From Apostichopus japonicus (Eukaryota; Echinodermata; Holothuroidea; Aspidochirotida; Stichopodidae), in assembly GCF_037975245.1 (NCBI RefSeq), contig NC_092582.1, positions 11,448,001 to 11,512,000 on the forward strand: a DNA stretch of 64,000 nt. The letters run 5' to 3'. Below, piece by piece: positions 1 through 64,000 of the stretch (the first letter of the stretch is position 1; every line of letters begins with the position of its first letter). The translations under genes were made by a program, and so were the position numbers. A model generated the notes under the pieces. That model worked only from the letters and a program-made list of their open reading frames with translations. It had not been told where the DNA came from and did not search any database.

Positions 1-2235
1 GGCAGCCATGGGCGTAGTTGGATATTTGTACGGCCTTTACACTGCAGACGATCCTTTACTGTTGTTTTAAAGATTGCAGGTTTAATCAAAACGGAGCTAA
101 ACAAAGAGTATAGATATCGCAAACGTGAAAAACGTGACTATATGTATTGGTTTTGTACGAACGTGTGGATAAACATTATAAAACATTGAAGTAGATCTTT
201 AACATTTGTTATCCGAGGCTTCACCTCCTCTTTGATAACAATAGGATACGATACTTAATTGTTTGTTTTGTGAAGGTTTGATCTCAAAAAGACGAGTATT
301 GTTTGATTTTGTTCAAAAAACAGCTTGCAAAAAAAAGGAAAAAAAAAGACCTACAAATAAAAGATCCCCTTTTTTAAAGAAAAATATGGAAAAAAAACAT
401 GAGAAATAGTACTGCTTCTATTGGTATTTCGGTTTGCAAAATATTCACCTTTCAAATTAATTTTACTCCTTTTATGGCTAAATTGTAGATGACTTCGGTT
501 ACTCATGACACGTCCAAAATTTGAATGTTGATCCGTTGTGTTATAAATTCTAATAACTCAACAAACGCAAAAATCTTTCTAAATTATCTTCAATATATCA
601 TATGAAGATAATTAAATATATCATAAGCAAAGTAACATTGGATGTCATCCAACAATATTTGCCCTTTACAAATGACCTACAAATAAAACTTAGCCCATGC
701 TACACAATGCATTTTAAACATGTTATTTGTTTAGGCCATAAAAGTCTGATGTTTTCTTATTGAGTTTTTTGTTGCATCGTAGGGGCTGATTATAGTTGGT
801 CGGAATACTAGACTAGATAGCTTAAAGATGTTATGTCGTCTCAGCGGCATCCAGCAATATTGTACGCCGGATTTTGCGTGACGTCACAGCTCTCCCTTAT
901 CCGAAGCTTTTTATTATTATGAACTAAATAACGTTACCTGTTCGTATTTAGACTACCCGTCTGTGCTACTTTGATTTGAAACACCTTGCAGAGACAAGGC
1001 GAGATATTAGTCACGTTACCATATTTTGTCCCCAAAGTATCCATCTGCTATATACAACAACAATAAAAACGCCACAAAAGTTGGTTTTTGTTGATGTTTT
1101 GTTTTTGACAACAGAAATAAGTTTGGCAGAGATGGAATCCTATTAGAACTTTCAAGATATGTTCATAAGTTTGACAGGGACTGACCTGTTTGTTTACTAA
1201 AAGGATGAAGCCTATAAATTGCCATGTCTTTTGAAAATATTTTTAACAAAATCATTAATGGAGCAACTTGGGTTTAAGCAGTAAATTTCCACTGAGCTGC
1301 ATCGGATATATCTAAAGCGGGTGAACTGGCCTATCGAACATTGGGGCAGTACCTGGGTGGGGCCAGAGTAATAGGAGGGCCCATAAACGCCTCCATAAGC
1401 TCGAAAACACATCGGATAATTATAGCGTACAAGTTGTTTGAATTCTATGGGCCTTATTTACATGTAAGAAGAATATGCTCAGAAGTCGGTTAATTCTCAT
1501 AGCTTTGTCTTATGAAAAGGGAAGCGGACCCCCCCCCCCCCCCGATATATGTATTACTGGCCATGGTGCTGGCACAGAAGGAGCAGGAGGCCCAGTATAG
1601 TCGCTCTTTACCCAGGGGCCCAGATCCACGTCAGCACGCCCTTGATTAGCTATATAAAGTAGTGTTGCTTATATAGATCATTATTTCAGACAACCGGTTA
1701 CTAAGATATTACACTCTACACTTGAATAACGATTGAATATATGGCATGCTCTTAACAGTTTTAATATGCAGTGTATATATCATTGTGACAGTAAATGCCA
1801 GCAGTTTACCTTGATGTTATACAGTTTATAGGATCAGTGTCAATATACATTACATTGGTAATGAAAAAAAAACAAACAAAAAAACCTTGGCAGTTGTGAT
1901 GAGAGAAGCCGGCTTTATAGTGACTATTGTCTGTTCTGTAAACATTATTCTTTGTGTAAAAGCCCTTGTGGCTTTGACGTTGATAAAACATTTTTTTTAC
2001 TCTGCAGACAGGTCGGGGAATAAATATTAACCACTCAAGTGAGGTTGTTATCCAGAGTGTTTTCATGGGTTACAAAAGAGCTCTCCAACTACCAAATACA
2101 AACACTTAAAAATATAAGTAGTTATACCATAATAACTTAGGAGCGTTGTTAACTGTGTGCGAAGGTTTAGATAATGGTACATACTGTGTGAACATTATTA
2201 TTGGGTACGATTAGTAGAGTGAGCACCTTTAAGGG
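1..2235. other. Noncoding, no gene recognised
   Basis: AT-rich sequence with a C13 run near 1532 and a TGACGTCA at 879-886. Bases 2-70 keep an open frame ending in TAA (AAMGVVGYLYGLYTADDPLL...), possibly the last codons of a plus-strand exon entering from outside; unproven. Confidence 0.4.
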
Positions 2236-2243
2236 GTCCCAAA

Positions 2244-2717
2244 CAGGGGCGTAGCGAGCGGGGGGTGTGGGGGGGGGTCGCTGTCGGCAAATTTTGGGTC
2301 TGTCGGCAAAAGGAGAAAAGGTGAAGAGAGCGGAAGGGGAAGAAAGAAGGAAAGCTGAATAGAGAAAAGGAGAACGGGAGCTTCTTCCGTGCCAAATTTG
2401 ACTTAAAATATGCACCAGATTGCATCTAAGGACGTTTCAAAACTAAAAATTTTCCAAAGGGGGAGGGGTAGACCCCGTACCCTTAGACTCCACCCCCATT
2501 TCAGTCACCACTTCCAGATCCGTCGGCAAATCAAATTTGACTTAAAAATATATGCACCACATTGCATCTAAGGACGTTTCAAAACTAAAAAATTGCCAAA
2601 GGGGAGGGGGACACCCCTCCCCTTAGACCCCTCCCCCATTTCAGTCACCACTTCCAGATCCGTCGGCAAATCAAATTCTCCACACCCCCCAACAAAAACC
2701 CCTTCGCTACGCCCCTG
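2244..2717. mobile_element. Nonautonomous hAT-like element
   Basis: Ends CAGGGGCGTAGCGA and its inverted complement; flanked by a perfect 8-bp duplication GTCCCAAA at 2236-2243 and 2718-2725, diagnostic of hAT transposition. The interior holds two tandem copies of an approximately 135-bp segment (about 2402-2540 and 2541-2680). No transposase. Confidence 0.85.
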
Positions 2718-3124
2718 GTCCCAAAGATGACCTGGGGTGAAGGTAAGGGGAGGAGGTGGGAGTTCCAAGTGGGTTCATAATAGGACTAAATGTACACTAA
2801 GGAATGAAGTGGTGTTGTCTGATGTCGAAGGATGGGCGGGGTGGGTGGGGGGGAGGTGGGGGAGGGAACAGGGAAAAGAACAGAGCATACATTTTCACTC
2901 TCCTCCATGGAAATAATAACTTCAGAAATAATAAAGTAGTGATCAATATTATGTCTTGCACAACCAGACATAGTCGGAACTTCAGAAAAAGGTGGCACTA
3001 GTAGGAAGAAAGTTGGACCGGTGTCCTTTTTATTTGAACTCATGCAGAAGTGAGGGGAGGATTTGTCGGTTAACCACGCCGTTAGAAGACGCGGCGAGAA
3101 TACAAGTTTCCCCTTTGGGCGAAC

Positions 3125-3205
3125 TAATCATGACGTCACCAAGTCTCTGTAATGAGTCTAAGCGACTTCACACTGAGCCAATAGGAAACGGTCACGTGAC
3201 ACTGA
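3125..3205. promoter_or_regulatory. Promoter-like cluster: CRE, CCAAT, CACGTG
   Basis: TGACGTCA at 3131-3138, AGCCAATAGG near 3176, and palindrome GTCACGTGAC at 3191-3200 lie within 70 bp in a locally CpG-richer block. No gene start can be seen; it may serve a gene outside the window or be chance. Confidence 0.35.
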
Positions 3206-3404
3206 AAGAAACAGAACAATCAAATGATCGCAGTAAAACTCGAGCGATATATTTGGCGGTAACTAGCTGACATAGCAATATCACATCTCGTCATGGTCGT
3301 TAACCTCATCCCAACACTTACGACACCTCACCCGTCTAGCTGCGACTCAAAATATAAAAAAGCTTAAAGTCCGTAATGAAAAGGTAAAAAAGAGCAAACA
3401 AACA

Positions 3405-3485
3405 CAACATAAACTCGTGTAAAAGTAAGTTGGCCTGACGTTTCGATCCTAGCAGGATCTTCTTCAGAGGCTAAATGACAAGTTA
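3405..3485 (-). repeat. Dispersed repeat end with hammerhead-like motif, copy 1
   Basis: Minus strand: CTGAAGAAG, a small stem GATCCT/AGGATC, then CGAAACGTCAGGCC. The same arrangement occurs at 44848-44915. Similar CTGAAGAAG...CGAAACGTC strings are known at Penelope-like element ends, where they relate to hammerhead ribozymes. Confidence 0.45.
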
Positions 3486-6400
3486 CAGTAACAGAGGGGA
3501 CAAAAACACGCACAGAATACAGACAGGTTAATGAGCACGGTGAACACAATGAGATGGATGAAAGGGGATTATAAGTAGAAAGCAACAGGAGAAGAGGAGA
3601 GGAAGGAGATAAACTGTGGAGGGACAAAGAGAGGATTAAAGGCACAGGGCACAACATAAACTCGACAATAAACTACCGACCTAATCAGCACATAATGTTG
3701 TTTAAAACGGTCTCTTTAATTGTTGTGCAAGGTATATTTGTTACATCCTCTGGAGGCAATTATCACATTCATCTAAATTGCTCCATTTACAACGTTGGCG
3801 ATAAGCTGCTGTTACTGACATATGTTTTGGCGACAGCATTAAATGACGTTTACCAAGCGCTTGACTGTGGAGCTCCTCAACGTACAAAGTTTTAGTGTGG
3901 ACTTAATACCTTCCATCCAAGATAGAAATGTTGGTGACTGTGTAAACCTATCATACAGTAAATGAGGATCGTTTGGTATAAGAACTTTTGAACTTTGACA
4001 CATAATACACTTTACCACTTCTTCGTAGTATGTTTGCTATCCGTCGGGCGAGCACATCCATGGATCAAACCACTATCAGTATAAATTCCATTGGCCTCCA
4101 ATGACCTTTGACCTCTACGAGATACAATAAGATTCTTCTACTCTCCGAGATCGATTCGCATCCCAAGTAAGAAGTTCATCTAAGATTTGTGAAGATGTCA
4201 TGTTTAGGTTTTCAAATTTTGACCTCAGTTGACGATCTCAAATGACATTTGAGTGGAATATTACAGGTCGTGCTATAGCCTTTACAAGCCAAGGCGTCAC
4301 ACACGCACCCACACGCTATCATGAATGCAAAGGTTCCGATTATCATCGAAACCAAATAACGAACAAACAGACAACAGAAAAGAAAACAACACAGTATTAT
4401 ATTCGGTGTGCAATAAACTCCTCCAGTCAATATATTTCAGAATATATACAACACAACAGGAAGAAAGAAATATCTACTAAAACTGCTTAAAGCCAATTGA
4501 ATATGCTATATTTACCTTCTAGTCATACTAGAATTTATATTATATTCTTGTATATCAACTATAACTTCTGATATCTTCTATTTCTAAAATTGAATATCAT
4601 ATCATGTCGTCATCTTTACTGTTTTTGTTTCCTCTCCTTTTCACACAATTGAATGCATCTAATATCTTATCTATACAATCCATTCCATAAGGCAATTACT
4701 TTAAAAGCTAACATGCAAAAAGGACCATTTCATAAATTATACTTATTTCATAACAAAAAAAAATACAAAAAACTACAAATACAAATAGAAACACAGACAC
4801 ATCCAAAGACGAAAACTAATCACATTGCAAATATACCAGATGAGAAATTTAAAGTTGATAAAGTTTTAGTTAAAAGTTTAGTTAACATTCATGAGATGCG
4901 GTAGATTGTATCTAGAGCCTTATATCGAGGGTATATACCTTATCTTGCAAAAAACACTCAGGAAATCAAGTTACTGAATAGACTATGCTGATGAATTGAT
5001 AAGGAATGTAAACAGAATCTCAAAAAAACACTGTATACTGACTTTCCAAATGTTGTTGACTGGAAAACAGTCAGTGATGTCTTTCCAAATCAACCTGCTT
5101 GACTATAGTTGATGTCTATGTAATGTAAGATACCAGTTCTGTATAACATTTATTTGTGTTTACGTCATACCACGCTCGGCTTCACATATTTTTTTTGATA
5201 CCTGCTCCAGTACTTTTCATCTGTTAATTCGCAAAACAGAGTACATGGAAGAATATTTGAAAATAAATTCATCTATTATTTTCAACCAACTAGCCAATTT
5301 TATTTTGGGTGTGTCTGTACTCTGTAGGACAATGGACACAACTACTGGTTATGTGCAATGTCAAAAGGGCTAACACACTTACACAGTAAAACCCACTCTA
5401 CTTTCACTGTACCCTTGCAACAGCAGATGCAACCCGATTTTGTCTTCAAAGGGTATGCAACGACTTCAAACAGTGCCCAGTATTAAACAGACACGTGGAT
5501 ATCGTTAGGTGAACACAGGCTAATCATTAATCACCATTGAAGCCATGAGGACTTCTTCTCAGAGGGCACAATATGGGATTAGGAACTGATGGGGATTAAT
5601 ATGAGATCAATATTCCTCTAGAAGCAATCCCATTTTCCAGAACCTCAAATAGGTCTCGCAAAACAAAACAAATGTCATTTAGAATAAGATTTATCATTTG
5701 TCAATACCAGAGTCAGAAACGAAACGGACAAATATTTCTACTCAATGCTCTTATAACATCATTATACTTTTTATGGGGCATTTACTAAGTTTTAATGGAC
5801 AACTTCGGTGCATACTTCCTTGTATTAAAGAAATATTATGGCAGGCATACCAGCTCACAATTTGGTCACTACAAACATCAAGACAATTCACCCACTCCAG
5901 CAGTTTATCAAATGTCACAAGTTTAAGAAAATACTCTTCTCAGTTCAAATATTAAAATTACTTATTTCCTTATACAAGTAATTCCAATAAAATCAAATAT
6001 AAAATAAAATAACAAAACTTTCCCAATATAAAACCATCATTTTTTTAGTTTCTTCTTCCACTACTCTTAAAATAATTGCCTTTTTGCAATACAATATAAC
6101 TCCTCCTGGCACAATATATCTCCAGCAAATTACTTAACAACGATATTTTTACATAATAAATCATATAAAGAATGTTACCAGAATATTCGATATATCATAA
6201 CCTCATTTAAATGATATGTACCATGCACTTCCCGTCTTCAATTGTTTGTTAAAAATCTCAATTCATGATGACATAAAAGACAAAGAAGAATAGGAAGAAG
6301 AAGAAGACGAAAAAAGAAGATTCTTTGGTAAACAAAACAATAACAAATATCTGTGTAAAACAATGAAAACAGATCTTTTGTTGCTCTTAGAATATTTTTA

Positions 6401-8066
6401 AGCTGCTGTAGGATATCATGCCACACATCTGATTGAATATCAAACTGTTTAAAATCTTCACCAATAACAAACCAATTCTACACAGCAAATTACCAGAATT
6501 ACATTTACCTCTGGATTTTCCTTTTCTACTGCCGACATACAATTTTCGTTACGCAATTTTCCTTGCGAGCTGCATCCAACAAGCGATTTATCTCATGTTT
6601 AGTTTGCCTTAAAGGAGACACAAACACATACTGTAGTATCATATTTTGCCGATAACTGTCAAGAATAATTTTCCCAAAACAGCTAAGAAAAGATCTAACG
6701 TAAGATTTTATGTTCTCTTCATACAGGAGGCTGAAGACTTGATCAAGTCTAAAAATATGACATCATCAAGTCTAAATATGACATCATCGGGCCACCTGCG
6801 CTCAAGTTTCTTTATTCGTTCATTACCATGTGTTTATTTCCAGTCATGGAGATGGGTTTGGCAAAAACAGACTCTTACATTTATATAGAAGCTCTCAAAA
6901 TGACCTACATGATGGCGTTTGGTGTTTTTTCACGTCTACACTTGTCAACATTCTTCCTTGAAATATGAACAGACAGAAAAACATAGAGAAAGGAAAAGGT
7001 TTCACATCCTGGTGGCACTTATGACATCACCGATTTACAAAATGGCGGCCTCACAGACAGGACATTTGAGGTAAGATATCTAACAAACAGAATAAGATTT
7101 TCTTTAGCTGTTTCAGGAGTTTTTCCTTCATAAAGATCACTATCATATAAGCCAACGATGATGGCTGAGTTTGTGTCCCCTTTAATATATATATATATTT
7201 TTTAATCACCACTTTAAAGAAGGATTAAATATCAGCAAGAAACAAAGAGGAATAATTTGACGATGTCATTCAGTCTGACGTAGAATATTGGCACAGATAT
7301 CCTGAGTACTCCCATCCAGATGTAAAAAATAAAATAAAAAAGAAAACATAAAAGAAGGAAATGAATTCCCAAGAAAATGAATACTAAACACAGATGTCAC
7401 ATGAATAAATCCAATTAAAAAAAAACAAAACATGGAATGTAATTAATAAACTGTCTTGATGAGTTCTACGGATAAAACAAGAAATAAATCCCATTCTGAG
7501 ATGCAGTCATTATGAAGCTGAACTATTTCTAAAGGAGTAGTTTTACAAAAAAAAAGAGGAATAAAAAAAAAGAAAAAAAAGAAGAGAATTAGAGAGGTTT
7601 GGGTTTCCTTTTGGTTTATCTCCAAATTTTAATGAAAAAAAAAAAAAAATAGAGTTCTCAGTTTCAATGTCAGATACTGTAAATCCAACTACCCCTCACC
7701 CTCCCCCCTCCCCTTTCATGCAACTCTGCCTCACATATTTTCCTCAATGTTCCCCTCCAACCCCTCCCCTTCCACAAAACTACAAACTGTAACTATGTGT
7801 ACCATAGTGGTGCTAATATTACTTATGGTTAGCCCAAATGATAGCCTGATCTAACAATGCATTTGCTATTCCCAGTTCATTAGCCACTGACATAGTGCCT
7901 TAGTAATATGAATATATGCATTGAGCAATACATTCAGATAACATTCCCATAATGCAACTGCCACCTATATCTTAAATGGCAGTGCCTCTTCCTTTGTGCT
8001 TATTACAACCAACCATTCTACATATACAACCTTCTTGTCTGTGTTTAACTCTTAACCAGATATCAG

Positions 8067-8540
8067 GTTAGCATAGGTAGTACTACAGGTCACAGTTACT
8101 GAATTATGAGTGATTAATCGAAGCTGGACCAGAGCTAAGGTTACCATAATTACTACTACAGGTCGTGACATCTACTGAATTATGTGTGATCAATCAGGGC
8201 TGGACCAGATCTCAGGTTAGCATAGGTAGTACTACAGGTCACAGTTACTGAATTATGAGTGATTAATCGAAGCTGGACCAGAGCTCAGGTTATCATAGGT
8301 ACTACTACAGGTCGCATCTACTGAATTATGAGTGATTAATCAAAGCTGGGCCAGAGCAATAATGGTTATCATAGGTACTACTACACGTCAGAGTTACTGA
8401 ATTATGAGTTGCTGGACCAGGGAGACTTATCATAGGAACTACTATAGCATACAACTACTGAACTACAGTATGAGTGATCATAAATCTAACCTGGACAAGA
8501 GCTATGTTTATCACACATACAATTACAAGACACATCTACC
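8067..8540. repeat. Minisatellite, about 74-bp unit, 6 copies
   Basis: Units begin GGTTAGCATAGGTAGTACTA and diverge progressively toward the right end. Confidence 0.8.
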
Positions 8541-8829
8541 AAACTATGAAAGATTAACTGATGGAGGACAATCACATAATCAAAGTGACGACACCATTTG
8601 ATATTTCCATAAAAAAAACAAAAACATTTTAGCTTTATAGTACATATACAAGTGACTCTGATTGGACTGTAACTAGTTGAGTCTTTCTGATGTGGAGGGG
8701 AGGGGGAGAAGAGTGCCAGAACCCGAAGAACACCGGGTCCATCGAATTATGTGAACCACATAGCTGCAATACAAGCCTATGCTAGGCTATGTACAGGAAA
8801 GCTACAATACAGTCTATTACTGTGCTTAG

Positions 8830-9366
8830 CTGCAAAACTGTTACAGCAAACCTACAGAGAAGCTATAATATAACTCTATGATACAGCTACTGCAAAACTG
8901 TTACAGTAAAACTACAGTGAAGCTATAATATACAGTAGCTATGATACAGCTACTGCAAAACTGTTACAGTAAAACTACAGTGAAGCTATAATATAGCTAT
9001 GATACAGCTACTGCAAAACTGTTACAGTAAAACTACAGTGAAGCTATAATATAGCTTTATGATACAGCTACTGCAAAACTGTTACAGTAAAACTACAGTG
9101 AAGCTATAATATAGCTTTATGATACAGCTACTGCAAAACTGTTACAGTAAAACTACAGTGAAGCTATAATATAGCTTTATGATACAGCTACTGCAAAACT
9201 GTTACAGTAAAACTACAGTGAAGCTATAATATTGCTATGATACAACTACTGCAAAACCGTTACAGTAAAACTACAATGAAGCTATAATATTATAGCTATG
9301 ATACAGCTACTGTGCATAACTACAGTTACAGTAAAACTACAGTGAAGCTATAATATTATAGCTATG
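8830..9366. repeat. Minisatellite, about 59-bp unit, 9 copies
   Basis: Units contain GATACAGCTACTGCAAAACT; the central copies are almost identical, the outer ones diverged. Confidence 0.85.
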
Positions 9367-10352
9367 TACAATACAACTGAAGTAGATTATTGAAAGCTAC
9401 AAGAGAGCTAATGTACTATGTGCAGTACAGTTAGTTTCATTTCATCTCTATAATCAGGTACAGTACAGCTACAGTACAAATGCAAGGTTGCCACTGTCAG
9501 TAGTTTTCAAAATAGCTATAATTAATAAGTAAGTGGCAGTACAGCCATCTCCATTACAGCTATAAAAAAATAAATCAAAACTACAACATACATACAGAGC
9601 ACTATTGGAATAGGCAAGTTGCCAAATAGCTATCATTCAGCCATATGAATAGCTACAGAATAGCTGCTAGTCAGTGTAAAAAGAGGACACTAGTAAAGTC
9701 TAACAGAGTATTAAAGATGTAAACTAGAATGTTTTCTGTCTAACCCTTTTGTTATGTATAACTATTCAAACTGTACTTGTTTCATTGGTTGGCATGACAA
9801 CTAATACTCACACTTATCACTCTCTAAAGTTTTACACACCTAAAAAAATAGCTTGAGTCGATTGAAGGCAGTTTTCACTTTCATGCAAGTGTAGAATTTG
9901 CAGAGCCTCATGGGTTAATATCATTGCCCAACTAGGATACCCATTTATCAAATAGCTGTACATTCTAAATAGACTTTTACCAATACATACAAAACCTTGA
10001 GAACAAACCACATTAGATCGATACAAGGGGAACCAATAAATATAGCAGCTGCTCGGTTAGATTCTTCCACTAAAGCTTTCATGGTTTATACACACATTTA
10101 GATAAAGGCACTGTTCCACACCGTGGATCGCTCCGTAAGAGTTCTGTCACGTCACTTTAAAATAAGATCCTGACCAAATATCTAACTGATGAAGATGTAT
10201 AGATATATATATAGATTAAAGATGTGTGTGTGACTGGCATAACGTATTAAAGGGTACAGCACAACCTGTTGTATCATCATTAACACATACTTATGTTGAA
10301 CAGAACAAAGAGAATGAGTGACACCAACCTATCATGAGTCTAGAAGAATATA

Positions 10353-10632
10353 CTGATCTACAGTATAGAGTTCACAATAGTTTTAGATCTATAGTATAGA
10401 GTTCACAATAGTTTTAGATCTATAGTATAGAGTTCACACTAGTTTTAGATCTATAGTATAGAGTTCACAATGGTTTTTAGATCTATAGTATAGAGTTCAC
10501 AATGGTTTTAGATCTATAGTATAGAGTTCACAATGGTTTTAGATCTATAGTATAGAGTTCACAATGGTTTTAGATCTACAGTATAGAGTTCACAATGGTT
10601 TTAGATCTACAGTATAGAGTTCACAATAGTTT
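10353..10632. repeat. Minisatellite, 31-bp unit, 9 copies
   Basis: Unit starts GATCTATAGTATAGAGTTCA; a contiguous tandem with no unique spacers. Confidence 0.88.
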
Positions 10633-11108
10633 TGACACAAGTCTACTGTACTATTGGAAAAGAGGGCTTTATCCTGACAAATTTCTTTTGCATTATGTAT
10701 GTCACTACTGTAGTTTCAGTACAATGTTTCAGCATATTTCTGTTAAACTTATGACAGTATGAAAACTCACAGTCGCCTGTTACGGCAAGGCAAGATCTAT
10801 TGAGACTATGTGGCTTGCCCAGGATATACTCAACGATCCAAAGTCAATGTGAGCCCAGTTGTAAGCACTAGTACTCTACACATGGACTAACTACAAGTTT
10901 ATTATTAACCCAAACTGTACAAGTACTTGCAAAAACTTGATCAATGTTTGTTCTAAAAGCGAAAAAAGATTACTTATCAAATCTTCTGGTTTACGTTTAC
11001 GTATAAAAGACACTGAATATAAAAACCGGTCCCTACATTTTTAACCATTCACATAAATCAAGAAATACAACATGCATAAACATAGTTGGGTTCATATGAA
11101 CCCACTTG

Positions 11109-11410
11109 TGCTCAAATCTTATAGCTTTTAGTTCCAAGTTGTATCATTGTAACCGAGTACCACAAAGTTGAGTGCTCAAATCTGATAGCTATTAGTTCCA
11201 AGCTTTTATCATTGTCACTGAGTACCACAAAGTTAAGTGCTCAAATCTTATAGCTATTAGTTCCAAGTTTCTATCATCATTACTGAGTACCACAAAGTTG
11301 AGTGCTCAAATCTTTCCAAGTTTTATCATTGTCACTGAGTACCACAAAGTTGAGTGCTCAAATCTTATAGCTATTCATTCCAATCATCACTGAGTACCAC
11401 ATAGTTGAGT
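11109..11410. repeat. Minisatellite, about 64-bp unit, 5 copies
   Basis: Units start TGCTCAAATCTTATAGCT and end near ACCACAAAGTTGAG; copies 4 and 5 carry small deletions. Confidence 0.82.
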
Positions 11411-14400
11411 TGTGGTCATCTCATTGTACTACTTCTTTGTGTCCTGAATTCCAACATTAATTATAAATTGTTGTTGTTTTCAACGGATGGAACCTCACCA
11501 ACCAGAGCTTGCTTTACCTTATCCCCTTAAATAGAAAATGCCTGTTGACCCTTAACCAGTTTAAAGTTACACTGCTCCCTTCATATAATGCACTACCTTA
11601 TATATTCACAGCTTCACCACTAATTCTAAAGGGAAATGTCAAATAGTGAAATGTTTGATCAATTTTGTGAAACCTCTTCATATCTGTGAGACAAAAGAAA
11701 TCTCTCATCTATGGAACACCCGAAGATACATCTAGTTGCATTTTGGAAATATCACAGCCTGAAAATCAAGTCTAACTGAACAGAAAAACAAGACTTTTTG
11801 AGATAAGTCTAATACTTATATGGTTCACACACCTTAGTCCAATGACTCTTTAACAAACTTTAACAAACTGTACTCCCAGCCAATATTATACAACAGCCAC
11901 CACCACTGGTGATTCATACATTGTAAAAAGTACACTAAAATATGATAGATCAAAGTATCAAACACATACAATTTTTTTATCTCTCTGCATTTCCTGACAA
12001 ATTTTCAAAATTGTGAGTAAAGGAATTAACAGCAACTTTGATAAAGCAAAATTGTGAATTAAGTTCTATAGGAGGAAATTTGTTTTCTATTGATCTGCAT
12101 TTCTAGTTATTATAAAGAGATGCTTGCTTGGAAGTGTTAGGATTCTTCTTTTGTCCCTCTCTTCTTGTTATATGTTCTTTCAATAGTTGATATAATGGCT
12201 TGCAAGCTACTTCTCAACCCTTTTATAACTGGTGTTGTGTTTCTATAGAAATCAAGGGATGTCCATATATCCACTAGGATTGGATAATCAAATCTGGCCT
12301 TAATCCACCTGCCCACCTATCCCATTCTCACCCACCCCTCCCCATCCAACTCCCCTCCTCTTGGACCCAATTGAAAGAGGGGGGAAATGAAAAATTGAAA
12401 GAGAAAACAAGTAAGTTTACTGATATTTGTCAACAGACGGAAAGAGAAAGAAAACATACTTCAGATACAAAATTCACATCTGAAGTCCTGCAAATCAGTA
12501 CATATAATACAAATTTACTTTGTGAAAAAATATTCTGCTATTACCATATTTATCAACCTTCCTTTTGATCTCAGTATACGCTTCATGTCTTCCTCAAGAA
12601 GGGGACCCTTCCACATGTAACAGGGGAATACTTTTATCTGGTATCCCACTGTATGGTAGGCTAATATTTTACTACATGTTCAATGTTTGTATAGTAATGT
12701 TTTGTAGTACTTTATACACAGGGAACAAATAGCATGTTAATAGTAAGAGAGAACCGTACGGAGCACAGCTACACACAATTTGAACATTATATTATTCCTT
12801 GTGTAGTGAGACATTGGGAACCACTTGGGGTGCGGCATTATTCAATGTAAACGCCTTTTGAAAATTACTGTTGAATTCTCCAAACTAGCTAAAACATTTC
12901 GAAGGAAAATATAAAGACGTCTACACCAAAAATTCCAAAAGAACTTTAAAGAAAGAAACAATTTCTGTGTAATGCTCGAAAAGAAACAAAATATACAAAG
13001 TAGGAAACTTCCTCAAATAGTTCACTTCAAGTGTAAAAAACCCTAGATTTTAGACAATGTAGAAAAAGTCGTACTCTATGCATATTTGATGAGACAGTAG
13101 CCAAATGGATTTTAAACTGTACCACATTTAGTATCACAAAGATAATTTTGAAGGTTGGGCAGCAAAACAGTCAGCCAGTATGAGAAATGGTGAATATCTT
13201 CACAAATTGACAAGAGAGGTCTAGGACCCTAGGTTAATAAAAGATTTACCCTACTTTCATTTCAACTGTTAAAACTAAACTTGACTTCATCCCACATATG
13301 ACATAAAAATATGAAAACTTTTTATTGACTTCAGGTGCTGGTAAAGTAGTAATAGTAGGTCAGTGCATCAGGATGCAAAAAAAAAGTAAGGTGGCTTTTG
13401 GCACGAAAGAGAAAAAATAATCAAGTTCAGCACATGATAAGACAAAAAGCAGCTGCATTTTTCTTGAAAAAGTTGTTTTTTAAAAAAGGGAGACATAAGA
13501 AAAAGAAGAAAAAAAAAGTTTACATGTGCAAACTTTACCAGAGAGAGGTTTGTCATAGTTTTCTAAATTCTTTCCTTTGTCATACTGGTCTTTAGAGAAT
13601 GCCCCCTCTCTCTCTGAAAAGTTTGATCTTCTCTGGCACAAATCACTCAGTTTTGGTATGATTCTGAAAGATGAAATGGAAGTGAAAAGTTATAAAAAAA
13701 AATAAAATAAAAAAAAGCGTAAAACACATTGCATGTTCAATAAACATTGACCTGCTCCGGGTATTTTTCACAGAACAGAGTAAGAAAGGCGTAAAATCAA
13801 TAAAAAGTTTTCTGAATTGCGGGGTTACCTAGCGGTTTGTTTCACGTCAAAATCAGGGAGCAACGCCAACATAAAACCGGGCTAATAGCAGTTTTAAAAA
13901 AGAATATCACTTCATAGGTAAATGCCTGTTATCATATTACATATTTTATTTTAACAACTTGACTTGTGCATGGTTGGACTGCCAAAGTCATCAAAAAAAT
14001 TGATCCCCCCAAAGTGTCACAAATAATCAAAGAGCACCTAATGCAGCATTCAAAGGTTAGATCAAAATATATTTTTGTATTCACTATTACACTATCTGAA
14101 AGATGAAGTGCAACATTTTCAAAATGAGGCCAAAAAAGTGACAAAAGGTATGCTACGTGAATGACGTGAGTGCTCGAGGAGATGCTATGACATTCCACAT
14201 CTCAACTACATTCAAAGGCACCTCTGCAGGGAGAAATACTTGTATTTCACCTGAATATAAAGAATGAACCAATTCGAGTCATCCCAATTGATCCATGTTT
14301 TTGCTCAATTTTTCACAAAATATCAACCCCTTATTGTCAACAAAAGTTTGTTTTATCCAGCAAGTGGTTCTAGCGACTTGTTGACAGAATCTTTCCGCCA

Positions 14401-14553
14401 TGAATATTAAAAGAACTCAAGCACCTTTAGTTATCGATCAAGTACATTAATAAAATGACAATTCAGGGTTTTGTTCATCCATTTCTTGATATTATTGTAA
14501 AGAATTACCCGGTTTTTCTTACTGTTTCTTCACATGAGCCCCGCTGAAAGCGC
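11411..14553. other. UHMK1 3' flank, possible 3' UTR
   Basis: No coding content. The nearest minus-strand AATAAA is near 13945-13950, about 600 nt after the stop; vertebrate UHMK1 has a long 3' UTR, so the transcript may extend further. Confidence 0.4.
12596..12700. repeat. Dispersed repeat shared with 20730-20830
   Basis: Aligns with the sequence downstream of the UHMK1 exon 3 donor (GAATACTTTTATCTGGTATC and TACTACAT.TTCAATG). Confidence 0.6.
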
Positions 14554-14688
14554 TTAAAAGAAATTCTTCGATTCAAACTCTGGAATCGGGAAAAAAGTTG
14601 TTCCTATAGTTTGGCCGGAAAATGTTTGTCCATTCAGGGCTCCCAATGCTTCCTGGCAATCCCTCGATGATTCAAATTCAATAAATGC
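14554..14688 (-). CDS. UHMK1: UHMK1 coding exon 7: UHM C-terminus and stop
   Basis: Encodes AFIEFESSRDCQEALGALNG..., the RNP1-like strand and second helix, followed by QTFSGQTI and a C-terminus ending ...FF and TAA. Acceptor cttttag. At the usual RXF position the sequence reads QTF. A minus-strand AATAAA lies about 600 nt downstream (plus-strand TTTATT near 13945). Confidence 0.88.
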   Translation of the reverse strand, partial: AFIEFESSRDCQEALGALNGQTFSGQTIGTTFFPIPEFESKNFF

Positions 14689-17600
14689 CTAAAAGGAAAA
14701 GAATCGGAAGCAATTAGGACCGTATGGGTACCATGTCAAAAGTATGGCACTGAGCCTGGCTGCAGCAACCTGCAGCTAGGCTGCATAGGACATAATCCTT
14801 GGTGTGCTGCAGTTCCACACTATTGTCACTGCCAGTCTGAGTAGATAATAGGGCTGTAACGGTTAAACGGTTAACCGACCGAACGGCCGGATAAACGTCC
14901 GCCGTACATCGTATAAGTTTAACCGTTTTTGTAATGCCAATTACGCAGTCGCAACGGCGCGTCTTCACATCACTTTATTCCCGAAATAGACCGCAATATT
15001 TGCTTGCCGAAAATCACGTAACAATTGCAAACTTTATCACGCATCCATACAAAAGATTGGCGGTACGATTGAAGGGATTACCAAGCGGTATGCGACCCGT
15101 GAAGCGCCTATTGTTACCCCGTTCGACAACGTGGCGAGTCTGCATCTAATCCTTTCAAATTTATATTGTATTTAAGCAGTAAACGTTTTCTTTATTATGA
15201 TGTAATTTCAGTTCAGTGTTCCCTCTAAGGTGCGGGATTCCATTCAACAGACTCAGTAATCCCACAGAAAACATTTGTCTGCTGGAAATCCCCGCATCGT
15301 TTTCTTGCATTCGCGATAAGTTTATACTCAATGCACAACGTATACACTTGACTGTAAAAAAAACTCTGAAAATCAGTAGAGAAATAACCAATTGTGTACG
15401 AAAAGTAAGTTGGTACACCTTTCAAATTTTACGAAAGATCGAGCAAAAAACTTTCGAAAAATTCACGAGAAACTGGCATATCGTGCTAAATGCAACTAAT
15501 GTCATGTAAACAAGGCTCTAGTACACCCAATTATGAATAAAACGTAAGAACACATCTGGTGTTAAGCGGCGAAAAAGTATTTTCTAGAATTTCCAAAATT
15601 ACGGAGAAAATTATATCCTACCATAGTTAAGTGTATAGCAAATAGCCTAACCACCTCGTCGGTTATGGATCTCACGTAACTACAAAAACACAACTAATTG
15701 TAGGCCTATATTGCGAAGTTATCGTTTTCTACAAGAACATGGAAACAATATTAAGCATTTAGTTAATCATGCCAAGTGGCCTAAAACATGTGATTACAAG
15801 GTTTACTTTCATGTATCATGTGGAATGGATTGTCTTGTTCATGCGGAGGAGTCAGTTGCCTGTTTTACTTACCTAGCTGTTACGGGGATCATATTTTACC
15901 TACTTTTCTTAAACGTCTAAGATAATAATTCTCATAACTTAACCGAACCTTTAGTGACTGACCTTATTAATTCTAGACCATGAAACGTTCCTTGGCAACA
16001 TGCCAAAAAATTGTTAACAACAGGTGTTAGACAGGGGATGAGCTCACAGTTGTTTGGCAAGGTACCTTGGAAAATGTAGCCTACCGTAGTTGTAGTATAG
16101 TGCAAGCTATTGTTAGGCAGTCTAGGAATGGGGCTTTGCCGAACGTTGTTTCATAAAATCGCATGTTTTTTAAGTTAAACTTTTTAATGATTGTAAGACA
16201 GATAGATCTCTTTTCATTTTATAACAAAATAGGCTATGGCTACTCTAACTTGTCTTTTCATCAGTTTCGTGACAATTTAAATTAAAAAAGTTGTCAGTAT
16301 TTTGCATCCACAGCTGCGAATATTTTATCGCCAGACGCGCCAAATTTCCGGGCGTTAACCCCAGGACCCCACAAGGGGTTCCACCACATGACCCCACCGG
16401 GGGACTACCCAACGCCATTATGCTACGCGTGCTAATTGTGTTTGCTGCGCGAACTCCGGCGGGAAATCGACAGGGTGTTCGCGGGAAATTTTACAATGTT
16501 TTCCACTTCCCTTACCCTCTGCCTACCCCGCCACAATGCACAAATTCAATGTATCTGTGACCCATTGTTGTACTTGTAATTGCGTTGGCCTAGCCCTACT
16601 ACCGTACACTTCTGTAGTAATCGCTTCCTAACAACCGACTTTCCTAACCTTGGCCTAGCTGATGAAAGCCTTGTAGTCTAGCACTCCATATGATCGCGAA
16701 CTTCAATACACAATGCCAATATTAAGTAGGCCTAGTAATATTAGGCTTATAACTGCCATACAATGCCTGCGCTATTACAGTAGGGGCTACGCAATTAACG
16801 AAGAAATATTTGCTTCAAATATCTCTGTAACAGTTACCGATGAACTGAAAGAGAAACAAAAATCTGTTTAAAACTTCATGAAAACGCGCGATTCGTCTTT
16901 TTCAATGCAACGATCGTCAAAACTAAGCAAATACAACCAAATTCTTGACATACGCGTTACGAAAAAACGATACTTGCAGCGCTATTTTGAGAATGTACTT
17001 CCGCATCAAAAGTGGTGGCGCTCTTTCGGAATTATAATCTGAGCTATATAACTCTGATTTTCGGCTCTTATTTTGAGGCAACAACACGGGTTACGTTTAA
17101 ACGTTAACCGTTCGGTTAATAGAAACGGTTAACCGGTTAGTGAATTAACCGGAATGACACAGCCCTAGTAGATAATACCTATTATTTCATGTTGATCCAT
17201 CCTAGCTGAGCAGGATTATCTCTTTGACACAGTCCCTCAGGTTACAGCAAAATGCAAAATCCTTTGACAAATTGAGTCTACCTACAATAAAATCTTTAAG
17301 ATTACGTTTATTTACCTTTCCCTTTCCTGATCCTGCCTTTGGTATTTCAATGTTTGACAATGGTCCATATATCTCGCTCTCTTCTTTAATTTCGTGTAAA
17401 ATCTCTGCAAAATATCAACAAGACAGCGGAAGTTACACATTTGTTTTATTTTTATGTTAAGTATGTAAACATATGACACGGTGACATAATAGGCCATGTA
17501 CCATTATCCAGATCCTGAAAATAATGAAGGATTTGAGTTACCTTAACACAGCGATTGGGCAGAAAAAAAGTAGTGTTCATAGCCAATCTGTTGGGGGTCT

Positions 17601-20600
17601 CCCATTAAATATTACATTACATAGGAATGAAAAGTTCTGCGTACATTAAAGTATCTTTCTATTATTTTGAATACCTTTGATATCAACCCACAGTCCACAA
17701 CTAACATTTTTTCCCCCTTCCGGTCCGGACATGCAGTGAAATGCGCTAATTCAAATGATTTATATGGGAGGAAACACTGCTCAAATATGACAAGCTACCA
17801 CAGGCCACATAGATAGGGTTTTAGAAACCTTGTGGGTCACAAATGATTCATGTGCAGTCAGCACATCGACTGTCTGTCTGTCTTAAAGGGTGTGAAACTA
17901 CGCGCACAAAGAAACGTCTCAGCCCGGTACTCTGACCTAGTTTCGAATGAGGTGTAACAGAAGTGTTAGACACCACCATCGATCCCAGAAAATACACACA
18001 CAGCTTGCTACCGTCGGTAATTACACTAGTGTACTGTCAATGTATACAGCTACGGTCAATACCCACACACATTGCACATAGCAGCGATGGACATCTCAGG
18101 TCTAGATAAATGATAACAATGGTAACACGTTTCATTACTGTCTGCATTTTGTAGGGACAAGAAGAAAACTTCACTTCCAAGCAACAGAAAGTTAACTTTT
18201 TCAGAGCACGGCATGCAGTTTGGGCGAGTCTTCAATGCCTTTAAAACAATCATATAACTCGAGTTAGGAATAACATATTAAGATATGGTTTTTCAACTAG
18301 TAGTGTGGAAATAGTATAAAAGATTTTTCTGTCACTGGAATTTTGTTCTCAAAGATTTTATGATGTCTTATGTCACCTTCAAATTCAGCTGCATCGTTGA
18401 GGTCTGTTTCATCCGGTAGTCCAAAGATTCTCAGAACTCTGGTCGGCAGGAGTATTCCTCCGTCGTCCGGTCTGAGCTTGTGGAGGAAGAATCTGTGTTT
18501 GAGGCACTGACTCGCAGTCAGACGATTCCTTGGATTACACTGCAACACTCTGAGGAGGTGTATTAAGTAGAAATATCTGTAGCCATCTATTTTCACACTA
18601 CAAAGATCCTAACGGAGAGAGAAGGAATCATCAGCCAGTCAAATTCTTCTATCAGCGGGGGAACAATCGGGCTCTCCGGTCGCGAAACAAAATCAATAGA
18701 GGGGGCTCTGTCGTATCGGTTTTATCTAGTGTTTGCGCGGGTTATCCCGGTACCGGCCCAATGCGATACTACCCGGTTCCTAATTTATTACCCGAATCCT
18801 ACGTAGTGTGATTTAAAAAAAAAAAATGGCAAATTGACGGTTAGGCAGATTTCCCATTGACTTAGTGTGGTGTTAGGCTACCATGTGGTCGAAGATAACA
18901 GCAATAACGAAGGTACCCGCCCGAAGCGATACTACCTGGTTCTTAAATTATTACCCGAATCCTACGCAAAGTGTGAATTTTTTTTTGCAAACCGATGGTT
19001 AGGCAGATTTCCCATTGACTTAGTGTGGTGTTAGGCTACCATGTGGTCGAAGATAGCAGCAATAACGAAGGTACCCGCCCGAAGCGATACTACCTGGTTC
19101 TTAAATTATTACCCGAATCCTACGCAAAGTGTGAATTTTTTTTTGCAAACCGATGGTTAGGCAGATTTCCCATTGACTTAGTGTGGTGTTAGGCTACCAT
19201 GTGTCGAAGATAACAGCAACAACGAAAGTATTCCATGGATATCTTATAACTGCGTCACAATTTCAGCGGTATAGACTAGATTTCCCCCATTGACTTAGTG
19301 TGGTGTTAGGCAACCATGTGGTCGAACGTAACAGCAATTATGAAAATATCCATAGATACTGTATCTTATAACTGCGTCACAATTTCAGCGAATAAACAGA
19401 TGGTTAGGTCTAGCTAGATTTCTCATTGACTTAGTGTGGTGTTAGGCTACAATGTGGAAGAAATTATTATTTATTCATTCGTTTATTTCATGGAAGGAGA
19501 GGCTGACAAGGAATTTTACGTGATGTTTACGGATTATAGACGGGATAACTAAAAAATAATAATCGCAAGTGGCTGTTTACTAATCGTTTATTCCAAATGC
19601 GATCAAATTGCGCGGCTAATGCGAACCCTGGGCCTGCATAATAGATAGTAGTAGTAACAACTGTTTACGAGCTAAATTGGATATTTATATGGTGAGATCA
19701 ATCGACGTGGAGAGCAAGCATAAGCAGCGACGGCAGTGTGATGTTAGTAGTAATGTTAATTATATGAAGTTATTAACAAGTTAATGAAAGAAACAATACC
19801 AAATAGAAATTATTGAGGAAGGTTTTATACCTTATCTTACACCTACGTTTTTGAACATGAAAACATTGTCAGTAGAGAATATGATTCATTTGTAATAGCA
19901 TCCAATATGTCATTTCTTGAAAATTGTGATACTAGATGGTAAACAATTTTTTTCCGGGTACCCGGATACCGGACGGGTAACGGCTCTCGGGTACCCGGGT
20001 ACCTGGGATCTTGCTAGGCCCCTATCGCAATTTGTCAAACATGCTGTTGATTTATATATTCATACTCCCCCTACCGATTAAAAGCATACTTACTGCTTCA
20101 ACAGATCACGCAGGTCTGCAAGGACTTTCCGAAACTTTGGGGATGTGTCTTGAGACCTGGTTCGGATCAGAGAGTCAATCAGGAGCTCACACTTGCACTT
20201 CTCTTCGGCTCCGTCATTCTGAAAAGCAGAAAATGTTATTTGCGGTAACCGTGGAAATTAAGGGACATTGCAACTCAAGCCTCGAAACCACAAGCTTTTT
20301 CCAACAATCTTTTACCTATTCCCATGTTTCAAAGAGTAACTACCACCAAAATACATATCAGAGACAACAAATTGCCAAAGCCTAGATGCTCGTTCATTCT
20401 TCTCTCAAACAACATGACCTGCTATAAAAGCTACTATTAAAGCTCTGAAACTCACTTCCTATAACTCTCATTTCTGAAAAAAAAACAGCTTTAAGTTCAT
20501 TCAGACAAAACATTGCTACATACTTGATAAAGTAACACTGACTTAACAGGACTTCTTAAATTGCATATTAATCCTTGACAACCTGTTATAAATTCTCTTC

Positions 20601-23600
20601 AGTTGTAGTCCAGGAAAGGGGGGGGGGGGGAATATGTCTCCTTATGGAAAATAAGAATGCTCAAAATGACTAGATATGACATTTTAGCACCACTTTCTCA
20701 TTAACTGCAACTGATAAGTGTTCTTCAGAAGGGGACCTTTCTTATGTAATGGGGAATACTTTTATCTGGTATCCCACTGTATGATGGGCTAACTTTTTAC
20801 TACATCTTCAATGGAAGCGTGTAGGGTTTACCCGACACTGTATGATGGGCTAACTTTGTACTACATGTTCAATGGAAGTGTATATAGGGTTTACCCGACA
20901 CTGTCTGCAGCCTCCTGATTTGACATCCTCCGGTCCATACAGTTTCCTCCCAAGGAAAGCACCGGCTACGATACATCCCAGACTCCAGACGTCTACTGCG
21001 GAGGTACACTCCTCTTGTACGGTCATTGATTGCACTGGGGGTCGACTACTACTGCTCTGCTCCCTCTGACATATAAAACTGTTCCATTCTCTAGCTTCTG
21101 GTGATTGATAACCAATACTTTGAATCTGACTCAAGTCCTGTTAAAAAAAAAAAAAAAAAAAAAATGGTGAGGGGAGCAATGAAACATATGAAAGGCAAAT
21201 CAACCACAGAAACTTTATATTCATATTCATTTATATTCAATAACAACAAAATTATCCAAATTTACAAAGAAATCATGGGATTCAAACCAGAGACCACAGG
21301 TATACAAGTTCTGCTGCAAAACTACTGATCTACAGTATCCAGCCATATATCTGTGATTTCATTCTTTCCTGGTGCTGCCAATGCATCTCATAGCAATACC
21401 ATGTATAACGATGTAACCAGGAGTCCCTAAGTTTAATTTGGTAACGACCAATAAAGCAAAGGACAGGGGATTTATTAGAGAAATTTGGACTTTAGTCAAA
21501 AAAAAAACATATCTGAAAAACAGGGCTCACTACCAGATACGGTTGCATATCTCAAATGGTAGAGCATAAGACTACTGTTTTTGAGCTCCTTAATTCAAAT
21601 CACATTCTACAAATATTAATTTCTATGCTCTTTCAAAGACTTCAAAAATAAAACAATGAATTTGCTTTGTAGAGACAAATCAGACAAGCTCTGTGACACT
21701 ATGACTCTTTCATTGCTGTAAAATTCCCACTGCCATGAGCAAAACAGATTTCCTTTAAAACCAAAGTGATCAATTCATGCAATGGATACTGAGAACTAAC
21801 TCACAGTTATGGTGGACATCTCAGGACATATTTTAGTATGCATAGCAAAATGCTACACAAAATGCTACACAAGTACACATATGTATAGTAGTTATTTTCC
21901 ATACATGAACCATAACAAAACTGCTACACAAAATTTGAACACTAAAATTATTCCCTGCATCTATCATGGAGTAATATAGTACTTATATATTGCATAACAG
22001 TTGTGAGGCCAATGAACATTTACCCTAAACTTATACTGGAAAACTGGCTAATTCAGGGAAAAATAATGTAGTGTACAAATTTTGTGTAGCAGTTTTGAAG
22101 GCATTTACTGTTTGTCTCTTAAATAAAGTACTGCACCTGTTGTGTACAAAATCTGCTATACATCTGTGGTCTTGTATGGCAATTTCTTAGTGTTGCATTT
22201 TTCTTTGCAGTTGGACAGCAGTTTCACCAAATTTGCATAGCATTATTGCTATGAGATACCAGACAATTCATTATCTGCAGGCACGTAGCGAGGAATTTGC
22301 CAAGGGAGGGGTGAAACTGTAGGCATACTTTCTGAGCCGTAGATACAGCATTGCAAACTATCTAAGCGTGCGCCACCATGGGTTGGCGCGAAGCGTACAA
22401 GAAAATTTTGACTGAAAACACCTCCCAGATCGCTGGAAATGGCACTTCCCATACCTTGTAAGTTGCATCTTAGCATTTTTCTTTGAAAATTACTAGCGAT
22501 ATCATAAAAACATACAAAAATAAAATTTGCTCAAGGGGGGGGGGTGGCTGCCCCCTTCCCCCCCTCTTGGCTACACCCCTTATTATCTGTCATCAAAAGA
22601 TTGTCTCCTCACCTGATTATTCTCTTCAAAACTATGGCCAAAGTCAACCACCTTCCAAACTCCTTCCTGAGCACTCCACATCACATTGGCTGGTTTGAGG
22701 TCAGCATGAACCCACCCACTGCCATGGATATGGTGTAGGCACTTAAGCAAATCTCTATACAATGACTGGATAAGAAACAATGAAAGCCCTTTACTTGGTT
22801 CCTGATTGGCCGCAGAACTGGATGCCGCCTTCTTATTGGTCGATTTCGAACACTCCACACCTTCTTGGTTATTGTTGTTGTTAGTGCTGCAAGGTAACAA
22901 GACCTCTAAGTGGTCATATTTGTACTGCAACTCCTTCAAGCTGAAATCCAAGAGTTCATAGATCAGACAGGGATGACCTTTGTGTGTGAAAGTACCGTAC
23001 ACTGAGACTGAAAGGAAAAACAAAACAAAGATAGACAACTAATGAGATTAGAATTAAATTTATCCATTTCATACAGCCTGTTGCTTACTTAAAGGATTGA
23101 TCTGGTTGATTGCTTTAATAAAACAAAAAAAATGTGGAAATTTCTGCAACTTTAGGTCAACCACATTCTCCATAGCATTATTTGTGTGGTGGAAATATGA
23201 CCTTTTCAAGTTTGATATTTTGTGAATGCCACAAGAGGGTGAATTATGGCATCATAGCAATTGAGCTGAAAATGATCTTGTTTTACTTTTTAACATTTAA
23301 CTCACTTGTTCAAAGAGGAAAATAAGATTCCTAAACAAATTGGGAAATTGGGAACAACCAAGGGTTTAGCAAATCAAGTTCCATAACACCAACCATATAT
23401 CTTGAGACAGGATTTTCAATTAACAGTGTGGAATCATTTGTCAAATTGTCTGCCACCAGATCACTTTTTGTACAATAGTTTACCATCATTTTGCAGTAGA
23501 CATCAGAGAATGGAATAACAACTGGATGACAAATACTGATTTCAGTTAAAGTCACAGAGAAAAGAAGACCATAATGGCCAAATGGTGTTTTGTTATTGAT

Positions 23601-24347
23601 CATTGAATCGGTTAAAATATTGCATGTACTGTACAGTAATTTCAAATTGGAGCCTTTCTCTTAGACGGGTCGGTTTCCTTACCTACCCCATTAAATTGCA
23701 GTATGTCCAATGTTAACACTCTAGGAGTGTTAGCTCAGTGGTTAACGCCCGTGCCTTTCAATCATAAGGCCCTGAGTTCGAGTCACTCCAAGATTAATGA
23801 ATGTCGTCCAGCTACAGAGTTGTTGACAATTCATAATCATGGACGTTTAATATTAATCTTAGAGACTGACTTCGGTCAGCTTGCGGCTTTGATTAGCCAA
23901 TGATGGCTTCCTCCCGAGTTCCTGCTTGCAGGAGGATCCAAAATACATACATAAATACATAAAAATCAGTAAGTTCCTACCCTTTAAGATTCACTTCTCA
24001 ATGTAAAGGACAAAAGATCACATACGTTGTCTACAAATGTACACTGTGATGTCTGTACCTATCTTACATATAAACGTGGTCTACATTAAGATTTGTCTGA
24101 ATTTACCTATCTGACTGTTTCCAGCAACGCCATCCAAATTTCGAATTTCTTTTATGAAGACCAATTTGTATTTGTCTTCTTTTCGGAACACTTTAGCAGC
24201 TGCCTCGACACTTCCATCGACTGTCGTGATGTGGTACACTTTTGCACATCGACCCATCCCAAGATGAGACCCAACAATCCATGTCTGTCCAAGTCCTGTC
24301 ATACGAGTACCCTCTTCAAAGTCTGGAAAAAGTTCTTGGGTACCCAT
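14554..24347 (-). CDS. UHMK1: UHMK1/KIS-type kinase with U2AF-homology domain (whole gene, 7 coding exons)
   Basis: Joined minus-strand exons 24347-24107, 23007-22613, 21137-20895, 20218-20094, 18597-18377, 17404-17316 and 14688-14554 give 1449 bp, 482 aa, with every GT-AG junction in phase. Residues 24-335 form a protein kinase: glycine loop LGMGRCAKVY (29-38), AAAKVF with Lys52, catalytic HADLKPAN (181-188, Asp183), VDFG (201-204), and TSAVDVWSLG in the C-lobe. The C-terminus (about 370-482) is an RRM-like U2AF-homology motif with acidic helix EFEEILHEIKEESEIYG and strand GKAFIEFES. This domain order is specific to UHMK1 (KIS), which in vertebrates phosphorylates splicing factor SF1 and stathmin, mainly in the nucleus. 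Human UHMK1 is 419 aa; the extra length includes a low-complexity insert (about 119-153, Asn- and Ser-rich) in the kinase. The start is the first ATG after an in-frame TGA about 20 nt upstream. Further 5' noncoding exons are unknown. Confidence 0.93.
14849..17167. mobile_element. Large hAT-like element in UHMK1 intron 6
   Basis: Ends TAGGGCTGT... and ...ACAGCCCTA with nearby AACCGGTTAACCG-type subterminal repeats; 8-bp duplication GTAGATAA at 14841-14848 and 17168-17175. It is 2.3 kb long and occupies nearly all of the intron. A minus-strand stretch around 15160-15420 weakly recalls the C-terminal dimerisation region of hAT transposases but is broken; no intact transposase. Confidence 0.75.
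17316..17404 (-). CDS. UHMK1: UHMK1 coding exon 6: UHM acidic helix
   Basis: An 89-bp exon giving EILHEIKEESEIYGPLSNIEIPKAGSGKGK across its two junctions, the first helix and second strand of a U2AF-homology motif. Acceptor ttttgcag, donor gtaaat. It exactly restores the reading frame between exons 5 and 7. Confidence 0.88.
17883..18244. mobile_element. TTAA MITE, copy A
   Basis: TTAA at both ends with imperfect terminal inverted repeats (TTAAAGGGTGTGAAAC / TTAAAGGCATTGAAGACTC). Same family as copies at 26156 and 31625. TTAA targets suggest a piggyBac-related source, by inference. In UHMK1 intron 5. Confidence 0.7.
18377..18597 (-). CDS. UHMK1: UHMK1 coding exon 5: end of kinase, start of UHM domain
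   Basis: Encodes residues 335-408. LRVLQCNPRNRLTASQCLKHRFF is the usual last kinase helix; LLPTRVLRIFGL begins the U2AF-homology motif. I placed the acceptor at tttgtag (exon starts at 18597) because the AG a few bases upstream would put a stop in frame. Confidence 0.88.
18755..19250. repeat. Tandem array, about 164-bp unit, 3 copies plus decayed copies
   Basis: GCGATACTACC...GGTTC recurs at about 18760, 18922 and 19086; partial units with CCATTGACTTAGTGTGGTGT continue to about 19460. It is probably part of a larger repeat reaching the GGGTACCCGG-rich sequence near 20010. In UHMK1 intron 4. Confidence 0.7.
20094..20218 (-). CDS. UHMK1: UHMK1 coding exon 4: kinase C-lobe
   Basis: Encodes residues 294-334 (NDGAEEKCKCELLIDSLIRT...LRDLLK) and two bases of the next codon. 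Acceptor ttttcag, donor gtaagt. Support is mainly the open phase and splice sites linking two well-recognised exons. Confidence 0.85.
20812..20905. repeat. Tandem duplication of UHMK1 exon 3 donor, 62-bp period
   Basis: GGGTTTACCCGACACTGT occurs at the real donor and again 62 bp into the intron, with the intervening sequence duplicated too. Confidence 0.82.
20895..21137 (-). CDS. UHMK1: UHMK1 coding exon 3: activation segment and helix F
   Basis: Encodes residues 213-293, with IGYQSPEAR in place of the APE motif and ECTSAVDVWSLG, both close to UHMK1. The acceptor follows a pure 22-nt T tract (A21143-21164 on the plus strand). The donor CGG|gtaaac is tandemly duplicated in the intron. Confidence 0.92.
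21273..21345 (-). pseudogene. Degenerate tRNA-like / SINE head
   Basis: On the minus strand, TAGATCAGTAG (box A-like) and GGTTTGAATCCC (box B) at tRNA spacing. Probably a SINE remnant in UHMK1 intron 2. Confidence 0.4.
21541..21612 (+). pseudogene. Degenerate tRNA-like / SINE head
   Basis: Box A-like ATCTCAAATGGTAGAGCAT and box B-like AATTCAAATCAC at tRNA spacing. Stem pairing is poor, so it is a fossil tRNA or SINE, not a functional gene. Confidence 0.4.
21916..22097. mobile_element. Hairpin (palindromic) MITE
   Basis: Arms at 21916-21937 and 22076-22097 are perfect 22-bp inverted repeats (core CTGCTACACAAAATTTG), extending imperfectly to about 48 bp each. A relative of one arm occurs at 12768-12800. 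In UHMK1 intron 2. Confidence 0.55.
22278..22581. mobile_element. Nonautonomous hAT-like element in UHMK1 intron 2
   Basis: Ends resemble those of the 2244-2717 element (CAGGCACGTAGCGAGG ... TTGGCTACACCCCTT). Perfect 8-bp duplication ATTATCTG at 22270-22277 and 22582-22589. The insertion is about 22 bp inside the intron from the exon 2 donor. Confidence 0.8.
22613..23007 (-). CDS. UHMK1: UHMK1 coding exon 2: kinase hinge and catalytic loop
   Basis: Encodes residues 81-212, from VSVYGTF through HADLKPANVMW and VDFGHSF to EENNQ. The acceptor is tttcag and the donor gtgagg. It contains the Asn/Ser-rich insert absent from the shorter vertebrate kinase. A hAT-like insertion sits about 22 bp into the intron downstream of its donor. 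Confidence 0.92.
23721..23965 (+). mobile_element. tRNA-derived SINE
   Basis: GGAGTGTTAGCTCAGTGG (box A) and GAGTTCGAGTC (box B) with a foldable tRNA-like head at about 23726-23792, then a non-tRNA body and a tail of ATACATAC/ATAAATACATAAAAA. In UHMK1 intron 1, opposite to the gene. Confidence 0.7.
24107..24347 (-). CDS. UHMK1: UHMK1 coding exon 1: start and kinase N-lobe
   Basis: Encodes residues 1-80 plus one base of codon 81. It carries the glycine loop and the ATP-site lysine (AAKVF). The donor gtaaat follows ...GNSQI. An in-frame stop lies just upstream of the ATG, so this is the natural start if the 5' UTR is contiguous. Confidence 0.88.
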
Positions 24348-25193
24348 AGGGGTGGATTTGTCACGACATTTTCATGTCGTCACCAACTATGGAAGCAGAG
24401 CAAAAGTGGACTTCAGACAAAGATTAGAGGAGTATATTTGAATCAAAATGTCAGGGCTTAAAACTAACTGACCTATTATAGCACTAGTAAATTGCAAAAC
24501 CTTTCAAGACACCATGATTGAGCCATAACTTCAATACAGAAATCCGAACAAATGAGGAATTCACTTAATATTATCAAAAAGAAACCAGGAAATTGTACAG
24601 AGTTAGAGATGCAGAGTGCTGTACAATGGCCAAGTCCAACCCAACTAAATGCCAAAGATGACGGTAAAGATCACATTGTCATGTTATACTTTCACTGATA
24701 TCATGATCCTTTCTCATATGAATAACATAACTTTATGGAACAATCACTCAAGAGGTAATAAAAAAGGCAATATCGCTATTATGATGCAACTACCTTAATC
24801 ATAACTTAGTTACACTAAGTTGACAAGTTACACTAACTATTCAGTATGAAGGGTTGGCTAACCATTCCTTTCAAATGCAAGAATGAACCTTCTAACTGCA
24901 ACAAAACTTTCATATTTATAAGTATAGGCCTAGGCCTACTATTTACTACGCTTATGACAATGTACAGGTTCAGTTACACTGCTACCCACAGGTTTACTTA
25001 TTACAAGTGTTTATAATAACGCTAGGTTCGTTAGGCCACACTGTTGTAGCACAAAACATAATGAAATTGTAATATCATTATTATGATGCAACAACTAATA
25101 TGATTGAATTTGGTTTAGACCTAGGCTACTTAGGTCAGACCCACAGCATTAAAACCTTTTGCGTATATAGGTAGGCTATATAATTTAACAGAA

Positions 25194-25433
25194 GGCCGTG
25201 GCTATTCTTACGACTAGTCGTGACAATTATTTATAAACTATTCTTACGACAAAGGCGAATTCAAGCGCAGTAAAGTATAACCCTAACTTTAACCCTAAAC
25301 CCCAATCCTAACCCTAACCGGAAATTATTGTTACTCCTGGTCATAAAAAATAGTTCTCCTGTCATAAAAATAGCAATTGCACATGCGTAGTTGGAAAATA
25401 TTCTTACGAACAGTCGTAAGAATAGCCACTTTG
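25194..25433. mobile_element. Short TIR element containing telomere-like repeats
   Basis: Perfect 17-bp inverted ends GTGGCTATTCTTACGAC (25198-25214, 25413-25429), each followed by its own small palindrome. Direct repeats TTAACAGAA at 25185-25193 and 25434-25442 look like a target duplication. The interior 25279-25319 has degenerate CCCTAA repeats. Confidence 0.65.
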
Positions 25434-25899
25434 TTAACAGAAACACTTTCTAAACACTAACTTTAAACCAGCTGGTGGATAATTCTGATTTTCACCATAT
25501 GTGATGCTAACATACAGTCCAAGTACTATTCACTACGTTATCACAGGTTAATTTACACTGCTATCCACACGCTTACTTAAGCTACATATTGTATTGAATT
25601 TATGATAACATTAGGTTTCGTTAGGCTACACCGTTGTTGCACAAAACGCATGTGCACTGACCTAGTTAGGCTAACGATGTTAAAACCTATATACGCTTCT
25701 ATTTGGCTGTGGTTCTTAACAGTTTTCCACGTTATGCCAAAATTTTATTTAATTATGTTAATGAATTTTGTTGGGATTGCTTACTTACTTTCGGTTTTGG
25801 AATGTTGTGTTTTAATAAGCGTAAGACACTTGTCCCACGCAATTTGAGTCGTAGCTAGGTCTGGTTGGATTCAAGCAGATCTTGTGTAGTTGTAAACAT

Positions 25900-25935
25900 A
25901 ACGGTTAATGACGTCATGGCGCGATTGGCGCACCA
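25900..25935 (-). promoter_or_regulatory. Candidate UHMK1 upstream control region
   Basis: TGACGTCA at 25909-25916 next to a CCAAT box read on the minus strand (GCCAATCGCGCC), 1.56 kb upstream of the UHMK1 ATG and among more CpGs than the surroundings. Confidence 0.3.
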
Positions 25936-26155
25936 ACAATAGACCATACATAACGCATAATGCGATTGAGTGCGATTGCAAGTTGAAATGTCACGGTTTT
26001 GATTACCGTTCGATTACCTAACGTACCTTTGGACTGAAAAGCAATGTAATAATTAACATTATAAAGAATAACAAAACAGCAATGACTCGTATAAGCACGA
26101 ATACATGTTTGAAAATTCCATGAGATTCCCAGCCGGACTTCTTTTTAATTGATTT

Positions 26156-26529
26156 TTAATGTATGAAGATTCGCACAAAAAGAAACGTCTCATGCCGGTA
26201 ATCTGACCTATAGTTTCGAATGAGGTGTAACAGAAGTGTTAGACACCACCATCGATCCAAGAAAATACACACACAGCTTGCTACCATCGGTAATTAGACA
26301 CTATAGTGTACATTCAGTACATAAAGCTGCGGTCAATACCCCACAGCACAGTGTATAAACGATACAGCGATGGACATCTCAGGTCCAGCTAAAGATAACA
26401 CGGTATCACGTTTCATTACTCTCTGCATTTTTTTTAGCGACACGAACAAAACGTCACTTGCAAGCAACAGAAAGTTAACTTTTTTCAGATGGCCGCACGC
26501 GGATTTGGGCGAGTATTCAATGCCTTTAA
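26156..26529. mobile_element. TTAA MITE, copy B
   Basis: Collinear with copy A throughout, including the interior absent from copy C; TTAA at both ends, left terminus degenerate. Lies directly upstream of the U2-headed SINE. Confidence 0.7.
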
Positions 26530-26565
26530 CGTCAATTGAGTCCATTAAAACCTCACGTTTTCCAA

Positions 26566-26767
26566 ATCTCTTCTCGGCCTTTGGCTAAGATCATGTTGTA
26601 GCATGATATGTTCCCCTTGTAGAGGAACCGTGGTACACGCCTGACGATGATCACACATTCACAGAATCGATGCATGGGGCCCAATGGCTTTGAAAGAGGA
26701 TCAGTCTTTCTTTTCTTTTTTTTGCGTCCTAATTTTCATTCTTAGGTGACTTTCCTTAAAAAAAAGT
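26566..26767 (+). mobile_element. SINE with U2 snRNA-derived head, copy 1
   Basis: The first about 45 bases follow the 5' end of U2 snRNA (CTTCTCGGCCTTTGGCTAAG...), then depart into an unrelated body, a short hairpin (CCTAA/TTAGG) and an A-tail. Imperfect flanking repeats at 26550-26567 and 26768-26787 (ACCTCAC...CCAAAT) look like a target-site duplication. LINE-dependent retroposition is inferred. It lies between the UHMK1 and V-ATPase genes. Confidence 0.75.
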
Positions 26768-26787
26768 ACCTCACATGTTTGCCAAAT

Positions 26788-29568
26788 AAGTTTTGTGTTG
26801 CATCTGAGCATGCCGAGCTACAATGCATGATCTGAAGAGCGGAATAATGATCTGCAGTGTGTGATAAACTAAGAAGTTATGCCCCTTTAATTGATGAGCC
26901 TCGATCAGATGTTAAAGGGTGAATAAATTTTTGTTTTGTTTATAATACTAATAATAATATTGTACGTAGCTCGTTACACCTGGATTCGTACTTTGTCTCA
27001 CTCTTCAGATGAAGCTGGTCCCGAAATTTATTCCTATTTGACTAAACTCATTCAACCCTTTTTACTTGAGGATATATACAGATCACATCTACATCTTCTT
27101 CAAAGGCAAACTGATTTTATTTATTCACCAACACAGGCAGCTTTGTTTGCACTTCGCAGTAGCCTGTTGTTTGGTAACATTATGTCTCTTCAATAATTAT
27201 TGAAATTTGTCGATCTTGTTTTCTAGTGTTTTACTTATTCAATTCTTAAGGCTTGTAGCTAGTTCAACTATCAGAACGCCCTAAACTTCTTCCAAGCACA
27301 CCCCGGCAGACTTCAGATTTACTCTACGTACACTTATAGTGCGCTTAATTTATGTGGAACGCATGCAAGTGGTCCAAAAGATAACCACTGTATCTCAAAC
27401 CACGGAGGTATAAACTGCCAGGGTAATACTTACGCTTCCAATGAGTCAACACTGAAATATAGTACCTCCATGGTGTAATAAGCCTATTCAGACTGCTTCT
27501 GCACGGGATATTACCTTGTCCTTGTAGAACCGCAGGTACATTTCTTATCATCATTAACTATGGAAGCAACTAACCAGCTCATATAATTTATTTAGACAGG
27601 ATCTGAACTTAACATGGTTCTTAGAAAACATTGAACTATGATATACCTCGCTGCCATACTGTCAGATCCATATGCCATATACCCGATTTACATGACTGTT
27701 ATTACTATTACTATACGAATTATTTATTGACTATAGGTCGATAAAGGTTGTATATCACATTTATTCCAACAAACACTCATACAGATCTCCTTACGTTTCG
27801 CCACTTTCAAAAGAAGTTATGTTACTTATATGATACTAGGCTTATCCTAATCCTAATTTTCCCATGCTGTAGTCACATTTTTAGGCAGACGAACATCCTC
27901 ATCTTGTCGTGTTTTCATGTGAAGAACAACATTTATGATAAACTCAATGTCCCTCTTTCCTATTCTATTCATATGAATATTAATTAATGATTATCTATTA
28001 ATAACATAAGAAAAGAAGCTTTTATCACATTTTGAAATGATTATCACCCTCGGAGCTACCCTAGCTTGAATGCTTGTAAATCTAAGTTGCTCCAAGTTGT
28101 TTCATTACATCTGAGTTTCGTATCAATGCTTACTTTTTTTTAAAGTTTTTTTTACCCATATGGCCGCCCATACGTAGCGAACTGCCCAGCCCAGAATTGA
28201 TTAAAAATCCAAAAGAAATTTTCAATGCCGAAATCAGTGAAGCAATATGTTGTGCAGTCTCCAGTTTTGTTAGCCACTCAAGAAAAATAAATTTTGATTT
28301 AAGCAGGTCTTCACCCTACACTGGAAGATTTTTGCTGAAGCATTTCAGGTAAATCTATCTTAATTTCTCATTAAGCAAAACCTTCAAATTTTTAAAACAC
28401 TTATGCCAGTAGTCTCGTACTAGCTCAGGCATGTATCCACTGAGTTCATGCTATGTTTTCTTATATTTTAGCAACGTACAAATAGGGCTACAGTATATTG
28501 TTGTCACAACGTTGGGAACTTAAAGCGATTTTATCGTTTTACCAAGTTAAGCCTAAAACTAACAGTAAGTAGGGTAAGGTTAGGGTATCGAAAATTACAT
28601 TAATTTTACTGCAGCGAACCTACATTAGTGGTGTTGTACCGCAGTTAAATGCGTACAAGCTTAGTCCAATATATATATTTCCATTGCCGTAATGTCCATA
28701 TTAAAATCATGAATCTAGCGTAGGCTGTGTTGACTGTGAAATGAAATACAATCTCAAGGGATCAAGTCCCACATTTTACAGGTTGGATTCTTCTGTTAAT
28801 TTAACTGTATGTAAGAAATGTGGAGTGTCATTCTCAATAACCTATGAGAATGACAAAACACCTGACAATAGTAATTGTGTAATAATCTCTTACTAAAATT
28901 TATTTATTAATTCAAATAAATTACAAGGGAAATAACATGTCTCAATGTATAATTAAACAGCAACAACTGTTGCTTTAAAAAAACAAACCTAATAATGGAA
29001 GACGAAGATGGAACTTGATCCTGCTTAAATTTTTTACGACAGTAAAAGTGGATTTTAAAAATTGAATTGTATTAAACTGTTCAGCAAAATTTGATGGTAG
29101 CTAGCCTAAATGTACATGATAAAATAGTATCATGCATTCTATATAAAGATGCAAAAGTCAATCCCTATCATAACAGTATAAATATTCTTTTTAGTATTGA
29201 ACAGGTCCAGTACAAGTTAATGAGATATTTCCACAAGAAATATATTCCTTTGGTGTGTGTTTATAATGGAATGCATCATCAGCTATAAATATTTTGCCAT
29301 CACTTTCAAAGTTTTGACAAGATCAAGGTATTGTAAATTGATTACAACTAGTCTATTTGAATTATAGTCTAACTTACTTGAGCAAAATTATGCAACAAAT
29401 CCCCAAATGACACCAAAAAATCTCCAATATTGGAGAATTTTTGGAGTAGTATAAATTATGATGAATATTCTTAGTTAGCGACACAGTTACTGACTGAACT
29501 TGAATTGAATTGGTTTTGGCTGTTGTTGCGTGTAGCTATCTTTAATTTCAAGTTTCTTTGTTTTACAG
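26788..29568. other. Intergenic / V-ATPase 5' region
   Basis: No coding frame recognised. An upstream noncoding exon of the V-ATPase gene should be here or further left, because coding exon 1 opens with an acceptor at 29568; ATTTCAG|gtaaat near 28350 is one possible donor. Confidence 0.35.
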
Positions 29569-29591
29569 ATTTCCATTAAACAGTGTACATC

Positions 29592-29708
29592 ATGGGATCT
29601 TTGTACAGAAGTGAGGAAATGTGTAAGGCACAAGTGTTTCTGCAATCAGAAGCTGCCTATGCCTGTGTAGCAGAGCTGGGAGAGCTTGGCTTGGTGCAGT
29701 TTAGAGAT
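29592..29708 (+). CDS. ATP6V0A: V-ATPase a exon 1 (residues 1-39)
   Basis: [10 protein letters not shown]...[11 protein letters not shown], the canonical subunit a start. The exon begins upstream at 29569 after tttacag, so 23 nt of 5' UTR precede the ATG. Donor gtaagt. Confidence 0.95.
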
Positions 29709-32700
29709 GTAAGTAAATTTGATGCTCACAGTACTAGGCTTGTATACAGAATGAATGATCACAATGTTAATAGTTATTACAGATCACTATCCCTTTATAT
29801 GCAACAGATGTTATTAGCAGTCCTGAGATTGATAAGGTGGGCAAATGTAAGCTAAATGCCTCCATGTGGAGCATTGATTTAAAACAGAGAATATTGCTGA
29901 TGAGAATAAATGGTTTAGAGATCTATATTAACTATCACCAGGGGTGATAAAGCTCAGCAAAAGTAAAGGTAAAGTACTGGTATTTTTAGGTTACGGCTTC
30001 TTTTTTTCCTTCTTTTTTTTTGTAGCAAAAGTAGATTCTTCAATTTAAAACAAATTGAATTTGAAACAAATACTTAAATTTACAAGCAAATATGAAATTC
30101 AATTCATGAAGATGTACAGTATGCATAAATAACCTAGCTAAAGTAAGCTTTCAGAAAGGAAAAGTGAAAGCACAGTTTTCCATATTTGGGAAATACTAGG
30201 AAGTAGAGACCACTCTACTTGCACTCTGTGTAAACTTACATACTGATGTAAATTCTTGTTGCAAATAGATAAATTCCTGGTACATAAATCTAATGGATAT
30301 TGCTTATATGATATACTTTCCAAGATATATATTTTTCTTGGTATCAAATCTGTTTGAATGGCTTGTAATGTTTGGATATCAGTGTGAGTTTGAACTAAAC
30401 TTTTGAACTGATCTTTTCATGTCTATAAATTTGTATTGAATCCACCTCTCCTCAGCTTAATCCTGATGTGAATGCTTTTCAAAGGAAATTTGTAAATGAA
30501 GTAAGGCGTTGTGATGAAATGGAAAGAAAACTACGTAAGTATTTGAATATTTAATAAAGCAAAATTTTGACAGGTGACCAACAGATGTGGTGGTTAAAGT
30601 GGTCATGGTATGGGGCTGTAGCTGCATGATATGGGCATTGACAAGAGATTGAGTTTAAATGGATGCCGTGGGGGAGGGGGGGCGGTGGATTTCTCATGAT
30701 CACATACATACTTCCAATCATGCAAGTTTTAATAAGAGAATACATACTTTCTTTTATAAACCGTTTAATTTTTGTCACATTCAGTAGAAGAGATGGGCAA
30801 AACAGAAAGTCAAATGTGTTCTTTTGATGAATCTGTTGTAAATTTATAACTGTACTTTGAGGATCGAGCAAGGTAGAATAGATATAAACTGGGTGTACTG
30901 TAACTGGGTTTATATCCAGTAAGGTCTTCTTTGGCCAAGAGTCTGTTGTTTTCCTGTTGTACACATTGAACTTGTTATACTGTAGGAGGGAGATATATTT
31001 AAGTATTTCACAGAATGTGGAACTTAATTGCTAGAAGTCATCTAGAAACAGCCCCCCCCCCCCCTCTACATACCCTGATTGGCTCAGGGTTTGTTCCATG
31101 TCGACCAGGTACAGTATTATCTCTTGACCTTGAGTACTGTAGAAGCCCTGTTCACTTAGCAAAGATGTTCGTAAAACCAAAACCAAACACTGGAATTGGG
31201 GAATTCATTATCTGTATTTCCTGTCGATATTTAGGATTCTTGGAGAAAGAAATTCTACGCGCTGATATCAGGATTCTTGACACTGGTGAGAATCCAGAAG
31301 CCCCAGCACCTAGAGAGATGATTGATTTGGAGGTAGGTTAAAGTTTAATGGTTTCCTTTCTACTTGTAATGTACTGAGTATGGAGTTAAAAGTATTTACG
31401 AGTATAGTCAAAGAAATTGAGCTGTAAACCAAGTGTTTCATGAATGTCTTTCTACATTAAACTTAATATAACAGGAAGAGGCTGGACAGTTTTGACATAA
31501 TTTATAAGGAACCTTCTTCAAAGATTGTAGCCGTGATTGTGTAGTAGGCATACTGTAGCTTTGTTGGTTACGTTTAATGTTACTGTCTTTGTAATAGTTG
31601 TGTGTTGAGCCACAGTTTATTAGCTTAAAGGCATTGAAGACTCGCCCCAAACCGTGTGCCGTGTGGGTATTGACCGTAGCTGTATGTATTGACTCTAGAC
31701 TAGTGTCTAAATTACCGACGATAGCAAGTTGTGTGTGCATTTTCTGGGATCGATGGTGGTGTCTAACACTTCTGTTACACCTCAATCAAAACTCGGTTAG
31801 ATTACCGTCATGAGATGTTTCTTTGTGCGCGAGTCTTCACACCTATTAAAGCTAGTCATATGAGGCTACCTTCATTTCTGGACTAAAAGCTTATGCTGAT
31901 AAATTATGATCACATCAAACCATTTCTTTCTTATAGCTAATAAAAGGAGAAAGGACATTATTTAAGGAAGATTTGACACATATGAATTTTTTTTTGATTT
32001 TTTAAATTTCTAGTCTTGCTTTGAGAAACTTGAAAATGAAATTCAAGAAATCAACACCAACCAGGAAGCACTCAAGAGAAACTACCTGGAACTGACAGAA
32101 TTGAAACACATTCTTGAAAAAGCTCAGCAGTTCTTTGAAGAGGTCAGTTAAAATAGAAAGGCAGAATTATTGTTATTTGTTATTAATAGCTGTTTGTTTA
32201 TTTATTGGTGACATCAAACAGGATAAAAATGGTTTCCTCAAGTCATCAACGACCAGGTCTAATTTCAATATATGTAGAGTTCATCAAGATATCCACCACA
32301 GGAATGTTATACACACGGAAAAACAAAAAGTGGGCGATTTGGCAAACCTGAAAGGCATAGTTTTCCAGAAAGTTGGATTTTGTTTTGAATCAGCCATCAT
32401 ATGTGGGTGGTATCATTTGGCTGTTAAAACAAAGATATGGTGACTTAAAAATACATGTCAGAATAAAAATGTTTTCTTTGAAGAAAATAGGTTCGGAATT
32501 CACCTTAAGAAATGCATGGGGCCCCTCAAATGAAAGAGGGGTCTAGCAACACCCTTGAGACCCTTCAAATAAGACATTTCAAATAGTCACACTGAAAGTG
32601 CTAGCTCTATAGCACAGTGTATGTCATTATTCCCAGTGGCCTCGTGGACGGCCTCCCCCCCCCCCCCAGTGGCCTCGTAGATGGCCTATGTCTTGTTATG

Positions 32701-35700
32701 TAGCAATGTGAGTTAAGGGGAAGTGCAGTTGCTATGGTAGTAAGTTACCAAAACTATCACAGTGAAGAAAAGCAAACTAACATGGGTTGGTGCCTGACCT
32801 GAGTTGTTTGCACATTTAGGTAAACATATTGTCAAGCACACTTAACACTGCACTCGTATACACTATGAATTGAACAAGGACTAAACATACTTCCACTTCT
32901 ACTTGACAATGTGTAGCACTGTAGCATGATCAATGTGATATGTGATATGAATTGCAGCTGCTGTATATTTTGTACACATTGTAGTATACAGTTTGTAATC
33001 TCTCTGTGTCCCTCCTGTTAACCCTATTCCCCTAAGTTCTGATGTTCTTGCATGAAAATAAAGAGCCGAGTAAATTCTTTATACATTTTAATGTTATTGA
33101 CATATGCAGAAATAGTAGTTACTTGTTCACATCCGGCATGTACATGCAAATAGTATTGATACTGTATGGTGGTGCTAGACCTTCAGTGAAAATCAACCAA
33201 CAATACCAGTAACCTGTGTTTTGCTCAGCTTTTTATAAATGTATCTGTGACAAAATGATCCTCGAGTCGGACTTCAATTTAAGAGCACACTTTACTCAGT
33301 TGAAGCTTCAAGTGGAGTGACTGTACTGTGTTAAACATAATATGAAACTATATTTGTTTCTTGAAATGGCCTTGACACAATCAACTAAAGTGTCATAATC
33401 ATACTGCAGCTAGCCATTTCAATATCCATTCATAGTTTCCTATTCATTTTTCCGTCATCCATTGACTTGCTTTTAATATCTGTTGAACCAGTCAAATCTT
33501 GAATCTTAGTATGAGAGAATACTGTATAAGATATTTATCTGATACTTTTCAGATTTTTCGCTACCACAACCATTGTCATTTTATACGGTACTCACACATG
33601 CTGTAAGCTATGGTAGATCTGAAGAGACAATTTAGCAACTCAAAAATGTGGCCAATTGTGTCAAGATATAGATATAAAAAGTTAGCAACTCAACAAAATT
33701 ATGCAAATATATTGTGATGCAGTATTATACTAACACATTATTATACATCTACATTCATCTCATCCTTTTCTCTTTCTGTTTGTCAAAAAGTGGACAAAAG
33801 TCGAGCCCTCAGTTGTTAAGTGTCTTTATTGTCTTCACTATTTATCATTCCTCATCTTCATCTCTGTATCTTTCTTCCATATTTCATTTCATTTTGCTTC
33901 CATGTTGTGTGTCTTGTGATTCCCTTCGTGTATATCATGCATGCTACGTATTATCCACCTTTGGGACCAAAGATTGACTATCATCATGATTTCCAGATAC
34001 GAGATGTGGACAAAGACGAGGAGAGCCACACCATGCTGGGAGAGGAGGGACTCCGTCCAGGACAGGCTATGAGCTTTGGGTAAGCAATATGTGAATTTTA
34101 ATGCAATTCTGGGTTTGACCAAATGCAGGATTGGTATCAGACATAGAAGGTGTGTGGGGGCTGGGGGGAGGGGGGTTGGTAGAGTTTAAGGACAGCTGAT
34201 GTTCTACATAGGTAAGGTGAGGGAAGAATAATATGTGAGGGCTATTCTATAGGACTTCCTCTCCCTTACCCACCTCCCTCCCTCCCTCCCACTAACCCAC
34301 ATCCCCTCCCACTCATCCACCTCCCTCCCACTTTCCTACACTCTCTTTTCTGTAGTTATTGTAGTCAAAACAACTAGTTTAGTCACCAGACAATCTCTTT
34401 GATTAATATTACAAGAATATTAATTATTTGTGTGATATGGTATTTTGGTAACATTGATTATGAAACTTCCCCTACCAAAGCTGATTTGAGATAATTAACA
34501 TTTTGCGACCATCCAACAGACCTCCATAGACCTGTTAGTGAAGCTAACCGTTAAACTGTGATTTATGACAGTTTTAGTATAATCTGAGATCTATTAATGC
34601 AATTACTTTGGTACTGTATAATGCATAATTTCAACCCTCATGTTTGCAAATAGCCTTCATCATTCATCCCTGCGCACAAATTTATGGAATTTGTGAACTT
34701 TTCTTTCAATCCGAAAATACTGTACATTACTATACTGCAGACAAGTACTGTATATGTAGTTCATCAGGCAGCCTTGACAATTTGCAGGTACTGTAGTTCA
34801 TGCATTGGTTGTTGCTGGTACTGTATAAGCCATCTGTTATGTATACAAATCAGGTATTGATTTTGACAAATTTCAAGAGAGGTCCCTTGATGGATTCCCA
34901 GGCTCTTTTGTAATTGACAAAGCATTGGCAATGGCTAATATATTTGATGCACATGCCAAGTTATCTGAATTTTTGTATCTATTCAATGACCGTAAAGGGA
35001 AGTAAGATAAGCTGCTTGAGTAAATGTGGTATATGCTGAAGAAAGTATGGTTATGCCACTTAGGGAAGAGGTGCGCCATTGCAAGTAATTTATTGCTTTC
35101 GACAGAGATTCCAACTCTTCAGTAGTTTTATGTAATGCAATATTTGCTGGTACTGCTTCTTCAGTTTATTTTTATTTATGAATCTCAGATTCTGTGCTGA
35201 TTTGATTGATGGTGTATTTTGGATTCCTCGCAGAAGGCAAAAGGAATTTAGATGAAATGGTGATGGTGTGTGTGTGTGCATACTGTATATATGTGTATGT
35301 GAAACCTATTTGTAAACTGATATTAAATTAAAAAATTATATTTTTGTTGAACTTCATACTTAGTTCTATTTAGATCTCTTTTGGCGATTATATTGAAAGT
35401 TTGTAGAGCTCAAGGTCACTTGAAGACTATGGAGGTCAAAGTCTAAAAACGTTGTCAACATGGTTATTGCAAATTTAACTCTACCGTAATGAGTACAAGA
35501 GTGCATTAATTTTTGTGGAGGTCCGAGGTCACTTGAGATGTAAGTCTGTGTTATGATGTCTGCAAGTAAGCAGAAGAAAGCTGCTTATGTCCTAGGGATA
35601 GCTTAAGGGGATTAAAAAGCTGGGATAACTTAGACATGGAAAGACTTGCTAATAGGATTAAAGGATAGAGCTAGAGATTAGGAGAGGGGTTTAAGGCAGT

Positions 35701-38700
35701 TGGGCTGTGGCTTTTGTGAGGTGAGGAGCGAAGGTAGTAAGGAGAGATCATGTGTAGTATCTGTTCCCTTTCGAGGGGAATGGTGATGCACACCTGACGA
35801 TGATCACACGGTCACAGTCCCGATGCAAGGGGACTGGGGTTGAGAGCGGATCAGTCGTTTGGTAGTTTGGTTTTCGTGCCCAGGTTCTTTCCTGGGCGAC
35901 ATTTCCTTAAAAAAAGGAGTAAGGAGAGACAAGGAAAGAGAGAAGCCAAGGTTGGGTGAGAGGATAGCAGAGGGTAGCAGAGGTTGTTGATGAAGGATTG
36001 ATGTTAAATGATTGTGAATGGAAGCAGTGGCATTTTGTGGAGTTGGAAAATAAAAGAAGAAAAGCATTGAATAACACTATCCTGAACTTATTACCCCAAA
36101 CAACGTAACAGTCTGCAAACCCTTGTAAAACACTATTAAGCTCAAGAAGCAAGTCTTTTGATGAACTTGATACTTCTGATTTATGTCCACCTTAATGATT
36201 AAAGTAATTGCTCTGTTTTCTGTGGAGGTTAAAGGTCATATGAACTTGATACTTATTATTTATGTCCACCTTATTGATTAAAGTAATGCTCTGTTTTCTG
36301 TGGAGGTTAAAGGTCATATGAACTTGATACTTATTATTTATGTCCACCTTATTGATTAAAGTAATGCTCTGTTTTCTGTGGAGGTCAAAGGTCATGTGAA
36401 GTAGATAGAGGCTCAAAAGTCTAAAATTCTTCAAATCATGATACAGAATTCCAAAAGGTAAAGCTGTAAATTTTTTACTGAAATTGTAAATGCATTCAGG
36501 TTTTGCAACTCGACACCTGTAATATAAACTCTACTAAATCTTGGTATATAATGTTCTTGTTTAAATGATTAAGTTTGTTAAATTTATTAAATTATTAAAA
36601 CAGTTTGACCTCCTTTGGGCTGGTCAATACTCAAGATGATCAATTATTTGCTTAGAATTTACTCACCAGACAATACAGGAATATAACACAAGGCATATTT
36701 TCTTTCAGGTTTGTAGCTGGAGTTATCCAACGTGAAAGAATTCCAGCCTTTGAGCAGATGTTGTGGAGAGTTTGTCGAGGCAATGTTTTTCTCAGACTAG
36801 CAGAGATCGACACCGCCTTGGAGGATCCCAGTACAGTAAGTGTGAATAATATAAAAAGACAAAGGTTATTGGCTATTGTGTCGTCTCTTCCCCCATCCTC
36901 TCACCCACTGATTCTTTAACGGTATTAGATGCACCATCAATAACATTGTGCTCTCTTTGAGACATTAATCTAAACTAGTAAAGATTTACACTACAAAGAG
37001 ATTCGTACGTAAAGTCAAAGAACAATCATAATAAAAACAACAGCAAAACATCAGCAACAACAATAATGATAATATTAATGAGAAAACGCATTTAGGTCAC
37101 TTAGCAAGCAACCTTGCAGGTTGGTAGGTAGAAATGCTTAAATCCGACAGGTCACGTGGGGGATGGGGCCTGGGGGGGGTGTGTGGTTGGAGGGTGATGC
37201 GAACCAAACAACTGAGACTTGATCAAGTTGGATCCACATTTTGAGCGCCTTTGTAGATGAGACAACAGTGGAGTGATAATTTACTAACTAGACAGGGCTA
37301 AAACTATTGCTATTGACAGTAGTACAACATAATCTTTCAGTGTATAAATTGATCAAACCATGCCTATTTCATTGGCAGGGTGATGCAATGCAGAAGAGTG
37401 TCTGGGTTGGGGGTTGGAGATGATGGCAGACCAAACACTTGATACTTGATTATGTTGTATCCACATTTTGAAAGTTATTGTAGATGAGGCAACAGTTAGT
37501 GGATTGACACTTAACTATCGTAAGTCAGGCAGGGCTAAGACTATTGATATATATACAGGAATACAACAATATACTTCAGTGTATAAATTGATCTAAAAAT
37601 ACAATTTTCATTATTTTGTAGGGTGATGAGATGCAGAAGAGTGTCTTCATCATCTTCTTCCAAGGCGACCAACTGAAGACCAGGGTCAAGAAAATATGCG
37701 AAGGGTGAGTTTACTTTTGAAAGTAACTCCGGTTTTTTCGCCCTCAATCATCATACTTAATATGAATTCCTTTATATGACCTGCTCAACCATAATGAAGT
37801 CCTTGTTACTTGCATTGACTCTTAAAAATCTGACTTTTCATATCTCAGTATGTGTACTAAGTATTGAAGTATTGTAATGCTTGTTGGATTTTTTTTCTTT
37901 CGTTTCCGTTGCAAGACCTCGTGGGCAATTCTTCTGAAATATTGTCAGTGCGTACTATATGGAACTTGCTCACAACAGTAACATATTTATGCAGTGTCAA
38001 ATCATATCATGCGACATATTTGGAGGCATTTGTGCCTGGTTTTGGTGCCATAATTAGCAATCTTCTCTCATTTAATACTATTTACTTGTCTAAATGTCAA
38101 ACATGGTTTTTGACCTGTAGTATTAATCCACCCTTACATGGTTGCTAACTTTCACAAAATGCATGGAAGCTTAGTTGTGAAATAGGTAAACAAGGTATAT
38201 TCACTATCATAAGTACAGTAGTATCTGGTACCAAGTTCAGGCTGTACACACACCAGGGAGCTACTGACATGCTTGACTGGCTGCGTTGAATGTGGCAGTG
38301 ATACGTACTTCAAGTCTGTATGGGACTGGTATATTCCTTCCCTTCCTGTATAAAACCTTCATTTGTTTGCAGCTAAATACATATATTTATGGAATGATGA
38401 ACTCTGGAAATGAAATCTTGCACAATTATTTTCTGATTCTGCAACATTGCGCTGCTCTAGTTTCTAATTAGATGGGCCTGTGTGGTGGAAGGTTCAAGGC
38501 GTTTTATAAACTTAATTGATTGATGCAGCTGATATGTAATAAAACATGGAATGAATGCCTGTTAACTGTGGATGATAGGAGACTAGAACTCCATGTACAT
38601 AGTCTGATGTTTTGATCTATTTTGATCTGGAGCCAAAGTCAAAACTGGACTGGATGCAGTAAGTTCTAGTAGCCATGGCTTGTAGCCATGACTACTATAA

Positions 38701-41700
38701 GAGAGAATGATTTAGTGTTTAGTACTTTTTACATTTTGTATAGCCATTTTGGAGACTCTGGTATCTATTTTTTCTCTTGTATATAAAGGGAAAAAAGTAA
38801 CAGAAAAGAGATTGATGATCTGCGTACAAAAACCCAAACTGCTGTTTATTATGGTTTGCATTTGTACCAGTAACATTGGCTATATATGAATAATTAAGTG
38901 TAATATGCTACTGAATATATTCAGAATTACTGCACGGAACCATACACTGTTTATATGCAAGAGTAGAATTAATATTTACTGGCTAACATCAAGCAGCTTC
39001 CTCGTTCACTCTCCATATCTTTTCTGTCTGACATCGTACAGATTCCGCGCTACTTTGTACCCTTGCCCCGAGTCTCAGGGAGAGCGTAAGGAGATGGCCC
39101 TCGGTGTCAATACAAGAATCGAGGACCTGCAAGCTGTAAGATAACTACTTCATTGCTTCTGTCTTTTAACCCATTTCACATTTTTCAAAATGTTTAAATT
39201 TTCTATCTGTTATAAAAATTTGGTCTAGTGTTTTGCTTATTCTGTTTCTGTTCTAAAATTGTTTAAAAAAATGAATAATGTTGCGGAACGGTCTAGCTTT
39301 TCACTCAAGAACTGTCCCAAAAAATGTGTAATCAGCTGTTTATATATTTTAATCGTCACTGGATGACGATCATATAGTGTACATGCAGAATCTTACAATT
39401 GATTATAATTTTATAATAATGCAAATATGGTAGGCGCAAGTATATATGCTGTATGTAAATAGATATAGGCTACATACTCTACTTGTCAAGAAATAATTCC
39501 ATTTAAAATACAGCAAGATCCTTTCCATGGCAGAAAATTTATTTTTTGACCAGGTTCTCAGCCAAACCGATGAACATCGCCAGAGAGTACTGTCTTCTGC
39601 TGCCAACAACCTCAGAGTGTGGTTCATCAAAGTGCGTAAACTGAAAGCAATCTACCACACCCTGAATCTCTTTAATCTCGATGTCACCCAGAAGTGTCTG
39701 ATCGCCGAGTGTTGGTGCCCTGTTTCTGACTTGGAACAGATTCAGATCGCTCTGAGACGAGGAACGGTTAGTATAATTCTGATCATCGTAATGTCATATA
39801 ACCTAGGACTACTTCTTTTCTTCTGGAATTTTTTAAAGGTATTGATTAAGATGTCTTTAGCATATTTGTTATAACGGTAGATGAAAATCTTCTGGTTTTT
39901 GCGACATTTAACTCTCCACATTCTTCTACGTAACATTGACAAGTCTAACCCGTGCAATTCGATAAGAGAGAGAGAGCCTTCCATCATATATTTGTAGTAA
40001 TCCTACAATAACCCCTCCCTCTAACATCCCCCCACTTGCACCCCTCAGCTACCTCTATGTGTTTTATTTGTTTACCAAATATTTATTGTCATTTGTCCTT
40101 CTTGTCACTTGTCTTTCCACTTCAATCTCTTTCCACCTAAGATCTGTTTCCCAATAATTACTAGTGAGTCATATCCTTTTTTGTAGGAGAGAAGTGGTTC
40201 CTCGGTATCGTCCATCCTGAATCGTATGGAAACCATCGAACCTCCACCGACCTACAACAGGACCAACAAGTTTACTGAAGTGTTCCAGGAAATCGTCGAT
40301 GCCTTCGGTATCGCTAACTATCGTGAAGTCAACCCAGGTTGGTTAGACTTAACCTCTTTTCTTACTTTACACTTCATTTTGCGCTCTTAGATATATTGAT
40401 TTTTACATAAGTTGAACAGCTTTTTACCGATTGATGTTGTTGCCTTTTTCCAAATAATTTTGAATTTTAAGAGTGTCCCTGACTTCCCCTCTCCTCACAA
40501 CTGTGTTATGCTTATATACCTTCTCTAGAGTAGTGATAGGTATTGACCTTATTGTGAACTGACCAACCCATTCATTCTATCACCTCAAGTGGCTACTTGA
40601 AAGTGTCTTTAAGAAATTTTCCGGCCTAAGAATATTTTGTTTTCTTGGTGACCACCCGACTCTCGGGCATAGATTTTTAACTTACTTTCAAATTTAATCC
40701 GGTCACTTACAACGTTGGAACTACTCGACCTACCTTTGCATTTACTGCTCATTTTACAGGTACTGTACTTCTAAAATTGACATAAGATCCAGAAATTACA
40801 TGAAAACTTGACTGTCTTGATAAACCCTTAACAATGGATGTTTCTCTTCTGATGTAATCTTCTTTTATAGCACCTTTTACGATCATAACTTTCCCGTTCC
40901 TGTTCGCCGTGATGTTTGGAGATGCTGGACATGGATTGATTATGACCCTCTTTGCTCTTTGGCTTATCTTGAGGGAGAAGCAGTTGGCCAACACCCTCGC
41001 CAAAAATGAGGTATTTTTTTTCCCTTGTATTTTTCTTGCCCGTTTGATCTTGTGAACCTGTTTGACCATGTCAAATATAGCATCGGTAAATCTTGCAAGG
41101 AAAATCAAGCAAATTCTTGGAACAGTGAAGAAATTAAATGGCTAGAATGAGATATAATGTCAACTCTACCAACTGGACTAAGATTCTATTAACTCTCTCT
41201 CTGCTAGAGTATGTCCAACTGGGAAATAAGTAAAGCAGTATTTTAGTGAAAGTATCAAAGGAAAGAGAAAAAATGCTAGTGACAATGGAGAGGCACAAAG
41301 AAGTTTAAACCTCTTGTTAAAAATAACAATGAAAGAACAGAGATGCACAGAAGGGTGTTTAGGGGTGTTGTTATTATTGTAAGTGTACCACTAAAGACCA
41401 CTGTGAACACTTGAAAATGCAACACAGCATTTTGCAGTTGGCCTGAGACTTATAATTCCTGAGTTATACTTGGTATTACTAAGTTGGTGACTACATCAGC
41501 CTTTTCTTTTGTTAATACGTTTGAAAAGCAAAAGCAACATTGGGCTAGCATGAGCTAATTCTGAGTTGTGTGACCTTCAGAATACAACTTCTCTGAGCTA
41601 TATCCAGACCCTATGAAAGGTGTAGCAAAAACATATTATCCAGTGTGTCTATTTATAATCCATTGATAACAATTTAGAATGTTATCGTTTATCTTTTTGC

Positions 41701-44700
41701 TAAAGTTTTGAGCTCCTCTAGCAGCCAGCAAAGGACCGCATTACTTTCTTATACATAGCGAAGTACTTTGAGAAACGTCTGACATGCATCATGAATGCGA
41801 ACATGTTTTAGCAGTTTTCGTACACAAGACATTGCTACTTTCAGTATTACTTGGGTAAAGAATGTGCAACACACCTCCAAATTGGTTGATAAATTGTAAT
41901 TACTTATTGGTTTGCCTTTGACTGTTAATCTCCTGCCTCTCATATCTCTCTCACAGATGGTAGGTCCTCTTTACAGTGGACGTTACATCATCTTCCTGAT
42001 GGGCCTCTTCTCTATTTATTCCGGGATCCTCTACAATGATTGCTTTTCCAAATCCATCAACATATTCGGTTCCTCCTGGAAGGTTGGCAGCATGATTAAC
42101 AAGTACGAATCTTTTCATACGACATTGTGTACATGTGGCCATAGGTTCGAATAAGTCCTGCTGGATTCAGTGTTATATATAAAGAAATCAACTTTGAACA
42201 AGTCTTGAAACTTTCTTTCAAAGAGAAAACACTTTGATAAAAACTTTTACCATTTTTTTACTTCAGGTCTTTCATTTTCCACTTTGCCAAACTCTTGGTC
42301 TTGCCATCATTGCCTTTGCGGTAAAATATTTCTAGGTTTTGCATTAATACTGCATACGTTTGATGTATTACTGTCTGTTTTTGCCTGCATCAATTGCTGA
42401 CAATCTTAACATTCTTTCCCCCAGGACGGACCTCTCACAACCTGGATCCTTCATATTGAACCCGGCGGACTCCTTCGCCGGCAGTCCTTATCCAATCGGT
42501 GTCGACCCGGTTAGTATAACATTTCTTTCACGATCTGCGGGATGAGGATTGTTGATAGGGATTGTATGATGAGGATTGTATGATGAGGATAGTTGACGAG
42601 GATTGTTGATGAGGATTGTTGACGAGGATTGTTGATGAGGATTGTATGATGAGGATAGTTGACGAGGATTGTTGATGAGGATTGTTGACGAGGATTGTTG
42701 ATGAGGATTGCTGAGGAGGATTGTTCATGAGGATTGATGAAGGGGATTGTTGACGGGATTGTTGATGAGGATAGTTGATGGGGATTGTTGATGAGGATTG
42801 TTGATGAGGATTGTTGACGAGGATTGTTGATGAGGATAGTTGATGAGGATTGTTGACGAGGATTGATGAAGGGGATTGTTGACGGGATTGTTGATGAGGA
42901 TAGTTGATGAGGATAGTTGACGAGGATTGTTGATGAGGATTGTTGACGAGGATTGTTGATGAGGATAGTTGATGAGGATTGTTGACGAGGATTGTTGATG
43001 AGGATTGTTGACGGGATTGTTGATGAGGATAGTTGATGAGGATTGTTGATGAGGATTGTTGACGAGGATTGTTGATGAGGATAGTTGATGAGGATTGTTG
43101 ACGAGGATTGATGAAGGGGATTGTTGACGGGATTGTTGATGAGGATAGTTGATGAGGATAGTTGACGAGGATTGTTGATGAGGATTGTTGACGAGGATTG
43201 TTGATGAGGATAGTTGATGAGGATTGTTGACGAGGATTGATGAAGGGGATTGTTGACGGGATTGTTGATGAGGATAGTTGATGGGGATTGTTGATGGGGA
43301 TTGTTGATAAGGATTGTTGATACTAGCTAGTGTGGTGTACTAGTGTACTTCAAGACATTGAATAGTGTTAAATTATACTAGTGTACTCCACTAGTGTACT
43401 TCCAGACATTTAGAAGTGTTAAATTATACCAGTGTACTGTACTAGTGTACTTCCAGACATTTAGAAGTGTTAAATTATACCAGTGTACTGTACTAGTGTA
43501 CTTCCAGACATTTAGAAGTGTTAAATTATACTAGTGTACTCCACTAGTGTACTTGCAGACATTGAGAAGTGTTAAATTATATTAGTGTACTGTACTAGTG
43601 TACTTCCAGACATTGAGAAACTTGTGATAAGTTAGGCAAATAAATGTTTCAGGGATGAAAAAAAGAGATTGGTAGCAAATGCTTCTGATGTTGGAGCTTT
43701 CATCGAGTGCAGATAATTTCACGTTTTCTCCTGACATATTTCAGGTCAACACTAATGACCATTTAAAATATATCAGTTAATCTGAGTATATAATTAAGTG
43801 ATGTCAAAGGTCAAATTTGGGAAGAAATGTCTGCAACAAGCAGACTTCTTTTCATTTTCGACAACGATTGTATGTTTGTTTTCACAGATTTGGCAAGTAT
43901 CCAACAACAAACTCAACGTCTTGAATTCACTGAAGATGAAACTGTCTGTGACTCTCGGTATCAGCCAGATGGTCTTTGGTGTTATTCTTAGCTACGTCAA
44001 CTATCGGTGAGAATCAAAGCTCATCTATTTTCAAAGAATTGTTCTCTATGATTTTACTAAATTATTTTGCAATGCCATTCATGGTGTAACAGTGTATTGA
44101 TAAATCAAGCAATGATACAACAAATCTATCCATCAATCAAATCAATAAATCAATCTCATTTCATACCTCAATGATTTGTCGATCAAAATAAATCTGTCCG
44201 ATGTATTTTGCTCACTCATTTAGACTTCTCCAGATCCAAGCTGAATGTCATTACTTAGCCACACGACATATTAATTTTCACTAATCTATCGAGTCAAAAT
44301 GTTATGGCAGGCTATACTGCTCTCATAAAGTTCACAGATTCTAGGCACAGTATTCACATCAATGTGATTCAATTTGGATACAATGAATTATTTTCCTATA
44401 ATGTGAATGTGAAGCCACCAATTAAAAGCTTCTTGACATTTTATTTTTCTTAGTTATTTACTTATCTTTTTGCTCCTCACCGACAGATTTTTCCGGCAGC
44501 GAATGGACGTGTACCTCGTCTTCATCCCGCAGCTAATCTTCATCATGTTCATCTTTGGTTACCTGATTCTGATGATCTTCCTCAAGTGGTTCCTCTTTGA
44601 TGATACCAACAGCAGTGAAGCACCCAGTCTCATTATAACACTCATCAATATGTTCATGTTTACTCCTCCGCTTCACCAACTCTACACAGGACAGGTATTC

Positions 44701-47700
44701 ATGACTCTACTGAGCTTATCAATTTCCATTACAAACTTTCATATTTTCCGTCCCATTGTGTAACACTCCTGCATATCCACTATGATTGACTCACACATAT
44801 ACTACTATACATATATTTTGTCCCTTCTGTTAATGTTACTTGTCATTTAGCCTTTGAAGAAGCTAGGATCCTGCTAGGATCGAAACGTCAGGCCATCTTA
44901 CTTTTATACATTCACTTACACAGGCTCTCTAGTGGATAAGCAGTTTGCTAACAGTTTTATTTACTATAAATATTATGCAGACTAATTCTGCTGTCAAACT
45001 AGCTGGATGAAAGGATGTATTTGTATTGTGTTTCTTTATTCTAGACATGATAGGGTTGTGTTATTATCTTTTCCCCTCCCCTCCCCCATTTGCCCACCTT
45101 CCCCAACCCTCCCATGCCCTTTTACATTTTCCATTATTATGGACTCATATATTCCACTATTACACAAACTAATTCAATTGTATATTTTAGTTGATGCAAG
45201 GACATTTTTGAGATGTTTCTTGGACATAGACATGATAGGGACATGTTGTTATCCCAACTCTTCCCTCTCTCCCCCCCCCTTTTTATTTTAGAGAAAAAGC
45301 ATGAAATATATAATGAATCATTGATGTCCCCACCTCAGTGTTGAGAGCAATGCATTAAAAGGTTACTAGGTTTAGTTCCAAGTGGTAATAAGAAACAAAA
45401 CACCAATAAGATAGATTGATTTAGCCAATTTGGCTTCAAACTAGCTCGATGTAAGGATGTATTTGTGTTGAGTTTCTTTGTTCTCCACATGATTGGGTTG
45501 TATTATTATCTTTTCCACTCCCCTTCCCTCCCCTCCCCCCATCTCCCACCTTCCCCAACCCTCTCCTGCCCTTTTACATTTCCCAGTATTATGCACTCAT
45601 ATATTCCACTATAACACAAACTAATTCCATTGTATATTTAATTGATGCAAGGACATATTTGAGAAGTTTCTTGGACATAGACATGATAGGGACACATTGT
45701 TGTCCCAACCCTACCCTCTCTCCCCCCTCTTTTTTCTTGAAAGAAAAGCAATGAAATAATATAATGAATGAAAAAAACATAATTGATGTCCCCCCCTCAG
45801 TGTTGAGAGCAATGCATTAAAAGGTTACTATAGGTTTAGTTCCAAGTGGCAATAAAAAACGAAACACCAATGAGATTTAGCCAATTTGGCTTCAGCCCCC
45901 CCCCACCCCTCCTCCTTCATACCTATGCAAGCTTGTAGGCTTTGTAGTTATAGTTGCATTCTTACCTTTTATCTACAACAGTGTCTAGAGCTCAGTAACT
46001 ATGAATTATTTTTTAGATGCTTTTTTACTACTAACCTGTTCTCATCACTACTTTGACTCTGTTTCTCATTCTTGATAATATTCTACAGTTGGTCATCCAG
46101 CACTTCCTGGTGGTGATAGCCGTTTTCTGTGTACCCTTCCTACTATTCGGGAAACCGACTTATCGCTACTTGGTACACACGGGAAAATTGGGCAAGGTAT
46201 AAACTTATTGAATTCACAAATAATGTCAAACATATGTAGATATATCTATAGATATATGTTTACTTAAAGTCCTTCTGATGACAGCATTCATACCATATAT
46301 TATGTTCCAACTCGTTTTGTAAGTTAGCTTGCCATCAGACATCTGATGCGATAGTTTTAGTTTGTTGGACATTGCATGCTGACCGACTGAACACAACCTC
46401 AACTCATCTCAACTCATTGTCCAGTTTTCTTTATTGTCATCAAATCTGATAGTCCTACAACTAAGCCCCATTCACTGAGCAGCTAGACTCATCGACTGTT
46501 TTCTGTCAAGTACTGGTGGTCATGTTGGTCACATCCAAAACTATTTCCCCATAATTGATTATATATGTTGAAACCGAGCAGTTGATTGGTAAACTTCTGT
46601 ATACTGCCAACTGCCAGTCAGGGAAGTGGCACACGTTTAGTTTCCCTCGACTGAAGCGGACTCAACCGTTAATTTGGAAAACTGTTGATCGACTGTAGTC
46701 TTCAGAACAAGCAAACTGTCCATGATATGCCACGTTGTAAGTGTCTAGTCGAGTCTGCTCTCAATCAGTCGGATAGTGTGTGGTTGGATTTTGTGGTGCA
46801 AGAGATCTTTAAAATATAGTAACAGGGTGTCACATTTCAAAGCAAAGAAAACATTTAGACCTACCACACTTACATAGCAGGATGTATCTAGCCTAGTCTT
46901 TTTTTTTTCTCCTTTTTTTTTTTTTCACGTAAGAATTAGAGCAGTGAGGGTAATCGTTTTGTACCAAAACGCAAGATTACAAAGATTTTTGTATGAACTC
47001 ATATATCACTAGTACCTTGAGTGAATCTGGTGGAATTCTGAATATTGTTCTGGAACAGAACAAGTTGCATGAATAGTTTACTTTGATGTATTGTGTGGGA
47101 ATGTTGACAGTCTTGAATATAGTCAAGGGTTATTTATTCCAACTGCCCATATCTCCTTTGTTATTCTTATCAAAACAATCTAAACAATACTATAAAAACT
47201 CTATTTAAGGAAGATGGAAAAAAATCTTGACAATGGAATAATAGCAGCAATTGCTTGAACTTTATGTTTATCAATAAAACTTCACATTTTTAGGCTGTGA
47301 ATTATCGTGATGTGCGCATGCTTAAACCCGGAGGCTCGGATGAATTGAGGGGAATCGTTGATCAGGACGAGTTGGGTGAAGGTGACCTTGAAGCAAGCGT
47401 TGAATATCCCGAAGACAGATCAACTGAAGGCCACAGCAATGAAGAAGAGGTGAGTGCATGACAGATATTATTCATAGGAGTGGATTACACTGACATGTGA
47501 ATAAACTCAAAACGGTCAGGGGTTTGGACCCCCAAAAAACATGGAAAACTCATTGTATAAACTTTTTCAGCATCTCAGGGAAAGTGTTGTTTAACTCTTG
47601 ATAAGGCTTGACTTGAATAATTATGAATCCAGCACAAGAAAACCTATCAATATATCTTGATTATCTATTTATGTCCTGCAAAGAAGTATTCATTCATAGC

Positions 47701-49849
47701 TTTTTTAATCAAAACTCGAAATTTTCTCATATAAGAGAATTTTTCTTTCTTGTGGAATCTGAAAGTTTGCCATTTTTGCTGTGTTTGTAAGATCAATCAT
47801 CCAATTGTTTAAAAAAGATACTTTTGTTGAGATTTTGAGTGCCCAGAGGGGTGCAACTTGTCTTCTGCTGTTTGTTACAGTAGGTACAAACCAGGGGGGT
47901 TTTAAATTCTTGTTTTGGGGAGGAGAGGAGTGACAGTTACTTTAAATGAGATTGTAGGTATAGTAAACATAACATCAAAGATAAAGCAATATGCAGGTTA
48001 TCGTGACATCTAGTAATAAACTGTCCAAATATAATATTCTTCTTCTTTTTTTTAAAATTTTTTTTATTCTTCTTCCACACCAGTTTGATCTCTTTGAAGA
48101 GATGATCCATCAGTCCATTGAGACTATTGAATACTGCTTGAGTCTGATCTCACATACTGCATCCTATCTCCGTCTCTGGGCACTCAGCCTGGCCCATGCC
48201 GGTAAGTTTCCTATTTATCAATGTATCTATCCTGTGTCAACACTGCAATAAGGTGGGGTGGGGGGGGGGGTGGAATCAGAAATTGAAACAGCAAGTAAGA
48301 AGAAAGTTAAAAACTCATGTAAACCTTAATAGCTTGATAATAATTATGAATTTTTTACCTCTTTTTGTTTTTTCATCCAGAATTATCGGATGTACTGTGG
48401 GGCATGATTCTGGCCGACACAGCATTCACCATTAATGGTTTCTTTGGAGGTATCATGATCTTCATTACATTCTCTGTCTGGGCGTGTTTGACAGTGTTCA
48501 TTCTACTGATGATGGAAGGATTGTCTGCATTCCTTCATACTCTCAGATTACATTGGTAAGTATTAGAAGTAGTATGTTTGTCTAGCAATGTTCATTGTTT
48601 GTATGGATGATGGCAGGATTGTCTGCATTCCTTCATACTCTCAGATTACATTGGTTAGTATTAGAAGTAGTATGTTTGCCTAGCAATGTTCATTGTTTGT
48701 ATGGATGATGGAAGGATTGTCTGCATTCCTTCATACTTCCTGAGGACTCTCTGATTAGAGGACAGTACTTTGGTAGGATATACAGAAGTTTATAAGTATG
48801 ATTGACATAAGTATGATAGATATAAGTATGATAGATATAAGTATGATAGATATAAGTATGATAGATATAAGTATGATAGATATAAGTATGATAGATATAA
48901 GTATGATGACATAAGTATGATAGATATAAGTATGATAGATATAAGTATGATAGATATAAGTATGATAGATATAAGTATGATAGATATAAGTATGATTTAC
49001 ATATATGAGAAAAAAGACTGACAAGACAACAGCTTCAAATTAAAAGAAGCATTTCTCTTTATCCTGATACCATGATAATGTCTAGATATTTTATCCTGAT
49101 ACCATGATAATGTCTAGATATTTTATCCTGATACCATGATAATGTCTAGATATTTTATCCTGATACCATGATAATGTCTAGATATTTTATCCTGATACCA
49201 TGATAATGTCTAGATATTTTATCCTGATACCATGATAATGTCTAGATATTTTATCCTGATACCATGATAATGTCTAGATATTTTATCCTGATACCATGAT
49301 AATGTCTAGATATTTTATCCTGATACCATGATAATGTCTAGATATTTTCTCAACTGTAAAAGACTATAGGAAACTGATGGTTTCAAACTATTCTGGGATT
49401 AAGTTACATTGTTGGAATTCAACCACTACCTAAACAGTCATCAGTTTTAATTTGTACAATTAGTTTTTCATTGGTTTCCAACACGGGATTATCTATAGCG
49501 CATATATCAGGGAATCATTTATTCGGTATCGAATCGCAAAATACTATGTAGAATGGGCAAGTTGCTATACAAGTGTAAAGGTCTATGGCAGGTTCTGCAC
49601 ACAGGAGCTTTGTGTATCTAAAGAGAACATTCATAGCCTACAATACTGCTATACAAAGCTTGAAAACTGAATGATTCCATTTATATATATAGATATATTT
49701 ATTTATATATACAGAAATATATTATAACATTGTCTTTTCACTGTAGGGTTGAATTCCAGAGCAAGTTTTATTCTGGAGGAGGCTACATATTTGCCCCATT
49801 TTCCTTTGCAACTATTCTGGATATTCGGGACGAACTTCACCATGACTGA
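29592..49849 (+). CDS. ATP6V0A: V-type proton ATPase 116 kDa subunit a (whole gene, 20 coding exons)
   Basis: Twenty exons join in phase to 2532 bp, 843 aa; human a1 is 837 aa. Subunit a is part of the membrane Vo sector and forms the proton half-channels facing the c-ring; it also anchors the pump to its compartment (endosome, lysosome, Golgi or plasma membrane by isoform). Residues 1 to about 390 are the cytosolic arm (start [10 protein letters not shown], then [56 protein letters not shown]). Membrane segments begin at [20 protein letters not shown]. Functional residues known from yeast Vph1 are present: Arg742 in [13 protein letters not shown], His750, Glu797 in MMEG and Arg807 in LRLHW. 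The residue after AHA is Glu752 rather than the usual Gln. Which paralog (a1-a4) it corresponds to cannot be settled from this window. An acceptor at 29568 shows a 5' UTR of at least two exons. Confidence 0.96.
30456..30534 (+). CDS. ATP6V0A: V-ATPase a exon 2 (residues 40-66)
   Basis: [26 protein letters not shown], nearly identical to animal subunit a. Acceptor ctcctcag, donor gtaagt, ends in phase 1. Confidence 0.95.
31235..31332 (+). CDS. ATP6V0A: V-ATPase a exon 3 (residues 66-98)
   Basis: [20 protein letters not shown]... PREMIDLE, the family's conserved TGENPE block. Acceptor tttag, donor gtaggt. Confidence 0.94.
31625..31849. mobile_element. TTAA MITE, copy C (internally deleted, inverted)
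   Basis: Opposite orientation; keeps both termini (TTAAAGGCATTGAAGACTC and GAGTCTTCACACCTATTAA) but lacks about 130 bp of the interior present in A and B. In V-ATPase intron 3. Confidence 0.7.
32014..32142 (+). CDS. ATP6V0A: V-ATPase a exon 4 (residues 99-141)
   Basis: Coiled-coil arm: [20 protein letters not shown]...[12 protein letters not shown]. Acceptor ttctag, donor gtcagt, both ends in phase 0. Confidence 0.94.
33997..34079 (+). CDS. ATP6V0A: V-ATPase a exon 5 (residues 142-169)
   Basis: [18 protein letters not shown]... Variable acidic linker that differs among isoforms and is alternatively spliced in vertebrates. Acceptor ttccag, donor gtaagc. Phase fits neighbours exactly. Confidence 0.9.
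35748..35917 (+). mobile_element. SINE with U2 snRNA-derived head, copy 2 (5'-truncated)
   Basis: Begins inside the U2 part (TCATGTGTAGTATCTGTTCC, one mismatch from U2 over most of its length) and then shares the body of copy 1 (CCTGACGATGATCACAC, GGATCAGTC) and the hairpin GCCCAGG/CCTGGGC before the A-tail. AGTAAGGAGAGA at 35736-35747 and 35918-35929 is a perfect 12-bp target duplication. In V-ATPase intron 5. Confidence 0.8.
36162..36396. repeat. Tandem repeat, 78-79 bp unit, 3 copies
   Basis: Each unit runs GAACTTGATACTT ... GGAGGTTAAAGGTCAT. In V-ATPase intron 5. Confidence 0.85.
36709..36835 (+). CDS. ATP6V0A: V-ATPase a exon 6 (residues 169-211)
   Basis: [20 protein letters not shown] then [20 protein letters not shown], the most conserved stretch of the cytosolic arm. 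Acceptor tttcag, donor gtaagt. Confidence 0.95.
37175..37650. repeat. Tandem duplication spanning V-ATPase exon 7 acceptor
   Basis: Two diverged copies at a 243-bp period. The upstream copy holds a decoy exon start at 37379 (after cag) that reads GDAMQKSV and then hits a stop; the downstream copy contains the real exon at 37622. Confidence 0.8.
37622..37704 (+). CDS. ATP6V0A: V-ATPase a exon 7 (residues 212-239)
   Basis: [20 protein letters not shown] then RVKKICEG. Acceptor ttttgtag, donor gtgagt. The first 25-30 bases also occur as a decoy copy 243 bp upstream (from 37379). Confidence 0.95.
39042..39135 (+). CDS. ATP6V0A: V-ATPase a exon 8 (residues 239-270)
   Basis: [20 protein letters not shown] then [11 protein letters not shown]. 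Acceptor gtacag, donor gtaaga. Confidence 0.95.
39554..39766 (+). CDS. ATP6V0A: V-ATPase a exon 9 (residues 271-341)
   Basis: [53 protein letters not shown]; the end of the cytosolic arm. Acceptor gaccag, donor gttagt. Confidence 0.95.
40187..40337 (+). CDS. ATP6V0A: V-ATPase a exon 10 (residues 342-392)
   Basis: [50 protein letters not shown]; leads directly into the first membrane segment. Acceptor ttgtag, donor gttggt. Confidence 0.95.
40871..41010 (+). CDS. ATP6V0A: V-ATPase a exon 11 (residues 392-438), TM1
   Basis: [20 protein letters not shown] then [20 protein letters not shown]; first two hydrophobic segments. Acceptor tttatag, donor gtattt. Confidence 0.95.
41957..42102 (+). CDS. 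ATP6V0A: V-ATPase a exon 12 (residues 439-487)
   Basis: [41 protein letters not shown]. Acceptor tcacag; I chose donor AA|gtacga because it restores the frame into exon 13. Confidence 0.93.
42425..42509 (+). CDS. ATP6V0A: V-ATPase a exon 13 (residues 487-515)
   Basis: [20 protein letters not shown] then PYPIGVDP, the luminal loop ending in the family's PYPxGxDP. Acceptor ccccag, donor gttagt. A 0.8-kb minisatellite begins about 30 bp after the donor. Confidence 0.93.
42541..43321. repeat. Minisatellite, 13-bp unit, about 60 copies
   Basis: GTTGATGAGGATT alternates with GTTGACGAGGATT; higher-order blocks recur with GATGAAGGGGATT. Starts about 30 bp after the exon 13 donor. Confidence 0.9.
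43327..43619. repeat. Minisatellite, about 51-bp unit, 5-6 copies
   Basis: Unit contains ACTAGTGTACTTCCAGACAT and GAAGTGTTAAATTATAC. Follows the 13-bp array directly in V-ATPase intron 13. Confidence 0.85.
43888..44006 (+). CDS. ATP6V0A: V-ATPase a exon 14 (residues 516-555)
   Basis: [20 protein letters not shown] then [20 protein letters not shown]. Acceptor ttcacag, donor gtgaga. Confidence 0.95.
44487..44694 (+). CDS. ATP6V0A: V-ATPase a exon 15 (residues 555-624)
   Basis: [20 protein letters not shown], a hydrophobic [12 protein letters not shown] segment, [14 protein letters not shown], then LYTGQ. Acceptor cgacag, donor gtattc. Confidence 0.95.
44848..44915 (+). repeat. Dispersed repeat end with hammerhead-like motif, copy 2
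   Basis: CTTGTCATTTAGCCTTTGAAG, a lengthened stem around CTAGGATCCTGCTAGGATC, then GAAACGTCAGGCC and ACTTTTATAC. Aligns with copy 1 over about 70 bp. In V-ATPase intron 15. Confidence 0.45.
44990..45895. repeat. Tandem duplication, about 450-bp unit, 2 copies
   Basis: CAAACTAGCT.GATG.AAGGATG starts each copy; both contain CCAACCCT, GATGCAAGGACAT and GAGAGCAATGCATTAAAAGG. In V-ATPase intron 15. Confidence 0.8.
46089..46196 (+). CDS. ATP6V0A: V-ATPase a exon 16 (residues 625-660)
   Basis: [20 protein letters not shown] then [16 protein letters not shown]; one membrane segment. Acceptor ctacag, donor gtataa. Confidence 0.94.
47294..47449 (+). CDS. ATP6V0A: V-ATPase a exon 17 (residues 661-712)
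   Basis: Acidic cytosolic loop, [20 protein letters not shown] ... EEE, variable in the family. Supported by splice sites (tttttag, gtgagt), phase 0 at both ends and an open frame. Confidence 0.9.
48084..48201 (+). CDS. ATP6V0A: V-ATPase a exon 18 (residues 713-752), essential Arg742
   Basis: [20 protein letters not shown] then [16 protein letters not shown]. Arg742 corresponds to the proton-channel arginine of yeast Vph1 (Arg735). Acceptor caccag, donor G|gtaagt. Confidence 0.96.
48381..48555 (+). CDS. ATP6V0A: V-ATPase a exon 19 (residues 752-810)
   Basis: [20 protein letters not shown], membrane segment, then [16 protein letters not shown] with Glu797 and Arg807. Acceptor atccag, donor TG|gtaagt. 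Its last about 48 bp and donor are repeated twice downstream at a 98-bp period. Confidence 0.95.
48508..48760. repeat. Tandem duplication of V-ATPase exon 19 end and donor, 98-bp period
   Basis: GATGATGGAAGGATTGTCTG occurs in the exon (48508) and again at 48606 and 48704 with one base variation. The first intronic copy keeps the whole exon end but its donor reads gttagt; the last diverges before the donor. Confidence 0.88.
48793..49002. repeat. 15-bp microsatellite-like array, about 13 copies
   Basis: Unit ATAAGTATGATAGAT in V-ATPase intron 19. Confidence 0.9.
49058..49350. repeat. 32-bp minisatellite, 9 copies
   Basis: Unit starts TTTTATCCTGATACCATGAT; copies are nearly identical, so the array is young. 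In V-ATPase intron 19. Confidence 0.92.
49747..49849 (+). CDS. ATP6V0A: V-ATPase a exon 20 (residues 810-843) and stop
   Basis: [20 protein letters not shown] then [13 protein letters not shown] and TGA. Matches the end of animal subunit a. Acceptor ctgtag. Confidence 0.95.
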
Positions 49850-52830
49850 TGGCTGGCGGACTTGACTGCAGGCTGCTTCAGAAAGAAGATATTTATTTAG
49901 CAAGTAGATCTATGAAATTATCGTTATTAATATTATTAGAATATAAAATTGTATTATTGTGTGTCGTATGCAAGTTTCATGTGTTTTGATGTTTGTGCTG
50001 CATTTCGGTGCAAGTAGTCTGTTTTAGAGCGTAGAATATTAAAAAAAAAAGTGTTTATAGAAAAGAGTCAATTCTGACTAGCATATAATCAGGCCAGCCC
50101 CACCTCAGGATAGCAATTCCTGTCCTCTACAAACCGAGTCATTCATCCCCACAGCTTGGTGTTTGATCGATATTAAACATTTCTTCGCTGGGGCTTTGTA
50201 GGGGGCACCGAATGGCAGCAAAATCGTTTGATTTGATAACAAAAAAGGTTTGAGAATCTCTTAAAGGTTTTGGAATGTTGGACAAGGAACAAATCACTGT
50301 TACAGTTCATGGTTGTAATATTGAAATATTATGGTCAGAACATTTCTCCAGTTCAAACAGAGTTTGCATTTTCATCAATTCCATCAACGAACTTGTCAAA
50401 CAAGAATAATCCAACATATTTGACAATGACTTGGAGTGGACCCTCTTATCATGAGATGAGTATACTGTTTGGGGTAAAACTGAATTAGAATTTCCATGGC
50501 AAATGTTTGTTTTTAAGGAGAGAAGCAGTCATAGACTTTAATGTGAAGTATAAATGACAAATGTGTAGGTTCAAATAGGGGACATGTTGTCAAACTTTCC
50601 ACAAAAGAATTTATCAACCAGTATAACAAACATTGACTATGACACATTTAAACAAATTAATTTTACCTTTAAAGGTGAAATGGCGGTCAGTCTGTGTTAA
50701 AGTCAGAATACTATGATTGCCAGCTGGCAATCATTATAAGCTCAGATTCTGAGGAGTGATTTGAAAAAAAATTGGTATCACTTTAATAATAACTTTGGTA
50801 CATGCAGCGACACTAGTTGTACGATTTATTCTGACTTATGTTAGGGAGACGATGCAATTGGAAATTACATTTTTTGCTTTCATCATACACTGTATGGAAC
50901 GATATATTGAAGTATCCACTGTTTCCTTTCATCATACACTGTATGGAACTATATTGTAGTAATCACTATCTCTTCGGCTTGTGATCTGCAGTTTGGTTTA
51001 CATCATAACTGTCTCTATCTCTGTATCGTGATTGCTTTTGAGTTTTTCTTACGCCTAATACCTCCTTTCAATCTAACAGTTTGCATATGAATTGCAATGG
51101 CTTGGCCAATGATTAAATTGTTTGAAATTATAGAACAATAGAAGCCATTTTGAGTTGTGTATAAATTGCCTGTTTATGAAAGTCCAATTTGAATGTGGAA
51201 AATATGAAGTACCTCAGCCAATTACCATAGTGCTGCAAGGTCAGGTAAATCTCCTCATGAATATGTAGTATGGGCAGAGATATTGTGAAAGACTAGTGTA
51301 TCCATGACGATCATGAATATTCATAAAATATGTTGTTATGCAGTACCACAGTTTGATTTGTAATGATAGGCCGAGAAGATCTTTGACATCATCTTATTAT
51401 TATTTTTATTGTTAATATTATTGTTTATTGTTATTTTTTTGATTATGATGTCATTGCCCAGTTTCATGAAATGGCTCATTTATTTATCAAATGCCTTAGT
51501 TTTTCAATCATTTTGTGTTTTGCTATATAATTATTATAATAAATTATTTGTATTCTGAAGGAACAGATATTGAAGAAAATTTAATTATGCAGGTATTTAT
51601 TATGCAGAGTATGTTATTTATTCCTATAACAGGAAAAATGAAACAAATCTTTTAAATTGGAAGTGCAAAGCAGTCTCTCTCCTTTTGCAATTTCTGGGAT
51701 TCTGTCCAATGAAACAGTCCATTTCATTCATATATTATCTTGTGGAGTGAGAGGTTGTATTGACCTTCGTTACTCCCTCATTTCTCATGGTCAGTGAGAA
51801 TTTGCTGCATCTACTCAGTTTGGCAGGACAAATAGCCCATATATTGAGATTCCTGCCTGGGAGTCCCTTCTTTCCAAGGGGGAAGACATTCCTTTGCTCT
51901 CTCCTAAAGTTATTTACTTAAATGTCATATTTCTTTCAACTATACACTTGTTTTGATGTTATTTATTTGTTTTATTTGTATTTTATTCCTGTCTTTTGTG
52001 TCTTTATCTTTTATGTATTTCTCTTTGTATTGATAGAATTACCGGGGGAAGAGTTTTATCATATTTTATCTGAAAGTGGCTGGTTCAACGTGCAATAAGT
52101 GGCCAAACCTGTAAAAATATATTCGGAAGGTGACTTGTAATATCCATGGGATTTTATTTTTGCCATTAATTCATAATTCCTTAAACATTAGTAAAGTTCT
52201 TGTTAAACCTTTCCAAGATGAAAATGCCCGAGATGTTTTTTAGATGCAGGTACGTACAAAATAAATTGCCTTTATTCAAGAATGAAGTTAATGGATTGTG
52301 TGCACAAACCTGGTATTCTTTATATTTCTAAAGCCAAGTTTCTTACCCATTGGTATACACTGCCATGAGTATGATTGTGTGACTTTCTTCTTGTAGCCTT
52401 CTAGCCACAGCTAAAAGCAAAAATCTGAAATTGGTTTCACAAACTTTGAAATTCATAATGCATTTAAACCATGCAGAATTTACATTTGGAAACAAATAAG
52501 AATCAAGTCCAACAGTGATTTTTAAACAGTGTGGGTTGGGCGATGTTTGGGGGGGGGGGACCAATTTCATTTTCCAGTAACTTTTCTTAACAGCATTTTA
52601 TTCATATTGAACCGTCTGCCACTAATCGTGCAAATTATTTTAGTGACTTCCCTATTCTATGTAACACTTCTCTTATTGTTAGCTTTGTAGCATTTTGTGA
52701 TATTTTCAGTACTTATTTCTTGTTTTTTTATTTGCTTTGTTATTTTATCCAACTTAATTCTTTAGTGCAATATAATTAAAACCTTAATTTGTCTAGTTTG
52801 CAGGTAGTAAATGTTCAATAAAATATGTGG
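49850..52830 (+). other. V-ATPase a 3' UTR / flank with candidate poly(A) signals
   Basis: No coding content recognised. AATAAA hexamers occur at 51538, 52260 and 52817, so a 3' UTR of up to about 3 kb is possible; an A-run at 50041-50050 could also mark a short form. Which is used cannot be told from sequence. Confidence 0.45.
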
Positions 52831-53424
52831 AAAAAAACATGTTCGTTCCTCTTTTTTTTTTTTTGGGGTAGTGAACTTAGTTGGGAAATTCCAATATAAA
52901 TTTGTGAGGAAGAAGAGGTGGAGCCTGGTGGGTGAGGGTAGTAAAATTTACCTTGAAACTGGAGGGGGGGGGGATGAAAAGTGCCCATTTTCATAAAGTA
53001 GGATTGCACCCTTTGTTAATAAAAAATGCTTTTTTAAGCTAGGTTACATTTGTCTGGACACTATGATGTGATTTTGAGGTATTTTAGCTTCCTAAATATA
53101 AAAATCCCATGTCCCACTTCCCTTCGAAGTCTGGTACCTTCTCCCCCAGATTGAAACGTCTTCCCCATCCCTCTGTTTTAAAGAGTTTTGAAAGTCTATC
53201 ATGCCATTGCTTAGTATTCATCTTCTAATTATTGCAATCTTGATTTCAATATTTACAAACCAGAAAGACACATTTCCTTTTTGATTATTTGCCAAAGGTA
53301 GGCAAGTATCATATGCAGTCAAGATTGGGTGTGTGTGGGTGGGTGCGTTTGTGTTTAAACCATTTCCCCATACCATGAATTTGTCTTTTAGTCTAAGTTT
53401 TGTTCCAAATAATTTAATAACTGC
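52831..53424. other. Intergenic, nothing recognised
   Basis: T-rich and G-rich runs only. Confidence 0.5.
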
Positions 53425-54060
53425 TCGTGTTATGTCAATTTATAAGCAGGTGGATCCTCCAAGCGAAGAGAAGGATAAACCTATTTCCATTTTACCAAGT
53501 ATGTCTAAAATTTCTGACAGAGTAGCCTGTAATAGGATTTATAATTTCTTAAAAAATAACAATATAGTATATCATAATCAATTTAGTTTCTGACAGTGTC
53601 ATTCGAATGCACATGCACTCATACATTTGACCAATCAGATAACTGCAGGTTTTGAAAAGAGGGAGCTTGTTTCTGGCACATATCTTGACCTGTCTAAGGC
53701 ATTTATACTCTTGATCATATAGCATTCTAATTCACAAAATGATCTCATTACGGTATGCGTGGTATTCCATTGAAATGGTTAATCTGAACATACTCAATAT
53801 GTCTTAATAATACAAACTCTGATCTCTATACCATATCTTGTGGGGTCCAACATGGTTCCATCCGTGGACCACTATTATTTATTATTTATATTAATAACCT
53901 CAGTTATGCTAGCACTAAGTTGCGTAACTATATTCTACGCCGATGATACAACATTTATGTTCTCATCCTGATCAATATTCCGTCGTTAGTACAGTTGAAG
54001 CAGAACCGAATTAGATTTATCTGTGGTTTTATGTTAATAAGGCAGGCTAGCTAGCTCTAA
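53425..54060 (+). pseudogene. Broken non-LTR retrotransposon reverse transcriptase
   Basis: Fragments in several frames match the order of LINE reverse transcriptase motifs: a KPISILPSMSKISDRV block, a DLSKAF block, then a GPLLFIIYIN block and a trace of the ADDT catalytic motif. Stops and frameshifts separate them. CR1/jockey-like class is a guess. Confidence 0.65.
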
Positions 54061-54063
54061 ATA

Positions 54064-54220
54064 TTAAAGAGGGCGAGGCGTACGAGAGGGGGAGGCGTAC
54101 GAGAGGCGGAGGCGTACGAGAGGCGGATACGTACGGGAGGGAGAGGCGTATATAGAGGGGGAGGCGTAAGAGAGGGCGGAGGCGTACGACGAGGAGGCGT
54201 ACGAGAGGGGGAGGCGTAGG
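54064..54220. repeat. GAGGCGTACGAGAGG tandem repeat
   Basis: Around 9 irregular 14-20 bp units, purine-rich and CpG-bearing, directly after the broken reverse transcriptase. Confidence 0.75.
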
Positions 54221-55665
54221 ATACGGTTGGACTGGGGGGCAAAATATCTTTGTGAAAATTCGGGCAATATGCTGAGAATTTTTCGGGCACCTACTGAAAG
54301 AAAATAAATTATAATGATGTAGCTATAGGAAATGAATAGTTAAAAAAATATCTCCTTGGAATAAAGTTCTAAGCTTGCCCAACTAATTCGCCATTACTAA
54401 TGTAAAAACCTATATGATATGTATATTAACATGTTGAAATTTTGGTTTTAATTTTCGGGCAAGTCGTTACAGCCCCCGCCCCCCCCCCCCCACCCAATCA
54501 ATTTGGGCTCCTACGTCTGTGGCCTCAGTCCGGCCGTCCACGGGCGAATCCTCCAGAAGCAATAGCAGTTTGAGATATTTCTTGCTCTTTATTTTTTCAT
54601 TACTTTGAATTTCCAGGTGGGGAGCTCCCCTTTTGGGGAACTGCCCCATTTCCCATCCGCTCCCATTTCCACCGCAGCAGACGCTCAAAACTTGGACCAC
54701 TGGTTCGTGGCCGAACTGTTGCTATGAAAACCAATACTTCAAGGCCACGTAGACTGTACAGACTATATAAAGCCTAGATGCATAGTAGGCTATATATATT
54801 TGACTTATGTTTGTAACAGTTGAATTCCATACACAGTGTTCATTTCGTGGTTACTGACAACCGTGATATTTGTGCGTTACTAGAGACATGCGTAAAATCA
54901 ACTAAACTTTAATTATAATAAACGAAACTCCCTTCACCATCTTACCCCCAAAAACCAGAAATGGCATGACGGTGGGATAGAAATGATTTAGTCAAGTATT
55001 TGGCACATTTTGTTAGTACCCGTCTGGTCTACTATGTATATTATCGCATCAGCTGGTGTTTCTTACCGGTTTGAGGCTAGCAGCCATTAAAAGCAGCCAC
55101 CAACAGTAGACATTTACACCAGTGTGCTTAGGACTACTTTTGCGTTGTGCATGGCTGGACACTATGATTATAGTATGTTAAGACAGAAGAAACATACTTT
55201 CTGTTGGATTACGTATCCCTATAGCAGTCAATAAGAGCAGACAATACAACCTGTAGTATGTTTGTCTTATTGAGACGTTTATAATTTGAGTTTTGTAGGC
55301 GATAAAGAGCCCAAAACAATACAAGTGTGGGGCGAAGACATTCCGTTATCGTGTAGTACGTATATATTCAGCGATGGTAAATGAAATGATTTAATACCAA
55401 GAGAAACCTCAAATAATTGACCGATAAAGTTACATGCTGTTCAGTGCCCCCCCCCCCCCCAAAAAAAACAAAAAAACTAACAACATGCCATTATTAGAAA
55501 AGGTAATAACTCACTTGGCAAGTTTTGAGAGCCAATATAATTAACCGGCCGCACTACCGTAGTAAAGTTATAACTTTACTATATATTTTATCCACAAGTT
55601 GTGGTGTAAGACAACTATCAGTGACAAATTAAGCTAGAATACGAGATAGGACCATAAACATCAGT
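54221..55665. other. Intergenic, repeat-like
   Basis: TTTTCGGGCA recurs at about 54266 to 54460 with C-rich tracts, suggesting an old repeat; otherwise unrecognised. Confidence 0.35.
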
Positions 55666-55671
55666 CGTGAT

Positions 55672-56627
55672 TATGGAAAGCCATTTTAACATTTAATCGG
55701 GAATTTCAGATATCTTAAATTGTTTCTTATTTTAGATATCTAAAATTCTATTTCAGATATCTAAAATTAAATTCGAGATATCTGAAATTGAATTCGAGAT
55801 ATCTGAAATTTTATTTCAGATATCTGAAATTGAATTCGAGATATCTAATATAGATTTCGAGATATCTGAAATTCTAATTCAGATATCTGAAATTGAATTC
55901 GAGATATCTGAAATTGAATTCGAGATATCCGAAATTGAATTCGAGATATCTGAAATTCTATTTCAGATATCTGAAATTGAATTCGAGATATCTGAAATTG
56001 AATTCGAGATATCTGAAATTGAATTCGAGATATCTGAAATTGAATTCAAGATATCGGCAAATCTAATTCGAGATATCTGAAATTGAATTCGAGATATCTG
56101 CAATTGAATTCCAGATATCTGTAATGCATATGCAGAAATTTCCGATTAAATGTTAAAATGGCACGTATGGAAAGCCATTTTAACATTTAATCGGGTATTT
56201 TCAGATATCTGTAATTGAATTCGAGATATCTGAAATTCTATTTCAGATATCTGAAATTGAATTCGAGATATCTGAAATTGAATTCGAGATATCTGAAATT
56301 GAATTCGAGATATCCGAAATTGAATTCGAGATATCTAAAATTCTATTTCAGATATCTGAAAGTGAATTCGAGATATCTGAAATTGAATTCGAGATATCTG
56401 AAATTGAATTCGAGATATCTGCAATTGAATTCGAGATATCTCGAATTCAATTTCAGATATCTGAAATTCCCTTGTATTTCGAGATATCTGAAATTGATTT
56501 TAAGATATCTGCAATTATTTGTAGATATCTTAAATAAATTGGAGATATCTGTAATTTAATTTGAGATATCTGAAATTATTTCGAGATATCTGAAATTCCT
56601 TATTAAATGTTAAAACGGCTTTCCATA
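55672..56627. mobile_element. TIR element filled with a 21-bp palindromic satellite
   Basis: Starts TATGGAAAGCCATTTTAAC and ends with its inverted complement; CGTGAT duplicated at 55666-55671 and 56628-56633. Inside are about 40 copies of a 21-bp unit (starting GAATTCGAGATATCTG, so EcoRI and EcoRV sites recur). A second internal pair of termini at 56139-56195 shows two such units in tandem. Confidence 0.75.
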
Positions 56628-56633
56628 CGTGAT

Positions 56634-57201
56634 CTCATCTGATGTTACCGTGGATAATTACGGTAATCTGTAAATTCCATATGATAATACTTGTTTTCAC
56701 GGTTAACGGTTACAATGGCCCATATCGTCCTAGTATCGACGATGCGCCATTACAATTGTTACAAAACAAGGATATTGTTTGATCGTGTACAGAACACGGC
56801 TTACCATAATTTGGTTGCGATATTGTCTATTAGCGAAATGGACAGTCCTGGGGACTTCAGCGGTGAAATATTCACATTTCAGATATTTAATTTCTCTGAC
56901 AAAATATCCATTTCAGAAAGGATTGCAATTTCACTGAAATGTATTTGAAAGCCTCAGTGGGGTGCAGTGGGCGAAACCCTCGGAAGCTTTAGCATTTCTT
57001 GCACATTTTTTACTACCTTGATTTTCCCAGCGGTGGGGGGGGGCGGGAGTTTTGATGGTGCCCTTTGTATGGTGCTTCTGTTGTAGTACACGCTTGATGT
57101 GTCATAGTGTCCTTTTCAGTACATTACTGTTTGCTGTTACTCGGTGCTGGCTTCCGACAAGCATATTCTTTACAACAGATGTCATAGTAGCAACTGCCAG
57201 G
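56634..57201 (+). other. AGPAT 5' region
   Basis: No conserved coding. A G-rich run near 57035 and ccag just before the ATG are the only gene-related hints; the promoter is not identified. Confidence 0.3.
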
Positions 57202-57386
57202 ATGGAGCTTGAATGGTTCCAAATTGGGGTGATTGTGATGCTTTTGGCTCTCATTCCACTTTATGAACTGAACTCTAGTTTTAAGTACTACGCCAAATTT
57301 TTACTTTATTATTCCCTAGTAATGATAGAATCTGTGATGGTTGTCCTACTTTCCTTGCCGCGAGGGCGAGATCCTCACAACCAAAG
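57202..57386 (+). CDS. AGPAT exon 1 (residues 1-62)
   Basis: [20 protein letters not shown] then a second hydrophobic segment, [18 protein letters not shown]. Weakly conserved membrane N-terminus; identified by length, hydrophobicity and phase 2 donor AG|gtttgt matching exon 2. Confidence 0.83.
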
Positions 57387-60300
57387 GTTTGTAGCCTATT
57401 GCCTTGTATTTGTGAGTTGTATGTCCTAATGTCGGCTAAGGCTAATACTAGCCAAGTTAGGTTTAGTTCGAACGTTACAGTGTGTAGGTCCATGCCCAAC
57501 TTAAGAGCAATGCAGATGCTAAAATTGTGTACATCAGTGGTGATTCTAAGACTGTGTGCTGTATGTTTAAGCCTAGGCCTACAAGTTACAACCAAGTAGG
57601 CTAGGTTTGCTTACAGTAAGGGTATAGCCTACTTAGTGTCAGATATATGCAACATACTGTATATATCAGACAGTAGTACTGTCAGATATACGTGCTTAGT
57701 GAACTGACTAAGTTTATGGTTACTTGGGCAAGTAAAATATGCCCAAATCATTACTTTTGTATATATTGTCAAAATTTTAGAGCAAAATATGTAATGACTC
57801 TTTCAGTAACCATAATAATTTCTTAGAAAACTTCCCATAAATGCCCTCAGTTTGCACAATGCTTTTACTTTTAGGAATATCATTTGGGAAACAGTTGTAT
57901 ATCAAATATGGTCCGATTTTTACTTGTTGATGATGTTCACTACAGGGTATCAATAGAAACATGCCATCCAAGCTTATTAACAGTAATTAACACTAGTTTT
58001 AACCATGTGCTTCAGTTGGGGGTTTTCCAATTGTTTTAAGTGTGTAAATTGGTATGAAATTCTACATACATACAGTACAGCTTGTTTATGCAGAGTGGCT
58101 GTAATGGTATTGCTTGAAGTTTCACTATGATTGCTTGGGTGGTAGGAATGGGAGCTACAGTGATATCCAGGGTGAATCGGAGATGAGCAGCAAGAAGCTA
58201 GCTATGAATGAAAGTCACTTAAGGGTAGGGGAGGAGGATCTGAGACCAAAGGGAAGGGGGGGGGGGCATTGTGGTCAAGTGGTTAAGGCAGTGGACTTGT
58301 GATCTAAGGATTACAGGTTCGAGCCCTGGCCAGGTCACTGCGTTGTGTCCTTGGGCAAGGCACTTTATCTCTGTTGCCTCGTTGCGCTTATGCCCTATGG
58401 GTTTCTGCAACATAAGAAGAAGAAGAAGGAAAATACCACCGTCATACTGCATTTTAGGGTAAAAGACTGGGATATTCTCATGTGAATCTTGCTTATTAAT
58501 TTACATTTGACAAGATTTTTTGTCAATGATACAAGACATTTTGACACAATGTTTTGCCAACAAGATGTACTTTAGTATGTTCTTACATAGGTGATGTCTG
58601 GAACTTAGTACAAATGTGTGTGTACTGTCTGATATCACTGATCATATGATGCAGCTTGTAATAGGACTTGTTGCTAAAGATCAATTTTTTTGTCAGGCAT
58701 TCAGATTTTCAGATTTCGATGGGCTACCAGCAAAGTTCCTTACAAATTTGCCTTGCTCTTACTGTACTGTAGCTAGCAGTAAAGACAGGGTTAATCTCTT
58801 GGTGAAAATAACCTTATTTTCCCCACCTAAGCGGTAAAAAACAGGTTAATAAAACTGTTAAAAACCCATTTGGATTATCTACTATTTACATCATTGTGGT
58901 CATCTCTGGGTTTAATTCTTGGGAAAGTCTTTTCAGCTTAATGTTCTGCATTTTAACTTAATTTGTAAACTTGTAACTAAGTTGTGATAGGTTGTGATAA
59001 TCCTAATAATAAGCTGACATTTCAAGACAGATGACATTCAAGATCACATACAGGTAGTCAATGTTGTATTTCAGTAGCACACACTACAGTAAATATTTGG
59101 TAATTAAAGTGTGTTGAGGCAACCAAGGCTACCTTTCACTTCTTTGTGAAAACATGCAAAAACTGTTTTTCTTACTGTTTTTGTCATCCAGTGCAATTTA
59201 TACAGATTCATTGAGGAAATGTTCTTAAAATCCAGACTAAATTAATAAATAATTTATAACTAAGGTACAGTATATGTAAAAGTTATCTGTGTTCTTATCT
59301 TTCAGCAAATATATTTGACTTCTTGTACTTATTAGATGATGACCTTTATGAGTGGCAGAGTTCATGCATAAATATTTGTTCTCTGAATCTCTGCAGTGTT
59401 TACTCAGGAGGTATTATCCTAAGATCAAAGAAACAGTCTTAGAAGATATTATCATAAGATCAATGATCCAGAATGACATGTACATTCACTGACAGTAGCT
59501 CTTAAGGTCATCAAACTGTTTATATTCACAGAGTTTATTGCTGGTAAGTCTAGATTAGTGATGTGGTGGGGTCAAGCCTCATTGAACAATTGTCTTTGTT
59601 ACATTGCATGTTTTGTAGAACCATACAATGTCAAAGGTCGGATATTGAGTGGGCTGCATAATTGCTGCAGCCAGGAATCTTACTATATTGTTTATTACTA
59701 CATCCTCCTCCTGTAGATCCGAGCAGGATATTGCAGCCGCTGCAGCTTTTTGACGTAGTGCCCTAATTGATTTTCACTCATTCAGCTTTACATACTACTG
59801 CGCTCTGCATATATAACCATGTTAACCCATTTGGTATGCCTACAGTGAATATATGTGAGTCTTACCTATCTTTACATTATGTTTTCACAGATGGGCCTCC
59901 CTCGTTATGCCATACAATGCCTTGCTACTTGGACTCAAATTCGATGTACGAGGAAAAGAGAACTTGCAGAAACTCAAAAACAGACCGTGCGTGGTGGTTG
60001 TAAACCACCAGTCATCACTAGACGTTTTAGGTGAGATTTTAAACCGTCTTATAGTTCTGTATGCCAAATGTATTCAGATTTCAGAGACACTCAGCCTCTG
60101 TCCTCGTCAAGGTGTAGAAAGACATTAAATGCCTGACCTTCAGGAATATGTGATTTCCGGCTGTACCTTACTTCCATGTGCGTAACTGTAAGGACACATA
60201 AAGTTACGGTACTTAGCAAACCTTTAAATTGGCACAGTATGACTGTGTAGACACTTATACCCTACAGAATGTATTACTTGTAGATAAATGACTCTTTGCC

Positions 60301-63300
60301 CCAGGGTTTAATGTGCAAATGTACAGAATTCTTGACTAGATGAGCTTGATTACATGTCCTAATTGCTTCTACTTTCTAAATATTCCACAGAAAGCAATTT
60401 CAGATTTTTACAGAACATGGTATCTAAAAAAAAAAAATTCATAACATAGCAGAAACTGGACGTGACGGAATGTGTAATCTCTAAGGTTTCAGTTTAACCC
60501 GAGAAGTTTTCTGTCATGTAATGACTTTCAATCTGGCTCTATTGTTCTCTCTATTGTTCTCTCCATGTTGTTCCTTCTCCCAGGTCTCGTAGGTACAGAT
60601 ATCTTCACGGATCTCTGCCCCATCGTCGGACTTGCAAAGAAGGAACTGGTTTATGCAGGGACATTTGGCATGTGCCTCTTAATGATCGGAACGGTGTTTG
60701 TCAATAGAATGCAGTCAGACACAGCGAAACAGACTTTAGAAAAAGTTAAAGAAAGGATGAGAAAGGAGAATGTGAGTATTAAAGCAACAACAACGACAAA
60801 AAAATTATAAGAAAAGGTATAACTTTGTCTAAAGACTATAGTTATTTTGATCAGTAAACAAATCTTGACCACCTTCAAAGTCAACCCCGACGATATTGCC
60901 AAAAAGGTAGTGCTGAAAGCCTTGTTGGGAATCCAGCACCTGTTTTGGAAGTCTGAATAATTTGTCCAGTTCTAAGGATAAATTTATGCAAAATGAGAAT
61001 GCATTATTCTTTATTATCAATGCATTTCCCAGGCCCCTCTATTTGACCTTGGGCTCTGAGTGAGTACAATCATTATACACAATCAATGGCTCATATATGT
61101 ATGTGAAGTCTCTGTCTTCATAGTCTTTGGTGGCATTTCCTCTCCTTTTTTTCCCTTTACAGTTAAAGCTATTGGTATTTCCAGAAGGCACACGGAATCA
61201 AGAAGCTGGTCTTCTTCCATTTAAGAAAGGCGCTTTTCACCTAGCTATTACTGCTCAGGTATGACCCTCAAGTTTCATCTCCGAGAAGTTGACTCATTTG
61301 AAAGTAAACAGTGGGATTCAACTTTGTAAATGCTTCTCAATCCAATTTGATCAAAACCATTTGCAACATAGTAGAATTTCTCTGGGACAAAAGCATACTT
61401 AGCTGGTACTTTGTCCCATGGCATGTGCCAAAATGAGCCTTTGTTCCAAATGCACCAAAATGTGGCACATATGGCATATGCCATATTTTTGGCACATAGC
61501 AATTGATTGTCAGAGCTCCAACTTCTTGTTTTGAAATACAGATAACTTTCTCAAGAGTTGAATGATCTATGTTGATTTAAGGACATAACCCAAGCCCCTC
61601 CTCCCAAGAAGAAAAGAAACAAAACATATTCATTGTGATCAAGTTTAATCCTATGGCATGAAAAGTGCAAAGGCAACCAGTGGCCTTAAGACAAATTAAC
61701 CTAGATATCAGATCCTGGTTCAGTCAGTTGACGTATAATTTTATCATATTTTATTTGACCCATCGTTCCACAGGTTCCGGTTCTTCCACTAGTTTATTCA
61801 TCATACTCGGACTTCTACAGCAAAAAGGAAAAACGTTTCACAACTGGTGAGTCTACAGACGAAAGATCCTTGGACATTTGTGAATTAACCACCAGTGATC
61901 TGTTTAAATAGAACGGAATTAAGCCATTTAGAGAAAATGGAAACACGGCTTAGGCTAGTTACCGTCGACTCTGGTCATGGGTAACCCTTAGCATTCCACA
62001 TAGCAGTCCTTTGATTACTGCTCTCGTTTTTCCACGTAAACTGAACATTTTTAAATCTGTGGTTTCAGCTCCAGTCAGCGTTTAGCATGATCTTCTTGTA
62101 TAATGCGTTTGAGTCTTATACAATAATAGATGTTGGCAAGCCAGTTTGGCGAAGGGTAAATTTCTGTATGTAAGATCAAAAATAATATGATATTTGAAAG
62201 AAGGAACAGGCCATTGTCATCTTTCTTTTATCTCGGGGTGGCAGCAAGAATCTGCGAATATGGTCTGGTCTTAAGGACCCTGACTGCATTGAGGTCATTC
62301 GAGTCACTGACAAGGAGTCGTACATGTAATGAAAAGTACAGGAATGGCCGGATAGACCCGGAATGAATTGCTTCCTTAGTCTTAGCATGATGATTATTAG
62401 GAAAACAGACATTTTACAAAGCTGCTTTGCATGTATACAGTGTGTGTGCGTGTGTGTGTGTGTATGTGCAAGTAACTAGAAGGGCCTGTAGCATTGCTCT
62501 TTACATTTTCAAAAGAAGTTTCACTTGTACTTTCAAAGCTAAATTATCTTCAAGTTCCTTCCTTACTGCTGCTGCTTCGTTTGGTTGTGTGAAATAGAAC
62601 TTTCAGAAAGAAATTTGTTTATTACATGGTGTGCAAAGCTCTTTGATACCATACCACAGTATGACAAAATAGGAAAATAGAAGTTGGCTCCCATCCCTTG
62701 TGAGTCGGGTAACTCGGATTTTGAAGGGCAGGAACTTGTTATATCCATACTAGGTGCATGGTTTTGAATCATCGCTGGTCTAAGCACAATTTCCTTTGAT
62801 ATTTCCATATATGGTATTTAGTATCCAGGTGTGATCAACAAGTCTGTGATGTGATGCCTCTGAAAGAGCCATTTGTTGTACATATGATGATGATACTAAC
62901 AAGAGATATTGCCCAGTAACTGTGGAGCTAAACGGTAATGACTAAATCACTCAAGAGTTTATGTCATGTGGGGAGAGTAAATGGGATTCTGACCATTTGC
63001 TGCCACAGAGACTATCTAAACATGGTGTACCGAGTATGAAGTTCATCCAATCAAATCACTCAAAAACATTTCGGAGCAGTTTACAAGATTAACTTTTGAC
63101 TGAGATCATGTTTATTTAGACATGGTTTGTACTATCGATGGGATACTATATGCTACCATTAGAACTGACTTGCAAATCACAGTAGGATATCACATGCAGT
63201 TGGAACCCGGCTTTTTATTGACCCAGTAATCGATGCCTTCATTTAGATGAGAATTGACTCAAAGAGCTGGATAAAAGAATGTCGATTACATGCCCCCCCC

Positions 63301-63564
63301 CCCCTGCCCCATCGGTCTCTCATTTGCAGTTGTATTTCATTGCAAAAGCAACATTCATTATGTTTACATTTTTATTCCTTAATTTTTGTTTTAATTTTTT
63401 TCATTTTAACAGGCAAAGTGATAATTACTGCACTACCACCGATCAGTACAGAAGGGAAGAACATTGACGACGTTCCGTCCTTCACCGAAGCTATCCGTAA
63501 ACAGATGCTCTTTACGTACAACGAATCCTCCGCGCCTAGGTTGGAAAGTAACGGTCTCAATTAA
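57202..63564 (+). CDS. 1-acyl-sn-glycerol-3-phosphate acyltransferase, AGPAT1/2 type (whole gene, 6 coding exons)
   Basis: Exons 57202-57386, 59891-60030, 60584-60771, 61163-61258, 61774-61846 and 63413-63564 join in phase to 834 bp, 277 aa (human AGPAT1 283, AGPAT2 278). The family transfers an acyl chain from acyl-CoA to lysophosphatidic acid, giving phosphatidic acid, at the endoplasmic reticulum. Seen here: hydrophobic N-terminus (about 7-20 and 33-52), motif I NHQSSLD (100-106) with the catalytic His101 and Asp106, GTVFVNR (144-150), motif III FPEGTR (177-182), [12 protein letters not shown], and [10 protein letters not shown] near motif IV. Whether it is the ortholog of AGPAT1 or AGPAT2 or predates their split is not clear, so no symbol is given. 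AATAAA near 63583 is a plausible poly(A) signal. A further 5' noncoding exon is likely: the ATG is preceded closely by ccag. Confidence 0.94.
57387..59890 (+). other. AGPAT intron 1
   Basis: Holds the tRNA-SINE at 58262-58437; the rest is unique AT-rich sequence. Confidence 0.6.
58262..58437 (+). mobile_element. tRNA-derived SINE in AGPAT intron 1
   Basis: Box A TGGTCAAGTGG, box B GGTTCGAGCCC, then a body with GTGTCCTTGGGCAAGGCACT, a motif shared by many animal tRNA-SINEs, and an AAGAAGAAG tail. Confidence 0.75.
59891..60030 (+). CDS. AGPAT exon 2 (residues 62-109), motif I
   Basis: [20 protein letters not shown] then [10 protein letters not shown], the catalytic NHX4D block. Acceptor ttcacag, donor gtgaga. 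Confidence 0.94.
60584..60771 (+). CDS. AGPAT exon 3 (residues 109-171)
   Basis: [20 protein letters not shown] then [10 protein letters not shown], matching the family's AKRELLxxG and GxxFIxR blocks. Acceptor tctcccag, donor gtgagt. Confidence 0.93.
61163..61258 (+). CDS. AGPAT exon 4 (residues 172-203), motif III
   Basis: [20 protein letters not shown] then [18 protein letters not shown] binds the glycerol phosphate in this family. Acceptor tttacag, donor gtatga. Confidence 0.95.
61774..61846 (+). CDS. AGPAT exon 5 (residues 204-228), motif IV
   Basis: [20 protein letters not shown] then RFTTG. Acceptor ccacag, donor gtgagt. Confidence 0.94.
63413..63564 (+). CDS. AGPAT exon 6 (residues 228-277) and stop
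   Basis: [20 protein letters not shown] then a typical C-terminal helix [12 protein letters not shown] and TAA. Acceptor ttaacag. AATAAA follows about 20 bp after the stop. Confidence 0.93.
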
Positions 63565-64000
63565 TATCGCCCTCTGTGGGTTAATAAAACCCCAGATTAA
63601 GTGTATCAAACTCCCTAACAACTTTGTACAGAAATCTAGAAACTGTTGCAGCTGGCTGCTTGCAGGTTAGTAGATATCCTGTTTTTAAATTTCTGGTCAG
63701 GTGATCCAAATGTCACAAGTATTTCAAAAGTGTGTGTCATGCTCCATGCTGTTATGCAGTATTTTTGTTAATCACAAACGTCTAGCATTTTTTCTAACAA
63801 GATGACATGTACAGGTATGGAGGTATATTTGGAAGGGATAGGGTGAGAAGGTGTGGGGGGGGGGATGGGTGAGAGGAGTGTGGGTTATAGTAGATTGGTG
63901 AAGAAAGAAAGAGTGGGGAAACGGAGACAGATGAAGTGGACTGGTGGCGGTTCAATAGTTAATAATAGCAAACATTTTGTTTTGCTGTTGCCAATGTTTG
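63565..64000 (+). other. AGPAT 3' UTR and flank
   Basis: AATAAA near 63583, then noncoding sequence with a G-rich run near 63855. Confidence 0.5.

Follow-up and report, generated by a model that had tools for sequence, protein, structure and literature searches.

The sea cucumber Apostichopus japonicus has a family of short interspersed elements (SINEs) that is resident in the tandem array of U2 genes, at the site of U2-targeting LINEs, and whose dispersed copies carry the 5' region of U2 snRNA on an unrelated body. We consider it likely that the family is a non-autonomous retroposon targeted to U2 genes and moved by a Keno-like LINE, that its head comes from the target gene, and that the two copies in the window (the whole stretch of 64,000 nucleotides analysed here) are off-target insertions. 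SINEs with snRNA heads are already known as a kind, and two papers cite the crocodilian SINEU elements as existing (PMC7245038, PMC8010984); the residence in the U2 array is what is new here. The window copies, W1 and W2, have the following parts.

26550..26567, + strand: 5' copy of an imperfect target duplication of W1 (ACCTCACgttttCCAAAT from 26550), identified by eye, differing in places from 26768-26787
26566-26767, + strand: W1, U2-headed SINE copy, U2 5' region and unrelated body
26566..26614, + strand: head of W1, U2 snRNA nt 1 to ~45, old type (GTAGCAT..ATGTTCC), from alignment to genomic U2
26615..26757, + strand: body of W1, 18.6% diverged from body consensus B, the highest among 117 copies scored
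26728..26746, + strand: 3' hairpin of W1, CCTAA/TTAGG, a decayed family hairpin (fold z +0.37) in a register shifted against the consensus stem
26758..26768, + strand: tail of W1, A8 then GTA; the last A may be part of the 3' duplication
26768..26787, + strand: target duplication of W1 (imperfect), 3' copy (ACCTCACatgtttgCCAAAT from 26768), identified by eye
35736..35747, + strand: target duplication of W2 (perfect, 12 bp), 5' copy, AGTAAGGAGAGA
35748..35917, + strand: W2, 5'-truncated copy with a head from U2 nt ~24-27 onward, a type C body, and the tail A7-GG
35878..35897, + strand: 3' hairpin of W2, GCCCAGG-TTCTTT-CCTGGGC, which is the consensus hairpin of the family (fold of -16.9 kcal/mol, z -3.45)
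35918..35929, + strand: target duplication of W2 (perfect, 12 bp), 3' copy, AGTAAGGAGAGA

The sequence-only reading of the window had placed W1 and W2 in one family with a U2 5' region on an unrelated body. This is borne out by the alignment of the heads, that of W1 included, to the genome's own U2 genes; the match of W1 to the Rfam U2 model is weak (26.7 bits, under the gathering score of 46). The body of W2 is 3.1% diverged from consensus C. Of the target duplications claimed for both copies, the perfect one of W2 stands, while the imperfect one of W1 is visible by eye but was rejected by the duplication-scoring script. The claimed A-tail is present as an A-run, but this is usually followed by GTA (85 of 129 tails).

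A genome search for further copies, using a core pattern of the family with at most two mismatches, gave 1,993 matches against none for the reversed pattern, i.e., about two thousand recognisable copies of an element that is about 190 nt long and non-coding. Target duplications scoring at least 7 were found in 71 of 129 copies (18 of 147, with unreadable tails, were left out of the tail and duplication tables), at a control rate of 0.010; their median length is 12, and some of the 71 represent one duplicated locus (e.g., L072/L073, L095-L097, and L100/L101). The tandem pairs L006 and L024 were removed from the first alignment, and L078 from the single-copy tables. Duplications, 5'-truncated starts, and an A-rich tail are together the marks of LINE-type insertion. 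An apparent truncation hot spot at U2 nt 23 was rejected, as several such copies have common flanking sequence. The data support a SINE family of many copies: its head derives from U2, there are target duplications, and a hairpin can be recognised at the 3' end.

The hairpin itself behaves differently from what was first proposed, namely that the 3' stem keeps the same pairing with different bases. Across 135 of the 147 copies (12 with incomplete stem positions were left out), 873 of 945 cells are paired, against 872.0 in shuffles, and no covariation is seen. GCCCAGG/CCTGGGC of W2 is the ordinary hairpin of the family, and CCTAA/TTAGG of W1, which had been taken as conserved pairing, belongs to a single decayed, register-shifted copy (-2.9 kcal/mol, z +0.37), for which 124 of 200 shuffles fold equally well.

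The heads match U2 nt 1-45 or 1-50 of the same genome when aligned to its U2 genes, on an unrelated body and in dispersed copies, which places the family among the snRNA-headed SINEs. In the youngest copies there are 0-1 mismatches to U2 over nt 1-45 or 1-50, while the old copies differ. The old head type departs from U2 at nt 36-42, and thus an old source cannot have been a U2 gene in unaltered form. Renewal of the head could not be read from body age alone, since U2-like heads also occur in some older copies. Among copies with D/E bodies, several combinations of head junctions with body types exist. One head junction, TTCTTTTA, is found at six identical dispersed loci and was not seen in any U2-resident copy.

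The SINE tail ending in AAAAAGTA is joined to U2 nt 39 at seven exact places in 671.6 Mb (reversed control 0), six of them in the tandem U2 array of C16; the seventh is on C20, in a U2 copy that has diverged. All seven were read; because they were found by a pattern for that junction, the search may have passed over copies at other positions in U2 genes, and further ones may escape in collapsed or masked parts of the array. Comparison of 14 U2 loci, among them L195, shows the SINE body at these junctions only, and once outside U2 (L046). The insertions into U2 genes, and the use of the U2 site in the heads of other copies (the tail followed by U2-type nt 39-45 in L098, L172, and L196), occur at exactly nt 38|39. 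The family is site-specific in this sense, with most of its copies lying elsewhere. This insertion into U2 genes at one site had gone unnoticed in the sequence-only reading, and it provides a direct source for the head.

Two of the resident copies, L191 and L194, are 5'-truncated and lie between ~15-bp duplications of U2 nt 39-53, which is what target-primed insertion would leave. Three others (L163, L192, and L193) have the U2 promoter, U2 nt 1-45 (with one base changed in L192), and then the body, with the head-body junctions TTCCCTTAGGG and, in L193, TTCCCCTCGGG. The 240 nt upstream are those of an intact U2 unit, identical in L163, L192, L193, and L194 and with one mismatch in L172. A stretch of 187 nt in L163 recurs without change at 19 dispersed loci. 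These 19, which were chosen as near-full-length matches, begin where the U2 RNA starts (nt 1-3), in flanks that are all different, and lack the promoter of U2 (7-10 mismatches in 15 positions, against 0 in L163 itself). L193 is identical to the first SINE of the dispersed cluster L078.

Dispersed copies prefer A|TCT-like targets. At 58 dispersed sites, A is found at -1 in 81%, T at +1 in 69%, C at +2 in 43%, and T at +3 in 52%, against backgrounds of 0.32 for A, 0.33 for T, and 0.17 for C. The consensus resembles the U2 site, GTA|TCTG.

Two LINE families of the U2 array, K1 and K2, end at the same U2 junction as the SINE (..AAAAGTA|TCTG for K1 in L172 and ..AAAAGAAA|TCTG for K2 in L171). Their ORF2 pieces contain Exo_endo_phos and RVT_1 domains, so that, as in Keno, an APE endonuclease and a reverse transcriptase are combined with insertion at the U2 site. 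L171 and L172 also contain 5' LINE junctions, after U2 nt 29 and 25 respectively, which were rejected as ends of K2 and K1 because they belong to neighbouring LINE copies. The 3' ends of K1 are confined to C16 (all 19 matches, of which 12 are short and consist partly of U2), while the SINE is genome-wide. This suggests that either the off-target rate of the SINE is far above that of its partner, or another LINE moves the SINE.

A LINE sharing the 3' end or hairpin of the SINE, as had been expected, was not found with exact patterns or among the fetched LINE pieces. The terminal 19-mer with altered stem bases has no genome match. The exact stem-loop with altered upstream bases has 10, of which five were read (L146-L150): two are SINEs and three contain no more of the SINE than its final ~38 nt; among these three, L148 and L149 represent a single duplicated locus, which shows a target duplication. 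LINE pieces from PF14529 and PF03372 searches (L131-L145 and L171-L182) gave short weak matches to the SINE, except that L171 and L172 contain true SINE and U2 stretches; some of these pieces end short of a recognisable LINE 3' end, and the 3' ends that were read include (ACTAA)n, (TTG)n, and (TAAG)n. The SINE body has no similarity to the array LINE pieces fetched (end regions in L171 and L172; coding pieces in L197, L198, and L207), and in this it is not an internal deletion derivative of its partner, as a SIDE would be. In place of the common 3' end or covarying stem that marks a stringent SINE/LINE pair, the SINE shares just its last 7 nt (AAAAGTA) with K1.

That the SINE also sits in U2 genes, at the site of U2-targeting LINEs, suggests that the U2-like head is the start of the gene in which the element resides and from which it is transcribed. 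Promoter use, the partner LINE, and the direction of movement are what we infer from these sequences. With the body at nt 38|39, behind an intact U2 promoter region and U2 nt 1-45, transcription from that promoter would yield a U2(1-45)-body RNA. A Keno-like APE-endonuclease LINE of the same array would probably copy this RNA by target-primed reverse transcription, which would begin at the terminal GUA of the RNA 3' end, AAAAAGUA. Landing at A|TCT-like sites elsewhere would give rise to dispersed U2-headed SINEs, with W1 and W2 as off-target products, the first an old copy and the second 5'-truncated. On this view the head would be mainly a record of the host gene, and not an acquired promoter.

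Several observations speak against this model: an A-box-like match lies in the U2 part, the old head type is not identical to U2, the TTCTTTTA junction was not seen in U2-resident copies, K1 has its 3' ends on C16 only and shares no more than 7 nt with the genome-wide SINE, and identity alone is no proof of a direction from U2-resident to dispersed copies. The first two would fit the alternative that the copies in U2 genes are by-products, formed when the head of a SINE RNA annealed to its homologous target, as would the number of core matches genome-wide set against seven U2 junctions. We consider this unlikely. The A-box-like TGGCTAAGATC has one mismatch, and the best Pol III B box has two mismatches of nine. 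T runs are present (TTTT at 15 and 146; TTTTT at 176-180 of 191, 11 nt before the 3' end), and at the last of these Pol III would normally terminate, short of AAAAAGTA. Taken alone, annealing also leaves unexplained why the heads of the youngest copies are so close to U2 when old heads differ.

Heads might instead be added repeatedly by the reverse transcriptase switching template from SINE RNA to U2 snRNA. Template jumps of R2 to U12 snRNA and tRNA are described (PMC3414825), and the various pairings of head junction and body type in D/E copies are in keeping with such events, but headed U2-resident copies behind an intact promoter region already supply the same join, and two of their junctions are identical to dispersed ones, which makes template switching quite improbable as the source. 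The least probable explanation is that U2 genes acquired the resident copies by gene conversion with the heads of dispersed SINEs, without retrotransposition. Homogenisation is likely within the C16 array, given that the compared U2 units differ little or not at all in the 240 nt upstream and 42 of the 46 U2 genes scored are there, yet conversion fits poorly with the headless, truncated L191 and L194, with their duplications at the same site, and with the LINEs that occupy it.

Targeting of U2 genes with off-target dispersal thus remains our preferred reading, and it can be compared with several known systems. Crocodilian SINEU (Kojima 2015) reportedly gained U1 or U2 heads repeatedly with a Tx1-type partner LINE, and is said to have a Mariner element as its preferred target. 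The sea cucumber family resembles SINEU in its snRNA-derived 5' head, and differs in having copies inside U2 genes at the Keno/Utopia site with exact sequence in common with dispersed copies. According to PMC4640811, U2 downstream of Utopia in Phytophthora starts at nt 39 and the 3' flank of Keno is the same; the SINE uses this same site, and K1 and K2 share with Keno an APE-type endonuclease domain. Unlike Keno and Utopia, the SINE is short and non-coding, with similarity to the array LINEs found only in the terminal AAAAGTA. The R2 and R2/R1 SIDEs, described in PMC3414825 as short elements in Drosophila 28S genes, are likewise non-autonomous elements in a multicopy RNA gene, reliant on the target-gene transcript and on site-specific LINE machinery, as the U2 element would be. 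SIDEs are internally deleted LINEs from which the R2 ribozyme removes the 28S part (PMC3414825), whereas the body of the U2 element is not recognisably derived from array LINEs and the 5' end of the target gene is kept as a head in dispersed copies.

It is tempting to speculate that snRNA-headed SINEs are generally "tenants", which live in snRNA genes by parasitising LINEs targeted to them, use the Pol II promoter of the gene, and carry its 5' end as a head when off target. The head would then be no internal promoter and would be renewed at each return, and the body, which folds onto the part of U2 that surrounds the insertion site (nt 25-40), might help to present or guide the RNA. This generalisation is tentative, and we would give it somewhat less than an even chance.

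The origin of the snRNA pieces at the front of SINEs has been a puzzle, as has the transcription of such SINEs when snRNA genes use upstream promoters. One array offers a concrete answer, since it brings together the target gene, the element, and the LINEs, with identical copies dispersed in the genome. U2-targeting LINEs are thereby linked to snRNA-headed SINEs, and resident copies are predicted wherever such SINEs occur. Expression of this SINE-like family would depend on the Pol II promoter of a gene, and the family would provide a natural case of site-specific machinery with a cargo that escapes to similar sites across the genome.

The sequence-only reading had proposed that two copies in the window (26566-26767 and 35748-35917) belong to a SINE family whose head comes from U2 snRNA. 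Both were read, and an alignment was made of them and 37 of 39 additional copies taken from the genome at that stage. This composition holds: the head of the first copy fits U2 nt 1 to about 45, and the second is 5'-truncated, starting at about U2 nt 24-27. The search for further copies through the unrelated body was productive, with 1,993 genome occurrences of a 23-nt body core at up to two mismatches, against none for the reversed core. When the first window copy served as the query, all 42 matches listed (with 40 of 1,453 candidates scored, and including the copy itself) start inside the head, at query nt 1-16. The target duplications noted at the two window copies extend to the family, since 71 of 129 copies tested reach a score of 7 or more, and 53 a score of 9 or more, against control rates of 0.010 and 0.002; the median duplication length among the 71, a few of which are repeats of one duplicated locus, is 12 bp. 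The smallest inserting unit seen is just the last ~38 nt, hairpin and tail, flanked by a target duplication at one duplicated locus on contig C18 (L148/L149). In the source genome, the mitochondrial contig translates well under the echinoderm code and has an echinoderm gene order. In the accessible text of the published Apostichopus japonicus assembly paper, SINEs amount to 159,644 bp (0.02%) (PMC10344927). Because about 2,000 copies of about 190 nt would exceed this figure, the family is probably not, or only partly, counted as SINE there.

Other features of the window
58265-58337: resembles a tRNA (34 bits, against a gathering score of 29), possibly a tRNA gene, a pseudogene or the head of another SINE
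56367-56468: palindrome of repeated GAGATATCTGAAATTGAATTC-like units, scoring below gathering against a number of unrelated microRNA families

Four body types, B, C, D and E, are distinguished. The head called type A (GTAGCATTATG) is found with body B alone, in 35 copies with a median body divergence of 0.077, 19 of which had been retrieved by a search with the head itself. Divergence in the 12 tabulated D copies is 0-2% (median 0.007); their heads, of which some are truncated, agree with U2 as far as nt 45 or 49/50, with at most one mismatch. Judged from sequence identity, the family was recently active, because the best 40 of 2,762 candidates in a search with the D consensus are all at least 98% identical. 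A tandem array with a period of ~151 bp (L130, C4:12383700-12385100) is built from old-type copies, and is thus a SINE-derived satellite.

The family hairpin is GCCCAGG-TTCTTT-CCTGGGY. It had been suggested that its pairing is conserved while its bases change, the first window copy carrying an alternative paired form; neither idea survived. Of 147 copies, 135 cover every stem position; in these, 873 of 945 stem cells are paired, compared with 872.0 (sd 2.2) in shuffles, and changes on both sides that keep the pairing number 2 where 1.48 would be expected. The alternative stem folds no better than shuffles. As pairing equals that of shuffles and mismatch to the consensus in the stem (0.064) is not below that in the remaining body (0.052), the stem is conserved by descent alone within this set of 135 copies.

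Among the 46 U2 genes scored, 42 are on C16, mostly with a 645-bp period, and four on C15. One of the best 40 D-consensus matches fell inside the C16 array, where the order reads U2 promoter, U2 nt 1-45, body, AAAAAGTA, and U2 from nt 39. A pattern of SINE tail followed by U2 nt 39 onward, made for that junction and blind to copies elsewhere in U2, occurs at seven exact places and at one more with two mismatches. All eight were read; the eighth is a SINE cluster (L196).

SINE copies at the seven exact junctions
L163, L192, L193: C16 array U2 genes, head-bearing copies
L172: C16 array U2 gene, truncated copy nested in an older copy at the same site
L194, L191: C16 array U2 genes, truncated copies flanked by duplicated U2 nt 39-53 (~15 bp), that in L191 placed behind a LINE 3' end
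L195: C20, in a diverged U2 copy

The promoter regions are intact: over the 240 nt upstream, four of the five cases compared match an intact U2 unit exactly, and the fifth differs from it at a single base. Among 14 U2 loci compared, the body is present at these junctions only, and once outside U2 (L046).

Over 187 nt, the sequence of the resident copy L163 recurs unchanged at 19 dispersed loci, which start at U2 nt 1-3, have differing flanks and are without U2 promoter sequence; the search used biased the loci in this comparison to young, full-length copies. The first SINE of a dispersed cluster, L078 (C2:21947584-21949150), has the same junction and full sequence as the resident copy L193. 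That cluster chains nine SINE tails, every unit except the first being apparently 5'-truncated, and after each tail comes one and the same short target, TATCCTA, as though a single site had been used again and again; a two-unit block is duplicated near its end. The target-site consensus of dispersed copies is A|TCT (n=58), and the preference for T/C after GTA is present in old-head copies too (n only 12). Within the heads of other copies (L098, L172 and L196), too, a tail GTA runs directly into U2-type nt 39-45.

Two LINE families, K1 (ORF2 about 1,162 aa) and K2 (1,157 aa), are inserted in the array with their 3' junction at U2 nt 39. Their ORF2 pieces (L197 and L198) carry Exo_endo_phos and RVT_1 domains, zf-RVT exceeding the Pfam cut-off in the K1 piece only. 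The ORF1 pieces L207, from K1, and L171, from a neighbouring LINE of the array, have CCHC knuckles. The 5' junctions, after U2 nt 29 in L171 and nt 25 in L172, belong to neighbouring LINE copies. Matches to the K1 3' end, 19 in total, are confined to C16 at 30.88-31.16 Mb; the query contains ~20 nt of U2, and seven matches cover it whole while 12 are short. In the accessible text of PMC4640811, U2 sequence downstream of Utopia in Phytophthora begins at nt 39, and Keno has the same 3' flank and an APE-like endonuclease. K1 and K2 share this 3' junction with Keno and Utopia, and may be Keno proper. A third LINE family (L048/L049 and L135; ORF about 961 aa, 3' end (TTG)n) sits a dozen bases upstream of the start of one U2 gene in the array. 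LINEs also cluster densely on C17 (15.4-25.7 Mb), C16 (26-31 Mb) and C11 (13-14.5 Mb), with many ORFs of about 1,149-1,158 aa. Such a cluster LINE might be an alternative partner of the SINE, because five of the best 40 young SINE matches lie on C17 at 19.0-24.4 Mb.

In all five consensus types tried, head and body fold together over U2 nt 25-40 (z -1.27 to -3.77). It is the beginning of the body that is complementary to this stretch, which contains the insertion site and the branch-site recognition sequence. Scanning the element for Pol III promoter boxes gives weak evidence on mechanism.

Searches of the open-access literature listed no SINE at the U2 site, nor one with a U2 head from a sea cucumber; an earlier description or repeat-library entry is possible. 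The closest published mechanism found is that of SIDE in 28S genes, as far as the accessible text of PMC3414825 describes it. For the present family, we propose that the SINE would be transcribed from the U2 promoter and mobilised by the machinery of K1 or K2, with priming at GUA, and that U2-resident copies may have given rise to the dispersed ones.
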